The notes beneath the pieces are model-generated. The model saw nothing but the letters and a program-made list of their open reading frames with translations, ran no database searches and was not told the DNA's origin. This document shows positions 1-64,000 of a stretch of DNA of 64,000 bases, piece after piece. Within the stretch, counting starts at the first letter, position 1. Every line of letters starts with the position of its first letter. Made by a program: the position numbers and the translations under genes. Source of the DNA: an uncultured Roseobacter sp. (lineage in GTDB: Bacteria; Pseudomonadota; Alphaproteobacteria; Rhodobacterales; Rhodobacteraceae); NCBI GenBank assembly GCA_947501635.1, contig CANMWT010000005.1, forward strand, positions 186,001 to 250,000. The letters run 5' to 3'.

Positions 1-532
1 GCGCCATGGATGGTATTTTGCCGGTGCCGATGGCCCAGATCGGCTCGTAGGCGATAACGAGCGTGTCGCCGGTGCTGTTTTCGGGAACGGAGCCCTGGAG
101 TTGGCCGCGGATCACAGCGAGTGCCTCACCTGCGTCGCGTTCGGCGAGGCTTTCGCCGAGGCAGACCAGCGGCAGAAGTCCGGCGTTTTGTGCGGCGGTG
201 GCCTTGGCGCGGACGTCTGCATCGCTTTCGTGGTAGGCTTCGCGGCGTTCTGAGTGGCCCAGAATGACGGCGGTTGCACCTGTCTCGCGCAGCATCCCGG
301 CAGAGATGTCACCGGTATGGGCGCCACTTGCGGCATGATGGCAGTTTTGTCCGCCGATGTTGACCGGACCTGGCGCGGCCCGTGCGACGGCTTGCGACAG
401 AAGATGTGCGGGCGGGCAGATCAGGATGTCGGTCTGTGCTTTGTTATGTGCCTGCGCGAGGGTGTCGAGCATCGAGAGCGCTTGAACATCGCCGTTCATT
501 TTCCAGTTTCCGGCAGCCAGTTTACGTTGCAT
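1..532 (-). CDS. tpiA: Triose-phosphate isomerase, C-terminal part cut off by the window edge
   Basis: Interconverts dihydroxyacetone phosphate and glyceraldehyde 3-phosphate in cytoplasmic glycolysis/gluconeogenesis. The first 177 residues are visible. The N-terminal AGNWKMNG gives the substrate-binding Asn9 and Lys11. ILGHSERR carries the electrophilic His93, and AYEPIWAIGTGK carries the catalytic base Glu163 and the start of mobile loop 6. The frame runs off the left edge, so about 70 residues are missing. The start is the ATG complementary to 530-532; no earlier in-frame start fits. It is divergent from the oxygenase at 658 with about 125 bases between them. Identification is secure. Confidence 0.96.
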   Translation of the reverse strand, partial: MQRKLAAGNWKMNGDVQALSMLDTLAQAHNKAQTDILICPPAHLLSQAVARAAPGPVNIGGQNCHHAASGAHTGDISAGMLRETGATAVILGHSERREAYHESDADVRAKATAAQNAGLLPLVCLGESLAERDAGEALAVIRGQLQGSVPENSTGDTLVIAYEPIWAIGTGKIPSMA

Positions 533-657
533 CAGGGTGTCCTTTGTCCAGTCTCAGCCCTTGGTAACAGGCTGTTGAACCCGCGGCAAATGCTGCATCG
601 GGGTTGCGCCCCAGGCCCTGCTATGGCAGGTGCTGCGGCACCAAGCGGAGGCCCGAC

Positions 658-1560
658 ATGATCCCTAGACTTGATGCGCGCAAGTTGGCGAGCCACGATC
701 CTCAAGAGATAGCAGCGATGCGTGAGGCCGCGACCGTGACCGGTTTTGCCACGGTCCATGGCACCGGTATCAGTCCCGACCGGGTGTTGGAGATCCTTGA
801 TTTGTATCGTGAGTTCTTTCACTTGCCGGAGGCGGAGAAGGCAGCGGTCGACATGGCGCGCACGGGGGCGAACCGCGGGTGGGGAGCGTCGGGATCCGAG
901 CAGGTCGATCAGAACGCCAATCCCGACTACAAGCAATTTTTCGACAGCGGTTTTACCTTGCCCGAGAGTGACCCGCGCAGCGCGCTGGATGTCTATGCCC
1001 CCAATCTGTGGCCGGAAAGACCGGCGGCATTTCGTCCTGAAATCGAAAGCTATTATATGCAGGCCTGTGACGTGGCGATGGGGGTGCTACGTGCGTTGGC
1101 GAAATCGCTGGCGGTGCCGGCCAACTACTTTGACGGCGCCTTTGAGGCCCCGATGGCATTGTTGCGCGGAAACTACTATCCGGCCCGTCCTTCCTGGGCC
1201 ACGGACCAGGATTTCGGCATTGCAACGCATACAGATTACGGCTGTTTGACGCTCTTGGCCACGGACGGATCGCCTGGCCTGGAGGTGCGCAAACGTGGCG
1301 GGGGCTGGATACCGGTCAGCGCGCCGCCGGGCGAGTTTATCATCAACTTCGGCGAGATGATGGAGATTTGGAGCGAAGGTGTCGTACGCGCGACGCCGCA
1401 TCGGGTCATCGGTACGGCGCATGAGCGTTTATCGGTGCCTTTGTTCTTTAACCCTTCGGTGGATACCAACATCGCCCCTATGGGGTCTGGTGACACGATT
1501 CTGGCGGGCGAATACCTCGCGCGGCGCTTTAACGAGACCTATATTCACCTGAAGGAATGA
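658..1560 (+). CDS. 2-oxoglutarate/Fe(II)-dependent oxygenase, isopenicillin N synthase-like family
   Basis: Predicted cytoplasmic non-heme iron oxygenase of 300 aa. The N-terminal DIOX_N-like half (about residues 5-120) is followed by the double-stranded beta-helix core. The iron facial triad is visible as HTD (His191, Asp193) and His248 in RATPHRVIG. The 2-oxoglutarate-binding Arg lies in RLS (257-259), in the usual RxS motif. An upstream in-frame ATG at 604 exists, but the ATG at 658 follows a good GGAGG-like ribosome site (about 646-651) and gives the normal family N-terminus. The substrate cannot be told from sequence; bacterial members act on small metabolites, and some make ethylene or hydroxylate amino acids. 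No pathway partner lies next to it. Confidence 0.88.
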   Translation: MIPRLDARKLASHDPQEIAAMREAATVTGFATVHGTGISPDRVLEILDLYREFFHLPEAEKAAVDMARTGANRGWGASGSEQVDQNANPDYKQFFDSGFTLPESDPRSALDVYAPNLWPERPAAFRPEIESYYMQACDVAMGVLRALAKSLAVPANYFDGAFEAPMALLRGNYYPARPSWATDQDFGIATHTDYGCLTLLATDGSPGLEVRKRGGGWIPVSAPPGEFIINFGEMMEIWSEGVVRATPHRVIGTAHERLSVPLFFNPSVDTNIAPMGSGDTILAGEYLARRFNETYIHLKE

Positions 1561-1563
1561 GGT

Positions 1564-1908
1564 TCAGCCGAACTTGATCGATTCGCCGCAACCGCAGGCT
1601 TCGGTCACATTGGGATTGTGAAATTTGAAGCCTGATTCCAGCAGGCTGGTCTCGTAGTCGATTTCGGTGCCGAAGAGGAACATCTGCGCCATGGGCGCGA
1701 TCATCACGCGCGCGCCGTCCTGTTCCACGATTTCGTCGTTGGGATCGGTCGTCTCGACGTATTCCATCGTGTATTCCATCCCCGCGCAGCCACCTTTCTT
1801 GACGCCAATCCGAAGACCGGCGTGGCCGGCGGATTGCATCAGTTTGGCGACCTGAGCGGCGGCCCGGGGTGTGAGGGTTACAGCTTGTTTGCCTGGAATG
1901 CCGAACAT
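1564..1908 (-). CDS. A-type iron-sulfur carrier (SufA/ErpA/IscA family)
   Basis: A 114-aa A-type Fe-S carrier, which receives or holds nascent clusters and passes them to apoproteins in the cytoplasm. The three ligand cysteines are visible: Cys41 in KKGGCAGMEY, and Cys105 and Cys107 in the C-terminal ACGCGES. The length is normal. It is the last gene of a minus-strand run with the sufT-like gene and the acetyltransferase upstream (24 bases from the acetyltransferase stop). Whether it is functionally SufA or ErpA cannot be decided here, because the rest of a suf or isc cluster is not in the window. Confidence 0.93.
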   Translation of the reverse strand: MFGIPGKQAVTLTPRAAAQVAKLMQSAGHAGLRIGVKKGGCAGMEYTMEYVETTDPNDEIVEQDGARVMIAPMAQMFLFGTEIDYETSLLESGFKFHNPNVTEACGCGESIKFG

Positions 1909-1932
1909 CGAAACGTCTCCTTTGGCAGTAAC

Positions 1933-2514
1933 TTAATGGCTTGATGCGCGCGGAACAAGCGGGCGCGCGGGATTTCCGACGACGGTCATGCCTGCAGCGA
2001 CCGGTTTGGTGACCACAGCACCCGCCCCGATCACCGCATCGTCGCCAACAGTGACGCCGGGCAGCAGGATCGCGCCGCCGCCGATCCAAACATTTCGACC
2101 AATTTCAATGGGTTGTCCGAATTCGAGCCCGGCATCCCGCGTCTTTGCATCGCGGGGGTGGTCTGCGGTCAGAATTTGTACGTAAGGGCCGATCTGGGTC
2201 ATGTCGCCGATGCGGATGGGACATACATCGAGCAAGACGCATCCGTAGTTGCAAAAGCAGTTGGCGCCCAGAAAGATGTTGTACCCGTAATCGGCATAGA
2301 TCGGCGCGCGCAGGCTGGACCCTGCGCCAACCTGTCCAAACCACGCGCTCAGAATGTCAGATCGTGCTGCCGTATCGCTGACGGTGGTTGCGTTGTAGCG
2401 TTGTTGCAGCGCCTGGCTGCCAGCGCGCTCTGATACAAGTTCAGGATCGCCCGGCAGGTAGAGGTCTCCGGCCACCATTTTCTGCTTTTCCGAGCGCACT
2501 TGCGGGGATGTCAC
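1933..2514 (-). CDS. Sugar O-acetyltransferase, left-handed beta-helix (maltose acetyltransferase/NodL type)
   Basis: A 193-aa acetyl-CoA-dependent O-acetyltransferase. An N-terminal mac-type helical segment (MVAGDLYLPGDPEL) precedes hexapeptide repeats from about residue 75 to 185, for example IGRNVWIGGGAILLPG and VIGAGAVVTKPV. The family's catalytic His is in ILTADHP. The start is a GTG that overlaps the stop of the upstream sufT-like gene by four bases (GTGA), so the two are translationally coupled. The acceptor sugar is unknown. Its place between two iron-sulfur assembly genes is unexpected and may be incidental. Confidence 0.9.
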   Translation of the reverse strand: MTSPQVRSEKQKMVAGDLYLPGDPELVSERAGSQALQQRYNATTVSDTAARSDILSAWFGQVGAGSSLRAPIYADYGYNIFLGANCFCNYGCVLLDVCPIRIGDMTQIGPYVQILTADHPRDAKTRDAGLEFGQPIEIGRNVWIGGGAILLPGVTVGDDAVIGAGAVVTKPVAAGMTVVGNPARPLVPRASSH

Positions 2515-2873
2515 ATAAAGCCAAGTTCGAGGCGGGCTTCATCAGACATCATGTCCATACCCCAGGGCGGCTCCCAGACCAATTCCACGTCGACCTGTTT
2601 AATCCCGGGAATAGGTTCTACGGCGTCGGCGACCCATCCCGGCATTTCGCCAGCCACAGGGCAGCCCGGCGCAGTGAGTGACATCTTGATCTGCACGGCA
2701 TTTTCCGTATCGATATCAATGGTGTAGATCAACCCAAGTTCGTAGATGTTCACGGGGATTTCCGGGTCGTAAACAGTGCGGCAGGCTTCCACCACCGACT
2801 CGTACAGAGGATGGTCCGTGGAAGAGGGCGCAATAAGCGGTGTCCCTTCTAGTGGTTCTGGCGCGTCGTTCAT
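2511..2873 (-). CDS. sufT: SufT-like iron-sulfur assembly protein (DUF59/MIP18 family)
   Basis: A 120-aa protein of the DUF59/MIP18 family that helps mature Fe-S proteins. Family hallmarks are VYDPEIPVNIYELGLIY, and TAPGCPVAGEMP with the conserved cysteine. The ATG complementary to 2871-2873 is preferred over an in-frame start at 2900, because it has GAGG a few bases upstream. It is the first gene of a three-gene minus-strand operon (sufT, acetyltransferase, A-type carrier). Assignment to SufT rather than a PaaD-type paralogue rests on the neighbouring A-type carrier. Confidence 0.9.
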   Translation of the reverse strand: MNDAPEPLEGTPLIAPSSTDHPLYESVVEACRTVYDPEIPVNIYELGLIYTIDIDTENAVQIKMSLTAPGCPVAGEMPGWVADAVEPIPGIKQVDVELVWEPPWGMDMMSDEARLELGFM

Positions 2874-3191
2874 AGGTGCCTCGGATCTGTTCCTGAGCAT
2901 TTATATAGGGTTTGTGGCGGGCGGGGTAAAGAGGTCGAAAGCAGCCATGTTACACTGGTGGCGGGATATTGGCGGCCGGCAGGCGGTTCGCTTTGAAAAA
3001 TGGTTGCCCGCGGCGGGCCTGCGCGGCTAGGCTGAGCTCACCTAACCGGGCAGCGGGTGTCTACCGGACGCGCCCGACGCCGCATGAAGCGGCGCGTGAA
3101 ACCCCAACATGTGCAAAATATGCTGCGCCCATGGCGGCAGCGGGCTTTGGAAAAGAGCGCGCGGTGAGGCGCGTGATGATGGGAGGAAACG
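2874..3191. other. Divergent intergenic region between sufT and the dehydrogenase
   Basis: These 318 bases must hold the promoters for both outward-facing operons. I see a GGGAGGAAACG ribosome site for the gene at 3192 and a short GC-rich palindrome near 3007. I see no convincing gene or well-defined operator. Confidence 0.5.
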
Positions 3192-4094
3192 ATGAAGACA
3201 ACGGGTATAGTCGGAATCGGCGATATGGGTAGCGGCATTGCCAAGAACCTGATCGCAAACGGTTTTCAGGTGACTGGCATTGATTTGGACGCAGACAGGC
3301 AAGCCGCTTTCGAGCGCATGGGCGGCAAGCCAGCAGCCAGTGTAGCGCAAGTCAGCGTGGCCTCGGATGCTGTTTTCGTGATGGTGATGAAAGGGGACGA
3401 GGCCAAGGAGGTAATCCTTGGGCCGGATGGTCTGATGCAGAACATGGCGGCGGGAGGCGCCGTCATTCTGTCGGCAACCATTAAGCCGCGCGAGGCACAG
3501 CAGATTGGTGCTGCGATGGCCCGAAGCGGCGTGCATCTGATCGACACGCCTGTTTCAGGTGGCTACCCCGGCGCGCAGAGCGGGACGCTGACCATGATGG
3601 CAGCAGCGCCAGAGGCGGTGCTGGACGCCTTTGCGCCGGTGATGCAGGCGGTGTCGGCCAATATCCACCGTGTGGGCAGCAAACCCGGAGACGGACAGAC
3701 CGTGAAGGCCTGTTTGCAATCGCTGATCGGCGCGCAGTTCTCGGCCACGTTCGAAGCGGCTGCACTGGCGGCCAAGGCGGGTGTGCCGGGTCAGGTTCTT
3801 TTGGATGTTTTCTCAACCTCCTCAGCAGGTTGCGGGGTGGTCAATAACGCGTTGGAGAAGATCATCGACCGGCAGTTTGAGGGCACGGGCAGCCATATCA
3901 ACACGATGCACAAAGACCTTACGATCTCGATGAATCTGGGTGAGGAACTGGGGGTTCCGCTACACACGGCAGCGGCTGCGATGCAGATTTTTCACGCTGG
4001 CAGAACAAAGTACCCTCAGGGTGACAACTGGGTCTGCACCCGCGTCATTGAAGAAATTGTTGGGGCGGAGTTGCATCGGAAGGGTGCGAAATGA
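3192..4094 (+). CDS. NAD(P)-dependent beta-hydroxyacid dehydrogenase (3-hydroxyisobutyrate/threonate dehydrogenase-like)
   Basis: A 300-aa cytoplasmic oxidoreductase. The Rossmann domain begins at once with GIVGIGDMGSGIAKNL. The family substrate motif DTPVSGGYPGAQSGTLT follows near residue 120, and the catalytic Lys is expected in GDGQTVKACLQS. The C-terminal helical domain is complete. A strong AGGAGG-type site precedes the ATG. It overlaps the next gene by four bases (ATGA). Pairing with a TIM-barrel isomerase is typical of operons for four-carbon sugar acids (threonate/erythronate) or hydroxypyruvate/tartronate-type metabolism, but no kinase or aldolase is nearby, so the substrate stays open. 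Confidence 0.87.
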   Translation: MKTTGIVGIGDMGSGIAKNLIANGFQVTGIDLDADRQAAFERMGGKPAASVAQVSVASDAVFVMVMKGDEAKEVILGPDGLMQNMAAGGAVILSATIKPREAQQIGAAMARSGVHLIDTPVSGGYPGAQSGTLTMMAAAPEAVLDAFAPVMQAVSANIHRVGSKPGDGQTVKACLQSLIGAQFSATFEAAALAAKAGVPGQVLLDVFSTSSAGCGVVNNALEKIIDRQFEGTGSHINTMHKDLTISMNLGEELGVPLHTAAAAMQIFHAGRTKYPQGDNWVCTRVIEEIVGAELHRKGAK

Positions 4095-4954
4095 AACTGG
4101 GTGTCATTTGTGACGGCATTAGCCGCGATCTATCGCAAGCCGTTGATGCCATGGACGAATTCGATTTGCAATATGCTGAACTGCAATTCGTCGGGGACAC
4201 GGAAGTGGGTGATCATTCGGCACAGGAAGTCCGCGAGATCGATGCGCTGCTGCGCGCGCGCGGCAAGCCGGTATCCTGCCTGTCGCGCCATGTTTTTGCG
4301 GGCATGACCAGTGCCAACCGCCCGGGCGACGCGTTGCACCTCAGCCATATGGAGGCGCTCAAGCGGGTGATCGATATGGCGCATGTGCTCGGCAGCCCGC
4401 TGGTGCGCATCATGACCCCGAAAAAGGAGCAGATCCTCTGGGGCTATGGCGGTGCGGAAAAGTGGAATGTGGCCCATGGCGCGTGGGACGCGATGCTGCC
4501 ACTGATCGCGCCTGCCGTTGCTGTCGCGCGTGATGCCGGCGTGACGCTGGTGGTGGAGACGGGCAATGGCACCATGGTCAATTCCAACTACACCGCCCGC
4601 AAGCTGATCGACGATCTGGACGCGCGCGATGTGCTGCAGGTGTTGTGGGATCCGGCCAACAACTGCTGGTGCCACGAGCGCGCTTTTCCCGAGGGATATG
4701 AGGAGGTTAGGGGGGGATACCTTGGTCATGTCCATATCAAGGATGTGCAGGTGGACACGCCGCGCGCCACGCTGACGGTCAAGCGCATGGGCGAGGGTCA
4801 GCTGGCCGATCAGTTCCAACCCATGGCCGATGCGATGCGTGCGGATGGCTATGACGGGGTGGTGTCCTTTGAGAGCGTCTACCACCCGGGCAACGGCGAC
4901 TTTGAGGCGGGGTTCCGGTTGTGTGTGGAGCGGTTCCGGGCGACCTTTGGCTGA
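4091..4954 (+). CDS. Sugar phosphate isomerase/epimerase family TIM barrel
   Basis: A 287-aa AP-endonuclease-2 family TIM barrel, the fold of xylose isomerase-like, IolE-like and hydroxypyruvate isomerase-like enzymes. Metal ligands are suggested by VVETGNG (Glu), LWDPANN (Asp), YLGHVHIKD (His) and SFES (Glu) at the barrel strand ends. Translation is coupled to the upstream dehydrogenase through an ATGA overlap, so they probably act on the same sugar acid. No terminator with a T-tract follows. An imperfect GC-rich inverted repeat lies at about 4960-5005. Confidence 0.85.
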   Translation: MKLGVICDGISRDLSQAVDAMDEFDLQYAELQFVGDTEVGDHSAQEVREIDALLRARGKPVSCLSRHVFAGMTSANRPGDALHLSHMEALKRVIDMAHVLGSPLVRIMTPKKEQILWGYGGAEKWNVAHGAWDAMLPLIAPAVAVARDAGVTLVVETGNGTMVNSNYTARKLIDDLDARDVLQVLWDPANNCWCHERAFPEGYEEVRGGYLGHVHIKDVQVDTPRATLTVKRMGEGQLADQFQPMADAMRADGYDGVVSFESVYHPGNGDFEAGFRLCVERFRATFG

Positions 4955-5071
4955 AGGTTATGCAAGCGTGCGCGCAACGGGGCGGCGCCCTGTTGCATGC
5001 GCGCATGAACGACGCCGCGTTAAGCATTGAAATTGCGCGTAAAAGCATAATCCAGAATCCGTACATAAACC

Positions 5072-5086
5072 GTATGGTTTCCATAC
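5072..5086. repeat. Small perfect inverted repeat in a convergent gap
   Basis: GTATGG, three T, CCATAC: a 6-3-6 dyad. It sits in the 246-base gap between two convergent genes, where no promoter would be expected, and it lacks a T-tract. It could be a protein site for an unseen transcript, or chance. Confidence 0.35.
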
Positions 5087-5200
5087 AGACAAGGGGTGGG
5101 TTTCCGGGTTTTCCGCGCCGGTTAACGGCCCGCGCGCGCTCAGGGGTTAACGCGCGGTGACCCGGAGGGGCGCAGCCCTACGCCGCGGCGCGGGCGGCCG

Positions 5201-6886
5201 CTACTGCCCCAGAACTTCGGTCAGTACCTGCCCGGTCGCGCCAGACGGGGGGCGGGTTTGCGCCACGACCGACAAGGTCAATGCCACGTCGATGGTATGA
5301 ACGCGCCGCGACACTGTTTGCGGCGTGATCCCCTGTCCGGCAAAGAAGATCGGAACGAAGGTGTCATAGCGCCAAGGCGATCCATGCGTCACGGTGACGG
5401 ACAATCCGTCCATATCGTTGATAAAGGAATCTGGTTCGAAAACCACATAGATATCGCCGGAGCGGTCGGGGTGATAATTGTTCAGCACGGCCTGCATCAA
5501 GGCATTGTCGGGCACCGAGCCTTCCTGCAGGCGGGTGCTGGGAATGGCGTAGGCCACGCCTTCAAAGGCGACCAGTTCATTGGCGATTGCGGTCTCGAGT
5601 GCCACGCGGTCGATATCGGGGTTGGCGCGCACCTCCTCTGCCAGATTCAGATAGGGGTGATCGTAGCCTTCCAGCAGTGGGCCGGTTATGCCGAAACGCT
5701 CTTTGATCCGTGCGGCGGCGGGGGCTGTATCCCATTCATCGGGTGACACATAGCTTCCCGGCATGCCAAGCGACGCCAGATAGCCGGGCGCTTCGGGGGC
5801 GCCGTGGTCTGACGACAAAACAATCAGCGTGTTGTCCAGACCCACTTCGGCGTCGACATAGGCAAAGAGATCGGCCAGCGTCCGGTCAAGCTGCAGCAGG
5901 TTGTCTTCTGCTTCGAGGCTGGAGGGGCCAAAGAAATGCCCCACGTAGTCGGTGACAGAGAAGCTGACGCCCAGAAAGTCCGTCACATCGTCATCCCCCA
6001 GATCTTCTGCGTCGATCAGGGTCTTTGCAAAATCGGCGGTGATGCGATCTCCATAGGGGCTTAGCGTCAGCAGGGTCGTGAAGTACTTGTCCTCGGTGGT
6101 GCCGAGGGGGTGCGGAAAAGTGCGCCCGAAGCCTGCGAAATCGGGCTCCCACTCCTGATCGTCGCGATCTGCGAAAAGATAGCCACTGATTGGATTCAGC
6201 AGCTCCCACGATTGGCCGCTGAAGCTTTGTGGCAGGCCTTTTTCGTTCCATGCGTCGACCCAGTCGGGATAGGCATCATAGTAGTAGGTGCTTGTAACGA
6301 ACTCTCCGGCTGCTTTCGAAAACCAGATTGCCTTGCCCGCATGCCCGGCCATCGCAACGGCTCCGCGATCCTTGATCGAGACGCCAAAGACTTTTGCCTG
6401 TCCGGCCGTATTGACGGCAAGCTCGTCGCCGAATGTCGATGTCAGAATGGTGCGTGGCGACCGGCCGTCGCTGTTTGCAGCGCGTTGCGTGGGGTCAATT
6501 TCGGTTGCGTCGTCGACATCCGCGCCACTTGTCAGGATCGCATAGTCGGGATCTTCGATGTTGTAGACGGTGCGTCCGGCTTCGCGGTCATACCAAAGGT
6601 TGCCGACCATACCGTGCGCTGCGGGGTTGGCACCGGTTGCCAGCGTGGTGTGACCCACAATCGTTTCGGTGTTGGCATGGGTGTGATGGGCGTTGTTGTA
6701 GTGAATGCCTTGTTCCATCAGATAGCGTAAACCGCCTTGGCCCAGTTGATCGGCATGACGGGCGGGCATATCACCGCGCAGCTGATCAACGGTAATTTGC
6801 AGTATGAGTTTGGGCTTGTCACCGGCATGGGCGACGAGCGGGAGGGCACAGAGAAAGCACAAGGCAGCGGTTGGCAAGGTATTCAC
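5201..6886 (-). CDS. Secreted alkaline phosphatase family protein (PafA/nucleotide phosphodiesterase type)
   Basis: A 561-aa exported phosphohydrolase of the alkaline phosphatase superfamily. A signal peptide with cleavage near LVAHA|GDK is followed by the metal-binding ITVDQLRGD. The nucleophilic Thr is in HANTETIVGHTTLATG, a PafA-type rather than PhoA-type active site. Metal ligands follow in FSVTDYVGHFFG and LIVLSSDHGAPE, and in VTHGSPW near the C-terminus. The enzyme is expected to release phosphate from organic esters in the periplasm. The gene is monocistronic. Upstream are three phased CTTGTC direct repeats (7008-7033) that could be a regulatory site. Confidence 0.88.
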   Translation of the reverse strand: MNTLPTAALCFLCALPLVAHAGDKPKLILQITVDQLRGDMPARHADQLGQGGLRYLMEQGIHYNNAHHTHANTETIVGHTTLATGANPAAHGMVGNLWYDREAGRTVYNIEDPDYAILTSGADVDDATEIDPTQRAANSDGRSPRTILTSTFGDELAVNTAGQAKVFGVSIKDRGAVAMAGHAGKAIWFSKAAGEFVTSTYYYDAYPDWVDAWNEKGLPQSFSGQSWELLNPISGYLFADRDDQEWEPDFAGFGRTFPHPLGTTEDKYFTTLLTLSPYGDRITADFAKTLIDAEDLGDDDVTDFLGVSFSVTDYVGHFFGPSSLEAEDNLLQLDRTLADLFAYVDAEVGLDNTLIVLSSDHGAPEAPGYLASLGMPGSYVSPDEWDTAPAAARIKERFGITGPLLEGYDHPYLNLAEEVRANPDIDRVALETAIANELVAFEGVAYAIPSTRLQEGSVPDNALMQAVLNNYHPDRSGDIYVVFEPDSFINDMDGLSVTVTHGSPWRYDTFVPIFFAGQGITPQTVSRRVHTIDVALTLSVVAQTRPPSGATGQVLTEVLGQ

Positions 6887-7004
6887 GGGACATCCTGTTT
6901 TGAGATCTGCTTTTGGGGAAGTGTCAGCTATTCGTGCAGATAATTCAACCTGTGCACATGGGCGGATCGCGCGCCGACAGCTGCGAAAAGCGGCCGGTCG
7001 TCGC

Positions 7005-7035
7005 CGGCTTGTCCCGACTTGTCCCGGCTTGTCAT
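7005..7035. promoter_or_regulatory. Three direct repeats of CTTGTC with 10-base period upstream of the phosphatase
   Basis: CTTGTC begins at 7008, 7018 and 7028, separated by CCGA and CCGG. That is one helical turn per unit, about 125 bases before the phosphatase start. PhoB boxes are also tandem direct repeats but have an 11-base period and a different core, so this is only Pho-box-like. The rest of 6887-7311 holds no gene that I can see. Confidence 0.35.
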
Positions 7036-7311
7036 GTGGTGCTTGAAATGTTCGCGCAGCCCAAAAAGACCCGGCGCGCGCCCAAGCCTGCTTGGCTGTC
7101 GGTGACAGGCTTTCGCGGCACGCAGGGCGGAACCCGCGGTGCGTGCCGCTGCATGGTCTTATTGGCCTTTGGTCGCCACCTAGACCCTACAAAGTCTGGT
7201 CGTTGTTGAGGCGCAGCTTGTGTCTGTCATCCCGTCAGACGGCACGCCGGATCCCCGCGCCGCAGGTTTCGAGAGTAGCTTGCGGTTTCTCCCTAGGTGA
7301 ATTCTGTCGGT

Positions 7312-7590
7312 TTAGTTGTTGCCTTGATTGTTGTTCTGGTTCTGATTTTGGTTGTTGTTCTGGTTCTGGTTTTGGTTGTTGTTTCGGTTTCGTGGACCGT
7401 CACGACCCAAAACATTTTCACCGCCCAACATCATGCCGCGATTTTCGCCCTGTGCGAGTTTTATCGGAGGGCAGTCCGCGATCAGACGGGGATCGTCGTC
7501 GGCGAGCTCGAAACATTTTCTTTCTGCGGCTTGTGCTGTGTTTGCGGCGAGGGCCAGCACAGCGATGGCGGTCATTGTTAATCGGGTCAT
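7312..7590 (-). CDS. Small exported protein with an Asn/Gln-rich repetitive tail
   Basis: A 92-aa protein not recognised from any family. A signal peptide (MTRLTMTAIAVLALAANTAQA) leads to a short acidic segment with two cysteines (about residues 26 and 40), which could form a disulfide. The last 25 residues are almost only Asn and Gln, encoded by a 24-base tandem repeat. The inner ATG (complementary to 7588-7590) is chosen over an upstream start at 7677 because only it puts the signal peptide first. The tail resembles low-complexity prion-like segments. The function is unknown. Confidence 0.7.
   Translation of the reverse strand: MTRLTMTAIAVLALAANTAQAAERKCFELADDDPRLIADCPPIKLAQGENRGMMLGGENVLGRDGPRNRNNNQNQNQNNNQNQNQNNNQGNN
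7328..7387. repeat. 24-base tandem repeat encoding the Asn/Gln tail
   Basis: Two near-identical 24-base units (7328-7351 and 7352-7375, one mismatch) are followed by a half unit. Each codes for eight Asn/Gln codons. A repeat unit divisible by three allows length change without a frameshift. Confidence 0.8.
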
Positions 7591-7868
7591 TGGGTACTCC
7601 AGTCTGATATTGAAACTTTTTACATTTGTGCGCCTATCGTATTCGTGTTTTGGAATGTATCGATTGATTTTTGTCAATTAGAGCGGGTCGCGTCCACGGC
7701 CACCGGGATATCGTCCTGCCCTTGTTGCGGGTGGGCCGCCGACGTCACTGACCGGCGTGAAATGCGCGCGGTCTCGCGGCACTTCGGGCCCATAGGACAG
7801 GCCCTGTCGGCTTGATCGCGGGCTGCGTGATCTTTAGGGTCTGGCGGGGCAGGGAGTACCGGAAAATC

Positions 7869-8225
7869 ATGGCAATCATTTATTGTTTGATGATCCTTGG
7901 TGTGATCGGTTTTCAGGTCGCTTTGATCCTTGGCGCCCCCTGGGGCAGGGTCACGCAGGGCGGGCAGACCGAAGGGCCCTTGCCGCGGTCCGGTCGGGGT
8001 GTTGCGGCGGTGTCTATTCTGGTTCTGGTGGGCATAGCGCTTGGTGTGCTGTCTGCGGACGGGCACTGGCCGGGGTGGCCGTCCTGGACGGGATGGGCCG
8101 CCGTGGTGGTGAATGCCGTGAGCATGGTGCTGAACTGGATCACGCCGTCGGCGGCGGAGCGCAAGCTTTGGGGGCCGATCATGACGGTCATGCTTGGTCT
8201 GGCCCTCGCGGTGCATTGGGTCTGA
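7869..8225 (+). CDS. Small integral membrane protein of unknown function
   Basis: A 118-aa protein with hydrophobic segments at about residues 3-22, 46-64, 76-91 and 100-117, separated by short polar loops, consistent with a four-helix inner-membrane protein. No family was recognised. The ATG at 7869 starts directly before the first helix, with a GGGAG about 12 bases upstream. It is divergent from the Asn/Gln-tailed protein gene. Confidence 0.65.
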   Translation: MAIIYCLMILGVIGFQVALILGAPWGRVTQGGQTEGPLPRSGRGVAAVSILVLVGIALGVLSADGHWPGWPSWTGWAAVVVNAVSMVLNWITPSAAERKLWGPIMTVMLGLALAVHWV

Positions 8226-8530
8226 CCGAGCGCGGTACATCGCGGCATTGCGTGTCACGATATGGCGCGGCACTTTCGCAACCGGCCCCGGAGAGAGCAC
8301 CCTGTCGGCGAAACACCCGCAGCCGCGCCAATAGGCGGAGCATGGCTGGCAGTCTCTGGGCGGGAGGGCTCTTTGTGGCCGGGGTGTTTGCTTCGGGGGG
8401 GTGGTATGAAGGGTCTTGCGCGCGGAATATGTGCGGATAGCGCAGGCGCAGTTCAATATCGTTAAAATTCATCGCAAAGCCTTTCGTAATGGAGCTGGTT
8501 GCCAGTTTAGGCTTTCACAAATAGAAATAA

Positions 8531-8546
8531 TTCGGTAAACACCGAA
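8531..8546. promoter_or_regulatory. Candidate autoregulatory operator against the ArsR-type start codon
   Basis: TTCGGT, AAAC, ACCGAA forms a perfect 6-4-6 inverted repeat that ends two bases before the ATG at 8549. An AT-rich AGAAATAAT lies just upstream and could serve as a -10 element. ArsR-family repressors bind such dyads over their own promoter, so autoregulation is likely. The rest of the 323-base gap 8226-8548 has no firmly supported gene. Confidence 0.55.
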
Positions 8547-8548
8547 GT

Positions 8549-9256
8549 ATGGCATCCTCGAACCAAATTGCGGTCGTCGCTGCGGCCATGGGTGATCCGG
8601 CGCGGGTCAACATGTTGCTGTCGCTGCGCTATGATGGCGTGCTGACCGCGACGGAACTGGCGCATGTCGCCAATATCGCCCCGAGCACAGCAAGCGAACA
8701 CCTTGCGAAGTTGGCGGCGGCTAACCTCGTGTCGCAGCAAAAGAAGGGCAGAAAGAGGCTATACGCGCTGGCGGACGGCGACGTTTGTGATCTGGTCGAC
8801 GGTGTGTCGGCGCTGGCGGAAAAGAACCGGCAGAAAACGGCTGGTGCGGCTTTGCTGCCCAGGGGTGTGCTGCACTCGCGTTTGTGTCTTGATCATCTCG
8901 CCGGTGCACTGGGATGCCTTGTGACAAACGCCCTTTTTGATCGTGGTCTGCTGCACCACGGTATTTCAGGCCCTGAAATCACTGCAAATGGGCGCGTTTG
9001 GTTTGACCAGATTGGCGTTGACGTGACGGCGCAGGACCAGAGCGCGCGATGCCCGCTCAGACTGTGCCATGACTGGAGTGAAGATGCCTACCACCTTGGC
9101 GGGGGAGTGGCGGCTGTCCTTCTTGCGACCTTCCGCCGCCACGACTGGGTGCGCATGCGACGTGGCGAGGTCGATGTTGTCCTCACGCCCAAGGGGGTCC
9201 GTGCTTTGAAAGACAGGCTTGGACTTGATGCGCGCCAGACGGTGAGACAGCGGTAA
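8549..9256 (+). CDS. ArsR-type winged-helix transcriptional regulator
   Basis: A 235-aa regulator. The N-terminal winged helix (about residues 5-80) contains MGDPARVNMLLSL, then ELAHVANIAPSTASEHLAKL as the recognition helix and a wing ending KGRKRLYAL. The C-terminal 150 residues carry several Cys and His residues (for example SRLCLDHLAG and CPLRLCHDW) that could bind a metal or sense redox state. That is longer than minimal ArsR proteins of about 100 aa. No classical ribosome site is visible, because a perfect inverted repeat occupies its place. No obvious target gene lies downstream in the same direction. Confidence 0.82.
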   Translation: MASSNQIAVVAAAMGDPARVNMLLSLRYDGVLTATELAHVANIAPSTASEHLAKLAAANLVSQQKKGRKRLYALADGDVCDLVDGVSALAEKNRQKTAGAALLPRGVLHSRLCLDHLAGALGCLVTNALFDRGLLHHGISGPEITANGRVWFDQIGVDVTAQDQSARCPLRLCHDWSEDAYHLGGGVAAVLLATFRRHDWVRMRRGEVDVVLTPKGVRALKDRLGLDARQTVRQR

Positions 9257-9471
9257 AGGCAGCGGTTTTGCATGGTCCGATACCTCCGCGATGGCGATGT
9301 CGGCTGAAGGGGTGAGCCCGTGGACGTCCGCCGGGGCATTTCTGGAGCCGCCACCACAAGGCGGCGCGCGGCTTCATACTGTGCAGGATTTGATTTCAGA
9401 CCGAAATGATGAACGGGGCAGCCGCGCCGTCGCGGGGCAAGACCCGCGCTTATCCACGCGCGTGCGGGGGT

Positions 9472-10314
9472 TTAAGCCGCATCCAGGAGCGTCGTTGCCC
9501 CGTTTGCGCAGCGGGTGGGCTGCGCCTGCGCGTTAGCGCCGCCATGCGACGTCTGTGCGTCTGCAAGATGTGGCATAAGGCGCCGGAAGGCGGGCAGAAA
9601 CTTGTTGAACCGTGGCACCATGCCAAGGGCCGCAAGCCCCACGCAGTACTTTGAGCATGAGCCGACAGGGTGGTAGCCGCTTTTGCGCAGAATAGTATCT
9701 GCAATTCCGCGGCCGAAAGCGGATTTCGTCTCGATCACAGCCATGTCGTCCGCGATCTCTTCCGACGAGGCAGCGTTCCAGAAGCGCAGGCCCCGGTCAA
9801 TCGTCAGGCGCTCGCCACCCTCGCGGGCGACAAGGGTCATGCGGTTGTACTGCATCTGGATCACCGGAGCGTAGGACGCGAGTGCGTTGCGCTCGTAAAG
9901 GTCCAGATGCGCGTCTTCTACGAAACGGATTGCAGGCTCCGTCAGTTGCTCAAGTAGCGAGGGTTCGTAGGCAAGGCGTTTTTTGACAGTCACTTTGCGC
10001 ACTGTCTTGAGCTTTACCTCGACAAAACAGAGGTTTGCATCCAGATACTGACGCGTGCGCACCTTTGACCGCAGGCGACGTCCCTGCACGTGATGGCGAT
10101 AGCTGCACAGATCGGGCGTGTCGAAGTATTGCGTCCGATACTCAAAGCTTCTTTTGCCATCGATATCGAGTATATCGAAATCGCGCGCCAGTTCGTCCGA
10201 CAGATCGGCAAGCGCGCGCATCGGCACGACATATTTGTTGTCGAGCCGCGTCAGCATATCTGCCTTGGCGTTCAGTTCTTGGAGGGACAGGCCGGCAAAT
10301 CTGTTTTCCATCAT
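9472..10314 (-). CDS. VTC-domain polyphosphate polymerase-like protein
   Basis: A 280-aa protein matching the bacterial VTC domain, related to the catalytic core of yeast Vtc4 that makes polyphosphate inside a basic tunnel. Basic and acidic tunnel features are visible: LDNKYVVP, FEYRTQYFDTPD, RRLRSKVRTRQY, FVEVKLKT, and a C-terminal ETKS and SKYCVG. Residues after about 245 form an Ala/Gln-rich extension. The gene overlaps the end of the DUF4956 gene upstream by four bases, an arrangement known for this pair in many bacteria. The product is cytoplasmic and probably acts with the DUF4956 membrane protein. Enzymatic activity is inferred, not shown. Confidence 0.85.
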   Translation of the reverse strand: MMENRFAGLSLQELNAKADMLTRLDNKYVVPMRALADLSDELARDFDILDIDGKRSFEYRTQYFDTPDLCSYRHHVQGRRLRSKVRTRQYLDANLCFVEVKLKTVRKVTVKKRLAYEPSLLEQLTEPAIRFVEDAHLDLYERNALASYAPVIQMQYNRMTLVAREGGERLTIDRGLRFWNAASSEEIADDMAVIETKSAFGRGIADTILRKSGYHPVGSCSKYCVGLAALGMVPRFNKFLPAFRRLMPHLADAQTSHGGANAQAQPTRCANGATTLLDAA

Positions 10315-10895
10315 TTCGCCGGTTTCTCTGCAACTCTGCTGTAGGTCAGTTGGATGACCGCCAGTTCATTGACGAAATTGACGCTTTCAATCTCGAATCC
10401 GGTCACATTGACCCCCAGTCTTTCGGTAAGTGTCTTTTTCATGGCCTCGGGCGCCGCCAGCAGGTTGGGATCGATACGGTCCACGGTAACGCGCACAGCG
10501 CGCGACCCCTGCACCAGGGCGGGGTGGTCAAAGACATAGGCGCCAGCCAGAGCGAAGGTGACAATGGCCATCAGGTTCGCGGTTGATGCCCCTTCGATCG
10601 AACAGATCACGGCGATGGCAATTGCACCGAAGAAGTAAGCGATTTCGATCCGGCCAATCTGCTCTGACCGGAGGTTGAACAGCGCCAGAATGGCGAAAAG
10701 ACCAAAGCCTGCGGCAAGTCCGAATTCAACGCTGGACAGTGTGCCCAGGACGGCGAAGGCAAAAACGTTGAACATGGCTGCCGTCGTCGCAAGGGTGCGG
10801 TCGCCGTGCCGGCGGTAGTATATTCCGAAGATGAGTGCAGACATGGCTGCAACGTTGATCGCGAAGCGAAACAAGAGTTCGTAAAAAGCTTCCAA
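10311..10895 (-). CDS. DUF4956 membrane protein, partner of the VTC-domain protein
   Basis: A 194-aa protein with four or five predicted membrane helices in the first 125 residues, followed by a soluble beta-alpha domain (about 130-190, with VTVDRIDPNL and GVNVTGFEIESVNF). Length and layout fit DUF4956. It is the first gene of a two-gene minus-strand operon and its stop overlaps the start of the VTC gene (ATGA). A role in the transport or membrane anchoring of the VTC-dependent polymer is plausible but unproven. Confidence 0.82.
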   Translation of the reverse strand: MEAFYELLFRFAINVAAMSALIFGIYYRRHGDRTLATTAAMFNVFAFAVLGTLSSVEFGLAAGFGLFAILALFNLRSEQIGRIEIAYFFGAIAIAVICSIEGASTANLMAIVTFALAGAYVFDHPALVQGSRAVRVTVDRIDPNLLAAPEAMKKTLTERLGVNVTGFEIESVNFVNELAVIQLTYSRVAEKPAK

Positions 10896-10919
10896 GAGTC
10901 GTCCCTGTATGTTGCCGTG

Positions 10920-10938
10920 CCGGCAGTTTTGCTGCCGG
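10920..10938. promoter_or_regulatory. Hairpin or operator 25 bases before the DUF4956 start
   Basis: CCGGCAG, five-base loop, CTGCCGG forms a 7-bp perfect stem just upstream of the DUF4956 ATG. It could be an operator dyad or a 5' leader hairpin. The remaining gap 10939-11357 shows no gene. Confidence 0.4.
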
Positions 10939-11357
10939 GAATATTTTACAAAGGTGTTACATAGTTGTTACTTTCGGATCGTAAAGCTCTGATTACCGGG
11001 GATGAGCGGACTTTTGCGTGTCAGCAAAAAGGCATTTTCGGGGCTCGGGGTCCGATCGGTGATCCCGCCCAAGACACGGCAGAGCAAGAACATAGAGACC
11101 GGCAGATCGAGTGATTTGTTCGCAGCCGCATTGCGCGCCCCGATGATCTAAGCCCTTGCTGCGCCTTGGTCCTGAAGCACATGACTGCGTGCCCCGTTAA
11201 TCGCCTTGATCCCGGGGTGTACAAAGGCGGGGCCAAGAACCTTGGGCTGGCTGCGCGCAGAAAAAGAGGGCGGCGCGTTGCAGTACAATCGCGCTTGGCC
11301 TATGTCATTGAGCGAGTTATGTCTGACGACCCAAGGTGCCGGAGCGGATACCCTAGC

Positions 11358-11774
11358 ATGATTGCCTATGTCTCAGTCGGCGCAGATGATATCCCGCGCG
11401 CCAAGCGGTTTTACAATGCCTTCCTGCCAGCGCTGGGGTACGCATTGGAAGAAGGCCCCGAGGGCTTGAGCTATACGCCGACGCTTGAGCCGGGCCAGTC
11501 TGCGGTCGTCCCGGATTTTTATGTGAAACCGCCCTATGACGCAGGCCCCGCAACGGCGGGTAATGGCGCCATGGTGGCTTTCGATGTGGGTGCACAAGAC
11601 CGGGTGCGCGCGCTTCATGCAGCCGCGCTGGCTGCAGGCGGCACCAATGAGGGCCAGCCTGGTTTTCGCGCCAATTACGGGCCGCATTTCTACGTCGGCT
11701 ATCTTCGCGACCCGCAAGGCAACAAGATCGGCTTGTTCTCGTGCGATCCGAACGAACCGGGCCGTGACGATTGA
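11358..11774 (+). CDS. VOC (glyoxalase/bleomycin resistance/dioxygenase) superfamily protein
   Basis: A 138-aa single VOC module. It begins MIAYVSVGADDIPRAKRFYN, the typical first beta-alpha-beta unit, with the second unit around MVAFDVGAQDRVRALHAAAL. It ends HFYVGYLRDPQGNKIGLF, the usual DPxGNxI close. The start at 11358 gives the standard family N-terminus; longer in-frame starts at 11319 and 11166 add sequence unlike the family. The ligand and metal use are unknown, since superfamily members range from lyases to binding proteins. Confidence 0.85.
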   Translation: MIAYVSVGADDIPRAKRFYNAFLPALGYALEEGPEGLSYTPTLEPGQSAVVPDFYVKPPYDAGPATAGNGAMVAFDVGAQDRVRALHAAALAAGGTNEGQPGFRANYGPHFYVGYLRDPQGNKIGLFSCDPNEPGRDD

Positions 11775-11950
11775 AGCGGGGCGTCTGGCGTGGTCGCGGG
11801 CCAAAGGTCTGGCCGAGTACACCCACGGCATAAGCCATATCCCGGTTGTCGCACCGTCCTTGGCGGATCGCATCGTGACACATCTTGTGTGGCGCACGGA
11901 TCAGGGTCAGCCCTTTTTCCCCACTCGGGTAACAGGCGATCTGCACCCAC

Positions 11951-12166
11951 AAGCGCGCGCTTGATATTGGCTGTTGTGCGGGAAGTCTGCTGGCGACCGT
12001 ACAGGCGCAGGGGATGCAAGCGGTGGGTGTTGATCCTGACGCGAATGCGCGTTTCCTGCTGTCAGAGCACCGGAGAAGCGGTATGATTGTATCGGCATTC
12101 TCGCGCGCCCGGCGCAGGCTGGGATATAGGACACAACCGGCGCAGGCCGCGCGCGGTGTGCCTTAG
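11951..12166 (+). pseudogene. Remnant of a class I SAM-dependent methyltransferase (motif I only)
   Basis: The frame reads KRALDIGCCAGSLLATV and then QAVGVDPDANA, a clear SAM-binding motif I and motif II acidic end. There is no start codon in frame (a TAA lies at 11930-11932) and the frame ends at TAG 12164-12166, only about 70 codons, without the rest of the fold. The motif has GCC for the usual GCG. I read it as a decayed fragment next to the RimK fusion gene. The 388-base gap 11775-12162 otherwise holds nothing recognised. Chance similarity cannot be excluded. Confidence 0.42.
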
Positions 12167-13542
12167 CGGCGCGGTTTTCGGGCCGGTTGGGGTTTGACGC
12201 GCGCTTCGATCTCGTCGTAAAGCTTGCCGACAATGTCCTTGCCCGAGGCTTTTTCGATGCCTTCGAAACCCGGCGAGGAGTTGACCTCGAGCACTTTTGG
12301 GCCGGTGGAGGAGCGCAGCAGGTCGACGCCTGCCTTGCCCAGACCAAAAGCGCGGGCGGCGCGCACTGCGGTGTCGCGCTCTTCGCGCGTGATGCGCACG
12401 ACCTTGGCCGAGCCGCCGCGGTGCAGGTTAGAGCGGAAATCGCCTTCGGCGCCGGTGCGTTTCATGGCCGCGACGACCTTGCCGGCGATCACCAGACAGC
12501 GGATGTCTTCGCCGGCGGCCTCCTTGACGAAATCCTGCACCAGAAAGTTCGCCTTGAGCCCGCGGAAGGCGTCGATCACGGATTCAGCGGCCTTTTTGGT
12601 TTCGGCCAGCACCACGCCCTTGCCCTGCGTGCTTTCCAGCAGTTTCACGATCAGCGGTGCGGTGCCCACAAGACCCATGAGGTTCGAGGTATCCTTGGGC
12701 GAGGCGGCAAAGGCCGTCGAGGGCATGCCGATGCGCTTGGTGGCCAGCACCTGATGGGCGTGCAGCTTGTCGCGACTGGCGGTGATCCCCGCGCTGCCAT
12801 TGACGCAATAGGTGCCGATGGCTTCGAACTGGCGGATGACGGCGGTGCCGTAGGGGGTGATTGATGCGCCAATGCGGGGGATGACCGCGTCATAGCGCGG
12901 CAGGCGTTTGCCGTCATAGTGTACTTCGGGCGCCATCGTGTTGATCGCCATGTAGCAGCGCGTGGTGTCGATGACTTCGACGGAATGGCCGCGCGCCTCT
13001 CCCACTTCGACAAGACGGCGGGTCGAGTAGTTGTCTTCGCGGCTGAGCACGGCAATGCGCAACGCGCGTTTGGGCGCAGAGCGTTTCAGCGTGGCAGAGT
13101 GATAGGCGTCATAGCTCAACTCGGGCTGGAGCCGCTTTTCCGTGGGCGAGATCGAGATGTGATCGCTGAGCGCCTGTCGCCCCAGCAGCATTCGTGAGGT
13201 CATGGACGCGCGGTTGGTGAGGGTGATTTCGATGGGCCAAGACTGCTCGCCCACATGTAGCTCCGAAGCGATCACAAAGCGTTGCTCTGCCTCGCCGTTG
13301 GAGGAGGTGACTTCGCGCCGGTCGATCAGGGGCGCAGAGCATGTGATCGAGACATCATCACGCCCCGAGATCGGATGGACATTAAAGCGCACTTTGGGAT
13401 TTTTTGCGGGCCCAAAAACTTCGATGTCATGGGCATGCAGGGCGGATGTGCGTGCGCCGGTATCCACCTTGGCCTTGATCGCAGGCAGGCCCAGATCCGG
13501 CAGCGCAACCCATTCTTCCCATCCGAAGGTAAGCTTCTGCAT
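12163..13542 (-). CDS. Fusion of a retropepsin-like (RimB/DUF zinc protease-type) domain and a RimK-type ATP-grasp ligase
   Basis: A 459-aa two-domain protein. Residues about 1-140 form the pepsin-like domain often called ATP-dependent zinc protease. It carries [14 protein letters not shown] with the catalytic-type Asp27, and the RMLLGRQAL motif. Residues about 160-450 form an ATP-grasp ligase of the RimK alpha-L-glutamate ligase family, with [34 protein letters not shown], the acidic [16 protein letters not shown] and [14 protein letters not shown]. The ATG complementary to 13540-13542 follows GGGGAG; longer readings lack support. RimK proteins add Glu to a peptide or a protein C-terminus. 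Here the acceptor is unknown. The fusion suggests that adding and trimming are linked. Confidence 0.87.
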
Positions 13543-13741
13543 GGTATCTCCCCTTTGTTTCTTGCTGGCCCGTTGGGTATCAGGTGGCCCGCTCAACCTC
13601 AACCTGAAGGGACAGATCGCGGGTGGGCGCGTAAAAATGACGTGGCGTCCGGCAGGTGCCCCTAGCCGCAAGCTGACCTGACGACAGCCTTGATTTTTGA
13701 CCTGCACCCGCTTTTTCCTGCGCCGAGACTGGGAGGAAATA

Positions 13742-14683
13742 ATGTTAGATTGTAGAATGTTGCGTGCAGCCTGCTGCGTATTTTTCATGGCCGGCAGTGC
13801 CGGTGCGTCGACCCTGACAGAGCAGTTCAGCAGCTTTTGGGTCTTGGGCGACAGCCTCAGCGCCTATGCGGGCGAGACCGGCGGCGAGGATACCGTGCGT
13901 GCCAGCGACGGCCCGCTTTGGAGCGAGCAGATCATCAGTGAGTTCGACACAGCGAACCGAGAGGCGCAAAGCTTTGCGAGAGGTGGTGCGACGGCGGGAC
14001 TAAGCCGTGACACCGTGGTTGATCTGGCGGGCCAGACAGAGGAGCTCGTTGCCCAGCAGGACCGATTTGGCGACAACCCGCTGGTGGCGATATGGATTGG
14101 TGGCAACGATATCCGGGCGTTTCAAACCGGACTGGCACCGACCACCAGCCAGACGGTGTTCCGCAATACACTGGAGGCGTTGATCGCTCATGATGTGAAG
14201 AACTTTCTGTTGTTTGAGGTGCCCGACGTTGGCTACACCCCGCTGGTGCGAAGTGGCCCGGATGGCGCGCCGACACCCGAGACACTGGTGGCAAGCGCCT
14301 TGGCAAGCGGTGCATCCGCCAGCCTGAACGGTTTGTTCTTTGACGGTTTGGCCACGCCAGAGGGGTTCTTTATCGAAGGCGTGGTTCAGGGCTTGGACGC
14401 GGGTATCCACACCACAGTGATCGACGCCTTTGATCTGACGCGACTGGCCTATGACGTGCCCGACTTTTTCGGTGCTGACACGCGTGGGCCTTGTGAGGGC
14501 AGTGAAGCGTTAAACTGCGAGATGACGACCTTCTGGGATCCATTCCATCCGACCGCCCGTTTGCACGACTATATTGCAGACGAAGTACGTGCAGCCTATG
14601 CGACGCCTGTACCGCTGCCGGCGGCGGGATGGTTGCTGGTGGCGGCTGTGGGCGGCCTTGTGGTGATGCGCCGTCGCGCCTGA
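13742..14683 (+). CDS. Exported SGNH/GDSL hydrolase with VPLPA-CTERM sorting signal
   Basis: A 313-aa secreted esterase/lipase-like protein. A short signal peptide ends near GSAGAS. The SGNH blocks are clear: [11 protein letters not shown] with nucleophile Ser38, the Gly in block II near [17 protein letters not shown] (Asn), and the C-terminal WDPFHPT with the Asp/His pair. The last 24 residues are VPLPAAGW, a hydrophobic helix and a final RRR cluster: the VPLPA-CTERM signal recognised by an exosortase-like system. GGGAGG precedes the ATG. The substrate is unknown. The exosortase itself is not in this window. Confidence 0.9.
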
Positions 14684-14712
14684 TCCCGTCGCTTTACGAT
14701 ATCGAAAAGGAT

Positions 14713-14738
14713 GGGGTGGCCTTTGGGTCGCCCCTTTT
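14713..14738 (+). terminator. Rho-independent terminator after the GDSL hydrolase gene
   Basis: The stem GGGGTGGCC / GGTCGCCCC (9 bp including two G-U pairs) has a four-base loop and is followed by TTTT. Confidence 0.8.
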
Positions 14739-14820
14739 GCTTGCGATGCTTCGCGGCCGCATCTTGGGAGGGAGCCTGCGCTGTGATAGCATGGCGCAGG
14801 TTTTGAAAGGAAGGTGGCCC

Positions 14821-15645
14821 ATGTCGGATCCTTATGCAGACCTTGCCGCGCAGGACGAAGCATTGCAGGAGCGGATTGCGGATGCGATGGATACGCGTTG
14901 TCGCGAACCCGAACAGATTGCGATCCGTGCGGCTTACCTTGCTGACATCCGTTTGCCGGCGGGGGCTCTGGCCGTGGAATTCGGCTCGGGCACCGGGCAT
15001 GTGACAAAGGATTTGGTCAAGTTGGCGGGAGCTGCGCATGCGCTTGGACTGGAGCCGTCGCCGGTCATGGTCGCACGCGCCCGGCGGCATTTCGCAAATG
15101 CTGCGGATGTGTCGTTCGAGACCGCAGATGCAAAGGCGACGGGCCTTGCGACGGGCAGTGTCGACATGGTGCTGATGCATACGCTTTTGTGCCATGTGCC
15201 GGGGCCGCAGGATGTTATCCGCGAGGCGTTCCGGGTGCTCAAACCGGGCGGTGTGCTAGCGATTTGTGACGGTGACTACGATACGGCGACCTGTCAGATC
15301 GCGGATTTTGATCCGCTGGATCAGCTGGTGCGTTTCATGATCCATCAGAATGTCACCAACCTCTGGATCATGCGTCAGATAGGCGCGATGTTGGCTGGGG
15401 CAGGGTTTGAGCTGGGGCAGCGCCGCAGCCATGGGTACGTGGCACAGGGCGATGCCGCTTATTTCCAGACGGTGATCGAGCGGGGCGCCGACCGGATGAC
15501 CGAGACGGGGCTGCTCTTTGAGGAAACAGCGCAGGCCCTCAAGGCTGAGGCACGCAAGAGGGTGTCTAAGGATCGGTTTTTCGGTTTTATGTCTTACGTC
15601 AGCCAGATGGCCTACAAGCCGCAGGGTGGGCAGGTGGGTGCCTAG
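14821..15645 (+). CDS. Class I SAM-dependent methyltransferase (methyltransferase 11/25 type)
   Basis: A 274-aa cytoplasmic methyltransferase. SAM motif I reads AVEFGSGTGHVTKDL (about residues 57-71), followed by GLEPSPVMV (motif II), DMVLMHTLLCHVP (motif IV) and FRVLKPGGVLAICDGD (motif V/VI). The start ATG at 14821 follows AAGGAAGG. The substrate is unknown; the C-terminal half (about 170-274) is the substrate-binding part and shows no specific signature. It converges with the NfeD gene, overlapping it by four bases at the stop codons. Confidence 0.87.
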   Translation: MSDPYADLAAQDEALQERIADAMDTRCREPEQIAIRAAYLADIRLPAGALAVEFGSGTGHVTKDLVKLAGAAHALGLEPSPVMVARARRHFANAADVSFETADAKATGLATGSVDMVLMHTLLCHVPGPQDVIREAFRVLKPGGVLAICDGDYDTATCQIADFDPLDQLVRFMIHQNVTNLWIMRQIGAMLAGAGFELGQRRSHGYVAQGDAAYFQTVIERGADRMTETGLLFEETAQALKAEARKRVSKDRFFGFMSYVSQMAYKPQGGQVGA

Positions 15646-15920
15646 CTGTCGTTCACATCATCGGTGATGACTTTGACGCCGCTGGACTGGCGGCGGAAGG
15701 CAAAGCGCAGGCCGAACCACGACAGCAGCGACACGGCTGCAAAGACGGCCAGCAGCGCCGGTGCCGACGGGGCAAAGGCGAGGCCCACGATAAGGCCGGT
15801 CACCAGAGCGCCAAGCGCGAACCCCAGAAAGATGAAACCGGGGGCCAGAACTTCGATCAGGCCAAAAACCAGCGCCGCGGCGATCCACATCCACCAAATG
15901 CCCAGGAGTGCTTCGATCAT
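15642..15920 (-). CDS. NfeD-family membrane protein (short form)
   Basis: A 92-aa protein with hydrophobic helices filling residues about 8-70, including the typical LGIWWMWIAAALVFGLIEV opening, and a short C-terminal tail. It is a short NfeD without the ClpP-like protease domain, and it lacks most of the OB-fold. It overlaps the stop of the upstream SPFH gene by four bases. NfeD and SPFH/stomatin proteins are a well-known pair that organises membrane microdomains and membrane protein quality control. Confidence 0.87.
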   Translation of the reverse strand: MIEALLGIWWMWIAAALVFGLIEVLAPGFIFLGFALGALVTGLIVGLAFAPSAPALLAVFAAVSLLSWFGLRFAFRRQSSGVKVITDDVNDS

Positions 15921-16813
15921 GAACTGCGTCCTTTCAGCAGCTTGAAGGCGTCCCCAAAGGCGTCAATCGCCTGTGTGGGCACCAGAATGGTCTGTTTGCC
16001 ATCGCCTGCGCCCAGCGCATTGAGCGATTCAACCTGTTTGAGCGCGATTTGGTACTGTGCCGCTTCAAGCCCGTTTTCGTTGATCGCATCTGCGACGACC
16101 TGTGTGGCATAGGCTTCTGCGTCGGCCAGAATACGGCGCGCCTTGGCGCTTTGCTCGGATGCATAAAGCTCGGCATCGGCAGCCAGTTCAACGGCGCGCT
16201 TCTGGCCTTCGGCTTCGGTCACCGCGGCACGGCGTGCGCGTTCAGCGTTGAGCTGTTGCAGCATCGCTTCTCGGGTGGCCTGATCGAGGTTGACGTCAAG
16301 GATTTCGGCCCGGGTCACTTCGATGCCCCAGTCGTCGACCGCATCTTCGACCAGCGCCTTGATTGTCGTGATAAGCTGCGAGCGGTTGGCCTGTACATCA
16401 TCAAGGTCCATTTTGCCGATCTCTGCGCGTACAATACCCGCGACCGTAGTCGCAATCGCGGCGTCCACGTCACGGATGCGGTAAACGGTGCGCTCGGGCT
16501 CGGTTATGCGGTAAAACACGGATGTTTCAACCTGCACCAGCACGTTGTCCTTGGTGATCGCGTCCTGGCTGGCGTTGGGCAATTGACGTTCGAGGATCGA
16601 GATTTCATGGGCGACACGGTCGATAAAGGGCACGATCAGGTTGATGCCAGGCCCCAGCACTGACCGCAGGCGGCCAAACCTTTCGATTACATATTTTTCG
16701 GACTGTGGCACGATCTTGACGCCCTTGACGACGAGCGTAATGAGCAAAGCTGCCAGAAGCAGCAGCACGATGTTGCCTGACAGCAGTTCGATAATGACTG
16801 TTTCGATGTCCAT
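15917..16813 (-). CDS. SPFH/stomatin-like membrane scaffold protein (QmcA/paraslipin type)
   Basis: A 298-aa protein with an N-terminal membrane anchor (about residues 10-32). The SPFH domain begins at IVPQSEKYVIERFGRL and runs to about residue 190. It is followed by an Ala/Glu/Arg-rich coiled coil (AERARRAAVTEAEGQ and AKARRILADAEAYA) and a conserved C-terminal QVESLNALG...TILVP. It is the first gene of a two-gene operon with nfeD. It probably forms large membrane-bound oligomers. Length and domain order are normal for the family. Confidence 0.93.
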   Translation of the reverse strand: MDIETVIIELLSGNIVLLLLAALLITLVVKGVKIVPQSEKYVIERFGRLRSVLGPGINLIVPFIDRVAHEISILERQLPNASQDAITKDNVLVQVETSVFYRITEPERTVYRIRDVDAAIATTVAGIVRAEIGKMDLDDVQANRSQLITTIKALVEDAVDDWGIEVTRAEILDVNLDQATREAMLQQLNAERARRAAVTEAEGQKRAVELAADAELYASEQSAKARRILADAEAYATQVVADAINENGLEAAQYQIALKQVESLNALGAGDGKQTILVPTQAIDAFGDAFKLLKGRSS

Positions 16814-16925
16814 ATGACGTGTCTATTCCCGTTTGATTGTCTATATATGTGGTTACAACGACATGTGTTTGCAAGTTTTCGAGTGAGAAGGTATCGCCCG
16901 TGTGCGACCAAATTAAGAGCAGTTG

Positions 16926-18053
16926 ATGGCAGTTTTCAGTTTCCGCACAGATGCACAGGACGGCAGGGCGCGCAGGGGGGTGATCTCTACGCCGCGCGGT
17001 GATATCCGAACGCCTGCCTTTATGCCGGTTGGTACGGCAGCGACCGTAAAGGCGATGCTGCCCGGGTCGGTGCGCGAAACCGGTGCCGATATCCTGTTGG
17101 GCAATACCTATCATTTGATGCTGCGCCCCACAGCGGAGCGGATTGACCGTTTGGGCGGGTTGCACAAATTCATGAATTGGGACCGGCCCATTTTGACTGA
17201 TTCCGGCGGCTTTCAGGTGATGAGCCTTGCTGATTTGCGCAAGTTAACCGAAGACGGCGTGACCTTCAAAAGCCATATTGACGGGTCAAAACATACGCTT
17301 ACCCCCGAAAGATCGATGGAGATTCAGCGCCTTTTGGGCTCTGATATCGTGATGTGTTTCGATGAATGTCCCGCGCTGCCGGCGGATCGCGATGCCATCG
17401 CGCGCAGTATGCGCCTGTCCATGCGGTGGGCGAAACGCTCGAAAGAGGCCTTTGGCGACCGGCCCGGACATGCGCTTTTCGGCATCCAGCAAGGCGGGTT
17501 GGAAGAAGATCTGCGGGCAGAAAGCGCGCAGGCGCTCCGGCAGATCGGCTTTGACGGCTATGCGGTTGGCGGGCTGGCCGTGGGCGAAGGGCAGGAGGCC
17601 ATGTTCGACTGTCTGGACTATGCGCCCGAGCAATTGCCGCAGGACAAGCCGCGGTACCTGATGGGCGTGGGCAAGCCCGATGACATCGTAGGAGCCGTCG
17701 CACGGGGCATTGACATGATGGACTGTGTGCTGCCCAGCCGCTCGGGGCGCACCGGGCAGGTGTTTACGCGCCGCGGTGTCGTCAACATCAAGAATGCGCG
17801 CCATGCGGATGATCCGCGCCCGCTGGACGAAACCTGTACCTGCCCCGCCTGCAGGTCCTATTCACGCGCCTATCTGCACCATGTGTTCCGTGCACAGGAG
17901 ATCATCAGCTCGATGCTGCTGACATGGCATAACCTGCATTATTATCAGGAGCTTATGGCTGGTATGCGCGCAGCCATCGGGCAGGGCACTTTTGTCGCTT
18001 GGCAAAAGGATTTTCACGACATGCGCGCGCAGGGCGATATCGACCCGCTTTAG
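16926..18053 (+). CDS. tgt: Queuine/preQ1 tRNA-ribosyltransferase
   Basis: A 375-aa enzyme that swaps guanine-34 for preQ1 in tRNAs with GUN anticodons, a step of queuosine synthesis. The catalytic base Asp lies in [13 protein letters not shown], the nucleophilic Asp in [15 protein letters not shown], and the zinc site in [22 protein letters not shown] and GGLAVGEG are conserved substrate-binding segments. The ATG at 16926 is directly preceded by an in-frame TTG; the ATG is chosen. It is divergent from the SPFH gene with 112 bases between. No queA neighbour is present in the window. Confidence 0.97.
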
Positions 18054-18081
18054 CCCGTTTGGAGGCGGTGTGGCGCGCCCG

Positions 18082-18096
18082 TTAACGTCGGTTTAA
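18082..18096. promoter_or_regulatory. Perfect CtrA-type box upstream of the chemoreceptor-like gene
   Basis: TTAA, seven bases, TTAA matches the established CtrA full-site consensus of alphaproteobacteria exactly. It is 45 bases before the start at 18142. In Rhodobacterales CtrA controls flagellar and chemotaxis genes and gene transfer agents, which fits the downstream gene. Confidence 0.6.
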
Positions 18097-18141
18097 TCCA
18101 ATGGGTTCTAAATGGCAGTGGATGCTGTTTGGAGACTTATG

Positions 18142-18825
18142 ATGAACGCCTTGCCTCAGGACTTCGACGCGGAAGAAGTGCCTTCGCTCGACAAGACACT
18201 TAACAACATGCGCGAAGAATTGGCGGCTGCGCGGGTGGCGTCCATGCAGATCGTCGTGTTCCAGATGCAACGGGACGGCGCGCAAACCGATGTAGTCTGT
18301 CCCGAAGAATTCATGCAGGCCGTCGCTGATGTTGAACGCGCATACGGCAGTCTGCGCGACATTCATGCCCGCCACCTGAAACCTTTGGGTGTGACCTTGC
18401 CGGATGCGCTTGCCAGTATGGTCAAGCAAGTGACGGGCGATCTGGGTGAGTTGATGCGCATACTTGAGCGGTGCCGGGCCAGCGCGGATGAAGGCATCCG
18501 TGGCTTTCAGGCGGGCAAGAACCTGTACGAATTGTGCTGCACGCGGGTTGCCAAGGGGCTCAATGCGCTCAGCAGCGGCATCGCTACCCATTTTCTTGAG
18601 CTGAAAGAGAACGAAAAAGCGGAGGAGTTGGAGAAAACCAATAAAATTGCACTTGAGATCGGTAAGATCGGGCGAGTCATCAACATGGTGGCCACCAATG
18701 CGTCGATCGAGGCGGCACGCGTGGGGGACGCCGGCAAAGGCTTTACCGTGATTGCCGATGAGGTCAAAACCCTCTCTACCAGAGTGTCTTCATTGTCTGT
18801 CTCGCTCACGGAGCGGCTGGCGTGA
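18142..18825 (+). CDS. Small soluble methyl-accepting chemotaxis-like protein
   Basis: A 227-aa protein with no signal peptide or membrane helix. The C-terminal part (about 155-215) contains the chemoreceptor signalling hairpin: INMVATNASIEAARVGDAGKG and FTVIADEVKTLSTRV, with the usual EAAR and GFTVIADEV landmarks. It then stops, so the second long arm of the hairpin and the methylation helices are largely missing. The N-terminal 150 residues are mostly helical and not recognised. The ATG at 18142 has GGAG seven bases upstream; an ATG at 18139 is the alternative. It is probably cytoplasmic and could feed into, or titrate, CheA/CheW signalling. A perfect CtrA box lies upstream. Confidence 0.78.
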   Translation: MNALPQDFDAEEVPSLDKTLNNMREELAAARVASMQIVVFQMQRDGAQTDVVCPEEFMQAVADVERAYGSLRDIHARHLKPLGVTLPDALASMVKQVTGDLGELMRILERCRASADEGIRGFQAGKNLYELCCTRVAKGLNALSSGIATHFLELKENEKAEELEKTNKIALEIGKIGRVINMVATNASIEAARVGDAGKGFTVIADEVKTLSTRVSSLSVSLTERLA

Positions 18826-19027
18826 CTTCTGCGCAGGTTTCGCGCAAAAAACACACCGCCAGAGCCTTGTAGTTTTGCGCGTCTGTGGTCATGCTGGCAT
18901 CAGACAAACGGCATACAGGTTGATTTCCGCAGGCACGGGCCCCACCTGTTAACCCGTGACACGGAGATGGACGTGTGTTGCTGCTGATGCGGGACCGGTT
19001 CCATCTTGCCAAAAACAAGGAAAGAGC

Positions 19028-21436
19028 ATGCAAGAGCCTCTCAACGCATCATACCCGGTACTTCCATTGCGCGATATTGTGGTATTCCCACATATGATCG
19101 TGCCGCTTTTCGTGGGACGAGACAAATCCGTCCGGGCCCTCGAAGAAGTCATGGCCGATGACAAGCAAATTCTCCTTTCAAGCCAGATAGATGCGGGCGA
19201 TGATGACCCGGATGCGTCCGGCATCTTCAAGGCAGGCGTGCTGGCCAATGTGCTGCAACTGCTGAAACTGCCCGACGGCACCGTAAAGGTGCTGGTCGAA
19301 GGGCAGGCGCGGGTGCGCATTACCGAATACCTCGAAAACGATAACTTCTTTGAAGCGCGGGCCGAATATCTGACGGAGATGCCGGGCGATCTGGCGACGA
19401 CCGAGGCCTTGTTGCGCACGGTGACCGACGAATTCGAGCGCTACGCAAAGGTCAAAAAGAACGTTCCCGAAGAAGCGCTTGCGGCTGTGGGCGAGTCGAC
19501 CGAACCTGCAAAACTTGCGGATCTGGTCGCCGGCCATCTGGGAATTGAGGTTGGCCAGAAGCAGGATTTGCTGGAAACGCTGAGCGTGTCGGAACGCCTT
19601 GAGAAGGTCTATGGCCTGATGCAGGGTGAGATGTCGGTGTTGCAGGTCGAGAAAAAGATCAAAACCCGCGTCAAATCGCAGATGGAGCGCACGCAGCGCG
19701 AATACTATCTGAACGAACAAATGAAAGCGATTCAGCAGGAGTTGGGCGACGGCGAGGACGGCAAGAACGAGATTGCCGAACTGGAAGCTAAAATCGCCGA
19801 AACCAAGCTGAGCAAGGAAGCGCGCGAAAAAGCGGAAGCAGAGATCAAAAAGCTCAAGAACATGAGCCCGATGTCTGCCGAAGCGACCGTGGTGCGCAAC
19901 TACCTTGACTGGATGCTGTCGATCCCGTGGGGTGTCAAAAGCCGCGTAAAGAAGGATCTTTCGCGCGCTCAGAAAATTCTGGATGACGACCACTACGGCC
20001 TTGAAAAGGTCAAGGAACGGATTGTCGAATACCTTGCGGTGCAACAACGTTCCAGCAAACTGAAAGGCCCGATTATGTGCCTTGTCGGACCCCCTGGTGT
20101 GGGTAAGACAAGTCTTGGTAAATCCGTGGCCAGAGCGACGGGGCGCGAATTTATTCGCATCTCGCTGGGTGGGGTGCGCGACGAATCCGAAATCCGCGGC
20201 CACCGCCGGACCTATATCGGATCGATGCCAGGCAAGATCATCCAGGCGCTCAAGAAGGCCAAGACAACCAACCCACTGATCTTGTTGGATGAAATCGATA
20301 AGATGGGCCAGGATTTCCGCGGCGATCCGGCCTCGGCCATGCTGGAAGTGCTGGACCCGGAACAAAACTCGACCTTTGTGGACCACTATCTTGAGGTGGA
20401 ATATGATCTGTCGAACGTGATGTTCCTGACCACGTCGAACAGCTACAACATGCCGGGGCCCTTGCTGGACCGGATGGAGATTATCCCGCTGGCGGGCTAC
20501 ACCGAAGACGAGAAACGCGAAATCGCGAAACAGCACCTTGTGCCCAAGCAGATCAAGAACCACGGGCTGAAGGCCAAGGAGTTTGTGCTTGAGGATTCGG
20601 CGCTGACTGAAATGGTGCGGACCTACACGCGCGAGGCTGGGGTGCGGAACCTTGAGCGGGAGATCGCAAAGGTTGCGCGCAAATCGCTGACGAAGATCAT
20701 CAAGAAGGAGGCTGAAACTGTAAACGTGACAGCCGACAATATCGATGAGTTTCTGGGCGTGAAGAAGTATCGCTACGGGCTGGCGGAGAAAGAGGATCAG
20801 ATCGGTGTTGTGACGGGTCTGGCCTACACCTCTGTGGGTGGCGAATTGTTGAGCATCGAAGCCTTGCGCCTGCCGGGCAAGGGGCGGATGAAGACCACCG
20901 GCAAGTTGGGCGATGTGATGAAGGAATCGATTGATGCGGCGTCGAGCTACGTCAGATCGATCAGCCCTCAGATCGGGATCAAACCGCCGCAGTTCGACAA
21001 GATCGACATTCACGTGCACGTGCCAGATGGCGCAACGCCGAAAGACGGCCCGTCAGCTGGGCTTGCCATGGTCACGTCGATCGTTTCCGTGCTGACACAG
21101 ATCCCTGTGCGCAAGGATATCGCAATGACGGGCGAGGTCAGCCTGCGCGGCAATGCGATGCCAATCGGCGGATTGAAGGAGAAGCTCTTGGCGGCTTTGC
21201 GCGGTGGAATCACGACGGTCCTGATACCGGAAGAGAACACAAAGGATCTGTCCGAGATCCCGGACAACGTGAAGGAAGGGCTGACGATCATTCCCGTTGG
21301 GCATGTATCCGAAGTGCTGAAACACGCGCTGATCTCGGAGCCGGAGGCGATCGAGTGGGATCAGGAAGCGGAAGAAGCTGCCGCGGCGGCGCTCAGCACG
21401 TCGGCAGATGGCGGAGGGTCCGCCACGGCCCATTGA
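19028..21436 (+). CDS. lon: ATP-dependent protease Lon
   Basis: An 802-aa cytoplasmic AAA+ serine protease that degrades misfolded and regulatory proteins. The N-terminal LAN domain begins [15 protein letters not shown] and runs to about residue 200, followed by a long coiled coil. The AAA+ module has Walker [10 protein letters not shown] near 354 and Walker [10 protein letters not shown]. The protease domain has the catalytic Ser676 in [10 protein letters not shown] and the Lys in [11 protein letters not shown]. The length is normal. The ATG at 19028 follows AAGGAAAGAG; an earlier in-frame start adds 24 atypical residues. A strong terminator follows at 21460. In alphaproteobacteria Lon degrades cell-cycle factors such as CcrM and DnaA. 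Confidence 0.98.
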
Positions 21437-21459
21437 CACCGTGCTGCAGAAAAGACAGA

Positions 21460-21487
21460 GGCGTCCGATTTTTCGGGCGTCTTTTTT
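21460..21487 (+). terminator. Rho-independent terminator after lon
   Basis: The stem GGCGTCCGA / TCGGGCGTC (9 bp, two G-U pairs) with loop TTTT is followed by six T, starting about 24 bases after the lon stop. Confidence 0.85.
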
Positions 21488-21653
21488 GATTTCAAACAGA
21501 ATCTTAGAGCGCCCTCTTAAAGTAAGTGTGCGATTGGTTCCAAGTATTTGGTTTTGGGGCTATGCACATTGGTCAGACTGGGCATAGTCTGGGTGACAGT
21601 GCAGATGGCGCTGCGCGGCAAAACACGGGCGTAAAGCGCCGCGAGGAGGGATC

Positions 21654-22004
21654 GTGACAACGAAAAAGACGCCAGCGGCGAAAACACGGAGCAGAGCAGC
21701 AAAATCAGTTTCAAAGCCCAAGGCCACGGCTGCAGAACCGGTGAAGCCGCCGGCTGACCTGCTGCGCAAGAAAGAACTGGTTGAGCGGGTCGTGAAACGA
21801 TCCGGCGTCAAAAAGAAAGATGCAAAACCTGTCATCGAAGTGCTTTTGGCAGAGTTGGGCGAGGCTTTGGCGGCGGGGCGCGGCTGTGCCTTGCCTCCTT
21901 TAGGCCGACTGGTAGTTAATCGCGAAAAGGAACTGGAAGACGGCCGCGTCATCATTGTCAAAGTCCGACAAAAAGCGCTGCCGGAACCGGATGCAGGCGA
22001 CTGA
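21654..22004 (+). CDS. HU/IHF-family DNA-binding protein with a basic N-terminal extension
   Basis: A 116-aa nucleoid protein. The HU core (about residues 35-110) is recognised by LRKKELVERVVKRSGVKKKDAK, then VIEVLLAELGEAL and the beta arm region CALPPLGRLVVNREK. Compared with classical 90-aa HU it has a Lys/Ala/Pro-rich N-terminal tail of about 35 residues, rather like eukaryotic histone tails, and a shortened arm. The start is a GTG with GAGGAGGG four bases upstream. It ends just before or inside the start region of the histidine phosphatase gene. Confidence 0.85.
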   Translation: MTTKKTPAAKTRSRAAKSVSKPKATAAEPVKPPADLLRKKELVERVVKRSGVKKKDAKPVIEVLLAELGEALAAGRGCALPPLGRLVVNREKELEDGRVIIVKVRQKALPEPDAGD

Positions 22005-22047
22005 GCGCGCCGCCCGCAGGTCAGATGCTTCTGTTTGGTATCAGATT

Positions 22048-22629
22048 GTGAGCTTTCCTCCTCTGTATATCCTGCGCCACGGCCAGACCGTCTGGAATGC
22101 CGAAAAACGCATTCAGGGCGGGTTGGACTCTCCGTTGACAGCACTTGGTCGGGCGCAAGCGGCCCAACAGCACCAGATCCTGGCCAGGCGCGATCTGTCG
22201 GGATTTGATGCCGTAAGCAGCCCGCAAGGGCGCGCGGTCACGACGGCGGAAATCGCGCTTGCGGGGCTGTGCCCTACGCTGCGCCAAGATGCAGCACTTG
22301 CCGAAATCGGAGTTGGGTCGTGGGAAGGGCTGTTGCGGTCGGAGTTGCCGGTTTCAAGCCCGGCAGACGAAAGTGAAGAAAACGCATTGGCGCTTTATGA
22401 CAAAGCGCCCGGCGGAGAAGGCTTGGCGGGTTTGCGACTGCGGTGTGAGGCTTTTTTGTCTCGCGTGACAACGCCTTCTGTCCTGGTGACGCACGGGATC
22501 ACATCGCGGATGCTCCGGCTTGTGCTGACCGCGCAAAGCCTTGACCAGATCGCGGACGTGGGCGGTGGACAAGGGGTGGTATTTTTTGTGCAGGGCGGCA
22601 GACAGACCAAACTGTCGATAGGGGCTTGA
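22048..22629 (+). CDS. Histidine phosphatase (phosphoglycerate mutase) family protein
   Basis: A 193-aa histidine phosphatase. The phospho-accepting His lies in PPLYILRHGQTVWN, a second basic/acid element in LAEIGVGSWEG, and the second catalytic His in VLVTHGITSRML. The GTG at 22048 gives the usual family N-terminus. An ATG at 21991, overlapping the HU gene, is the alternative. The substrate is uncertain: members include phosphoglycerate mutases, cobalamin phosphatases and broad phosphatases. tRNA-Val follows 35 bases later. Confidence 0.85.
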   Translation: MSFPPLYILRHGQTVWNAEKRIQGGLDSPLTALGRAQAAQQHQILARRDLSGFDAVSSPQGRAVTTAEIALAGLCPTLRQDAALAEIGVGSWEGLLRSELPVSSPADESEENALALYDKAPGGEGLAGLRLRCEAFLSRVTTPSVLVTHGITSRMLRLVLTAQSLDQIADVGGGQGVVFFVQGGRQTKLSIGA

Positions 22630-22664
22630 AGCCCGCGCGGAGTTTGGCTAAACCGCATCTCAAC

Positions 22665-22740
<76 letters not shown>

Positions 22741-22938
22741 TTCTCTTTAGTTTCTATGGCCATCAAGACGCCCATGAGGTGGCACTCGCGCCGTGTCTTG
22801 TGAACAATTCAAGCAATTTTCGCATATTGTTTCCATGGCTTTTGAGAAGTTTTCGAAACGCAAAATTTGGGTCTGTTATGTCGCGTTTTCTTGTGTCACC
22901 CATGGCTGTGTGGCGGCGCTGCGTTAGGGATAAATCCA

Positions 22939-23238
22939 ATGTGCGATTCAAACAGTAACATCTCGATGGTGCCGCGGTGGGCAGACCGGAACGGGACGAC
23001 CGCGCTTGATTTGTTGCTGGAGTATTTGAAGGGGTTGCCCGCCGACCAGCGGGGGCCTGAAGCCATGCGCCTGTCATCAAAACTGTTGGAGTTTGCGGCC
23101 TTTGAGATGGCGGGCAGCCTGACCAGCGACCGGATTGGTGCGTTGATCGAATGCGCGGCTCAATTGGAAAATCCTGAGCATGTTGGATGCACTGTGACAT
23201 CAGCGGCGCGGCCAAAGCTGAAGTCAAACACACACTAG
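22939..23238 (+). CDS. Small hypothetical protein
   Basis: A 99-aa protein of unknown family. The middle (about residues 20-75) is predicted helical (LDLLLEYLKGLPADQRGPEA and LLEFAAFEMAG), with a polar C-terminus. The ATG at 22939 has AGGGA about nine bases upstream; a longer frame from 22867 exists but lacks a ribosome site. It lies between tRNA-Val and an exported protein. Coding status is likely but not certain. Confidence 0.5.
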   Translation: MCDSNSNISMVPRWADRNGTTALDLLLEYLKGLPADQRGPEAMRLSSKLLEFAAFEMAGSLTSDRIGALIECAAQLENPEHVGCTVTSAARPKLKSNTH

Positions 23239-23365
23239 CGCGAACGACAGCCCGGCCGAGCCGTCGTTTTAAGCGCGGCCAGAGCAGCCGCCACCTTGAG
23301 CGACTTGATCGAATTGCAATGGTGGGTCATCCTTTTGGGCAGAATGCTGATCCTAGGGGGATGTG

Positions 23366-24073
23366 ATGGCTGTTGCACGCTTGTTTTTAGTTGGTCTGGC
23401 CTGTGTCGGGTTGTGGGTCGGGCAGACCGAACAGGCGGGTGCGACACCGCTGAGTAAATGGCAGGTGTCTTGCGGCGTCGACCCAGGCGCCATTGTGCGC
23501 GATGGCAAGACATGGGTTTTCCGAACAAGCTCGAATCATTGTCCGGGAGGGGTGTGGAAACAGCGTGCCGAAATTTTCACCGATCGGATCAAGCCCACCC
23601 ACAAGGGTGCGTATCTGTTTAGCGCGACCGTTGCCATGGAAGCCGGAACGAATGAAAAGTTCGATATTTTCCAGATACATGACGGTAGGCGCGGCTGCGC
23701 GCCACCGCTGAAAGTGGATGTGCTGCCCTCGGGCCGTATCGAATTGACCAGTGACCTGAAAACCGGCCCGGGAGAAAGCTGTGAGCGGGGGGCCCTGGGG
23801 CGCAGCGCATCGAGCAAGGTTATTAGGCGGGATGGGACCCGGCATTTGCTTGAGGTCGTGATAGACTTTGATGGGCGCGGCGGTTTCGACGCCTTTGTGA
23901 GTGTCGACAAAAAGCTGCAGGTTTCAGGCACATACAAGCCGCCCGTTGGCACGCGGTACTTCCAGTCAGAATTCTTTTTCTTCAAGCACGGCGTTTATTC
24001 GCAACGCATCTTTCCCTACGTCCTGACGTCACAGGACATGAAGGTGAAAAAGGTGCGCCTGAAGAACCGGTAA
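23366..24073 (+). CDS. Exported protein, possibly a polysaccharide lyase-like beta-sandwich
   Basis: A 235-aa protein with a signal peptide ending near EQAGAT. The mature part alternates hydrophobic and polar residues as in beta-sandwich (jelly-roll) proteins. It contains WVFRTSSNHCPGGVWKQRAE, KFDIFQIHDG, LLEVVIDFDGRGGFDAFV and a C-terminal FFFFKHGVYSQ. This layout (F-x-I-F-Q-I-H, then V-x-V-D, then F-K-x-G-x-Y) is like polysaccharide lyases that cleave uronic-acid polymers, but I cannot name a family with certainty. The ATG at 23366 follows AGGGGG. Confidence 0.6.
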   Translation: MAVARLFLVGLACVGLWVGQTEQAGATPLSKWQVSCGVDPGAIVRDGKTWVFRTSSNHCPGGVWKQRAEIFTDRIKPTHKGAYLFSATVAMEAGTNEKFDIFQIHDGRRGCAPPLKVDVLPSGRIELTSDLKTGPGESCERGALGRSASSKVIRRDGTRHLLEVVIDFDGRGGFDAFVSVDKKLQVSGTYKPPVGTRYFQSEFFFFKHGVYSQRIFPYVLTSQDMKVKKVRLKNR

Positions 24074-24103
24074 AGCACGGACAGTACGCGACTGCGGCAG
24101 GCT

Positions 24104-25045
24104 TTACCGGTCGGGCAGGGGGATATGCTCCTGATCGTCGCCGGGTGGCAGATGAAAGCGCGGATTACTGTTCCAGTCCTCTTTGCGCCAGGCTTCTTTG
24201 GCTTCCTCGATCCTCTCCTTCGAAGAGGCCACGAAATTCCACCAGATGTATCTTGGCCCTTCCAACGTCTCGCCGCCAAGCAACATCAGGCGCGCGCCCT
24301 GCTCACCGGCCTTGAGCGATACGCGGTCGCCGGGGCGGAACACCATCATCTGTCCGGTGGAGTAGGTAACACCTGCAACGATGACCTCGCCCTCAACAAC
24401 ATAAGCGCCACGGTCTTCGTGATCGTCTGGCAGCGGGATCTGCGCGTTGGGCTCCAGCACGGCGTCCAGGTAGAACATCTCGGCGGCCGTCTCGACAGGG
24501 GCTTTTTCACCAAAGGCAGTGCCAAGGATCAGTCGAACGTTTTTGCCTTCGCCTTCAAGCAGCGGCAGGCTGTCGGCAGGCGCGTGTTCAAACAGCGGTG
24601 CGCGGTCTTCGTGGTCCTTTGGCAGCGCGACCCATGTTTGAATGCCAAAAAACGGCATCGGGTCTTTCTGGGTTTCGTCGTCGGTGCGTTCGGAATGCGT
24701 GATCCCGTGTCCGGCCACCATCCAGTTCACCGCCCCCGGTTCAATCCATCGGTCTGTCCCAAGGCTGTCCCGGTGATGCATCCGCCCCCGGTAGAGATAG
24801 CTTATCGTGGCCAGACCGATGTGGGGGTGCGGGCGTACGTCAAGCCCCTTGGTCGGCAGAAACTCCGCGGGTCCCATCTGATCGAAGAAGATAAAGCTGC
24901 CAATCATTTGGCGCTTGGGTGCGGGCAGGGCGCGGCGCACTTCAAAGCCGCCCAGATCCCGTGCACGCGGGATGATGAGGGTTTCGATGCTGTCCACGGC
25001 GTCGCCGACGGGGCAGTCGGGGTCCAATGCGGGGTTCCAGGACAT
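24104..25045 (-). CDS. Pirin family bicupin protein
   Basis: A 313-aa bicupin. The N-terminal cupin holds the metal site in VRPHPHIGLATISYLYRG and GHGITHSERTD, the usual pirin His/His/His/Glu set, and IGSFIFFDQMGPAEF is a family block. The second cupin begins near residue 175. Bacterial pirins can act as quercetin 2,3-dioxygenases or as redox-linked modulators of pyruvate dehydrogenase, and the sequence does not settle which. The gene stands alone and converges with the exported protein gene. Confidence 0.92.
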   Translation of the reverse strand: MSWNPALDPDCPVGDAVDSIETLIIPRARDLGGFEVRRALPAPKRQMIGSFIFFDQMGPAEFLPTKGLDVRPHPHIGLATISYLYRGRMHHRDSLGTDRWIEPGAVNWMVAGHGITHSERTDDETQKDPMPFFGIQTWVALPKDHEDRAPLFEHAPADSLPLLEGEGKNVRLILGTAFGEKAPVETAAEMFYLDAVLEPNAQIPLPDDHEDRGAYVVEGEVIVAGVTYSTGQMMVFRPGDRVSLKAGEQGARLMLLGGETLEGPRYIWWNFVASSKERIEEAKEAWRKEDWNSNPRFHLPPGDDQEHIPLPDR

Positions 25046-25729
25046 TTTGGTTCTCCTTTAGCGGTTCGAGACGAAGGTAGAAGCGACAGGCTTGTTCATC
25101 AATGAATGATTCCCGAACAACATCGGTACGTAGGTGCACAGGACGCTTTCTTGCATCACCGGCGCTTTGCGGCCAAGAGCTTGTCGCGCGCGGCCTGACG
25201 AGAGGCGTTCACCGCCTGCCGTTCTGCGAAACTCTGCCCGATAGAAGAAACGCCGCAACAAAGGGCGCGCTGCTTGAAACAGAAACGACTCACTCTCGCG
25301 CCGCGTACTTTGGGTTCTCGGCATGGAAGACCTGCCCGCTTTAGCCACTTTTTTCAGGATGGCACGGGTCAGCCATTTGTTGATGCGCGCCCCGTTTCGC
25401 TGCACACAGCATCGGCCATCGAACCTGCGCCGGGCGACACTCATGCAGATACGCCTTTGGCTGTTTTGGTATGTGAAAAATCCAAGGCCCTGATGCCCGA
25501 TGTGGCCGATTTCTATGACCTGCGCCTCTGTCGCGATTTGATTGGCAAGCGGGGGCTGCCGTTCTCAGAGCGCGCGCAAGGCTGGGCTTGGGCAGATGTG
25601 CGGTCTGGTGTGCGGTGCTCACAAAAGGAAAAGCGCCAAAAGCTGCAAAATTATTCAAAGAGCCGCTTGACGCCGCAAAGAGCCCGCAATACTACGTCCC
25701 AGCACGCCGCTTGCCGGTGTGTGCAGTGG
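25046..25729. other. Long intergenic region without a clear gene
   Basis: These 684 bases lie between the pirin start and tRNA-Asp. Several short frames cross it but none has both a ribosome site and protein-like composition. A 45-codon minus frame at 25156-25293 ends with a basic helical stretch and could be a remnant. I see no hairpin terminator, IS end or phage-like att core. Confidence 0.5.
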
Positions 25730-25806
25730 GCGGTTGTAGCTCAGTTGGTTAGAGTACCGGCCTGTCACGCCGGGGGTCGCGGGTTCGAGCCCCGTCAACC
25801 GCGCCA
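25730..25806 (+). tRNA. tRNA-Asp (anticodon GTC), CCA encoded
   Basis: A 77-base cloverleaf. Acceptor GCGGTTG pairs with CAACCGC. The anticodon arm CCGGC CTGTCAC GCCGG gives GTC, and the T-loop is GTTCGAGCC. CCA is encoded. A terminator follows 14 bases later. Confidence 0.97.
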
Positions 25807-25819
25807 CCGCTGCAAAAAA

Positions 25820-25843
25820 GGGTCTCCTTCGGGAGGCCCTTTT
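25820..25843 (+). terminator. Rho-independent terminator after tRNA-Asp
   Basis: The stem GGGTCTCC / GGAGGCCC (8 bp, one G-U pair) with a TTCG tetraloop is followed by TTTT. Confidence 0.88.
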
Positions 25844-25893
25844 GTTTTGCCGGCCTCACATTGCCGGTCGTCGGGTAAACGTCTGGAAAACCG

Positions 25894-26775
25894 TCAATCC
25901 CGCGCGGCGATTGGCAGCAGGAAATACAAGAGCGCTTCGGTCGTTTCTTTCGGGGACTGATCGATAAAGAAATGCCCGCCCGCAACCGCGCCCGCCTGCA
26001 TGTCGGTCAGACGCGCGGTCCATGTTTGCGGCACGTCATAGGCCCGCGCCATCGCACCATCGGCACCGTAGAGCACTAACGCGGGCGCCGTGACACGTTT
26101 GTCCAGATCGCCCGCATCGAGGTCATAATCAGTCTGCAGGGCCGCGCGGTAGTCTGCACACATGCCGCGTATCGTGTCCTTGTCGCGCCACGCCGCGCGG
26201 TAGGCGGCCAGCGCGTCTGGGTCAAAGTCATCAAGCTGTGCAGCCCCCCATCCCAACAGGCAGCTTTCAAAATAGGCGTCGGGATCGTGTGCGATCATCG
26301 TTTCTGGAAAGGGATGCGGTTGCGCCAGAAAGAACCAGTGGTAGTAGGCCGCCGCCACGTCTCTGGACAGATCCGACAGCAAATGGTGCGTCGGCACGAT
26401 ATCCATGACCGTCAGGCTGCTGACGGCTTCCGGTGTGTCGAGCGCCAGGCGGTGCGCCGTGCGCCCGCCCCGGTCGTGACCCACCACATGAAATTGCTGG
26501 TGTCCCAGATGCTGCATGAGCGCGCGCTGGTCTGCTGCCATGTGGCGGAAACTGTAGGGCGAAGTGCCCTGTGGTTTGCCACTTTGGCCATAGCCGCGCA
26601 GGTCGCTTGCGACGACAGTAAAATGCTCGGCCAGCGCGGGGGCCACCGCGTGCCACATTGCATGGGTCTGGGGGAAGCCATGCAGCAAAAGCACCGCCGG
26701 GCCAGACCCAGCCGTGACATAGTGGATAGACTGCCCGTCCAACTGTGCTTGTGCTGTTTCAAACCCGTCAAACAT
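25894..26775 (-). CDS. Alpha/beta hydrolase, fluoroacetate/haloacetate dehalogenase-like
   Basis: A 293-aa alpha/beta hydrolase. The nucleophile elbow VVGHDRGGRTAHR has Asp101 rather than Ser, flanked by Arg102 and Arg105, which hold the carboxylate in fluoroacetate dehalogenases. YYHWFFLAQP supplies His146 and Trp147, and CADYRA supplies Tyr209, the residues known to stabilise the leaving fluoride. The catalytic base is His268 in GGHFF. As I recall it, this matches the full diagnostic set of the Rhodopseudomonas enzyme. The reaction expected is hydrolysis of haloacetates to glycolate; epoxide hydrolases share the Asp but not the His/Trp/Tyr set. It is monocistronic, with no transporter nearby. 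Confidence 0.85.
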   Translation of the reverse strand: MFDGFETAQAQLDGQSIHYVTAGSGPAVLLLHGFPQTHAMWHAVAPALAEHFTVVASDLRGYGQSGKPQGTSPYSFRHMAADQRALMQHLGHQQFHVVGHDRGGRTAHRLALDTPEAVSSLTVMDIVPTHHLLSDLSRDVAAAYYHWFFLAQPHPFPETMIAHDPDAYFESCLLGWGAAQLDDFDPDALAAYRAAWRDKDTIRGMCADYRAALQTDYDLDAGDLDKRVTAPALVLYGADGAMARAYDVPQTWTARLTDMQAGAVAGGHFFIDQSPKETTEALLYFLLPIAARD

Positions 26776-26856
26776 CGGCTTTTCCCCGTCGCATCCCTAA
26801 TGAACCGTGCCCTGCCTTGTGGTGCGGCGAGGGTCTGTACCCACCCCGTCGGCGCT

Positions 26857-28227
26857 TTATGTCAGTGCCGCGAGAATGCGCACCCAGCTGCGCGTTCCTT
26901 TATGAAAACTGTCCATATCGTACTTTTCGTTAGGCGAGTGCAGCGCGTCATCGTCCTTGCCAAAGCCAATAAGCACAGGCGTTGTGCCCAGGATTGACTG
27001 GAAGTGACCCGCTATGGGAATTGAACCGCCCCCACCGATGTAGGCTGCGGGCCGGTCCCATTCCTCGGACAGAGCTTGGCGCGCCTTTTCAAAGCGTGGA
27101 TCGGATACGTCGATGGTACAGGCTTTATCTGCTCCATGCGCCGTGAAACTGACGGAACAGTCTGCAGGCAACAACCCATCTACCATACGCCGGAAATTCA
27201 CGCGGATCGCTTCCGGATCCTGTCGGCCGACCAGCCGGAAGCTGATTTTGGCGTGAGCTTCGGAGGGTAGCACGGTTTTAAAGCCTTCTCCGGTGTAGCC
27301 ACCCCAGATGCCGTTGACTTCGCAGGTCGGGCGGGACCACGTCATCTCGAGCGGGCTCCGGCCCTGTTCGCCGGCGGGGATGCTCAGGTCAACATCGGCC
27401 AGAAACTGCGCATGTTCAAAGCCCAGAGCGTCCCACTGGGCACGCATTTCATCGCTCAGCTCCGGCACGCCGTCATAGAACCCCGGGATCGTCACGCGGC
27501 CGGTCTCATCGTGCAGCGCTGCGATGACCCGCGACAACACGCGAATGGGGTTCATGGCCACACCGCCGTAATAGCCCGAGTGCAGATCTTTGTCCGGGCC
27601 GGTCACTTTAAGCTCTTCCTGCAGCATGCCGCGCAGGGAAGTGACGATGGCCGGTGTCTTGCTTTCGAACATGGCGGTGTCGCAGATCAGGGCAAGGTCC
27701 GAGCGCAGCTCGTCTGCGTTTTGCTGCATGAAGGGTACCAGCGACGGCGAGCTGGATTCTTCCTCGCCTTCCAGAAAAATGGTGATCTTGCAGGGCAGAC
27801 TGCCATGTTCGGCTTTCCAGGCGCGGCAGGCCTCGATGAAAGTCATCAACTGGCCCTTGTCATCTGCGGTGCCGCGCCCGCGGATCAGCTTTCCTTTCGG
27901 AGTTTCCTCGATCTGTGGATCAAAAGGGTCGTGGTTCCAAAGCGCGAGCGGATCGACAGGCTGCACATCGTAATGCCCGTAAAACAGCAAATGCGGGCCG
28001 GGGCCGTCCGCATGTCCGACCACCATCGGATGGCCCGGGGTTTGACGCTTTTCGGCGGGGATGCCGATGCTTTGCAGATCGCTGACCAGCCAGTCCGCTG
28101 CTGCATCGCACTGCGCTTTGTAGGCCGGGTCGGTCGAGATCGAGGGGATGCGCAACAACTCGAACAATCGTTCAAGCGCTTGGGGCAACTGAGCATCAAC
28201 GCGGGATAATACGGCCTCAACGGACAT
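26857..28227 (-). CDS. M20 family metallodipeptidase
   Basis: A 456-aa M20 (CNDP/PepV-like) peptidase. Zinc and catalytic residues are in LFYGHYDVQPVD (His, Asp), GRGTADDKGQL (bridging Asp), FLEGEEESSSPS (catalytic Glu and metal Glu) and LICDTAMF (Asp). A lid/dimerisation domain spans about residues 190-360, and the last metal His is in DDALHSPNEKYD. It is cytoplasmic, with no signal peptide. It is expected to cleave dipeptides or small amide substrates. The start ATG has GGAGAACCAG upstream. It is divergent from hemA, and the Irr-type box lies between them. Confidence 0.93.
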   Translation of the reverse strand: MSVEAVLSRVDAQLPQALERLFELLRIPSISTDPAYKAQCDAAADWLVSDLQSIGIPAEKRQTPGHPMVVGHADGPGPHLLFYGHYDVQPVDPLALWNHDPFDPQIEETPKGKLIRGRGTADDKGQLMTFIEACRAWKAEHGSLPCKITIFLEGEEESSSPSLVPFMQQNADELRSDLALICDTAMFESKTPAIVTSLRGMLQEELKVTGPDKDLHSGYYGGVAMNPIRVLSRVIAALHDETGRVTIPGFYDGVPELSDEMRAQWDALGFEHAQFLADVDLSIPAGEQGRSPLEMTWSRPTCEVNGIWGGYTGEGFKTVLPSEAHAKISFRLVGRQDPEAIRVNFRRMVDGLLPADCSVSFTAHGADKACTIDVSDPRFEKARQALSEEWDRPAAYIGGGGSIPIAGHFQSILGTTPVLIGFGKDDDALHSPNEKYDMDSFHKGTRSWVRILAALT

Positions 28228-28359
28228 CTGGTTCTCCTGATTAGTCGTGTCGGGCGCAAGGTATCAGGGCAGGTGGGACTGTCCAGCCATAGGCTGCGCA
28301 AAGCTTCGCGCTGGCGGGTGATACTGCGACATGGCGTCCACCGCGCGCTTATTGAATAA

Positions 28360-28376
28360 TTTAGAGCGGTTCTATA
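28360..28376. promoter_or_regulatory. Irr-type iron control element upstream of hemA
   Basis: TTTAGAGCGGTTCTATA is 17 bases and near-palindromic. It matches 15 of 17 positions of the alphaproteobacterial Irr (ICE) motif as I remember it, TTTAGAAYNRTTCTAAA. It lies 66 bases before the hemA start. Irr senses heme/iron status and adjusts heme synthesis, so the target makes sense. Confidence 0.6.
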
Positions 28377-28442
28377 GTTAGAATCGACAAAACGTTTAAA
28401 GACGCAGGCTGCGCTGCGCACCATCTCAGAAAGAGGTCTTTC

Positions 28443-29666
28443 GTGGACTATACAGACCAACTGGACAAGGCCATTGCGCGCCTGCACAACGAGGGCCGCT
28501 ACCGGACGTTCATTGATATTGAACGCCGCAACGGCCAGTTCCCGCATGCTGTATGGACGCAACCGGATGGTACAACACGTGACATCACTGTCTGGTGTGG
28601 AAACGACTACCTGGGCATGGGGCAGCACCCTGTCGTGCTTGCCGCGATGCACGAAGCGATTGAGGCGACTGGCGCGGGGTCGGGTGGCACGCGCAACATT
28701 TCCGGTACGACGGTCTACCACAAACGGCTCGAGGCAGAACTGTCCGATTTGCACGGAAAAGAGGCAGCTTTACTGTTCACGTCCGCCTATATCGCCAATG
28801 ACGCGACGCTGTCGACGCTGCCCAAGCTGTTCCCCGGCCTGATAATCTATTCCGATTCTCTGAATCACGCCTCGATGATTGAAGGAGTGCGGCGAAATGG
28901 TGGCGCCAAGCGCATCTTCAAGCACAATGATCTGGCGCATTTGCGCGCTTTGCTCGAAGCGGATGATCCTGCTGCGCCCAAGCTGATTGCCTTTGAATCG
29001 ATCTATTCAATGGACGGAGATTTCGGCCCCATTGAGGCGATCTGCGATTTGGCGGACGAATTCGGCGCACTGACCTATATCGACGAGGTGCACGCGGTGG
29101 GCATGTATGGCGCACGCGGTGCTGGTGTGGCAGAGCGCGATGGCCTGATGGACCGTCTTGACATCATTAACGGCACCTTGGCCAAAGCCTATGGCGTGAT
29201 GGGTGGCTATATCGCAGCGTCAGCGAAAATGTGCGACGCCATAAGGTCTTATGCGCCGGGGTTCATCTTTACAACCTCACTGCCGCCTGCCGTTGCCGCC
29301 GGTGCCGCTGCATCTGTGGCCTACCTCAAGACCGCGCCCGAATTGCGCGAAACGCACCAGCTGCAGGCGCGAATCCTCAAGATGCGGCTTAAGGGTCTGG
29401 GCCTGCCGATCATCGATCACGGCAGCCATATCGTTCCCGTCATGGTGGGCGATCCTGTGCATACCAAAGTGCTGAGCGACATGCTTTTGGAAGATCACGG
29501 CATCTACGTTCAGCCGATCAATTTCCCGACCGTACCCCGCGGAACAGAGCGTTTACGCTTCACGCCGTCGCCTGTGCATGGACCAAAGGAGTTGGATGCG
29601 CTGGTCCGGGCGATGGACGGACTTTGGTCACATTGTGCGCTAAATCGTGCCGAAGAGGCAGGTTAA
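28443..29666 (+). CDS. hemA: 5-Aminolevulinate synthase
   Basis: A 407-aa PLP enzyme that condenses glycine and succinyl-CoA to 5-aminolevulinate, the first committed step of heme (and bacteriochlorophyll) synthesis in alphaproteobacteria. The family core includes [24 protein letters not shown] and [12 protein letters not shown], and the PLP-binding Lys248 in [13 protein letters not shown]. The length is as in Rhodobacter HemA. The start is GTG with AGAGG about nine bases upstream. An Irr-type box upstream suggests iron/heme control. Confidence 0.97.
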
Positions 29667-29799
29667 CTTTCCCCTGTAGGAATTTGGAGTTGCCTTGTGT
29701 TAACCTAACCTAAACAACGGGTCAGGTACGAATCGTGGGGGCGATTCTACAAGTTGATGACAGCTGGTTTGGCAGACACTGGAAAGACGGGGCAGTAGA

Positions 29800-31050
29800 A
29801 TGATCGGACGCAAACACTCAAAGAGTGTTGACGAAGTAGTCGAACCGAAAGCGTTCGACGATTTCGAGTTGCGTCTGGGCGATGTGATGCGCGGCGAGCG
29901 CGCCACAATGGGCAAATCACTGCTGGATGTGCAACGCGAGCTCCGTATCAAGGCCGCCTATATCGCCGCAATTGAAAACTGTGATCCCGATGCCTTCGAT
30001 ACGCCCGGCTTTATTGCAGGTTACGTGCGTTCTTATGCGCGATATCTGGGGATGAACCCGGATCAGGCGTTTGACACCTTTTGTCAGGAAAGTGGGTTCT
30101 CGGTCGCGCACGGCATGTCGGCTGAGGCGTCGGTCATCAAAAAATCCAAGCGCGCACCGAATACGGCGCGCAATGGCGATATGGACATCTTCAATCGGCC
30201 CAGCACACCGTTTGTGCCCGCCGGTGAAAGCATCTTCTCGCGGATCGAACCGGGGGCCGTTGGCTCATCTCTTGTTTTGATCGCGTTGATTTCCGCCATC
30301 GGTTTTGGCGGCTACTCTGTCTTGCAGGAAGTGCAGCGCGTGCAGGTCGCTCCGGCGGAACAAACACCGGTTGTTCTGTCTGATCTTGACCCGCTCGATG
30401 GTGTGTTGGCCGCGATCCCGGCGAGCGATGACGAAACAGCCTTGCCCGATGGAATTGATCTGGAACGTGCAGAGGCGCTTGACCGCCTGTATCGTCCGGA
30501 TGCGCTGGATATGCCTGTGCTTGTTGCACGGGACGCTCCGATTTCAACGCTTGATCCGCGTACGATCGGCAATTTTGCCCAATTGTCGTCGCCCGAGCCT
30601 GAACCTGAGGCGGACAGCCTGTCTGAAAGCCTGTTTGCACAGATCAAAACGCCTGAGAATGCAACGGTTGTAGAAAACCCCGTGCCGATTGTGTCGAAAG
30701 ACCCGGGACCCGCCCTGCGTATGGTTGCGGTTCGCCCTGCATGGGTGCGCGTTAGCGCAGCCGACGGAACGGTGATCTTAGAAACCATCATGGAACCCGG
30801 TGATACCTGGGACGCACCGGTCGGCGACGCACCCGCCACGCTGCGCACGGGCGAAAGCGGCGCAATCTATTTCGCGCTGAGCGGTGAATACTACGGCCCT
30901 GTGGGCGAGACGGGTACGATCACTTCAAACCTGCCGCTAGAAGTCGATGCGCTGAAAGCAACCTATGACGTTGCTGATCTGTCAGCCGATGATGCGCTGG
31001 CAACGATGGTAGTGCAGCTTCAGACACCGGTCGAGCCTGCGTCAGAATAA
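29800..31050 (+). CDS. RodZ-like helix-turn-helix membrane protein (HTH_25/DUF4115)
   Basis: A 416-aa bitopic protein. An N-terminal Xre-like HTH (about residues 25-100, with [19 protein letters not shown] and [13 protein letters not shown]) is followed by a linker, one membrane helix near 150-170 ([19 protein letters not shown]), a low-complexity Pro/Glu periplasmic region, and the C-terminal DUF4115 fold (about 305-385). This is the architecture of RodZ, which links MreB filaments to the wall machinery. A partial CtrA-like TTAA-N7-TAAA lies about 90 bases upstream. The ispG neighbour downstream is the same arrangement as in many proteobacteria. Confidence 0.87.
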
Positions 31051-31135
31051 CCTTCAATGCTTTGAAAAACGATCATTGCGGGCGCTCCTGAGAGTGTCTA
31101 TTTTGTGTGACAGACACAGCAATGAAAGCCATCCC

Positions 31136-32269
31136 ATGTCGCTTAACCACATTCGTCCCTGGCGCAACATATACCGTCGCAAATCGCGGCAGATCATGGT
31201 CGGGAACGTACCTGTCGGAGGGGATGCGCCGATCTCGGTCCAGACAATGACCAATACACTGACGACAGATGTGGCTGCAACAATTGCACAGGTGAACGCA
31301 GCAGCGGAAGCAGGTGCAGATATCGTGCGGATTTCCGTCCCGGATGAGGCGTCTTCGCAAGCACTCAAGCAGATTGTACCCGAGGTGTCGGTACCCATCG
31401 TTGCGGATATTCACTTCCACTACAAACGCGGCATTGAAGCGGCCGAAGCGGGGGCCGCCTGTTTGCGGATCAACCCCGGCAATATTGGTGATGAGAAACG
31501 TGTTAAGGAGGTCATCAAGGCCGCGCGCGATCATAACTGTTCCATCCGGATCGGTGTGAACGCTGGCAGTCTGGAAAAACACTTGCTTGATAAATACGGC
31601 GAACCCTGTCCTGACGCGATGGTGGAAAGCGGGCTGGACCATATCAAGATTTTGCAAGACAACGACTTTCACGAATTCAAAATCAGCTGCAAGGCGTCAG
31701 ATGTCTTTATGGCTGCAGCGGCTTACCAGCAACTTGCTGAAGCCACGGATGCGCCGATCCACCTCGGTATCACCGAGGCGGGCGGGCTTGTGTCGGGAAC
31801 AATCAAATCGGCGATCGGCCTTGGAAACCTGCTGTGGATGGGTATTGGCGACACGATCCGCGTAAGCCTGTCCGCCGATCCTGTCGAAGAGGTGAAAGTT
31901 GGTTATGAGATTCTGAAATCGCTTGGCCTGCGGCACCGCGGCGTCAATATCATCAGTTGCCCCAGCTGTGCGCGCCAGGGTTTCGACGTTATCAAAACGG
32001 TCGAGACGCTCGAAAAACGCCTTGAACACATCAAAACTCCGATGAGCCTGAGCATCATTGGCTGCGTGGTCAACGGTCCGGGTGAAGCTTTGATGACAGA
32101 TGTAGGATTTACTGGCGGCGGGGCGGGATCCGGAATGGTCTATCTTGCCGGCAAGCAAAGTCACAAGCTTGATAACGCCCAAATGGTCGAGCATATCGTC
32201 GAGCAAGTCGAGAAAAAGGCCGCCGAGATCGAAGCTGCGGCGGCCGTTTCCGATGCGGCGGCGGAGTAG
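31136..32269 (+). CDS. ispG: 4-Hydroxy-3-methylbut-2-enyl diphosphate synthase
   Basis: A 377-aa [4Fe-4S] enzyme of the MEP isoprenoid pathway. It begins [17 protein letters not shown] with the family [18 protein letters not shown] block. Cluster cysteines are in [12 protein letters not shown] and in [10 protein letters not shown] near residue 310. [10 protein letters not shown] marks the TIM barrel. The ATG at 31136 is chosen; an earlier in-frame start at 31076 adds nothing conserved. The C-terminus has an Ala/Glu-rich tail. It converges with the dsbA-like gene, nine bases away. Confidence 0.97.
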
Positions 32270-32278
32270 GGCGCGGCC

Positions 32279-33028
32279 TTATCCGCGTTTATCGTCCACG
32301 ATCATTTGCAACTGATCCGCTGGCAGATAGCCGCGCAGCATTTCGTCTGAAAGCACAAAGGTGGGCGTACCGTTGATCTGCAGGCGTTGCGCCAGTTCGC
32401 GCGTGGCACGCAGGCTTGCCGTGATTGTCTCATCCTCCATGCGCGCCTCGATCGCGTCTGCATCATGACCAAACGTGCCTGCAAGGCGGCGCAGGGCGGG
32501 CAGGCTGATCTCGCCGTTGTATTCCATCAGCGCGTCGTGGATTGCTTTGTAGGCCGCGTCACCTTCAACCAGTTTCGTGGCCATGGCAAAGCGCGAGGCG
32601 ACGACCGATTGCTCTCCCAGAATGGGAAATTCTTTGACGATAAAGCGGATGTTGCCGTCCGCTGCCAGCAATTGCTCGACCTCGCTAAAGGCCCTTTTGC
32701 AAAACCCGCACCGGTAATCCATGAACTCTACCAAAGTAATGTCGCCATCGGGGTTACCGCCCACGTAAGAGAACCCATCGTTAAAGATCGCGTCGGCATT
32801 TTGGGTGACCAGATCAATGTCAGCCTGCGCCTGAGCGTTGGCCTGTTGCTGCTCAAGTGCGCTGACGGCTTCCATGATCACCTGCGGATTTTCCATCAGG
32901 TAGGCGCGGACCTGTTCGCCAAAGAGCGCACGTTCTTCCGCCGTCATGGCACCGAGGTCCAAGGCGCTGGCGGGTGCAGCGGCGACGCCAAGGCACAGTA
33001 CCAGTGCCGTGAGTGGTTTTCTAAACAT
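32279..33028 (-). CDS. DsbA-family thiol-disulfide oxidoreductase, exported
   Basis: A 249-aa periplasmic thioredoxin-fold protein. The signal peptide ends near PASALDL. A helical N-terminal extension (about 25-80, with YLMENPQVIMEAVSALEQ) precedes the fold. The active site is YRCGFCKRA with Cys107 and Cys110, and the cis-Pro loop is NGTPTFVL. This matches the BdbD/Com1-like DsbA subgroup. It lies directly downstream (three bases) of the M48/TPR protease gene, consistent with joint work in envelope protein folding and quality control. Confidence 0.92.
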   Translation of the reverse strand: MFRKPLTALVLCLGVAAAPASALDLGAMTAEERALFGEQVRAYLMENPQVIMEAVSALEQQQANAQAQADIDLVTQNADAIFNDGFSYVGGNPDGDITLVEFMDYRCGFCKRAFSEVEQLLAADGNIRFIVKEFPILGEQSVVASRFAMATKLVEGDAAYKAIHDALMEYNGEISLPALRRLAGTFGHDADAIEARMEDETITASLRATRELAQRLQINGTPTFVLSDEMLRGYLPADQLQMIVDDKRG

Positions 33029-33031
33029 TCA

Positions 33032-34363
33032 TTATCTCCTTTTCGCGGCGCGTTCTGCCGCAATCACCACATCCTGAGCCCTTTGCCAAGGGCCAGATCC
33101 TTCGGGCAAGAGGGCCGTGGCCCGCTTGGCATGAATTTCAGCGTCCTTCAGACGGCCGCTGACAGCATATCGTTCCGCGGTCACCAAAGACGCCATGCCG
33201 CGTTGTCCCAGATTGGCATAGGCCACGGATAAGTCCCGCAGCATCGAGCCGTCTCTGAAGTCTATTATGCGGGCTTTTTCAAGCACCTGTCGTGCTTCCT
33301 TATAGCGATCTTGTATCAGAAGTGCACGACCGTATCCCGATAGTATCAGCGGATCGTTCGGGGCCAGTTTCACCGCGCGACCGTAGGCTGCCACAGCCGG
33401 TCCGAAGTTGCGCGATTCCAACAGGATCTGACCGCGTTGGTCGTGCAAAAAAGGATCGTTCGGGCGCAGTGCGATAGCCGCGTCAATCGCGCGCAGAGCC
33501 GCTTTGGTGCGCGATTGCCGGTGCTCGGCCACAGCTTCGCGCAGCAGGCGCACGTCCTGATAGGGCGTTTCTTTCAGGCGGCGCAATGTCCATTTCGGGG
33601 ATCGCGTGTAGGCGTTGATCTTTCCCTTGACCCGTTCGAACCAATACGCCGCGGACGGATCAGCTGTGGGCCCGCCGGAATAGGCGGCGACATACCCTTC
33701 AAGGGCGCGGACGCGGTCACGTGATAGCGGGTGGCTGCGGGTGTATGGGTCCTGACGCGTGTCGGACAAAAGCTCCTGACCGCTGAAAAGCTCCAGCACC
33801 TGAGACATGCCCTTGGGATCGACACCGGCAGAGCGCATGAAACGCACGGCAGATTGGTCTGCGGAGGCTTCCTCGGCGCGGGTATGGCGCAAAAATCGGT
33901 TGAGGGCCGAACTTTGTGTGCCCAGCAGGATGCCCCCTGCGGCATCGCCTGCGCCAGCGGCCGCCACCACAGCCGCCATTGCGGCTCCAAAACCGGCGGC
34001 CGTCCGCGCCGCGGACAGGTTGTTCATCCGGCGCGTGATATGTCCGTTGGCAATATGTGCGGCCTCGTGCGCGATGACCCCTTGCAGCATGGCGGCGTTG
34101 TCCATCCGGTTGATCAGACCGTAGTTCAAAAAAATTGCATCTGTCCCAATGACAAAGGCATTCAGAGAACTGTCATTTACGACGAGCATTTTGACACGTG
34201 TCGGGCTTAGGCCCGCAGCGGTGAGGATTGGAGCCGCAAGCTGTTTCAGCCCGTATTCGATGTCCGCATCACGCAGCAGCCCTTGCGCAGAAACGGTCTG
34301 GGCAAGCAAGCAAAAGTACAGTGCCGGGATTGACGCCAGCCTGAATACGCGGTGAAACCTCAT
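33032..34363 (-). CDS. Periplasmic M48 metalloprotease with TPR repeats (BepA/YfgC-like)
   Basis: A 443-aa exported protease/chaperone. The signal peptide is near the start (cleavage around TVSAQG). The zinc site is VIAHEAAHIANGHITRR, with the third ligand Glu in EEASADQSAVRFM. TPR-like helices fill about residues 250-440. The architecture is that of BepA, which checks outer-membrane protein assembly. It starts only 22 bases from the divergent aminotransferase and is co-transcribed with a dsbA-like gene, as expected for an envelope-folding operon. Confidence 0.91.
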   Translation of the reverse strand: MRFHRVFRLASIPALYFCLLAQTVSAQGLLRDADIEYGLKQLAAPILTAAGLSPTRVKMLVVNDSSLNAFVIGTDAIFLNYGLINRMDNAAMLQGVIAHEAAHIANGHITRRMNNLSAARTAAGFGAAMAAVVAAAGAGDAAGGILLGTQSSALNRFLRHTRAEEASADQSAVRFMRSAGVDPKGMSQVLELFSGQELLSDTRQDPYTRSHPLSRDRVRALEGYVAAYSGGPTADPSAAYWFERVKGKINAYTRSPKWTLRRLKETPYQDVRLLREAVAEHRQSRTKAALRAIDAAIALRPNDPFLHDQRGQILLESRNFGPAVAAYGRAVKLAPNDPLILSGYGRALLIQDRYKEARQVLEKARIIDFRDGSMLRDLSVAYANLGQRGMASLVTAERYAVSGRLKDAEIHAKRATALLPEGSGPWQRAQDVVIAAERAAKRR

Positions 34364-34385
34364 GACCTAATAAGGAGCGGTTTCC

Positions 34386-35528
34386 ATGCGAGTTTCAAGG
34401 CGTTCTTCGGTTGATCCCTTCATTGTGATGGATGTGATGGAGGCAGCACGGCGGGCCGAAGCCGCAGGGCGGCACATCATCCACATGGAAGTGGGACAAC
34501 CGGGCACAGGCGCGCCGCAGGCGGCCACCCGCGCCGTTGCGCGCGAAATGGCGCAAGGTGCGATGGGGTATACCGTTTCGCTTGGGCTGCCCGCACTGCG
34601 CCAGCGCATCGCACAGCTTTACGGGGAGTGGTATAATGTCGATCTTGACCCAAACCGCGTCATCGTCACACCGGGCTCTTCCGGAGCGTTCATTCTGGCC
34701 TTTACGGCGCTGTTTGACACCGGCGATCGTGTTGGAATTGGCGCGCCGGGCTATCCAAGCTATCGCCAGATCCTCAGCGCGCTCGACCTGACGCCAGTGG
34801 ACATTCTCACGTCCCCCGAAAACCGCTTGCAACCTGTCGCCGGTGAACTTGCCGAGAAGGACCTTGCGGGACTGATGGTTGCGTCCCCCGCCAATCCAAC
34901 CGGCACGATGCTGGATCGCGCGGCAATGTCGGCTTTGGTCGATGCGACATCGGCGCAAGGTGCTGCCTTCATCTCTGACGAGATTTACCATGGCATCGAA
35001 TACGAGGCGAAAGCTGTGACGGCGCTTGAAATCACCGATGAAGCCTATGTGATAAACTCGTTTTCCAAATACTTTTCGATGACGGGCTGGCGCGTCGGCT
35101 GGATGGTCGTGCCCGAGGATCATGTACGCGTGATTGAACGGCTTGCGCAAAACCTCTTTATCTGTGCGCCGCATGTCAGTCAGGTCGCAGCCCTCGCGGC
35201 GATGGAGGCCACCGAGGAACTTGAGGCGAATATGGAAGTGTATCGCGCCAACCGTGCCTTGATGATCGCGGGACTGCCCGCAGCGGGTTTCGACAAGATC
35301 GCGCCACCTGACGGCGCGTTTTATGTCTACGCAGATGTGTCGGACCTGACGCAGGACAGCCGTGCGTTTGCGGCGGAAATCCTCGAAAAAGCAGGTGTCG
35401 CAGTGACGCCGGGGCTGGATTTCGATCCGGTCCGCGGCCATCAGACGCTTCGGTTTTCCTATGCAGGCAGCACCGAAGACATGACCGAGGGATTGGCCCG
35501 TCTCAAGGCATTCATGCAGGCACGATAG
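34386..35528 (+). CDS. Class I/II pyridoxal-phosphate aminotransferase
   Basis: A 380-aa fold-type I aminotransferase. Landmarks are GQPGTGAP near residue 38, PGSSGAF (PLP phosphate cup), ASPANPTGTML (Asn), FISDEIYHGIEY (Asp/Tyr) and the PLP Lys in SFSKYFSMTGWRVGW. The C-terminal Arg is in LRFSYAG. Substrate preference cannot be told; it resembles the AspB/alanine-type branch. TAAGGAGCGG gives a strong ribosome site. The promoter must overlap the divergent protease gene, because only 22 bases separate the two starts. Confidence 0.9.
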   Translation: MRVSRRSSVDPFIVMDVMEAARRAEAAGRHIIHMEVGQPGTGAPQAATRAVAREMAQGAMGYTVSLGLPALRQRIAQLYGEWYNVDLDPNRVIVTPGSSGAFILAFTALFDTGDRVGIGAPGYPSYRQILSALDLTPVDILTSPENRLQPVAGELAEKDLAGLMVASPANPTGTMLDRAAMSALVDATSAQGAAFISDEIYHGIEYEAKAVTALEITDEAYVINSFSKYFSMTGWRVGWMVVPEDHVRVIERLAQNLFICAPHVSQVAALAAMEATEELEANMEVYRANRALMIAGLPAAGFDKIAPPDGAFYVYADVSDLTQDSRAFAAEILEKAGVAVTPGLDFDPVRGHQTLRFSYAGSTEDMTEGLARLKAFMQAR

Positions 35529-35589
35529 GGGATTCCCTTACTGCGCGCATTGCGCTAGCATTGCCAAAACAATTCGGGCCGGGCAGACG

Positions 35590-36810
35590 ATGATCCGATT
35601 TATTCTTTTATGTGCCGCCCTTTGCGTTGGCACGTCCATGCTTGCGGCTGCACAGCAGACGGAAGGCGCGGCGCGTGTGGACCCCGTTTCGAGCGGGATC
35701 GAGCAGAATTGGTTCGGGCGTAGCACGTTGCGTCTTGAGATGTCTCGGGGGGTGCCTTTCCGCGTCTTTACATTGGATGCGCCCGCGCGCCTTGTGCTGG
35801 ATTTTCGCGGACTGACATGGGAGGGCGTCGCGCCACAGGATATACTTGGCGATGTGACAGGTTTTGACGGTGTCCGTTTTGGCGCTATTCAACCGGGCTG
35901 GTCAAGACTGGTGGCCGACATGACGCGCCCGATGCTGCCCGATCAGGTCGAGATGGCTGTCGATCCACAAACCGGACGCGCAGTGTTGCAACTTGAACTG
36001 ACCTCGGTGGAGGCGGCGGATTTCGCGCGGCAGTCTGGGGCTCCTCAAGATGCCTCGTGGCCAGAAATGCAACGCCTGAACCAAGGCGCGCCACCCGTGT
36101 CGGACGACCGTTTTGTGGTGGTCATCGATCCGGGCCACGGGGGGATCGATCCCGGGGCCGAGCGCGAGGGGCTGTCGGAAAAGGTGTTGATGCTGGATGT
36201 CGCGCTTGGCTTGCGGGATATACTCGACGGGGTGGATGATGTGGACGTCGTTCTGACCCGTGAAAGCGATATCTTTGTGTCGCTGCAGTCCCGTGTTGCG
36301 CTGGCGCATCGCGTGGGGGCTGATCTTTTTGTGTCGTTGCACGCTGATGCGCTTAGTCAGGGTGGCGCGCGGGGTGCCACCATTTATACGTTGTCGCAAG
36401 AGGCCAGCGACACCGCCAGCGCGCATCTGGCCGCGCGCCACAACCGCGCGGATATTCTGGCTGGTGCTGATCTTTCAGGGTCAGATGACGAGGTGACACG
36501 CGTGCTGCTTGACCTGGCACGCCGCGAGACGGAGCCGCGCTCGCGCAGTCTGGCGCAGGCTTTCGCGCGCAGCATGGCCGCAGCAGGCGGTCCTATGAAC
36601 AGCAGGCCCCTTCGGGAGGCGGGTTTTTCGGTTTTGAAATCCGCCGACATTCCATCGGTGCTGATTGAAATCGGGTTTTTGTCCAGCAAGCGTGATCTTG
36701 AGAACCTGCGCGATCCGCTCTGGCGTCAGGGCATGACCGAAGCGATGGCGCTGGCGATCCTGAACTGGCGCGAGCTTGATCTGACGCAGCGTTCTCTGGC
36801 GCGCCAGTAG
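35590..36810 (+). CDS. N-acetylmuramoyl-L-alanine amidase (AmiC type) with AMIN domain
   Basis: A 406-aa exported murein amidase. The signal peptide ends near MLAAAQQ. An AMIN localisation domain covers about residues 45-140. The Amidase_3 domain (about 170-395) has zinc and catalytic residues in FVVVIDPGHGGIDPGA, SEKVLMLD (Glu), LFVSLHADAL (His) and VLIEIGFLSSKRD (Glu). It cleaves septal peptidoglycan during cell separation. It is 77 bases upstream of PBP1A, so the two wall enzymes are probably one transcription unit. Confidence 0.94.
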   Translation: MIRFILLCAALCVGTSMLAAAQQTEGAARVDPVSSGIEQNWFGRSTLRLEMSRGVPFRVFTLDAPARLVLDFRGLTWEGVAPQDILGDVTGFDGVRFGAIQPGWSRLVADMTRPMLPDQVEMAVDPQTGRAVLQLELTSVEAADFARQSGAPQDASWPEMQRLNQGAPPVSDDRFVVVIDPGHGGIDPGAEREGLSEKVLMLDVALGLRDILDGVDDVDVVLTRESDIFVSLQSRVALAHRVGADLFVSLHADALSQGGARGATIYTLSQEASDTASAHLAARHNRADILAGADLSGSDDEVTRVLLDLARRETEPRSRSLAQAFARSMAAAGGPMNSRPLREAGFSVLKSADIPSVLIEIGFLSSKRDLENLRDPLWRQGMTEAMALAILNWRELDLTQRSLARQ

Positions 36811-36887
36811 CGACCGCTTGCCGATCAGGCCTTCGACCTTTGACCATTCGTGTGGCAATGCATATATGTTGAATACGCGCGCAATAA

Positions 36888-39458
36888 ATGAGGCGGCTTG
36901 CAGTGTTTCGGTTCATCCTGTCCTTCTTCGGCGGTATTTTTACGACCCTGACCATGGGGTTGGGCATGGTGGTGCTGAGCATTGGCGCGATCTTCTGGGT
37001 TTACGGAAAAGACTTGCCAAGCCACGAGTCGCTTGCCCAATACGCGCCCCCAACGATCAGCCGCATCTATTCCGGACAGGGCGAAATAATCGACGAATTC
37101 GCCAAGGAACGCAGGCTTTTTACCCCGGCGGAAGACATCCCGGACCTTGTGAAGCAAGCCTTCATTTCGGCCGAAGACAAGAATTTCTACGTACATCAGG
37201 GGTATGACCCGCGTGGTATTGCGGCGGCTGCCGTTGATGCGGTGCGTTCGCGTGGCAAAGACGTGCGCGGAGCGTCGACTATCACGCAACAGGTCATGAA
37301 GAATTTTCTGCTGTCGGGCGACCGGCGCGCGGAGCGCAAGATCAAGGAAATCATCCTTGCCTCTCGCCTGGAAGAGACGCTTGAAAAAGAACAGATACTG
37401 GAGCTTTATCTGAACGAAATTTTTCTGGGCCAGAATTCATACGGTGTGACGGCTGCGTCCCAGACCTATTTCAACAAACCGCTCAGTGATTTGTTGCCGC
37501 GCGAAGCTGCATTTCTGGCCTCTTTGCCCAAGGCACCAAGCGATTATCACCCGGTCCGCCAGAAAGACCGATTGCTGGCGCGCCGGAACTTTGTGCTTAA
37601 GGAAATGATGGAAAACGGCTTCATCTCGGATGCAGTCTACGAGACGGAAGTCGCCGCACCACTTGAATCCGTGCAAAACGGTGATTTTGAAAGCTTCCGC
37701 GCCGAATTGCCGCCGCGCGACTATTTCACCGATGAAATCCGCCGCCAGTTGAGCGAGGACTTTGGCGAGGGCGAGTTCTTTACAGGTGGTCTGAGCGTGC
37801 GTGCTACGATTGACCCTGAACTGCAGCCTGTGGCAGCAGCGTCCTTGCGCCGCGAGCTTGAGCTTTACGACCGCAGGCAGGGTGTCTGGCGGGAAACCAA
37901 CATAAAAATTGACCCGGCGCGCCTGACAGACGAGGCAAGCTGGCGAGAGGCCCTCTCCGAGGTTGAAATCGCGCGCGACATTGATCTTGATGGCCCTTGG
38001 TATCCCGCCGTGGTTTTGTCGGTTGGGGACAGTGCGGCAAGGATCGGCATTGAAGGTGTGGTCGAAGATGACGATGGCCACTTTGTTCCGGCAAGAGATG
38101 TGCAATGGGCGCGCAAGCGAAACCTTGACGGTAGCTTGGGGCGCAAGGCGCAGGTTGCCGGTGATCTGCTGTCGGTGGGTGACGTGGTGCATGTGCGTGC
38201 CATGACTTCAGATGAAGACCAAAGCTTTATCCGCTGGACGCTGCGGCAGGTGCCAGAGGTGCAGGGCGGGTTCGTCGCGATGGACGTGAACTCCGGCCGC
38301 GTTCTGGCGATGCAAGGCGGTTTTTCGTATCAGGACAGCGTATTCAACCGCGCCACGCAGGCGCTGCGCCAGCCCGGGTCCAGCTTTAAGCCGTTTGTTT
38401 ACGCCTCCGCACTCGACAGCGGCTATTCGCCCGCGACCATTGTCGTGGATGCCCCAATCGAGATCGATACCCCGCAGGGACTTTGGCGGCCACGTAACGC
38501 GTCTCGTGAGTATTACGGACCCACACCGCTGCGCACGGGGATCGAAAGGTCCCGTAACCTGATGACGATCCGACTGGCACAGGAAGTGGGCATGCAAACT
38601 GTGGCCCGCTATGCCGAACGCTTTGGCGTATATGACAATATGGGCACCTTTCTTGCCAATGCGCTGGGGTCCGAAGAAACAACGCTGTACAGAATGGTCG
38701 CTGCCTATGCGATGTTTGCCAACGGCGGCGAGCGTGTCCAGCCGACCCTGGTGGACCGCGTACAGGACCGCTACGGCAAGACGATTTACCGGCATGACGA
38801 ACGCTATTGCTTTGACTGCGAACTGGCGAGCCTTGATCCCGGATTTGCGCCCAAGATCATTTCGAACCGCGAACGCGTGATGGATCAGATCACGGCCTAT
38901 CAGCTGACATCGATGATGCGCGGCGTCGTTGACCGTGGGACCGCGGCCCGCACCGTAAACCTCCCAGTTCCGACCGCAGGCAAGACAGGCACCACCAATG
39001 ACGCCAAGGATGTATGGTTCATCGGCTTTACCAGCAACATCGTTGCGGGGTGCTACATCGGCTACGATCAGCCGCGTTCGTTGGGCCGCGGTGCCTCGGG
39101 CGGCGGCATGTGTGGGCCGGTGTTCCAACGCTTTATGGAACAGGCAACACAGAAGTATGGCGGTGGCCCGTTTACCATTCCGCAAGGTGGGCGATTTATC
39201 AAGATCGACCGCTTTACGGGTGCGCGCTTGCCCGATGATGCAAGCGGAGAGGCGGTTGTGGCGGAGTATTTTCGTGCTGGCGAAGAGCCGATCTTTGGCG
39301 TGATGTTCGACGGTGGTTTTGCGATGGGTCAGGACCTGCCGCTCTTTGAAGAGGTTCAGGGTCGTCCGGCACAGCAGGTGACAACCAGCACCGGCGAAAC
39401 TGTCGAAGTGGGCCCGAACGCGAACTTTGGCACGCTCAGCTCGGGTGGTCTTTATTAG
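36888..39458 (+). CDS. mrcA: Penicillin-binding protein 1A, bifunctional transglycosylase/transpeptidase
   Basis: An 856-aa inner-membrane peptidoglycan synthase. One N-terminal membrane helix (about 8-38) is followed by the GT51 domain with [16 protein letters not shown] (catalytic Glu) and [17 protein letters not shown]. An OB-like insert lies at about residues 320-450. The transpeptidase has its nucleophilic Ser in [17 protein letters not shown], an SRN-type second motif ([13 protein letters not shown]) and [13 protein letters not shown] as the KTG motif. All catalytic residues are present. It sits between the amidase and prfB on the same strand. Confidence 0.96.
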
Positions 39459-39535
39459 CGGATCGCTCCCGCCCCGCTTGTCGTGCAGGCGGCGCTGGTC
39501 TATCACCTCTGAAAGATACAAAACCCGAGGCACTC

Positions 39536-40660
39536 ATGCGCGCTGACGTCCAAAATACTGTGGAACAAATCCAGAAATCACTTGATCTGCTGGCGCAGCG
39601 CTTGGACGTAGAGACAGCGCCTTTCCGGCTGGAAGAATTCAACGCTCGCGTAGAAGACCCGACGCTTTGGGATGACCCCGAGGCTGCGCAAAAACTGATG
39701 CGCGACCGCCAGATGCTGGTGGATGCGATGGCAACGCATGACACGATCAAGCAAGAGCTGTCGGACAACATCGAACTGATCGAACTGGGCGAGATGGAAG
39801 AGGACGAAGAGGTCGTGACCGAGGCCGAAGCGGCCCTGAAGGTGTTGGCGGAAAAAGCTGCCCAGAAGGAACTTGAAGCGCTTTTGGACGGTGAAGCAGA
39901 TGGCAACGACACGTTCCTTGAAGTAAACGCGGGGGCAGGTGGTACGGAAAGCTGCGACTGGGCGTCGATGCTTGCGCGGATGTATGTTCGCTGGGCGGAA
40001 AAGAAGGGTTATAAGGTCGAACTGCAGTCCATGAGCGATGGCGAAGAGGCAGGCATCAAATCCGCCACGTACAAAATCAGCGGGCCTAATGCCTATGGCT
40101 GGCTGAAATCAGAATCGGGTGTGCACCGTCTGGTGCGCATTTCACCCTTTGACAGTGCCGCCAAACGGCACACCTCGTTCAGTTCTGTCTGGGTGTATCC
40201 TGTGGTGGATGACAACATCGAGATCGAGGTCAACCCAGCCGATATTCGGATTGATACCTACCGGTCCTCCGGCGCGGGCGGCCAGCACGTCAACACGACC
40301 GATTCCGCCGTGCGGATCACCCACCATCCGACGGGAATTGTCGTGACGAGCTCGGAAAAGTCTCAGCACCAGAACCGCGACATCGCAATGAAGGCGTTAA
40401 AGTCGCGCCTGTATCAGCTTGAACTGGACCGCCGCAACGCAGCCATCAACGAAGCCCATGAAAGCAAAGGCGACGCAGGATGGGGCAATCAGATACGGTC
40501 TTACGTTTTGCAGCCCTATCAGATGGTCAAGGACTTGCGGACGAATTTCGAAACGTCGGACACGAAAGGGGTGCTTGACGGGGATCTGGATGGGTTCATG
40601 GCGGCGACGCTGGCCTTGGAAGTCTCAGGTAAAACCCGGGCCGAAGCGCAGGGTGCCTGA
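39536..40660 (+). CDS. prfB: Peptide chain release factor 2, no programmed frameshift
   Basis: A 374-aa RF2 that ends translation at UAA and UGA. The SPF tripeptide that reads the stop codon is in [11 protein letters not shown], and the GGQ catalytic loop is in [11 protein letters not shown]. The gene is one uninterrupted frame from ATG 39536, so the +1 frameshift used for autoregulation in E. coli is absent, as in many alphaproteobacteria. It follows the PBP1A gene after 77 bases. Confidence 0.97.
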
Positions 40661-40734
40661 ACGCCATCTTTGTGTTTTTGACATGGTGACGCAACTGATG
40701 CAGTTTTTCAAAGCGGTCTGCCAGGGAGGGTAGG

Positions 40735-41520
40735 ATGAATACAGCGGTCTCAAACGCGCCAGAGCTTGGTGTTCCGGAATTGCGTGAGGCGCAGTTCGAC
40801 ATGCTGGGTGCTGCATTGAAAAAAGGGGCGGCCGACTTCAAGGCGCGCCCGCTCTACGGGCTTCTTTTCGCTGCGTTCTACGTTCTGGCGGGTTGGGTGA
40901 TGGCTGCTGTCACTGCGTCAACCGGGCATACGTTCTGGCTTGTGCTCGCCGCGATAGGCTTTCCGTTGCTCGGCCCGTTTGCAGCGGTTGGTCTTTACGA
41001 AGTGTCACGCCGTCTTGAGGCGGGTATGGATGTGCCGCCAGCGCGTATTTTTGGCGTCATATGGGAGCAGCGCCACCGGCAGTTGCCGTCAATGTGCACG
41101 ATGATGGTCGTCATCTTCATGTTCTGGTTCTTTTTGGGCCATATGATCTTTGCGCTGTTTCTCGGCTTGTCGACGATGACCAATGTGTCCAGCTCATTTG
41201 AGGTGTTTCTGACCGCGAATGGACTCATGATGCTGGCGTTTGGCACGGTGGTCGGCGCGGGCTTCGCGGTTTTGATCTTTTCCATCGCTGTGATCGGCTT
41301 GCCGTTGTTGCTGGACCGGGAGGTTGATTTCATCACGGCGATGCTTACCAGCATCAAAGCAGTACGCACCGCACCGGTTGCTCTTTTGGCCTGGGCGGCC
41401 TTTATCGCGGCGCTGGTGTTTGTCTCCATGCTTCCGGGGTTTTTGGGGCTGTTTATCGTTCTGCCGCTTTTGGGACACAGCTCGTGGCACCTGTACCGCC
41501 AGATGGTGGTAGAGGGCTAA
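40735..41520 (+). CDS. DUF2189 integral membrane protein
   Basis: A 261-aa protein with about six hydrophobic helices (near residues 45-62, 66-85, 122-145, 160-190, 205-222 and 228-250) after a soluble N-terminus with [15 protein letters not shown], which fits DUF2189. The function is not known for the family. GGGAGGGTAGG precedes the start at 40735. It converges with the 72-aa gene, overlapping it by four bases at the stop codons. Confidence 0.83.
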
Positions 41521-41735
41521 AGTGCTGTTTCACGCCCCATAGCAACCAGTCTTGCGCGCAACGGAGGAGCAAGATCGCTGCCCGCTTCCAGCGCAAAGAC
41601 ATAGGCATGCGTCAGATAAAAACTGCAGGCCTCCGGATCAGCTGTTTGATCTGCCGCTTCTGTGTAGAGCTTTATTAGCTGCGCCCGGTCACCTGCTGCA
41701 TGGGCTGCCAGCAACCGCGCGTCGAGATCGCTCAT
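41517..41735 (-). CDS. Small conserved-looking helical protein coupled to the Rieske oxygenase
   Basis: A 72-aa protein ([17 protein letters not shown]...) predicted to be helical, reading like one and a half TPR-type hairpins ([17 protein letters not shown] and [15 protein letters not shown]). Its ATG overlaps the oxygenase stop by four bases (ATGA), strong evidence that it is translated with it. No function is known to me; an accessory or stability role for the oxygenase is possible. Confidence 0.68.
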
Positions 41736-42892
41736 TCTGCCGCTTGTCTGCGCGCACGGGACGCATCGATCCTGCTGGCCACCCACTGGTGAAACAGGTG
41801 CGTCGGCCCATCCATTGCCGGCGAAAACCGTCCGCCGTCGAAGGACACCGCATGGCGCCCACGCTGCATCCCCTCAACCACGAAAACATCCTCCGCAAAA
41901 ACCGTTTTCCATTGCGCGGCGTTGCGCGCGCGCAAATCCTCGCTGGTACCGGCTTGGGCATAGTAGAGATGTACATGTTCTAGCGTTTTTTCAGGACCGT
42001 CCGGTTGCAGAACAATTGCAAAAGTATGATCGCGATGCACGCCCAGCAGAACGTTCGGGAAGGCGGTGATATACTCCGCCGCTTCGTTCCATTTGGGCGT
42101 CAGGCCGGCAAAATCGGGAAAGACTTCCTCATTGTGGCCCTTGATCTGTCTGTAGACCAGTGTGCCCTGTCCGGAAAACAGTCCGGGCTCTTCAATGTGG
42201 TAATGATCTTCCAGCCGAGAATAGCTGTTCAGGCCTGGATGGACCCACGGCAGATGGTAGCTTTCGCAGTAATTCTCGACCGCGAGTTTCCAGTTGCAGT
42301 TCACTTCCAAGGTAAAGTGGCTTTGCGCGCCGCCGTGATACAGTGGTTTGTCGAATTCGTGCCAGCGTGCCAGCAAAGCCGCGTTGGCCTCTTCAAAGGG
42401 CGGGGCGTTGCCAGATACGTTGATCCAGACCACATCCATCCAGATGTGGCTGCGCACTTCAATCAGGCCAAGCAGTGCACGATCGATACCCTCGTGCGTG
42501 TTTTGTCCGGGCCCGCCCACATGTGGCGTGCTGACCAGCCGCCCGTCTGTTGCGTAGCACCAACTATGATAGGGGCAGCGGATCGCTCCTTCGATCTTGC
42601 GACGCTCTTCGACAAGGATCATGCCGCGATGGCGGCAGATATTCTGGAACACGCGGACGGCGTTGTTGCGGTCGCGGATCACCAGCAGCGGCATGCCCAT
42701 AAAGTCAATCGGCAGCGCATCTCCCACTTCTGGCACTTCGGTAGCGACAGTCAAACCGGACCAGCCGTCATACAGAAGCACCTGTTTTTCTTCGGCAAAG
42801 ACATCCGGGTCGGTGTAATGGGCGTTGGGCAAACCGTTGGCTTCGGCGATGGGCCTGCAAACTGTATTGAGATCGGTGGCGGAATGATCCAT
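41732..42892 (-). CDS. Rieske non-heme iron oxygenase, alpha subunit
   Basis: A 386-aa oxygenase of the aromatic-ring-hydroxylating family, in the branch that also includes choline/glycine betaine and carnitine monooxygenases. The [2Fe-2S] Rieske site is CRHRG (Cys86, His88) and CPYHSW (Cys106, His109). The mononuclear iron His pair is in ENYCESYHLPWVHP (His213, His218). A reductase partner is not adjacent, so it must be encoded elsewhere. The substrate cannot be assigned; the quaternary-amine subgroup is a reasonable first guess in a roseobacter. An XRE regulator gene lies 100 bases upstream on the same strand. Confidence 0.88.
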   Translation of the reverse strand: MDHSATDLNTVCRPIAEANGLPNAHYTDPDVFAEEKQVLLYDGWSGLTVATEVPEVGDALPIDFMGMPLLVIRDRNNAVRVFQNICRHRGMILVEERRKIEGAIRCPYHSWCYATDGRLVSTPHVGGPGQNTHEGIDRALLGLIEVRSHIWMDVVWINVSGNAPPFEEANAALLARWHEFDKPLYHGGAQSHFTLEVNCNWKLAVENYCESYHLPWVHPGLNSYSRLEDHYHIEEPGLFSGQGTLVYRQIKGHNEEVFPDFAGLTPKWNEAAEYITAFPNVLLGVHRDHTFAIVLQPDGPEKTLEHVHLYYAQAGTSEDLRARNAAQWKTVFAEDVFVVEGMQRGRHAVSFDGGRFSPAMDGPTHLFHQWVASRIDASRARRQAAE

Positions 42893-42992
42893 GGCGGGCC
42901 TCCTGATGTTGTGGTGGCCAGATACTAGGGAATTTTAAGCGCAGCGCCCGCGCTGCAGCGACTACAGTAGCCTCTGGGCGACATGTTTGCGG

Positions 42993-43790
42993 TCAGCGAA
43001 ACGGGTCGTTGGGTTGCAAAAGGCGCTGATGGAAGGGAATGAGATCATCAAAAACGCAAAACCCCGCGCTGCGTCCGAGCTGCATCGCGCGTTGGAAATC
43101 ATTACCGAGGTGCTCGTAGACCAGACGCGCCATGCGGTTGCTGTTGGAGTTTTCCCGAACCGTCCGCGCCACATAGCCTACCCAGAAGTTATTCTGAAAA
43201 GAGGTGACGCGGTTCAGAAAGTTGATTGACGCCGTAAGTCCGTTGCGGCGCGATGCGATGATCGTGATACCTTCTTCGATCTTTTGGACGTAGCCGCGAT
43301 ACTCCCGTGCCTGCGGTGCCGGCGGAATACCCTGCATGGCCATCGCGACCTTTGGCTCAAAACCGCGAACAAAGGTGCTGTCGCCGATCCGTTTTACAAA
43401 AACGAGGCCGCGGACATAGTCGATGTCTTTGACAAAACTGCGCCGCGAAAAGTGGTAGAACCCGCTGGGAAAATCTGTTTCCGGCACGTTTTGCACCGCA
43501 TCGCCCATAAAATCCACCAGAAAGCTGCTGCCGGTTGCCCCGCCGTTCAACGGTATCTCATCAACCGGTTCCAGCAAAACCCGCGCATCGACATCAAAAA
43601 AGGCGCAGATACGGGCCAGAACATCGGGCCGCGGAAAGCTTTCTCCGCTGAGGTATCTGTTAAACTGTGTTCGGTTGATCCCAAGATCGCGCGACAACGC
43701 GGAAATCGACGGGTATCCTTCGGACAGTTGCCGTAGATTTGCGCCGAACATGTTGCGCAACTGTGCCGGAGATCGCTTGGTGAGTGGCAT
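42993..43790 (-). CDS. Xre-type helix-turn-helix transcriptional regulator
   Basis: A 265-aa regulator. The N-terminal HTH (about residues 10-65) reads MFGANLRQLSEGYPSISALS, then RDLGINRTQFNRYLSGESFP. The C-terminal 180 residues form an unrecognised, probably ligand-binding, beta-rich domain (FYHFSRRSFVKDIDYVRGL and MQGIPPAPQAREYRGYVQK). It lies upstream of the Rieske oxygenase in the same direction, which makes it a good candidate for that gene's regulator. Confidence 0.83.
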   Translation of the reverse strand: MPLTKRSPAQLRNMFGANLRQLSEGYPSISALSRDLGINRTQFNRYLSGESFPRPDVLARICAFFDVDARVLLEPVDEIPLNGGATGSSFLVDFMGDAVQNVPETDFPSGFYHFSRRSFVKDIDYVRGLVFVKRIGDSTFVRGFEPKVAMAMQGIPPAPQAREYRGYVQKIEEGITIIASRRNGLTASINFLNRVTSFQNNFWVGYVARTVRENSNSNRMARLVYEHLGNDFQRAMQLGRSAGFCVFDDLIPFHQRLLQPNDPFR

Positions 43791-44026
43791 CGCTATCTCA
43801 AATCAATCCTTTTCGTGTCAGGATTGTAGGATTTGCCTTGGCTCACCTACTGGTTACTAATTTGCCTGCATTTTTGACGCTATTTAGCGCCAAATTGGCG
43901 CGGAACTGTGTCAACCATAGTTGAAGGCGACACAAAATCCAAGCGTGCGTTGCTCTTTTTATTGTATTCGTGAGCTCCAACTTCTTGGTATGGTTGAAAG
44001 AATGGCAAGAAGGATTGGATTTCATC

Positions 44027-44356
44027 ATGTTGGGCGTAGTGCTCTGGAGCGACGTTTCTGATCGCAAGGCGGTAATCTGGTGCGAAGACCAAGGCGATTT
44101 GGCCTATGTTAATGCATCCAGTGACGTTTTGAACAATGACGCATTTTTTGATGCGGGCGATTTGGTGCAGTTTGATATGGAAACATGTCAGTCCATGCGT
44201 TTCGCCAATAACCCGCGATTGGTTATTGAAAAAGCAGGGCAGGAGTTGCCTGCCGTGCTGAAAAGTGGCCGTGACAACGACACGAACGAGCGGCGAAGCG
44301 CAGATGTGATCCCGCTCACGAAATACCGCGGAGCGCGGCGCGACGTGGCTTTCTAA
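44027..44356 (+). CDS. Small hypothetical protein
   Basis: A 109-aa cytoplasmic protein beginning MLGVVLWSDVSDRKAVIWCE, with DLAYVNASSDVLNNDAFFDAG and DLVQFDMETCQ. The beta-strand pattern resembles small OB/cold-shock-like barrels (KAVIWCEDQGDLAYV like an RNA-binding strand), but I do not recognise a family. The ATG at 44027 is preferred; an upstream in-frame GTG at 43970 has no ribosome site. It converges with ilvN. Confidence 0.6.
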   Translation: MLGVVLWSDVSDRKAVIWCEDQGDLAYVNASSDVLNNDAFFDAGDLVQFDMETCQSMRFANNPRLVIEKAGQELPAVLKSGRDNDTNERRSADVIPLTKYRGARRDVAF

Positions 44357-44388
44357 GCCCGTCGCACAATTTGGTCTGTCGAGACCCG

Positions 44389-44949
44389 TTATTCTCCACG
44401 AGAAAGAGCAGCAACACCCGTGCGTGCCACTTCGGCAAGGCCTAAGGGGCGCATCAGATCTGCGAAAGCGTCGATTTTTTCCGGCGCGCCGGTGATCTCG
44501 AACACAAAGCTCTCAAGTGTGCTGTCGACGACGTTGGCGCGGAAGATATCGGCAAGCCGCAGCGCTTCGACGCGTTTGTCACCTTGACCTACGACTTTGA
44601 ACATCGCCAATTCCCGTTCAACACTTGCACCTTCGACGGTTAGGTCATGCACATCATGCACTGAAACGATCCGGCCCAACTGCGCCTTTATCTGTTCGAT
44701 GACCTGAGGGGTCCCGGAGGTGACGATGGTAATCCGGCTCAGGTGACCTGTGTGGTCGACTTCGGCCACGGTCAGGCTGTCGATGTTGTAACCCCGTCCT
44801 GAAAACAGGCCAATCACGCGCGCCAGGACACCCGGTTCATTTTCGACCAGAACGGCCAGAGTATGGCGCTCCACCACGTCGGAGAAAGTGGGGCGAAGGT
44901 TATAGGCGGAATGGCTGCTGGAGCCTTTTTTAATTTTTAGGGGTGACAT
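44389..44949 (-). CDS. ilvN: Acetolactate synthase small (regulatory) subunit
   Basis: A 186-aa regulatory subunit that binds valine and stimulates the large subunit in branched-chain amino acid synthesis. The ACT domain is at about residues 25-100 (HTLAVLVENEPGVLARVIGLF, with SGRGYNIDSLTVAEVD). The C-terminal ALS_ss_C domain follows (VELAMFKV-like and LRLADIFRANVVD). The ATG complementary to 44947-44949 is used; a longer GTG start at 44991 is possible. It is not directly next to ilvB: a plus-strand GFA gene sits between them, so it probably has its own promoter. Confidence 0.94.
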   Translation of the reverse strand: MSPLKIKKGSSSHSAYNLRPTFSDVVERHTLAVLVENEPGVLARVIGLFSGRGYNIDSLTVAEVDHTGHLSRITIVTSGTPQVIEQIKAQLGRIVSVHDVHDLTVEGASVERELAMFKVVGQGDKRVEALRLADIFRANVVDSTLESFVFEITGAPEKIDAFADLMRPLGLAEVARTGVAALSRGE

Positions 44950-45101
44950 GATTTGATCCCGTTTCGGTAAGATTGGAGCGGCAATCCGCACTGCGCCGGG
45001 CGCGGGTGCAGTGAACGGATGCTTTGATTTTGCTTGCTGTGTCCTGAAGGGTGCGTCAACCTATCGGCAAGACAGGAAAACAGCGAAGCATGGTGGCACT
45101 T

Positions 45102-45530
45102 ATGACTGAAACAACGCAAGGAACGTGCTTTTGCGGCGCAGTGCGGGTTGAGGTGACGGGCCCTGCTGTTGTCCAGGGCTTTTGTCACTGCACGAGTTGC
45201 CGCCGGTGGAGTGCGCAGCCGTTCATCGCCTATGCCATGTGGCCAAGCGATATGGTCCGCGTTATCGCGGGACAGGACACGCTTGCCCATATCGCCCGGA
45301 ATGCGGATTTGACGATGCACTTTTGCAGCGCGTGCGGCGGACATGTAATGGCTGTGTCCGGCAAGGCGGGGCTGACCGACGTGTTCCCGATGCAGTTGCA
45401 CGACTTTGACTTTGAACCTGCCGCTCATGTCAACTACGCCGAGCGCGTCATTGATATGCCCGACGGGCTGCCCAAGTTCCGCGACATGCCAGAGCGCGCG
45501 GGTGGCACTGGCGAGATGATCGCGGAATAG
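45102..45530 (+). CDS. GFA family (glutathione-dependent formaldehyde-activating enzyme-like) zinc protein
   Basis: A 142-aa zinc-binding fold. Cysteines are arranged as in the family: GTCFCGAVRV, FCHCTSCRRW and FCSACGGHV. True Gfa helps formaldehyde react with glutathione, but most members of this fold have unknown roles. The ATG at 45102 gives the usual MTETTQGTCFCG start; 45090 is an alternative. The gene lies on the opposite strand between ilvN and ilvB, converging with ilvB (26 bases between stops). Confidence 0.87.
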   Translation: MTETTQGTCFCGAVRVEVTGPAVVQGFCHCTSCRRWSAQPFIAYAMWPSDMVRVIAGQDTLAHIARNADLTMHFCSACGGHVMAVSGKAGLTDVFPMQLHDFDFEPAAHVNYAERVIDMPDGLPKFRDMPERAGGTGEMIAE

Positions 45531-45556
45531 GCTGCCACCCGGATCACGGGGCGTCT

Positions 45557-47308
45557 TCACACTAGCACCGACCCTTTGGCGTCGATCACTCCTTGGGTTT
45601 CTGCTTCACCCAGCAGCATTTCGTTATGCGCTTTGCCCGACGGGATCATGGGGAAGCAGTTCTCATGTTTTTCAACCAGACAGTCGAAGATAACGGGCCC
45701 GTCATAGTTCAGCATTTCCATGATCGCATCGTCCAGATCATCCGGATCCGAGCAGATGATGCCTTTTGCCCCAAAAGCCTCTGCCAGCTTCACAAAGTCG
45801 GGCAGGGCATCCGACCAGCTGTGCGAATAACGCTCGCCATGCAACAGTTCTTGCCACTGCCGAACCATGCCTAAGCGTTCGTTGTTGAGGATGAACTGCT
45901 TGACGGGCAGGCGGTATTGCACGGCTGTGCCCATCTCTTGCATGTTCATCAGCCAGGACGCTTCGCCGGCCACGTTGATAACCAGCGCCTCCGGATGGGC
46001 AATCTGCACGCCGATCGATGCCGGAAAGCCATAGCCCATTGTTCCAAGACCGCCCGAGGTCATCCAGCGGTTGGGGTCTTCAAAACCCAGATACTGCGCG
46101 GCCCACATCTGGTGCTGTCCCACTTCGGTACAGATGTAACGGTCGTGCTTCTTGGTAAGCTCTTCAAGACGTGCCAGTGCATGCTGGGGTTTGATTGTCT
46201 TGCCAGACTGGGTGAACCGCAGGCAGTCGACTTTTTGCCATTCCTTGATTTTAGACCACCACTTTGCAACACCCTCGGCGTTGGTTTTGCGCCCGCGCGA
46301 CTTCCAGACCTTCAGGATGTCTTCGAGCACATGTGCAACGTCGCCAACGATGGGGATGTCGGTTTTTATCACCTTGTTTATTGATGAAGGGTCGATGTCG
46401 ATATGGGCCTTGGTCGATTTGGGGCTGAACGCATCAAGCCTTCCTGTAATGCGGTCGTCAAACCGCGCGCCGATGTTGATCATCAGATCACAGTCGTGCA
46501 TCGCCATATTGGCCTCATAAAGGCCGTGCATGCCCAGCATGCCGATCCATTTGTCACCCGACGCGGGATAACATCCAAGCCCCATAAGGGTGGATGTGAT
46601 CGGAAAGCCTGTGGCCTCGACCAGCTCGCGCAGAAGCTGGCTTGCAGCGGGGCCCGAATTGATGACGCCGCCGCCGGTGTAGAAAATCGGCTTTTTCGCC
46701 CTCTCCATGGCTGCGACCAGTTCAGTGATCTCTTCCATATCCCCTTTGAGCCGCGGCTGGTAATGGGATGTGGACGGTTTCGGCGGCATGTATGTGCCGG
46801 TGGCGAATTGCACGTCCTTGGGAATGTCCACCAGAACCGGGCCAGGGCGTCCGCTGGTCGCTACGTGAAAGGCTTCGTGAATGGTACCGGCAAGGCGGTC
46901 GGTTTCCTTGACCAGCCAGTTGTGCTTGGTGCAGGGGCGGGTGATGCCGACGGTGTCGGCCTCCTGAAAGGCATCAGAACCGATCATAAAGGTGGGGACC
47001 TGACCAGTAAGAACCACAAGCGGGATCGAATCCATCAATGCATCTGTCAGTCCGGTGACCGCGTTCGTGGCACCGGGGCCTGATGTTACCAGAACAACAC
47101 CCGGTTTGCCCGTTGCTCGCGCGTAACCTTCTGCGGCGTGAACCGCGCCCTGTTCGTGACGCACCAGAATATGGCGAATCGCGTTTTGCTGAAACACCTC
47201 ATCATAGATGGGTAGTACGGCACCGCCCGGATAGCCAAAGACAGTATCCACGCCCTGATCGATCAGCGCTTGGACAATCATTTTCGCACCAGACATTTGC
47301 CGTGACAT
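45557..47308 (-). CDS. ilvB: Acetolactate synthase large (catalytic) subunit
   Basis: A 583-aa ThDP enzyme that makes acetolactate or acetohydroxybutyrate, the first common step of Val, Leu and Ile synthesis. The activating Glu is in VRHEQGAVHAAEGYAR. The central FAD-type domain covers about 195-340. The ThDP/Mg motif starts at VINVAGEASW (a GEA variant of GDG/GDA) and runs to NNERLGMVRQWQ. The start ATG is complementary to 47306-47308. Upstream is a leader peptide and terminator arranged as a classical attenuator, so expression should rise when branched-chain aminoacyl-tRNA is scarce. Confidence 0.96.
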   Translation of the reverse strand: MSRQMSGAKMIVQALIDQGVDTVFGYPGGAVLPIYDEVFQQNAIRHILVRHEQGAVHAAEGYARATGKPGVVLVTSGPGATNAVTGLTDALMDSIPLVVLTGQVPTFMIGSDAFQEADTVGITRPCTKHNWLVKETDRLAGTIHEAFHVATSGRPGPVLVDIPKDVQFATGTYMPPKPSTSHYQPRLKGDMEEITELVAAMERAKKPIFYTGGGVINSGPAASQLLRELVEATGFPITSTLMGLGCYPASGDKWIGMLGMHGLYEANMAMHDCDLMINIGARFDDRITGRLDAFSPKSTKAHIDIDPSSINKVIKTDIPIVGDVAHVLEDILKVWKSRGRKTNAEGVAKWWSKIKEWQKVDCLRFTQSGKTIKPQHALARLEELTKKHDRYICTEVGQHQMWAAQYLGFEDPNRWMTSGGLGTMGYGFPASIGVQIAHPEALVINVAGEASWLMNMQEMGTAVQYRLPVKQFILNNERLGMVRQWQELLHGERYSHSWSDALPDFVKLAEAFGAKGIICSDPDDLDDAIMEMLNYDGPVIFDCLVEKHENCFPMIPSGKAHNEMLLGEAETQGVIDAKGSVLV

Positions 47309-47360
47309 GTTCTTCGTTCTCCGTTTTGGTCCGTTTCGGACCCGTTTCGCTCTTGCGCAT

Positions 47361-47388
47361 AAAAAAGCCCCCGTTTTTCGGCGGGGGC
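47361..47388 (-). terminator. Attenuator terminator of the ilvB leader
   Basis: On the minus strand GCCCCCG, eight-base loop, CGGGGGC forms a 7-bp all-GC stem followed by six T, 52 bases before the ilvB start and 25 bases after the leader peptide stop. Confidence 0.88.
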
Positions 47389-47429
47389 GCATGGGGTAGA
47401 TTATGGATTTCCGTTACCGGCCCATGCGC
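47387..47429 (-). promoter_or_regulatory. Competing (antiterminator) stem in the ilvB leader
   Basis: On the minus strand, GCGCATGGG (47429-47421, inside leader codons 11-14) is perfectly complementary to CCCATGCGC (47395-47387). The second arm shares two bases with the terminator's 5' arm. A ribosome stalled at codons 4-8 leaves the first arm free to pair; a ribosome at the stop codon covers it. This is the expected logic of attenuation, inferred from base pairing only. Confidence 0.65.
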
Positions 47430-47461
47430 TTGTTTCTCACAATGACGACTAGTTCAGTCAT
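47414..47461 (-). CDS. ilvB leader peptide (attenuator), 15 aa
   Basis: A 15-codon frame on the minus strand reads MTELVVIVRNKRMGR and then TAA. Five consecutive codons (4-8: CTA GTC GTC ATT GTG) are Leu, Val, Val, Ile, Val, exactly the end products of the pathway that starts with ilvB. AGAGGA lies about nine bases before the ATG, and a sigma-70-like promoter lies just upstream. The composition, position and following terminator make this a branched-chain amino acid attenuator of the kind known for enterobacterial ilv operons and predicted in alphaproteobacteria. It is too short for routine gene finding. Confidence 0.85.
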   Translation of the reverse strand: MTELVVIVRNKRMGR

Positions 47462-47490
47462 TTCCAAAGCTTCCTCTTGCTTCGCGCGAC

Positions 47491-47517
47491 ATTATGAGCG
47501 GGTTGCAGGGCCGTCAA
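47491..47517 (-). promoter_or_regulatory. Candidate sigma-70 promoter of the ilvB leader
   Basis: On the minus strand TTGACG (47517-47512), 15 bases, CATAAT (47496-47491). The spacing is a little short. Transcription would begin near 47484, just before the leader's ribosome site. The rest of 47518-47852 shows no gene. Confidence 0.45.
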
Positions 47518-47852
47518 CACCGAAAGCGGCGAAATTAATGTCTCTGAGCGAGAAAAATGCGACATTTTCTTTCATTTTGCGGCCAGAGGTCGCAATTAAA
47601 GAAAATTGACAGGGGAATTCGGGCTGGAAAGACCTTTGCGACGCGCGGGCATTTGCTGTGGCGATGCTCCAGGGTCACAGGGTGCGTGTGAAACCCCAAC
47701 AGGTAGCATCGATAGGCGCGCGGATGCCGGGGTTGCGGGCGGCATCAGCAGCGGGCCATAGCGAATGGTGTAAAGCAGAGGGTTTCAGCGGTTGCAGTTG
47801 CCGTGCCCTTTAACGAGGCAGTCCAGCAACGCAACCGAAACGGACGGGCGCT

Positions 47853-48038
47853 TTAGTGCAGGTAGACGGGTGCTTCCATGCGGGTGCGCGAGGAGATGAA
47901 CATCGGAATCTCGCTGCGGCGTTCCGCTGCGGTTCTGATTTTGTCTCCTGCGGGGGTAATGTTCGAGATGCGGCGGTCTGCACGGTTCTGAAGTGCTTTG
48001 GTACGTCCGGCGCGGGCTTTTTCGATAAGGTTGGTCAT
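47853..48038 (-). CDS. Small basic hypothetical protein
   Basis: A 61-aa, strongly basic protein (MTNLIEKARAGRTKALQNRADRR...). The N-terminal half is likely a positively charged helix, and the end is RTRMEAPVYLH. AAGGA lies seven or eight bases before the ATG, which supports translation. No family is recognised. It is isolated between the ilvB leader and the TRAP operon. Confidence 0.55.
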   Translation of the reverse strand: MTNLIEKARAGRTKALQNRADRRISNITPAGDKIRTAAERRSEIPMFISSRTRMEAPVYLH

Positions 48039-48553
48039 CGCATTATCCTTTTATTCGAGCGACTTTCTTTCACCTTTAATCCAACACAATCACTACACAG
48101 TTCAGACATTCTTCAATGTTCATGGCTGTCCTGCGTCCAAGACTGGGTTTTTAGGGGGCATTCTTGGTCCATTTTTGTGGCATTGCACCTGCTTAGTGTA
48201 TGATTTCCTTACCGGTACTACCTTTAGTAGAGTTGCGCTGCCTCAAATTCTCCTTCATTTGGAATTCGGGCTCTGAAAAGGAGTTTGAACTGCATTGAAA
48301 ACGGGCAAAAGTCGCCGCGGCAGCAGTGTCATGCGCTAACAGTTTCCAACGACGGGGGTGTTGTTGTTGCGAGACAGGCGTCGGGCGAAGAAAAATTAAT
48401 CAACAGCCCCCAGAATGAGCGATTTTCGCAGGTTTGTGTTTGATTATGCGGTATTTAGTATTCCATTGCGGTGAAGCGTCGTATATCTCCGGGCTCGCGA
48501 AACCCGGCGTGCAACAGGCGCGCCAATAAAAAAACACGGGAGGATTACCCTAC
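48039..48553. other. Long upstream region of the TRAP operon
   Basis: These 515 relatively AT-rich bases hold no gene I can support. There is a small hairpin CCGGG / CCCGG at 48489-48507 and a GGGAGG ribosome site for the TRAP binding-protein gene at its end. A region this long before a transporter operon usually carries its regulation, but no clear operator is visible. Confidence 0.5.
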
Positions 48554-49639
48554 ATGGATCGTCGTTCTTTTCTGAAGACATCTGCACTTGGCGGCGCAGC
48601 CGCTACTACAACAACTCTGGCGGCACCTGCGTATGCGCAGGGCAACCGTACACTTACAATGGTCACGTCGGTTCCTGATGGCTTCGCCATTTTTGATGAC
48701 GCCGCACAGCTTGCAATCGACTACATCGCCGCAATGACCGATGGGCAACTGACGTTCCAAAAGAACTCGGCCGGCTCCCTCGTGGGTGCTTTCGAGGTAT
48801 TTGACGCTGTTTCTTCCGGGCAGGCAGACGTCTACCACTCGGCTGAGTACTACTTCCTCAACCAGCACCCCGCTTTTGCGTTCTTCACGTCCGTTCCGTT
48901 TGGTATGACGGCACAGGAAATGGCGAACTGGTACTACCGTCGTGGTGGTCAGGAATTGCACGACGAGTTGTCCGGCCTCTTCGGACTGAAGCCACTGATG
49001 GTTGGCCAGACCGCGATGCAGCCTGGTGGCTGGTTCAACAAAGAGATCAACTCGGCAGACGACCTGCAAGGCCTGCGTTTCCGTATGCCTGGTCAGGGTG
49101 GTCAGGTGCTTGGTCGCCTTGGTGCCTCCGTTCAGAACATTCCCGGCGGCGAAATCTACCAGGCGCTTGCGTCCGGTCAGATTGACGGTGCGGAGTGGAT
49201 CGGTCCTTATGCAGACGAGCGCATGGGCTTCCAAGAAATCACCAAGATCTACTACGCATCGGGCTTCCACGAGCCGGGTTCGACCTTGTCGATGGTATTC
49301 AACCAGCAAGTCTGGGAGTCGTTGACACCAACGCAGCAGACCATCTGTTTCCGCGCATGCGAAGCAGCACACGCTCAGAACACCGCGTTGACGCTCTCTG
49401 AGAACGGTGCGGCGCTGGCACGTCTGCAGGCGGACGGCGTACAGGTTCGCCAGTTCTCGGACGATGTGTGGGATGCCTTTGGCCGTGCCTCCGCTGAAGT
49501 ACGCGAAGAGAACATGGGTGATCCGATCTACGCGAAGATTGCGGAGAGCTACTTCACGTCGCTGACAGAATCTGCGGACTGGTACCAGATCGCCGACGGT
49601 GAATTCATGCGTCAGCGTAACCGCGTTAACGCCGGTTAA
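48554..49639 (+). CDS. TRAP transporter substrate-binding protein (TakP-like), Tat-exported
   Basis: A 361-aa periplasmic binding protein. A twin-arginine signal (RRSFLKTSALGG, cleavage near PAYAQG) suggests export in folded form. The DctP/TakP fold follows, with VTSVPDGFAIFDDA, SAEYYFLNQHPAF, and the ligand Arg in LRFRMPGQGG. This subgroup often binds alpha-keto acids or other small carboxylates, usually with a cation. The gene heads an operon with the two membrane subunits and is followed by a strong hairpin that probably raises its level relative to them. Confidence 0.92.
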   Translation: MDRRSFLKTSALGGAAATTTTLAAPAYAQGNRTLTMVTSVPDGFAIFDDAAQLAIDYIAAMTDGQLTFQKNSAGSLVGAFEVFDAVSSGQADVYHSAEYYFLNQHPAFAFFTSVPFGMTAQEMANWYYRRGGQELHDELSGLFGLKPLMVGQTAMQPGGWFNKEINSADDLQGLRFRMPGQGGQVLGRLGASVQNIPGGEIYQALASGQIDGAEWIGPYADERMGFQEITKIYYASGFHEPGSTLSMVFNQQVWESLTPTQQTICFRACEAAHAQNTALTLSENGAALARLQADGVQVRQFSDDVWDAFGRASAEVREENMGDPIYAKIAESYFTSLTESADWYQIADGEFMRQRNRVNAG

Positions 49640-49658
49640 TAACGTATTGAAAAAACGC

Positions 49659-49693
49659 CTCTCCGGCCTCATTGTGAGGCCGGAGAGATTTTG
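49659..49693 (+). terminator. Strong hairpin between TRAP binding-protein and permease genes
   Basis: CTCTCCGGCCTCA pairs perfectly with TGAGGCCGGAGAG (13 bp, loop TTG), followed by ATTTTG. The weak T-tract suggests partial termination or 3' end protection of the binding-protein mRNA. Confidence 0.75.
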
Positions 49694-49748
49694 CATCTAT
49701 ACGTTGCCTGTCACAGGACACAGGATGGGCAACCCCGGGGGGTAACAT

Positions 49749-50660
49749 ATGGTCGACTTCATCCTTTGGGTGCTTCAGAACTTTGTTCTGGCGCCGTATA
49801 ATTTGCTTATGGCCATCGCCAAGCCGGCGGCCTGGCTGGACTGGTCAAATCCTGAAGCCGTGATGCGGTTCATTTACTATGGCGCATCCGTCGAGTTTTT
49901 CTTCGTCATTCTGACCACTATCATCGTGGTCACCGTGCTGGGCATGTCCTGGAAGCGCGACATCCTGTGGTGGGGCGTCCGCATTCTTGAAGGGATCGGC
50001 AACACGGTCGGTCGGCTCGCTGCTTGGGCGGGCCTCTTGATGGTTCTGCAACAAGTGATGATCGTCTTCCTGCAACGCATCTTCCGTGTGGCCGAGATTC
50101 AGCTTGGCCCGCTTGGTACCGCGTTTAGCATGGACCTCAGCTGGTGGGCCGAAGAACTAAAACTCTACAACGCGCTCGTTGTGACGATGTGTGTCTCCTA
50201 CACCTTTGTGCAGGGCGGACATGTGCGCGTCGACCTGATCTATTCAGCGGTGAAATTCCGCACCAAGAAAGTGATCGACATGTTCGGCTGCATTTTCTTC
50301 ATGATGCCCGCGATCATCATCACCTATCTTTACGCGTGGTTCTTCATGTGGCGCCACCTGATGACACCATCGGTCACGGCCACAAGCGATCTGGACCGCA
50401 TGTTGATGCAGTCGCGCATCTTCCGCTGGAATGTCGAAACCATCGGCTTCAGCCCCAACGGCTTTAACGCTTACTTCCTGTTCAAAGTGCTGATCGTTGC
50501 TTTCTGTATTCTGGTCTTTATTCAGGCGGTTGCCTTCTTCTGGCGGTCGTATCTCGAATGGCTGGAAGGCGAAGAGAGCGCCGGCAAGTATCAGGACATC
50601 GATAAAACCGGCGATCCGGCCGAGGATATCGAACACGCCATCCATTCAGGGTCTACCTGA
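49749..50660 (+). CDS. TRAP transporter small permease subunit (DctQ), enlarged
   Basis: A 303-aa membrane protein, longer than classical DctQ (about 160-200 aa). It has an N-terminal helix (about 1-25), another near 40-65, and further helices near 85-112, 135-155, 175-205 and 235-265. The DctQ signature is around RVDLIYSAVKFRTKKVIDM. A polar acidic C-terminus follows. The large form is typical of TakQ-like systems. It couples the binding protein to the DctM channel. Confidence 0.9.
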   Translation: MVDFILWVLQNFVLAPYNLLMAIAKPAAWLDWSNPEAVMRFIYYGASVEFFFVILTTIIVVTVLGMSWKRDILWWGVRILEGIGNTVGRLAAWAGLLMVLQQVMIVFLQRIFRVAEIQLGPLGTAFSMDLSWWAEELKLYNALVVTMCVSYTFVQGGHVRVDLIYSAVKFRTKKVIDMFGCIFFMMPAIIITYLYAWFFMWRHLMTPSVTATSDLDRMLMQSRIFRWNVETIGFSPNGFNAYFLFKVLIVAFCILVFIQAVAFFWRSYLEWLEGEESAGKYQDIDKTGDPAEDIEHAIHSGST

Positions 50661-50711
50661 CACAAGAACAAAAACGCCGCTCATCGGGGTAAACCAAGGG
50701 GATAACACGGG

Positions 50712-53066
50712 ATGCTTTTCGGAATGGATGGGGTCGAAGTCGGCCTGATCATCGTCTTCCTGACACTCTTTGCAGGGATCATGACCGGATTTCCGGTGGC
50801 CTTTGCTATCGGCGGAGCCGGGGTAATTTCATTTGCCATCATCGCGGCGCTGGATTCTGCGGGGCTGTTGATCCACGAAGCAATCGACAAAGGGTCGGCA
50901 GAATACGCGGCTTTGATCGCTGAAGGCGTTGCGCGAGAAGCCGTGTCGGTGTTCCGATACCCCGAACTGCCCCGCGTAGAAGAGGCGCTTTTCCCGGGTG
51001 GTTGGGAGCAGGCGATGGAGCGGAACCTGTCGTTTATCGTCAACCGTATGAATGAGCGCGTCATTGCGGGTCAGTCCATCGAGACACTGCTGGCTGTTCT
51101 GATGTTTGTGATGATGGGGATCACGCTCGAACGTTCGAAAATCGCCGAAGACCTTTTGACCACAATGGCGCGCGTCTTTGGCCCGCTGCCCGGTGGTCTG
51201 GCGGTTTCCATCGTGATTGTGGGCGCATTCCTTGCTGCCTCGACTGGTATTGTCGGCGCGACCGTCGTGACAATGGGTCTGCTGGCGCTGCCCACCATGC
51301 TGCGGAACGGATACTCGCCGCAGTTGTCGACGGGGGTAATCGCTGCATCCGGCACACTGGGGCAGATCATTCCGCCGTCGATCGTGATTGTTTTGTTGGG
51401 CACGCTTGTGGGCGACCTGTATGCGACGGGTCAGGAAACGCGCGCTCAGGTGGCGGGCTGCTCTGACGCGTTGACCTATCTGGGTCAGCCTGCCGTTTTG
51501 TCCGTCGGCACATTGTTTCAGGCAGCTCTTTTGCCGGGCCTCTTTCTTGCCTTCCTCTATGCTGCTTACGCCTTTGGCTTTGCATTGGTGCGTCCGGACG
51601 CTGCACCGCCGGTACAGATTGCAGGATCTCAGGGTGAAGTCGTCACCCGCAGTGAAGCATTGACATGGTTCCTTTTCGCGCCAGTCGGTTTGATCTTTGC
51701 CGTCGTTCTGGGCGCGAGTGTGGGCGTGATCGGCAGTCAGACGATTTCCGTATCCGACTATGCTGACAGTGGCCCCACCGCCAGCCTGCGTACAAATGTG
51801 TCTGAGCAATGTCAGACCGCGATGATCGACTTGCATGGGCAGGACGCGTGGGACGCGGCGGTAGCAGAGCGTCAAGCGTCGGTTGATGCCGGCAACACAG
51901 GCGAAGTCGTCGAGTTGACCGAGGAAGAACGCGTCGAGGCCTTGGCTGACGCGATCGAAAATGCAGCCCCGATCGGCTCTGGTGTCGCAACCATCATGAC
52001 TCTGCTGGCGCTGATCCTCATCATTGCGCGTGGTGTGTCGCCGTCTTCCAATCCGATCCCTCTTGCCATCGGCGCGGCAGGTGTTGTCGTGGCGGTTCTG
52101 TTCGACATCGCCTTCATCTCGCCTCTGACCGGGTCGGGCAGCACTTTCCTCATCCTCGGTATTCCGTTGATCGTAGCGCTTTACGGTGCGCGGATCGCAA
52201 TGGGTCGGTTGTCGCAAAACGAACTATTGCGCGTGGTCTTCCCCCCGCTGGTTCTGATCGTTGCGGTGCTTGGGTCCATTCTGGGCGGGATTACCAACCC
52301 GACACCCGCGGCCGCTTTGGGCGCTGCCGGTGCGATCATGCTCGCGGCGTACCGCAAGCTGAAAGAAGAGCAGGGCAACTCCAAGCTGGTGATCTGGGCT
52401 TCCTTCTCGCTGGTGATCCTGATCCTTCTCGGTGTGAACTTCGATTTGCGCATCACACGCGAGGTTGTGCCTTTCGAAGACTGGGTCGCCTATGTGTTTG
52501 CGCAGGTTGCCTATCACTTCGCCTTCTTCGGCCTGCTGTTCAGCTGTTGGGTGCTGTTCCGAAACAGTATCCTGACACCTGTGGTGCGTGAAACGGCCAA
52601 GGTCACCTCGATGGTATTCACCATTCTGATCGGGTCACAGCTGTTGAACCTCGTTCTGATTTCTTTCGGTGGAGAGCACTACATCCAGCAGTTCCTGCGT
52701 AGCTTCGATAATGAGATGGTCGTTTTCCTTGTGGTAATGCTGATCCTCTTCATCCTCGGCTTTGTGCTCGACTTTCTTGAGATCATCTACATCGTTATCC
52801 CGATCGTCGGGCCGGTGATCTATGGCGGGACGCTGGATCCCGCCTGGGTGACAATCATGATCGCGATTAACTTGCAAACGTCGTTCCTGACACCGCCCTT
52901 CGGTTTTGCGCTTTTCTACCTGCGCGGTGTGGCTCCGAAAGAAGTCACGACCGGAGACATCTACCGCGGAGTTATACCCTTTGTGCTCATTCAGGTGGTT
53001 GGGCTGGGCCTATTGTGGACCTTCCCGGGCATCGTGACGATTGTGCCGGATCTGCTGCGAAACTGA
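50712..53066 (+). CDS. TRAP transporter large permease subunit (DctM), enlarged
   Basis: A 784-aa sodium- or proton-coupled transporter subunit, far longer than ordinary DctM (about 430 aa). The core has GIMTGFPVAFAIGGAGVISF, GAFLAASTGIVGATVVTMG, GTLGQIIPPSIVIVLLG and a C-terminal DFLEIIYIVIPIVGPV. Insertions include a soluble segment near residues 45-110 and a second one near 330-400. This form goes with the TakP-like binding protein and large DctQ upstream. It carries out high-affinity uptake, probably of a carboxylate. A terminator follows 24 bases after the stop. Confidence 0.93.
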   Translation: MLFGMDGVEVGLIIVFLTLFAGIMTGFPVAFAIGGAGVISFAIIAALDSAGLLIHEAIDKGSAEYAALIAEGVAREAVSVFRYPELPRVEEALFPGGWEQAMERNLSFIVNRMNERVIAGQSIETLLAVLMFVMMGITLERSKIAEDLLTTMARVFGPLPGGLAVSIVIVGAFLAASTGIVGATVVTMGLLALPTMLRNGYSPQLSTGVIAASGTLGQIIPPSIVIVLLGTLVGDLYATGQETRAQVAGCSDALTYLGQPAVLSVGTLFQAALLPGLFLAFLYAAYAFGFALVRPDAAPPVQIAGSQGEVVTRSEALTWFLFAPVGLIFAVVLGASVGVIGSQTISVSDYADSGPTASLRTNVSEQCQTAMIDLHGQDAWDAAVAERQASVDAGNTGEVVELTEEERVEALADAIENAAPIGSGVATIMTLLALILIIARGVSPSSNPIPLAIGAAGVVVAVLFDIAFISPLTGSGSTFLILGIPLIVALYGARIAMGRLSQNELLRVVFPPLVLIVAVLGSILGGITNPTPAAALGAAGAIMLAAYRKLKEEQGNSKLVIWASFSLVILILLGVNFDLRITREVVPFEDWVAYVFAQVAYHFAFFGLLFSCWVLFRNSILTPVVRETAKVTSMVFTILIGSQLLNLVLISFGGEHYIQQFLRSFDNEMVVFLVVMLILFILGFVLDFLEIIYIVIPIVGPVIYGGTLDPAWVTIMIAINLQTSFLTPPFGFALFYLRGVAPKEVTTGDIYRGVIPFVLIQVVGLGLLWTFPGIVTIVPDLLRN

Positions 53067-53089
53067 CGCGGCAGACAAACCAGAAAAAA

Positions 53090-53115
53090 GGGGGCCGCAT
53101 GGCCCCCTTGCTTTT
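53090..53115 (+). terminator. Rho-independent terminator after the TRAP operon
   Basis: The perfect stem GGGGGCC / GGCCCCC with loop GCAT is followed by TTGCTTTT. Confidence 0.85.
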
Positions 53116-53209
53116 GGAGACACTCAGTTTTTAAGTCGAGGCTGATCGCGCCGTACAACAACACCTGCCGGGAACAGACCATCCGGCAGCCGTTTCGCAA
53201 GTGTGGTGG

Positions 53210-54028
53210 TCAGCGTGTGGGTCGTGTATCCGGCAGATGGATGTTTGCCACTTGCTCTGCAATTGGATCGGTCGAGAGCGGATGCATCTCGGCGCTGAAA
53301 TCTTCAGCGTTGCTCATTTTCTTCCATTGCCCGCCGGCATAGACTTCGAGGCCAGAGAATTTGGATTTGTATCCCATCTTCTGGCTGCCCGGCACCCAGT
53401 AGCCCAGATAGACGTATGGAAGCCCCGCTTCGCGCGCGATTTCGATATGGTCGAGGATCATGTACGTGCCCATTGAGCGCCGCGGCATGTCCGGTGCGTA
53501 AAAGGAATAGACCATGCTCAGACCGTCGGTCAGAACGTCCGTCAGGCTGACCCCGACCAGCGCACCGCTGTCCTTGTTGGAGTATTCGACAACACGGCTG
53601 CGGATTGGTGTTTCCTCGATCATCGCGGCAAACTCGAAGACATCCATGTCTGCCATGCCACCATCTGCGTGGCGACTGTCGAGATACGATCGGAAAAGCT
53701 CGTATTGTTCCTCTGATGCCCAAGGCGAGGTCGCCCGCCGCAGCAGATCCGCGTTGCGTTTGGTCGCACGTTTCTGACTGCGCGAGGGGCTGAAGGCGTC
53801 TACATTGATCCGTGCTGACAGGCAGGCTGAACATTCAGCGCAAGAGGGCCGGTAGAGCACATTCTGAGACCGCCTGAATCCCTGATGGGACAGGCTGTCA
53901 TTCAGCTTGTCCGCACTTTCGCCCTGCAGCGCCGTAAACAGCTTTCGCTCCATGCGTCCTTCGAGGTAGGGGCATGGTTGCGGAGCCGTCACGTAAAACT
54001 GTGGCGCAATTGGCAGCGTATGGCGCAT
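53210..54028 (-). CDS. bpt: Aspartate/glutamate leucyltransferase (N-end rule)
   Basis: A 272-aa tRNA-dependent aminoacyl transferase that adds Leu to N-terminal Asp/Glu, marking proteins for ClpAP. The family N-terminus has [22 protein letters not shown] and [14 protein letters not shown]. The ATE_C part has [19 protein letters not shown] and [19 protein letters not shown]. The length is normal. It lies upstream of no partner; the RDD and DUF2852 genes lie on the same strand further upstream. Confidence 0.93.
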
Positions 54029-54095
54029 TCACGTTCCAAAGGTTGGTTTGGAACACGATAGCAACGTCTGCGGGACCATTGCAAGGTTTCAAAAG

Positions 54096-54536
54096 TTAAC
54101 GCAGCAACGCGCGCCGATTGATCATGACCGTACCCAAAACATGATCTGACAATCCCTGTCCACGGGCGGTACTGGCCATCATTACAACGGATATCAACTG
54201 GAATACGGGAACAAACCAGCTGAGCGTATAGCCGGTGGTATGTGCAAAGGCACTGGGTGCGTCCATTTGACTACCGTCTGCGCGGCGCAATTCGATGGCG
54301 CATACGCGCATCCCCCATGTGGCGGAGTTGTTGGCGATCGTCACCGTGCGGTAAGCGAATCCGACCAGCAAAAACAAAAGCGGGAAAAAGAATACACCGG
54401 TAAAGGCCGTAAACGGCAGGACAATGATACAGGCAAGACCTGTGATCAAAGCATCAATAAACCACGCCAGCAAACGCTTGAGTGGTACATCCTGATAGAA
54501 GTCCGGTTGTCTTTCTGGATCGGGCAGGACGCTCAT
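54096..54536 (-). CDS. RDD family membrane protein
   Basis: A 146-aa RDD-domain protein. After a soluble N-terminus (VPLKRLLAWFIDALITG, with the family R...D) it has two or three membrane helices at about 22-60 and 105-130, with the SATWGMRVCAIELRRADG motif between. Some RDD proteins exchange sodium or protons, but most are uncharacterised. The ATG complementary to 54534-54536 has GGAAAG upstream and is preferred over a GTG at 54551. Confidence 0.86.
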   Translation of the reverse strand: MSVLPDPERQPDFYQDVPLKRLLAWFIDALITGLACIIVLPFTAFTGVFFFPLLFLLVGFAYRTVTIANNSATWGMRVCAIELRRADGSQMDAPSAFAHTTGYTLSWFVPVFQLISVVMMASTARGQGLSDHVLGTVMINRRALLR

Positions 54537-54613
54537 CTTGGGTCTTTCCACTTTCTGGTCGCAGGGTGGTCTTCGGGCACTGGCCCGAAAACCTGTGTTT
54601 AGTACTCCGCGCC

Positions 54614-55024
54614 TCAGGCAGTATCGCCTGATTTGGTGGCGCGCTCGTCCATGAACTGATCAAACTCTGCCTTGTCTTTAGCGTCTCTGAGGCGCTCAAG
54701 GAAAGCTTCGAATTTGTCTTGTTCTTCTTCAAGCCGGCGCAGCGTGTCCGCTTTGTAGGCGTCAAAGGCTGTGTTGCCCGTGCTGCGCTGTTCGATGGGG
54801 TGTTTGCGCCAGTTGCGGTCGGATGATCGGCAAGCGGTGTTGAACATGCGTTTACTCCATATCAAATAGGCAAGTAGTGCCAGACCCACGGGCCAGAACA
54901 GTATAAAGCCAAGGACCATTGCCGCGATCCAGGCACCTTTGCCTTTGGAATCGAGCCACTGTTCTGCGCGGGCAAACCAGCCCTGTTGGTGCATCGCGGG
55001 GGCATTCTGGGTGAGGGAGGTCAT
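54614..55024 (-). CDS. DUF2852 membrane protein
   Basis: A 136-aa protein with one hydrophobic segment (about residues 31-56, AAMVLGFILFWPVGLALLAYL) followed by KRMFN and a long charged helix (about 90-130, FDAYKADTLRRLEEEQDKF) that may form a coiled coil. This matches DUF2852 of alphaproteobacteria; the function is unknown. It is divergent from glnE, and the 251-base gap holds two matching inverted repeats. Confidence 0.85.
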   Translation of the reverse strand: MTSLTQNAPAMHQQGWFARAEQWLDSKGKGAWIAAMVLGFILFWPVGLALLAYLIWSKRMFNTACRSSDRNWRKHPIEQRSTGNTAFDAYKADTLRRLEEEQDKFEAFLERLRDAKDKAEFDQFMDERATKSGDTA

Positions 55025-55070
55025 TTAAGGTGCCTTTCTTTTTAAACATTGCGTAATCCGGAGGGCCCGG

Positions 55071-55091
55071 AATGTGAATGACTTTCACATT
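55071..55091. promoter_or_regulatory. Operator-like inverted repeat 1 between DUF2852 and glnE
   Basis: AATGTGAA, five bases, TTCACATT: a perfect 8-5-8 dyad centred at 55081, 47 bases upstream of the DUF2852 start. It has the same architecture as the repeat at 55130. Confidence 0.55.
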
Positions 55092-55129
55092 GTAAAGATT
55101 GGGATCAGCACGCAGAAATACAAGCCGCT

Positions 55130-55148
55130 ATGTAAATGTTTTTTACAT
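55130..55148. promoter_or_regulatory. Operator-like inverted repeat 2 between DUF2852 and glnE
   Basis: ATGTAAA, five bases, TTTACAT: a perfect 7-5-7 dyad centred at 55139, 58 bases from repeat 1 and with the same TGT(A/G)A-N7-T(T/C)ACA frame. Confidence 0.55.
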
Positions 55149-55159
55149 TATTTTAAAAA

Positions 55160-55173
55160 CTGTTTTGAAACAG
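55160..55173. promoter_or_regulatory. Short palindrome upstream of glnE
   Basis: CTGTTT, TG, AAACAG is a 6-2-6 dyad about 100 bases before the glnE start. It differs from the two repeats above. Confidence 0.35.
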
Positions 55174-55275
55174 AGGTTTGTAGTGTGCCGTATGATTCAA
55201 TGCGGCTGACAAAATACAAGTACAACTGCAGAACAGTGATTGACCTTCACTCCTACTGCGGCGAAACCTTGGGGT

Positions 55276-58050
55276 ATGAATTTTGGACAGCCCATCATCC
55301 GTGTCCCACGCCCTTTCGATCCGCAGAAAGGGGCCGATATCGCTGGTAGGTTACCTTTTGCCGGACAGGAAAAGGAGTTGCTGGTCGGAACGGCAGGGTC
55401 GAGCCCTTATCTGGCAGGTCTTATCGAAAAGGAAGCGGGCTGGCTGATCGAAGCGCAAGAGGACATGCGCGCGGCGGTGCGGGCGGAGATCGACGCTTTG
55501 AGCGATCTTGAAGCGGTGGATTTGAGCGACGGGTTGCGCAAGGCCAAGCGGCGGGTGGCACTCGCGACGGCTCTGGCAGATTTGAGCGGCGCCTGGGCGC
55601 TGGAGGAGGTGACGCAGACACTCACCGCACTTGCAGACCAAGCCTGTCAGATTGCACTGACGCACGCAGTACGCCAGCAAGTCAAACGCGGCAAGCTGCC
55701 CGGAATGACGGAAGACAATGTGCAGGACGCCGCTGGCATGGTGGTTATGGCGATGGGCAAGATGGGCGCGGGAGAGCTGAATTATTCTTCCGATATCGAC
55801 CTCATTTGTCTTTTTGACGAGACGCGATTTGATCCTTCGGACTATCACGATGCCCGCGCGGGTTTTGCACGGGCAACACGCGCCATGACCGCGACCCTTA
55901 GCGAGATCACCGCACAAGGCTATGTGTTCCGCACCGATCTGCGGCTTCGGCCAGATCCTTCAGTGACACCGGTCTGCATGGCTATGGAAGCGGCTGAGAA
56001 CTACTATGAAAGTCTGGGCCGCACATGGGAACGCGCGGCCTACATCAAAGCCCGGGCTGCGGCGGGTGACATTGCAGCGGGCGAGCGGTTTCTCAAGGCC
56101 TTGCAACCTTTCGTCTGGCGCAGGCATCTCGACTTTGCGGCCATTCAGGACGCCCACGACATGCGGCTGGCCATCCGCGCGCACAAGTCCCTGGGCGGGC
56201 CGATCACGCTGCCGGCGCACAACATGAAACTCGGGCGCGGCGGGATACGCGAGATCGAGTTCTTTACCCAGACGCGACAGTTGATCGCTGGCGGGCGCGA
56301 TCCCGACCTGCGGGCACGGGGCACCATTGCGGGTCTCACCGTGCTGGCAGAGAAGGGGTGGATTGAAACCGAAGCCGCGCGCAGCTTGTCGGATCATTAC
56401 CGCGCGCATCGCACGGTAGAGCATCGGCTGCAGATGATACAGGATGCCCAGACGCATTCGCTGCCCAATACCGACACAGGATTTGCACGGCTGGCCGCCA
56501 TGATGGATTGTGACGTGGCGGATCTGCAGTCCGATTTGCATCGGCGTCTTGCCGCAGTGCACGAGATGACAGAAGGTTTCTTTGCGCCGGGTAAAACAAC
56601 GGACGCCCAGCCGCTGCCCGAAGTGGATGACGAGGTCTTAAACCGCTGGATGAGCTATCCCGCACTGCGCAGCGCGCGCAGTCGTGAGCTTTTCGAACGC
56701 GTCAAACCGGATTTGATGTCACGTTTGGCTGGCACGGAACGCCCAGACGAAGCCTTGCGCGCCTTTGATGGTTTTCTGTCAGGATTGCCGGCTGGTGTTC
56801 AGTTGTTTTCCTTGCTGCAGGCAAACCCACAGCTGACTGATCTTATCATCGACATCAGCGGCACATCTGCATCTCTTGCGCAGTACCTGTCCCGGAATGC
56901 TGCGGTATTTGACGCGGTGATTGGTGGCGACTTCTTTGCAGATTGGCCGGGTCAGGCAGTGCTAGAGGAGCGGCTGCAAGACGTCTTGGCGCGCGAAAAC
57001 GACTATGAGCGGCGTCTTGATGCCACGCGACTTTGGTGCAAGGAGTGGCATTTCCGTGTTGGTGTGCATCTGTTACGGGGCCTGGCGACACCTGCCGAAG
57101 CGCAGACGCAATACTCCGATCTGGCGCGAGCAGTGCTGGCGGTCCTTTGGCCGGTAGTAACGCGTGAGTTCAGTGCGAAGTATGGTGACCCACCTGGTCG
57201 TGGCGCAATCGTTCTTGGCATGGGGTCTTTGGGTGCGGGAACACTGAACGCCGGGTCCGACCTTGATCTGATTGTGATTTATGACCCGCTGGATCAGGAT
57301 GTATCGACCGGCAAAAAGAAAGTCCCTTCAAGGCTTTATTTTGCGCGGCTCACGCAGGCACTTATCACGGCACTGAGCGCGCCGATGGCCCAGGGCAAGC
57401 TTTTCGAAGTTGATATGCGGCTGCGGCCTTCGGGAAATCAAGGGCCAGTGGCCACAAGCTGGCAGTCCTTTCAGAGCTATCAAAAAGATGAAGCTTGGCT
57501 GTGGGAACATCTGGCACTGACCCGTGCATGTGTCGTCGCCGGGCCTTCTGATCTGGCGGCGGATGTCACTGCTTTCCGTGAGGAGGTGATCCAGGCGCCA
57601 CGCAATACAGCCGATGTGGGCAGGGAAGTGGCCGCCATGCGGGCGCGTATTCAGGAGGCGAAACAACCGAAAAGCGTTTTTGAGGCCAAAATCGGCCCAG
57701 GCCGCTTGCAGGAGATTGAACTGATGGCACAGGCGGGCGCGCTTTTGGCTGCTGATACCCGTGCCGATGTAACCGCCGGTCTTCAAGCGGCGGCCCGGGC
57801 AGGACTGATAAGTACTTCGGAGGCCGACGATCTTGCCCGCGCCGGATGTCTGTTTGCGGATTTGCATACGGTGACGCGCTTGCTGTCGGATGCCCCTTTG
57901 GCCGAGAAAGCCGTCGGGCGCGCGGCACAAGGTTTTCTGCTGCGCACGCTAGAGCAACGGGATATGGAAACATTGCTTGGCACGCTGGAGCAAAGCTATG
58001 CCCGTTGCGATGCCATATTGACCAGCGCACTGGCCGCATATGCGCCATAG
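55276..58050 (+). CDS. glnE: Bifunctional glutamine synthetase adenylyltransferase/deadenylase
   Basis: A 924-aa enzyme that attaches AMP to, or removes it from, glutamine synthetase in response to PII. Two nucleotidyltransferase domains are clear. The N-terminal deadenylase has GKMGAGELNYSSDIDLI, and the C-terminal adenylylase has GSLGAGTLNAGSDLDLIVIYD; the paired Asp residues are intact in both. Linker and regulatory helices lie between. The start ATG at 55276 follows TTGGGG; a TTG at 55240 is the alternative. It is followed within 11 bases by a small gene. Two inverted repeats upstream may be its nitrogen or growth control. Confidence 0.96.
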   Translation: MNFGQPIIRVPRPFDPQKGADIAGRLPFAGQEKELLVGTAGSSPYLAGLIEKEAGWLIEAQEDMRAAVRAEIDALSDLEAVDLSDGLRKAKRRVALATALADLSGAWALEEVTQTLTALADQACQIALTHAVRQQVKRGKLPGMTEDNVQDAAGMVVMAMGKMGAGELNYSSDIDLICLFDETRFDPSDYHDARAGFARATRAMTATLSEITAQGYVFRTDLRLRPDPSVTPVCMAMEAAENYYESLGRTWERAAYIKARAAAGDIAAGERFLKALQPFVWRRHLDFAAIQDAHDMRLAIRAHKSLGGPITLPAHNMKLGRGGIREIEFFTQTRQLIAGGRDPDLRARGTIAGLTVLAEKGWIETEAARSLSDHYRAHRTVEHRLQMIQDAQTHSLPNTDTGFARLAAMMDCDVADLQSDLHRRLAAVHEMTEGFFAPGKTTDAQPLPEVDDEVLNRWMSYPALRSARSRELFERVKPDLMSRLAGTERPDEALRAFDGFLSGLPAGVQLFSLLQANPQLTDLIIDISGTSASLAQYLSRNAAVFDAVIGGDFFADWPGQAVLEERLQDVLARENDYERRLDATRLWCKEWHFRVGVHLLRGLATPAEAQTQYSDLARAVLAVLWPVVTREFSAKYGDPPGRGAIVLGMGSLGAGTLNAGSDLDLIVIYDPLDQDVSTGKKKVPSRLYFARLTQALITALSAPMAQGKLFEVDMRLRPSGNQGPVATSWQSFQSYQKDEAWLWEHLALTRACVVAGPSDLAADVTAFREEVIQAPRNTADVGREVAAMRARIQEAKQPKSVFEAKIGPGRLQEIELMAQAGALLAADTRADVTAGLQAAARAGLISTSEADDLARAGCLFADLHTVTRLLSDAPLAEKAVGRAAQGFLLRTLEQRDMETLLGTLEQSYARCDAILTSALAAYAP

Positions 58051-58060
58051 GGAGACAACA

Positions 58061-58330
58061 ATGAAAGGTGATGACAACGACCCCAAGGGGCTCATTCGCG
58101 AGGCCTACAATATTGAGGGCATCACCAAGCCCGAGTGCCGTTCGATCTTTCTTGACTGGGCGCTCAGCCTGCCGATGGAGCGCGATACAGGACAGTCTTT
58201 GCGCCAGCTTCTGGGGATGTATTCCGCAGATAATCCGGGCCATCCCATGAACGAGGTGATGCAAGAAGGGTTAAGTGGAATGGAAGCACCCAGGCGACGC
58301 GGCGGATGGCGGTCGCGTGCGCGCAATTAG
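58061..58330 (+). CDS. Small hypothetical protein downstream of glnE
   Basis: An 89-aa protein (MKGDDNDPKGLIREAYNIEG...). It is mostly helical, with PECRSIFLDWALSLPMER and TGQSLRQLLGMYSADNPGHP, and it ends in a basic tail. GGGAGACAACA gives a good ribosome site, 11 bases after the glnE stop. It is probably in the same operon. No function was recognised. Confidence 0.72.
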   Translation: MKGDDNDPKGLIREAYNIEGITKPECRSIFLDWALSLPMERDTGQSLRQLLGMYSADNPGHPMNEVMQEGLSGMEAPRRRGGWRSRARN

Positions 58331-58455
58331 CCTGCTATTTGGCCTGCCAGTGCCTTCAAATCAGTTAAAATTCAACATAATTTTGCCGATTTCTCTGTCT
58401 ATCCGGAAGGATAAACAATCGAGGCGCCGTGCATGCGATGCCCGAGGAGAGCAAA

Positions 58456-59127
58456 ATGAGACTAGCAAAACTAATCTGTGCAATGACAGTCGCGATTGCG
58501 TTGGCTGGATGTGCCAGTTTCGATACGCCAAGCCGGAACACAGCGTTTGATCAATCGTTGCCCGCAGGGCCGGCATTCGGTGTAACACAACCGGTTTTCT
58601 CCGAAGCATTGCCTTCTTTCAGAGTTGACGAGATCAACGTCGTGGTACCCCCGTCGCTGATCGTCTCGGAAGAAAACGTGTATTATCCCCGTGGCGACAT
58701 TGTCTGGCGCGGAGACCCATATGGCGATCGTCACATGCAGGTTCAGGCCATTTTTGACGAAGCATTGACCCGTGGTACTGCAGATATGCAAGGCGAGGTG
58801 CCTGTCATTCTGGACGTCACTGTAGAACGCTTCCATGGGTTAACGGAAAAGACACGCTATACGGTCGGCGGCGTACATTCGATACGGTTCACGCTGGCGG
58901 TACGCGATGCAGAGACCGGTTTGTTGTTGGAAGAGCCTCGCAGCGTAAAGGCGGACCTAAAAGGATTTGGCGGACAGCGCGCGATCAACGCCGAACGTCA
59001 GGGGCAAACCCAGAAGGTACGGATCACCGATCACCTGAGCCGCGTGATACAGGACGAGTTGCGCCAGCCTGAAGGATTTGAAAACCCACAACTGGGTTTG
59101 GTTCAGTTCCTCAACAGCACTTTCTGA
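58456..59127 (+). CDS. Lipoprotein of unknown function
   Basis: A 223-aa protein with a lipoprotein signal: MRLAKLICAMTVAIALAGC, where the Cys of LAGC is the lipidation site, followed by Ala-Ser (likely outer membrane). The mature part contains RVDEINVVVPPSLIVSEENV, VILDVTVERFHGLTEKTRY and SIRFTLAVRDAETGLLL, a beta-rich pattern. It may belong to a Rhodobacteraceae-specific lipoprotein family, but I cannot name it with certainty. GAGGAGAGC precedes the ATG. A terminator follows. Confidence 0.8.
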   Translation: MRLAKLICAMTVAIALAGCASFDTPSRNTAFDQSLPAGPAFGVTQPVFSEALPSFRVDEINVVVPPSLIVSEENVYYPRGDIVWRGDPYGDRHMQVQAIFDEALTRGTADMQGEVPVILDVTVERFHGLTEKTRYTVGGVHSIRFTLAVRDAETGLLLEEPRSVKADLKGFGGQRAINAERQGQTQKVRITDHLSRVIQDELRQPEGFENPQLGLVQFLNSTF

Positions 59128-59153
59128 GCTTTCAGACAGCATCAATTCAAGAT

Positions 59154-59180
59154 AAAGGGGCGCTATGACAGCGCCCTTTT
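59154..59180 (+). terminator. Terminator-like hairpin whose loop holds the next start codon
   Basis: The stem GGGCGCT / AGCGCCC (7 bp, extendable by AAAG/TTTT) has a five-base loop ATGAC and is followed by TTTT, about 30 bases after the lipoprotein stop. The ATG of the downstream methyltransferase is the loop, and its GGGG ribosome site is in the stem. Confidence 0.75.
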
Positions 59181-60388
59181 CCGATCCCGCCCCGCAAGAT
59201 GCAAAACATGCCATTGTACGGCTGAAACCCAAAGCCAATGCACGTGCAATACGCCATGGCTTTCCTTGGGTTTACGCGGATGAAGTAGTCACAGACCGGC
59301 GGACACGATCATTGCGTCCGGGCACGGTCGCGGTCTTGCAGGACGGGGCGCAAAAGACGTTGGGGCTTGTGGCGGTGAATCCCAAGTCAAAAATATTCTG
59401 CCGTATGCTCGATCGTGATCCGGAAGCACAGATTGACCGCTCTTGGTTCGAGGCGCGATTGACGCGTGCGTTTGCAGCGCGGACACGCATGTTTCGTGAG
59501 CCCTTTTATCGTCTTGTGCATGCAGAAGCAGACGGTTTGCCCGGCGTAGTCATCGACCGCTTTGGAGATTATTTCGTGGTTCAGCCCAATGCGGCATGGG
59601 CAGATGTTTTGGTCGCACCCTTGGTGGAAGCTTTGGTCAACGTCACAGGTGCGCAAGGCGTCTACAAGAATGCAAGCGGGCGGACGCGGTCTCTGGAAGG
59701 TCTTGATACACAAAGTCACGTATTGGCCGGAAGCATGCCTGAGGCACCGCTGCCTGTGCCGATGAATGGTGCGACCTATATGGCGGACCTGACCGGCGGG
59801 CAGAAAACGGGACTGTTTTTTGATCAACAGCCCAATCACGCCTTTGCTGCATCGCTGGCACGCGGGGCGCGGGTGCTTGATGTGTTCAGCCATGTGGGTG
59901 GTTTTTCGCTGGCCGCTTTGGCGCAAGGGGGGGCTTCTGCACTTGCGGTTGATGCATCGCAACCGGCGCTTGATCTTGCCATTCGCGGCGCGCGCGCCAT
60001 GGGAGTTGCCGAGCGGTTTGAAACACGCCGGGGAGATGCCTTTGACGTTTTGACCCAGTTGGGCGAGGCGGGCGAGCGCTTTGATATTGTCGTGTGTGAC
60101 CCGCCTGCTTTTGCGCCGGCCAAACCGGCCTTGGAGGCCGGTCTGCGTGCCTATGAGCGGATTGCGCGTCTCGCTGCGCCCCTGGTGGCGGACGGAGGTG
60201 TGTTGGGGCTTTGTTCGTGCTCGCATGCGGCGGATCTGGCGGCCTTTCGGGGCGCGTGCGTGCGCGGCATCGGGCGCAGCGGAAGGCAGGCTGCGTTGAT
60301 CTATACCGGCTTTGCCGGACCGGACCATCCGCAATTGCCGCAGCTGGCCGAGAGCGGCTATCTCAAGTCGGTCTTCTTTCAGTTGTGA
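59165..60388 (+). CDS. RlmI-like class I SAM-dependent 23S rRNA methyltransferase
   Basis: A 407-aa protein with an N-terminal PUA RNA-binding domain (about 18-90: RLKPKANARAIRHGFPWVYADE). An RNA-methyltransferase EEHEE-type middle domain and a Rossmann domain follow, with DLTGGQKTGLFFDQQPNH, VLDVFSHVGGFSLAAL, FDIVVCDPPAFAPAK (motif IV) and LGLCSCSHAADL. In the E. coli relative the target is m5C1962 of 23S rRNA; here it is inferred. The start ATG lies in a terminator loop with the ribosome site in the stem, so initiation may be restricted. The PIN gene starts five bases after the stop. Confidence 0.92.
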   Translation: MTAPFSDPAPQDAKHAIVRLKPKANARAIRHGFPWVYADEVVTDRRTRSLRPGTVAVLQDGAQKTLGLVAVNPKSKIFCRMLDRDPEAQIDRSWFEARLTRAFAARTRMFREPFYRLVHAEADGLPGVVIDRFGDYFVVQPNAAWADVLVAPLVEALVNVTGAQGVYKNASGRTRSLEGLDTQSHVLAGSMPEAPLPVPMNGATYMADLTGGQKTGLFFDQQPNHAFAASLARGARVLDVFSHVGGFSLAALAQGGASALAVDASQPALDLAIRGARAMGVAERFETRRGDAFDVLTQLGEAGERFDIVVCDPPAFAPAKPALEAGLRAYERIARLAAPLVADGGVLGLCSCSHAADLAAFRGACVRGIGRSGRQAALIYTGFAGPDHPQLPQLAESGYLKSVFFQL

Positions 60389-60393
60389 CACAG

Positions 60394-60945
60394 ATGCGTG
60401 TCGTCATTGACGCCTGCGTGCTCTATCCGACAGTGATGCGCGAAATGGTTCTGGGGGTTGCTGCAACGGGGGCTTTCGTGCCGGTGTGGTCGGAGAGGAT
60501 ACTGGAAGAATGGGCGCGGGCAGCGCGCAAGCTGGGCACTGACGGTGAACCACAGGCGCGGGCCGAAATCGCTTTGGTGCAGGCTGCTTTTCCGCAGGCA
60601 AAAGTCGAAGTGGCCAAGGGGCTTGCTGATCGACTATGGTTGCCGGATGTGAATGATATCCATGTTCTGGCCACTGCCGTGGGGTCCTCGGCAGATGCGA
60701 TCATGACGTTGAATGCGAAAGATTTTCCCAAAGGGACGCTTGCAGAAGAAGGGATCAGCCGCATTGATCCTGACGGTTTTCTGTATGCGCAGTGGCTGGC
60801 GAAGCCGCAGAGTGTGGAAGTGGTGGGTGCTCGGGTTTTGGCGCAGGCAAGGCAGTTGTCGGGCACAGCCTGGGAGATGCGTGCCTTGCTGAAAAAAGCG
60901 CGGCTACCGCGCCTTGCCAAGGCTTTGGTGCACTCCCAATCTTAG
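60394..60945 (+). CDS. PIN domain protein, no antitoxin beside it
   Basis: A 183-aa PIN-fold ribonuclease candidate. Acidic metal ligands are suggested by VVIDACVLYP, by ILEEWARAARK, and by PDVNDIHVLATAVGSSADAI and LNAKDFPKG at the C-terminal side. VapC toxins are about 130 aa and paired with an antitoxin upstream; this one is longer and follows an rRNA methyltransferase with a five-base gap. A role in RNA processing or repair together with that enzyme is possible. It converges with the M48 gene, with a four-base stop overlap. Confidence 0.82.
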   Translation: MRVVIDACVLYPTVMREMVLGVAATGAFVPVWSERILEEWARAARKLGTDGEPQARAEIALVQAAFPQAKVEVAKGLADRLWLPDVNDIHVLATAVGSSADAIMTLNAKDFPKGTLAEEGISRIDPDGFLYAQWLAKPQSVEVVGARVLAQARQLSGTAWEMRALLKKARLPRLAKALVHSQS

Positions 60946-61637
60946 CTTTGCGGTGGTTGTTCCCATTTGAGTTGCAGCTTTTCGAGCGCTTTGATGCGTT
61001 CGGCGGTCTTTGGGTGACTGAGCAGCCACGCTGGGGCTGCCCCTCCGGCCGAGGCTGTCAGCTTTTCAAGTTTTCGGAACATGCTGATCTGCGGGGAGAC
61101 GCCGATGCCGGCCTTGGTCAGCAAAGCGGCCGCATAGGCGTCCGCCTCATATTCGTCGTTGCGGGACAAACGTGCGGCAACCAGCGACGTCAGCGCGCCT
61201 GCAATGAAGGGACCCACGCCGGGGATAAAGCGGCCGATGACCATCGCCAGCGCGGTGCGCAGCGCATTCTGGCCTGAAAAATCGATCATCCGGCGCCGTG
61301 AGTGCCCCAGTGCCACATGGCCCAGCTCGTGAGCGATGACGCTTGCCATCTCATCAGCCGACACCTCGCCAGCACGGAATTTATTGTAAAAGCCGCGCGT
61401 TATGAAAATACGCCCATCTGGGGCGGCAAGGCCGTTCACGGGTTCGATTTCGTAGATGTTGACGCGGATACGGTCCACTTCCAGCGCAGCGGCCATGCGG
61501 TCGCTCATCACTTTGAGCATGGGATCGGCAAGCTCGGTCGATTGTTCGTCCAGCATTTTGGCTGTGCGCCAGGCGGAAAAGCGGTACATAACGATGCCGT
61601 ACATGAGCGCGAGCAGGATGGGCGTAAGTTTTATCAT
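60942..61637 (-). CDS. M48 family membrane-linked zinc metallopeptidase
   Basis: A 231-aa protease. An N-terminal hydrophobic segment (about residues 4-20) is followed by the zinc site IAHELGHVALGHSRRRM, a Gly-rich hydrophobic segment (about 118-145), and the third ligand in SRNDEYEADAYAA. It is similar to HtpX/Oma1-like peptidases without the large TPR region. The ATG complementary to 61635-61637 is used. It is the last gene of a minus-strand run with the VWA protein. Confidence 0.88.
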   Translation of the reverse strand: MIKLTPILLALMYGIVMYRFSAWRTAKMLDEQSTELADPMLKVMSDRMAAALEVDRIRVNIYEIEPVNGLAAPDGRIFITRGFYNKFRAGEVSADEMASVIAHELGHVALGHSRRRMIDFSGQNALRTALAMVIGRFIPGVGPFIAGALTSLVAARLSRNDEYEADAYAAALLTKAGIGVSPQISMFRKLEKLTASAGGAAPAWLLSHPKTAERIKALEKLQLKWEQPPQS

Positions 61638-61730
61638 GCGGTTTATATGGGTTGGGGCAGGGGCCGGGGCAAGCGGTGGGAGCCTCCGGCGGGGATATTT
61701 GAGGACCAAAGAAGCGGGCAGGGTGGCGTT

Positions 61731-62918
61731 TCAGCGGCTGAGCAGGCGCATCCCGCGTCCGATGCCTTCGAGCGTCATGGGCACCATGGCGTCCGGGCCG
61801 ATCACCTCTTGTATCATGGCGATCGACTGGGTGTAGCCCCAATAGCGTTCGGGAACGGGATTGATCCACAAAAGTCCTGGCCATTGGGTGCGCACCCGTG
61901 CAAGCCATGTGGCACCGCTCTCGGCGTTCCAGTGTTCCGAGGCGCCGCCGGGATAGGCCACTTCGTAGGGCGACATGGAGGCATCGCCCACAAAGATGCA
62001 TTTATAGTCGGACCCAAAGGTATTGAGCACATCATGGGTAGGTGTTTGCGCATCCCAGCGTCGCCTGTTGTCGCGCCATACGCCTTCGTAAAGGCAATTG
62101 TGGAAGTAGTAGTATTCCATATGTTTGAACTCGGCCCGGGCTGCGGAAAAGAGCTCTTGGACAACTTTTACATGCGGGTCCATTGACCCGCCCACGTCCA
62201 GAAACAACAGCACCTTCACAGCGTTGCGGCGTTCGGGTCGGGTCTTGACATCAAGGTATCCATGCTCGGCTGTGGCGCGGATTGTACCGTTCAGGTCGAG
62301 TTCTTCCTGGGCGCTGTCACGGGCCCAGCGGCGCAGGCGTTTGAGCGCTACCTTGATGTTTCGGGTGCCGATTTCGACGCTATCGTCGAGGTTTTTGAAA
62401 TCGCGTTTGTCCCAGACCTTGACGGCGCGCTGGTGACGCGAGCGGTCTTGCCCGATGCGGACCCCTTCGGGGTTGTAGCCGTAGGCGCCGAAGGGCGACG
62501 TGCCTGCCGTGCCAACCCATTTGTTGCCGCCCTGATGCCGGCCTTTTTGTTCTTCGAGGCGTTTTTTGAGTGTTTCCATGAGTTTGTCGAAACCGCCCAA
62601 AGCGTCGATCTCGGCCTTTTCTTCCGCGGAAAGGTGTTTTTCAGCCATTTTCTCAAGCCAGTCCTGCGGGATATCCACCGCGTCAAGAACCTGGTCGGCC
62701 GTGATGTTTTCCAACCCTGAAAAGCTGGCCGCGAAGGCGCGGTCGAACTTGTCGATGTTACGCTCGTCCTTGACCAGCGTCAGGCGCGCCAGATAGTAGA
62801 ATGCCTCAACATCGTAGGTTGCAAGTCCTGCGCGCATGGCTTCGAGAAAGGACAGGAACTCTCGCAGTGAAACTGGGACCCGATGGGATCGGAGCGCGTC
62901 AAAGAAGGGCAGGAACAT
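61731..62918 (-). CDS. CoxE-type von Willebrand factor A domain protein
   Basis: A 395-aa cytoplasmic VWA protein. The N-terminal part (about 1-210) is helical and charged. The VWA domain follows with a metal site variant LLFLDVGGSMDPHVK (DVGGS for DxSxS), then CIFVGDASMSPYE and LLWINPVPERYW. CoxE-type proteins usually work with a MoxR ATPase to insert or activate metal cofactors. No MoxR gene is adjacent in this window. GAGG precedes the ATG. A 55-aa membrane peptide gene ends 12 bases upstream. Confidence 0.87.
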   Translation of the reverse strand: MFLPFFDALRSHRVPVSLREFLSFLEAMRAGLATYDVEAFYYLARLTLVKDERNIDKFDRAFAASFSGLENITADQVLDAVDIPQDWLEKMAEKHLSAEEKAEIDALGGFDKLMETLKKRLEEQKGRHQGGNKWVGTAGTSPFGAYGYNPEGVRIGQDRSRHQRAVKVWDKRDFKNLDDSVEIGTRNIKVALKRLRRWARDSAQEELDLNGTIRATAEHGYLDVKTRPERRNAVKVLLFLDVGGSMDPHVKVVQELFSAARAEFKHMEYYYFHNCLYEGVWRDNRRRWDAQTPTHDVLNTFGSDYKCIFVGDASMSPYEVAYPGGASEHWNAESGATWLARVRTQWPGLLWINPVPERYWGYTQSIAMIQEVIGPDAMVPMTLEGIGRGMRLLSR

Positions 62919-62930
62919 GATATACCTCGT

Positions 62931-63098
62931 CTAGATGAGCGTCCTGTCCAGGATCACGGCGAGGATCATGCTGACAACTGTGAACGCCATGGCGTAGCCT
63001 GCTGCGTATTGAGCGACGTCGAGCTTGTTGCCCTTGCGTTTGTAGGCGGTCATGCCGCCGATGGCTGCACCCGACAGGGCGCTGATAAGGATTAACAT
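62931..63098 (-). CDS. Small 55-aa membrane protein upstream of the VWA gene
   Basis: The 55-aa frame starts MLILISALSGAAIGGMTAY, then KRKGNKLDVAQYAAGYA, and ends with a second hydrophobic helix. That gives two membrane helices with a basic loop between. AGAGG lies just before the ATG, and the stop is 12 bases before the VWA ATG. It is short, so routine prediction can miss it. The function is unknown, but the tight spacing supports an operon. Confidence 0.72.
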   Translation of the reverse strand: MLILISALSGAAIGGMTAYKRKGNKLDVAQYAAGYAMAFTVVSMILAVILDRTLI

Positions 63099-63147
63099 TT
63101 GACCTCTTTTATCGAAAACTTACGCTAACCTAGTGCTGTGGCGCGTA

Positions 63148-64000
63148 TCAGACAGGGGGAGTGCGTTCTGCCAGTGCAGAGATTTCCTTGACCTTTGTCT
63201 CGACCGCCCAATCGGCACCGAACCCGTAGCGTGCCCATCCCAGACTGTCCAGCCGCAGAGCATTGGCTTGTGTGAACCGGCCCTCGGCGCTGAGTGTTTC
63301 GGCACGCAGCAATTGCAGCGTTGCAAGCAAGGCTGCATTTTGGGCAATGCGGGCGCGTTCGATATGCGGTGTGACGATGTTGCGGGCCTTCGTGGTCTCG
63401 CCGATGGAAAGCGCGTAGGCCCCGAGTTGGGTTGCAACAAATGCGCGGTGCAGGCGTGTTTGTGCAGAACGGGCGTAGAACCTGTCCGCGGTGCGGAATT
63501 CCTGCTGTGCTGCAGCGCTGTTGGTGGCTTGCAACACGCGTCCTCTTGCGTAATGCGCAAATCCGCGCCGGTTGTCGGTCCAGCCGCTGCGTGTCGCGAT
63601 ACGCAGCGCCTCGTCGGCGGCTGTGCGCCGGCTGGCGTAGCTTGCGCCGGGTCCCAGCGCAGTTTGGATAGCTGAAATAAAGGCTTGCGGCGTATACGTG
63701 TTGCGCGCGGGGCCGGGGGCTTTGCCACGGGGATTGATGCGCGCCAGAACTGCGGGCAGGCGAGCCGCTACCATTTCGCGCGACATCCCGGATGCAAGTT
63801 CAGGTGCATATGTGGCGCGCAGAACAAGCATGTCGAAATTTGTCAGCACCGTGTGCACATTGTCATCGTTGAAGACCGAATTGGGCAAACGGTAGAGATC
63901 ATTGAGCGGGCCCAGTGCTTGCGCCAGTTCTTCATGCAGGCAGTCGCGGACTTCTTGTGGGCTCGCGTCATTGGGCAGGATAATCGCGAGTTTGCTGCGC
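63148..64000 (-). CDS. DUF2927 domain protein, N-terminal part cut off by the window edge
   Basis: The frame stays open to the right edge; 283 residues are visible. Just inside the window are LHEELAQALGPLNDLYRLP and NSVFNDDNVHTVLTNFDML, hallmarks of DUF2927, followed by ELASGMSREMVAARLPAVL. The C-terminal 140 residues are helical and TPR-like (ADRFYARSAQTRLHRAFVA and ARNIVTPHIERARIAQNAA). DUF2927 proteins are usually exported in Rhodobacterales; the signal peptide would lie outside the window. The function is unknown. Confidence 0.82.
   Translation of the reverse strand, partial: RSKLAIILPNDASPQEVRDCLHEELAQALGPLNDLYRLPNSVFNDDNVHTVLTNFDMLVLRATYAPELASGMSREMVAARLPAVLARINPRGKAPGPARNTYTPQAFISAIQTALGPGASYASRRTAADEALRIATRSGWTDNRRGFAHYARGRVLQATNSAAAQQEFRTADRFYARSAQTRLHRAFVATQLGAYALSIGETTKARNIVTPHIERARIAQNAALLATLQLLRAETLSAEGRFTQANALRLDSLGWARYGFGADWAVETKVKEISALAERTPPV

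Follow-up and report, generated by a model that had tools for sequence, protein, structure and literature searches.

The DNA in front of ilvB in the 64,000-nucleotide stretch of an uncultured Roseobacter sp. genome analyzed here (the window) very probably encodes a ribosome-mediated branched-chain amino acid transcription attenuator which controls ilvB. An attenuator of this type had been proposed in the original prediction, and the features that speak for it were recovered, namely rare control codons, conserved stems, a terminator and ilvB (NF006581) downstream. The ilvB product catalyzes the first step that the syntheses of valine, leucine and isoleucine have in common, and ilvN is the next gene on the minus strand. 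Such regulation is ordinary in kind; its compact and strongly conserved layout is unusual. Three features seem worth following: the 2-3 nt boundary between the stem P1 and the terminator, the leader stop codon in a mini-hairpin and the sharing of the element with an efflux gene.

Anatomy of the leader in front of ilvB

All parts of the leader listed in the original prediction were read on the minus strand (47517-47361): a promoter-like pair TTGACG/CATAAT, an AGAGGA site, a 15-codon peptide with Leu-Val-Val-Ile-Val at codons 4-8, a 9-bp arm pair touching the terminator and a 7-bp GC terminator followed by six T (Table 1).

Table 1: Features of the ilvB leader region in the window, and of two Atu_C8-type leaders (positions of the latter refer to their own loci)
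Feature	Position	Strand	Basis or remark
-35-like TTGACG	47512..47517	-	read directly; TTGAC in 95/95 aligned loci
-10-like CATAAT, 15-bp spacer	47491..47496	-	read directly and aligned loci
Shine-Dalgarno AGAGGA	47472..47477	-	read directly
Leader ORF MTELVVIVRNKRMGR with stop, 15 codons	47414..47461	-	read directly and aligned loci
Control codons 4-8, CTA GTC GTC ATT GTG (Leu-Val-Val-Ile-Val)	47438..47452	-	
Arm 2 of P1, GCGCATGGG	47421..47429	-	in leader codons 11-14; P1 has 9 bp
Mini-hairpin P2, CCG-GTAA-CGG	47411..47420	-	stop codon TAA in loop
Arm 3 of P1, CCCATGCGC	47387..47395	-	ends two bases into terminator stem
Boundary GC common to P1 and terminator stem	47387..47388	-	overlap count over 95 loci
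Intrinsic terminator hairpin, 7 bp, GCCCCCG-8 nt-CGGGGGC	47367..47388	-	
T6 tract	47361..47366	-	directly after terminator hairpin
ilvB, acetolactate synthase large subunit	45557..47308	-	NF006581, 1135 bits, cut-off 974
ilvN, acetolactate synthase small subunit	44389..44991	-	NF008864; limits of the listed ORF, true start may lie inside
Atu_C8-type leader, L216	1757-1876		before Bcr/CflA-like MFS gene
Atu_C8-type leader, L218	1501-1620		before Bcr/CflA-like MFS gene

The window leader folds with -42.5 kcal/mol, compared to a mean of -31.1 kcal/mol for shuffled sequences (z -3.11; 1 of 200 shuffles was as good). Its MFE structure shows a hairpin at the leader start codon and contains no segment 1 able to pair with segment 2. 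Between P2 and arm 3, a possible further hairpin (P3) is absent from the window; over the set, the P3 region has a mean of -1.13 kcal/mol compared to -0.37 kcal/mol for shuffles. A consensus scan, which asks for a spacer of 16-18 bp (here 15 bp), called no promoter at the leader. The window leader has no match at gathering score in Rfam 15, and a search of 47300-47560 at E values up to 10 gave only weak matches to Atu_C8, RF_site8 and Hrs1, all below their gathering scores.

Some smaller features lie around arm 3 and the T-tract. Within arm 3, the ATG at 47392 of the window is the start of a 611-residue ORF in the ilvB frame, and a gene caller could misplace the ilvB start into the terminator region here. 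The letters ATGCGC stand directly after the T-tract (47360-47355). A 5-letter complement of the start of arm 2 is found not more than 14 nt past the T-tract in 31 of the 95 aligned loci, compared to 0.5% of sequence windows further downstream.

Conservation of the element in Rhodobacteraceae

Upstream DNA of ilvB was collected from 30 genome loci and 80 named loci (110 in total), which gave 108 distinct upstream stretches. Seven of these belong to other families of the class (L024-L030). The remaining 101 consist of 23 loci of the window's family and 78 named loci, mostly titled Rhodobacteraceae or one of its genera; a few carry only the title Rhodobacterales, Paracoccaceae or Alphaproteobacteria, and one is a Maritalea. 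The named loci were picked by similarity to the IlvB of the window and are therefore a non-random sample. The element precedes ilvB in 97 of the 101 distinct loci: 95 were anchored by pattern, L098 holds a divergent copy, and in L105, which is truncated at a contig end, the element is still visible. No such element was found upstream of ilvB in L072 and L089, by pattern and by eye, and L022 and L023 of the window's family have different branched-chain leaders with other stems in front of ilvB. The leader peptides of the latter two are MRHNVVLI and MNGILVLCWRGDRAA. Missing conservation in close relatives had been posed as the refuting test for the original prediction; the opposite was found, as both the peptide run and the stems are kept. 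A chance origin of the leader element is ruled out by this conservation.

The promoter-like and translation signals are kept over the aligned loci. All 95 of them have TTGAC at a distance of 36-70 nt before the assumed start of the leader, and 7% of shuffled sequences hold it. The best spacer to a -10 element is 15 bp in 74 loci, 17 bp in 19 and 16 bp in 2. A Shine-Dalgarno core (GGAG, AGGA or GAGG) precedes the leader in 86/95 loci, and the distance from the start codon to the arm, under the start-scoring rule, is 11 codons in 91 and 12 codons in 4 loci. The richest six consecutive codons of the leader, with the start codon counted as read, hold five codons for Leu, Val or Ile in 87/95 loci, six in 7/95 and three in 1/95. 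A sensitive attenuator would use rare control codons. CTA makes up 66% of the leader Leu codons compared to 2.2% in the corresponding ilvB genes, and GTA 42% of the leader Val codons compared to 4.9%. The stop codons differ as well: TAA ends 82 leaders, TGA 10 and TAG 3, whereas TAA, TGA and TAG end 38, 47 and 10 of the ilvB genes of the same loci. The leader of L066 already stops before arm 2, and in L098 the stop codon lies in the P2 stem.

For the analysis of the stems we used an alignment of 95 rows (A1; 88 distinct), from which L081 was dropped by the T-tract pattern and to which L098 was added. Paired cells amount to 99.2% in P1, 94.3% in P2 and 98.5% in the terminator, and one P1 position is unpaired in 6/95 rows. 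Six pairs are changed on both sides over inner P1, P2 and the terminator. The mean for shuffled alignments is 1.1, none of 500 shuffles reaches six and slid controls give 1-4. In P1, a single pair is changed on both sides. This pair changes from G-C to A-U in 4/95 rows (L011, L014, L034, L039), by which Arg becomes His in the leader peptide; for P1 alone the covariation is thin. Wobble occurs at one P1 pair in 2/88 rows and at terminator pair 51:69 in 23/88 rows. The boundary columns 48 and 49 and the partner column 3 are invariant, and column 2 varies in one row. In P2, both sides are changed at two pairs. The P2 loop reads GTAA in 80/95 and GTGA in 8/95 loci, both of GNRA type, and seven rows differ. 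P2 is a conserved mini-hairpin, and the leader stop codon lies within it, in most loci in the GNRA-type loop. The compact layout of one arm pair plus terminator, as originally described, was found again; the conserved mini-hairpin between the arms had been missing from that description.

A covariance model built from A1 (R1) matches 354 of 394 genomes of the window's family at E <= 0.01, 23 of them more weakly than 1e-5; some of the 394 genomes also supplied sequences for the model. The downstream gene was checked at the 57 best-scoring family loci. At 56 of them ilvB lies 33-93 nt from the element, and one is followed by an MFS gene. R1 also matches 123 of 385 class genomes at E 0.01, far above what this E-value permits. 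The short calibration thus seems lenient, and no weight was put on weak matches. At ilvB outside the family, 33 loci (L024-L030, L219-L244; L245 and L246 were left out of the search) were without an R1 match at E 0.1; of L022 and L023, searched together with them, L022 scored 13.4 bits. The window's own genome has no second strong R1 copy (next best E 0.04). Two strong copies were found in 2 of 35 family genomes searched, G058, where both precede ilvB, and G335. The exact P1 pattern occurs in 10/385 class genomes. Five of these are Rhodobacteraceae, including that of the window (inner letters CCGGTAACGG), and one match is an efflux leader (G516). The other four lie in unrelated sequence and were read as chance.

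Occurrence of the element at Bcr/CflA-type efflux genes

Over the 385 class genomes, R1 gave strong matches outside the window's family. Fourteen of these loci were read (L143-L156; L157-L167 were left out), and 11 of them (L143-L153) precede one family of MFS transporters; L154-L156 do not resemble the element. The order to which G557 belongs, with R1 matches in 9 of 17 genomes, contributed eight more efflux loci (L204-L211). Together with three plasmids (L213-L215), this gave a table of 22 efflux-gene elements. The transporters encoded there share 51-65% identity with the one of L148, and the five that were scanned match TIGR00710 (Bcr/CflA efflux) above cut-off. A 23rd case, L176, comes from the window's family: its genome, G335, has its other R1 copy at ilvB. 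L176 has an ilvB-like leader (MKQIVIVVGRMRMGR, followed by a stop) and a score of 81.7 bits, and its downstream MFS gene product shows 56% identity. The efflux-gene leader peptides are Val-rich. Central mismatches in arm 2 of these leaders often go along with an unaltered arm 3, which hints that arm 3 may be constrained beyond pairing.

Among 26 matching plasmid records, six were examined. Three carry a clear R1 element, L216 carries the Atu_C8 form, and L212 and L217 show no convincing leader match. R1 scores are 70.2 bits for pTB1 of Roseobacter denitrificans, 65.1 bits for pP14_b of Phaeobacter piscinae and 54.9 bits for the Leisingera caerulea plasmid. All three are typed conjugative, with leaders such as MTVKFVVVVSKRRMVR (followed by a stop). 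In Leisingera, a chloramphenicol phosphotransferase gene lies near the efflux-gene element.

Two leaders match the Rfam family Atu_C8 (RF02502, "Rhizobiales sRNA"): that of L216, from Rhizobium lusitanum, with 111.5 bits and that of L218 with 98.8 bits. Both stand in front of a transporter of the efflux type described above, with 48% and 54% identity. Read by eye in both loci, Atu_C8 resembles the window element in its Val-rich leader with RMG, in the arms GCGCATGGG:CCCATGCGC and in the stop codon in an inner hairpin loop, followed by a terminator. It differs in its position before a Bcr/CflA-like MFS gene and in its terminator, which by eye lies 7 nt from P1. The window leader stays under the Atu_C8 gathering score (16.8 bits compared to 50, E 0.78), and R1 gives L216 only 20.7 bits. 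Judged by eye, common descent of the R1 element and the Atu_C8 form is likely. That the Atu_C8 "sRNA" may in fact be an attenuator-like leader is a lead from these sequences.

A wider reading is tentative, and we rather doubt that it holds in full: P1, P2 and the terminator may form a portable alphaproteobacterial switch for ilvB and a Bcr/CflA-type efflux gene, on chromosomes and on conjugative plasmids, which would be induced there by ribosome stalling through valine limitation or ribosome-targeting drugs. In rhizobia, Atu_C8 would represent this switch, and a second, sequence-specific role beyond pairing would be indicated by the near-invariant letters of P1. L176 adds to the sharing of the element, not to the other parts of this reading.

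Overlap of P1 and the terminator and the proposed mode of control

The full P1 and the full terminator overlap by 2 nt in 78 of the 95 loci, including the window, by 3 nt in 15, by 1 nt in 1 and by 5 nt in 1, with terminator stems of 6-10 bp. With an overlap of 2-3 nt both helices can coexist, because the common part is the terminator base only. In the folding model, the originally proposed blocking of the terminator by the arm does not amount to strict mutual exclusion, and the exchange between the two states is near-isoenergetic. In nearest-neighbour folding, the full terminator with a shortened P1 is favoured over the full P1 with a shortened terminator by a mean of 0.86 kcal/mol, and in 78/95 loci. 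A penalty of 2 kcal/mol on the last terminator pairs lowers the full terminator of the window from 89% to 24% of a two-state mix; this penalty is a stand-in for the melting of the RNA-DNA hybrid and serves as illustration, not as measurement.

When folding of the window leader is constrained by a ribosome at the stop codon, the pairing is 0.00 for P1 and 1.00 for the terminator base pairs. Without ribosome, the two base pairs of the terminator reach 0.73. They drop to 0.14 and 0.09 with the ribosome at codons 4 and 5, and are at 0.84, 0.84 and 1.00 with the ribosome at codons 6, 7 and 8, so that no steady trend with ribosome position is seen; at codon 8, the assumed footprint covers outer P1 letters. 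Of the two states, the one with the ribosome at the stop codon is clearly backed by the folding model, the stalled one only partly.

Among the closest known systems are the ilvBNC operon of Corynebacterium glutamicum (PMC11857589) and the ilvB-II motif of Corynebacterium (PMC10272879). As described in the former paper, from 2025, ilvBNC has a "fast" attenuator with the leader MTIIRLVVVTARRLP, in which adjacent terminator and antiterminator hairpins overlap at GCC and mutations of the terminator base raise expression. The common boundary trinucleotide is called a hallmark of ilvBNC there, with an origin that needs separate study (PMC11857589). The window and C. glutamicum ilvBNC both have a 15-residue leader with a Leu- and Val-rich run (LVVV in C. 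glutamicum) before ilvB and adjacent hairpins with common boundary letters. The boundary described in the C. glutamicum paper is a trinucleotide, whereas here it has three nucleotides in only 15/95 loci and two in the window. Unlike in C. glutamicum, no start-proximal anti-antiterminator is established here, the leader stop codon lies in a conserved mini-hairpin, and the element belongs to another phylum and is also found at an efflux gene. A boundary of two or three letters, kept in 93/95 loci at the same gene in another phylum, offers a natural data set on how small an overlap can control termination.

By analogy to this system and from the geometry, we consider a boundary exchange (the "fast" mode of antitermination) reasonably likely for the window. 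RNA polymerase would start just downstream of CATAAT, and a ribosome would trail it through the 15-codon leader, with charged leucyl-, valyl- and isoleucyl-tRNA as the signal. If charged tRNA is plentiful, the ribosome would arrive at the stop codon in the P2 loop and cover arm 2 and P2. P1 could then not form, the terminator would close fully against the U-tract and transcription would end. A ribosome stalled in codons 4-7 would leave arm 2 free, so that P2 and then P1 could fold before the 3' arm of the terminator is made. P1 would take the boundary GC which is needed for the last two terminator base pairs beside the U-tract, and polymerase would read through into ilvB. Termination may already be prevented when these two pairs are missing, or when P1, lying flush with the terminator, crowds the exit channel. 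As no segment-1 protector is seen, an untranslated leader should read through.

In classical attenuators, segment 1:2 serves for pausing or timing. In the main rival explanation, P1 would be such a pause or timing hairpin, and termination would follow the distance between ribosome and polymerase instead of a competition between P1 and the terminator. The coexistence of both helices in folding agrees with it, and so does the Atu_C8 form, where P1 of the same letters is separated from the terminator by 7 nt by eye and cannot compete. However, at ilvB the overlap of 2-3 nt is kept in 93/95 loci, and the similar arrangement in C. glutamicum is backed by mutations (PMC11857589). We regard this rival as rather unlikely. 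Another rival is an attenuator of the fully classical kind, with mutual exclusion of P1 and the terminator over most of the terminator 5' arm. Leader, terminator and gene would fit it, and the other leader of L022 has, by eye, a segment complementary to the terminator 5' arm. It is disfavoured and very improbable here, as the overlap of 2 nt in 78/95 and 3 nt in 15/95 loci stands against stems of 6-10 bp.

The invariance of P1 raises another alternative, namely that the main product is a short terminated RNA or a peptide which acts in trans, with attenuation as a secondary effect. Both P1 arms are nearly invariant beyond what pairing needs (wobble in 2/88 rows compared to 23/88 at the terminator pair), the efflux leaders L144, L146, L148, L149 and L150 keep arm 3 as CCATGCGCC despite central mismatches in arm 2, and Rfam lists Atu_C8 among the sRNAs. 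Wherever the gene was checked, though, ilvB or the efflux gene follows directly on the element, which carries regulatory codons; this makes a main role in trans improbable.

Ribosome position in the leader peptide decides termination in the four-segment attenuator of the E. coli trp type. It would do so in the window as well, but with one arm pair plus terminator, an overlap of 2-3 nt and no 1:2 protector seen. In alphaproteobacteria, branched-chain attenuators were reportedly predicted for ilvIH by Vitreschak in 2004. Attenuation of acetolactate synthase genes in this class is already known, and the window holds a compact variant of it: ilvL attenuation is given for Caulobacter crescentus ilvBN, citing Tarleton 1994 (PMC4117421), and a cis element is listed for Sinorhizobium ilvIH, citing Vitreschak 2004 (PMC2573895). 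Like the window, these systems have a leader coding sequence and attenuation before acetolactate synthase genes. Among the matches listed from open-licence literature, neither Atu_C8 nor the efflux leader nor the element of Rhodobacteraceae is named in a title or abstract opening, and term searches in PMC2965389, PMC3738593 and PMC4833913 gave nothing on the ilvB leader.

Between ilvB and ilvN of the window, a gene of the GFA family (PF04828, 64 bits) is located on the opposite strand (45051-45530, plus strand). A match to this gene was found in only 2 of the 110 ilvB loci (flanks of up to 1.5 kb), the window's own and L063. Attenuator readthrough reaching ilvN would cross the GFA gene in antisense direction.
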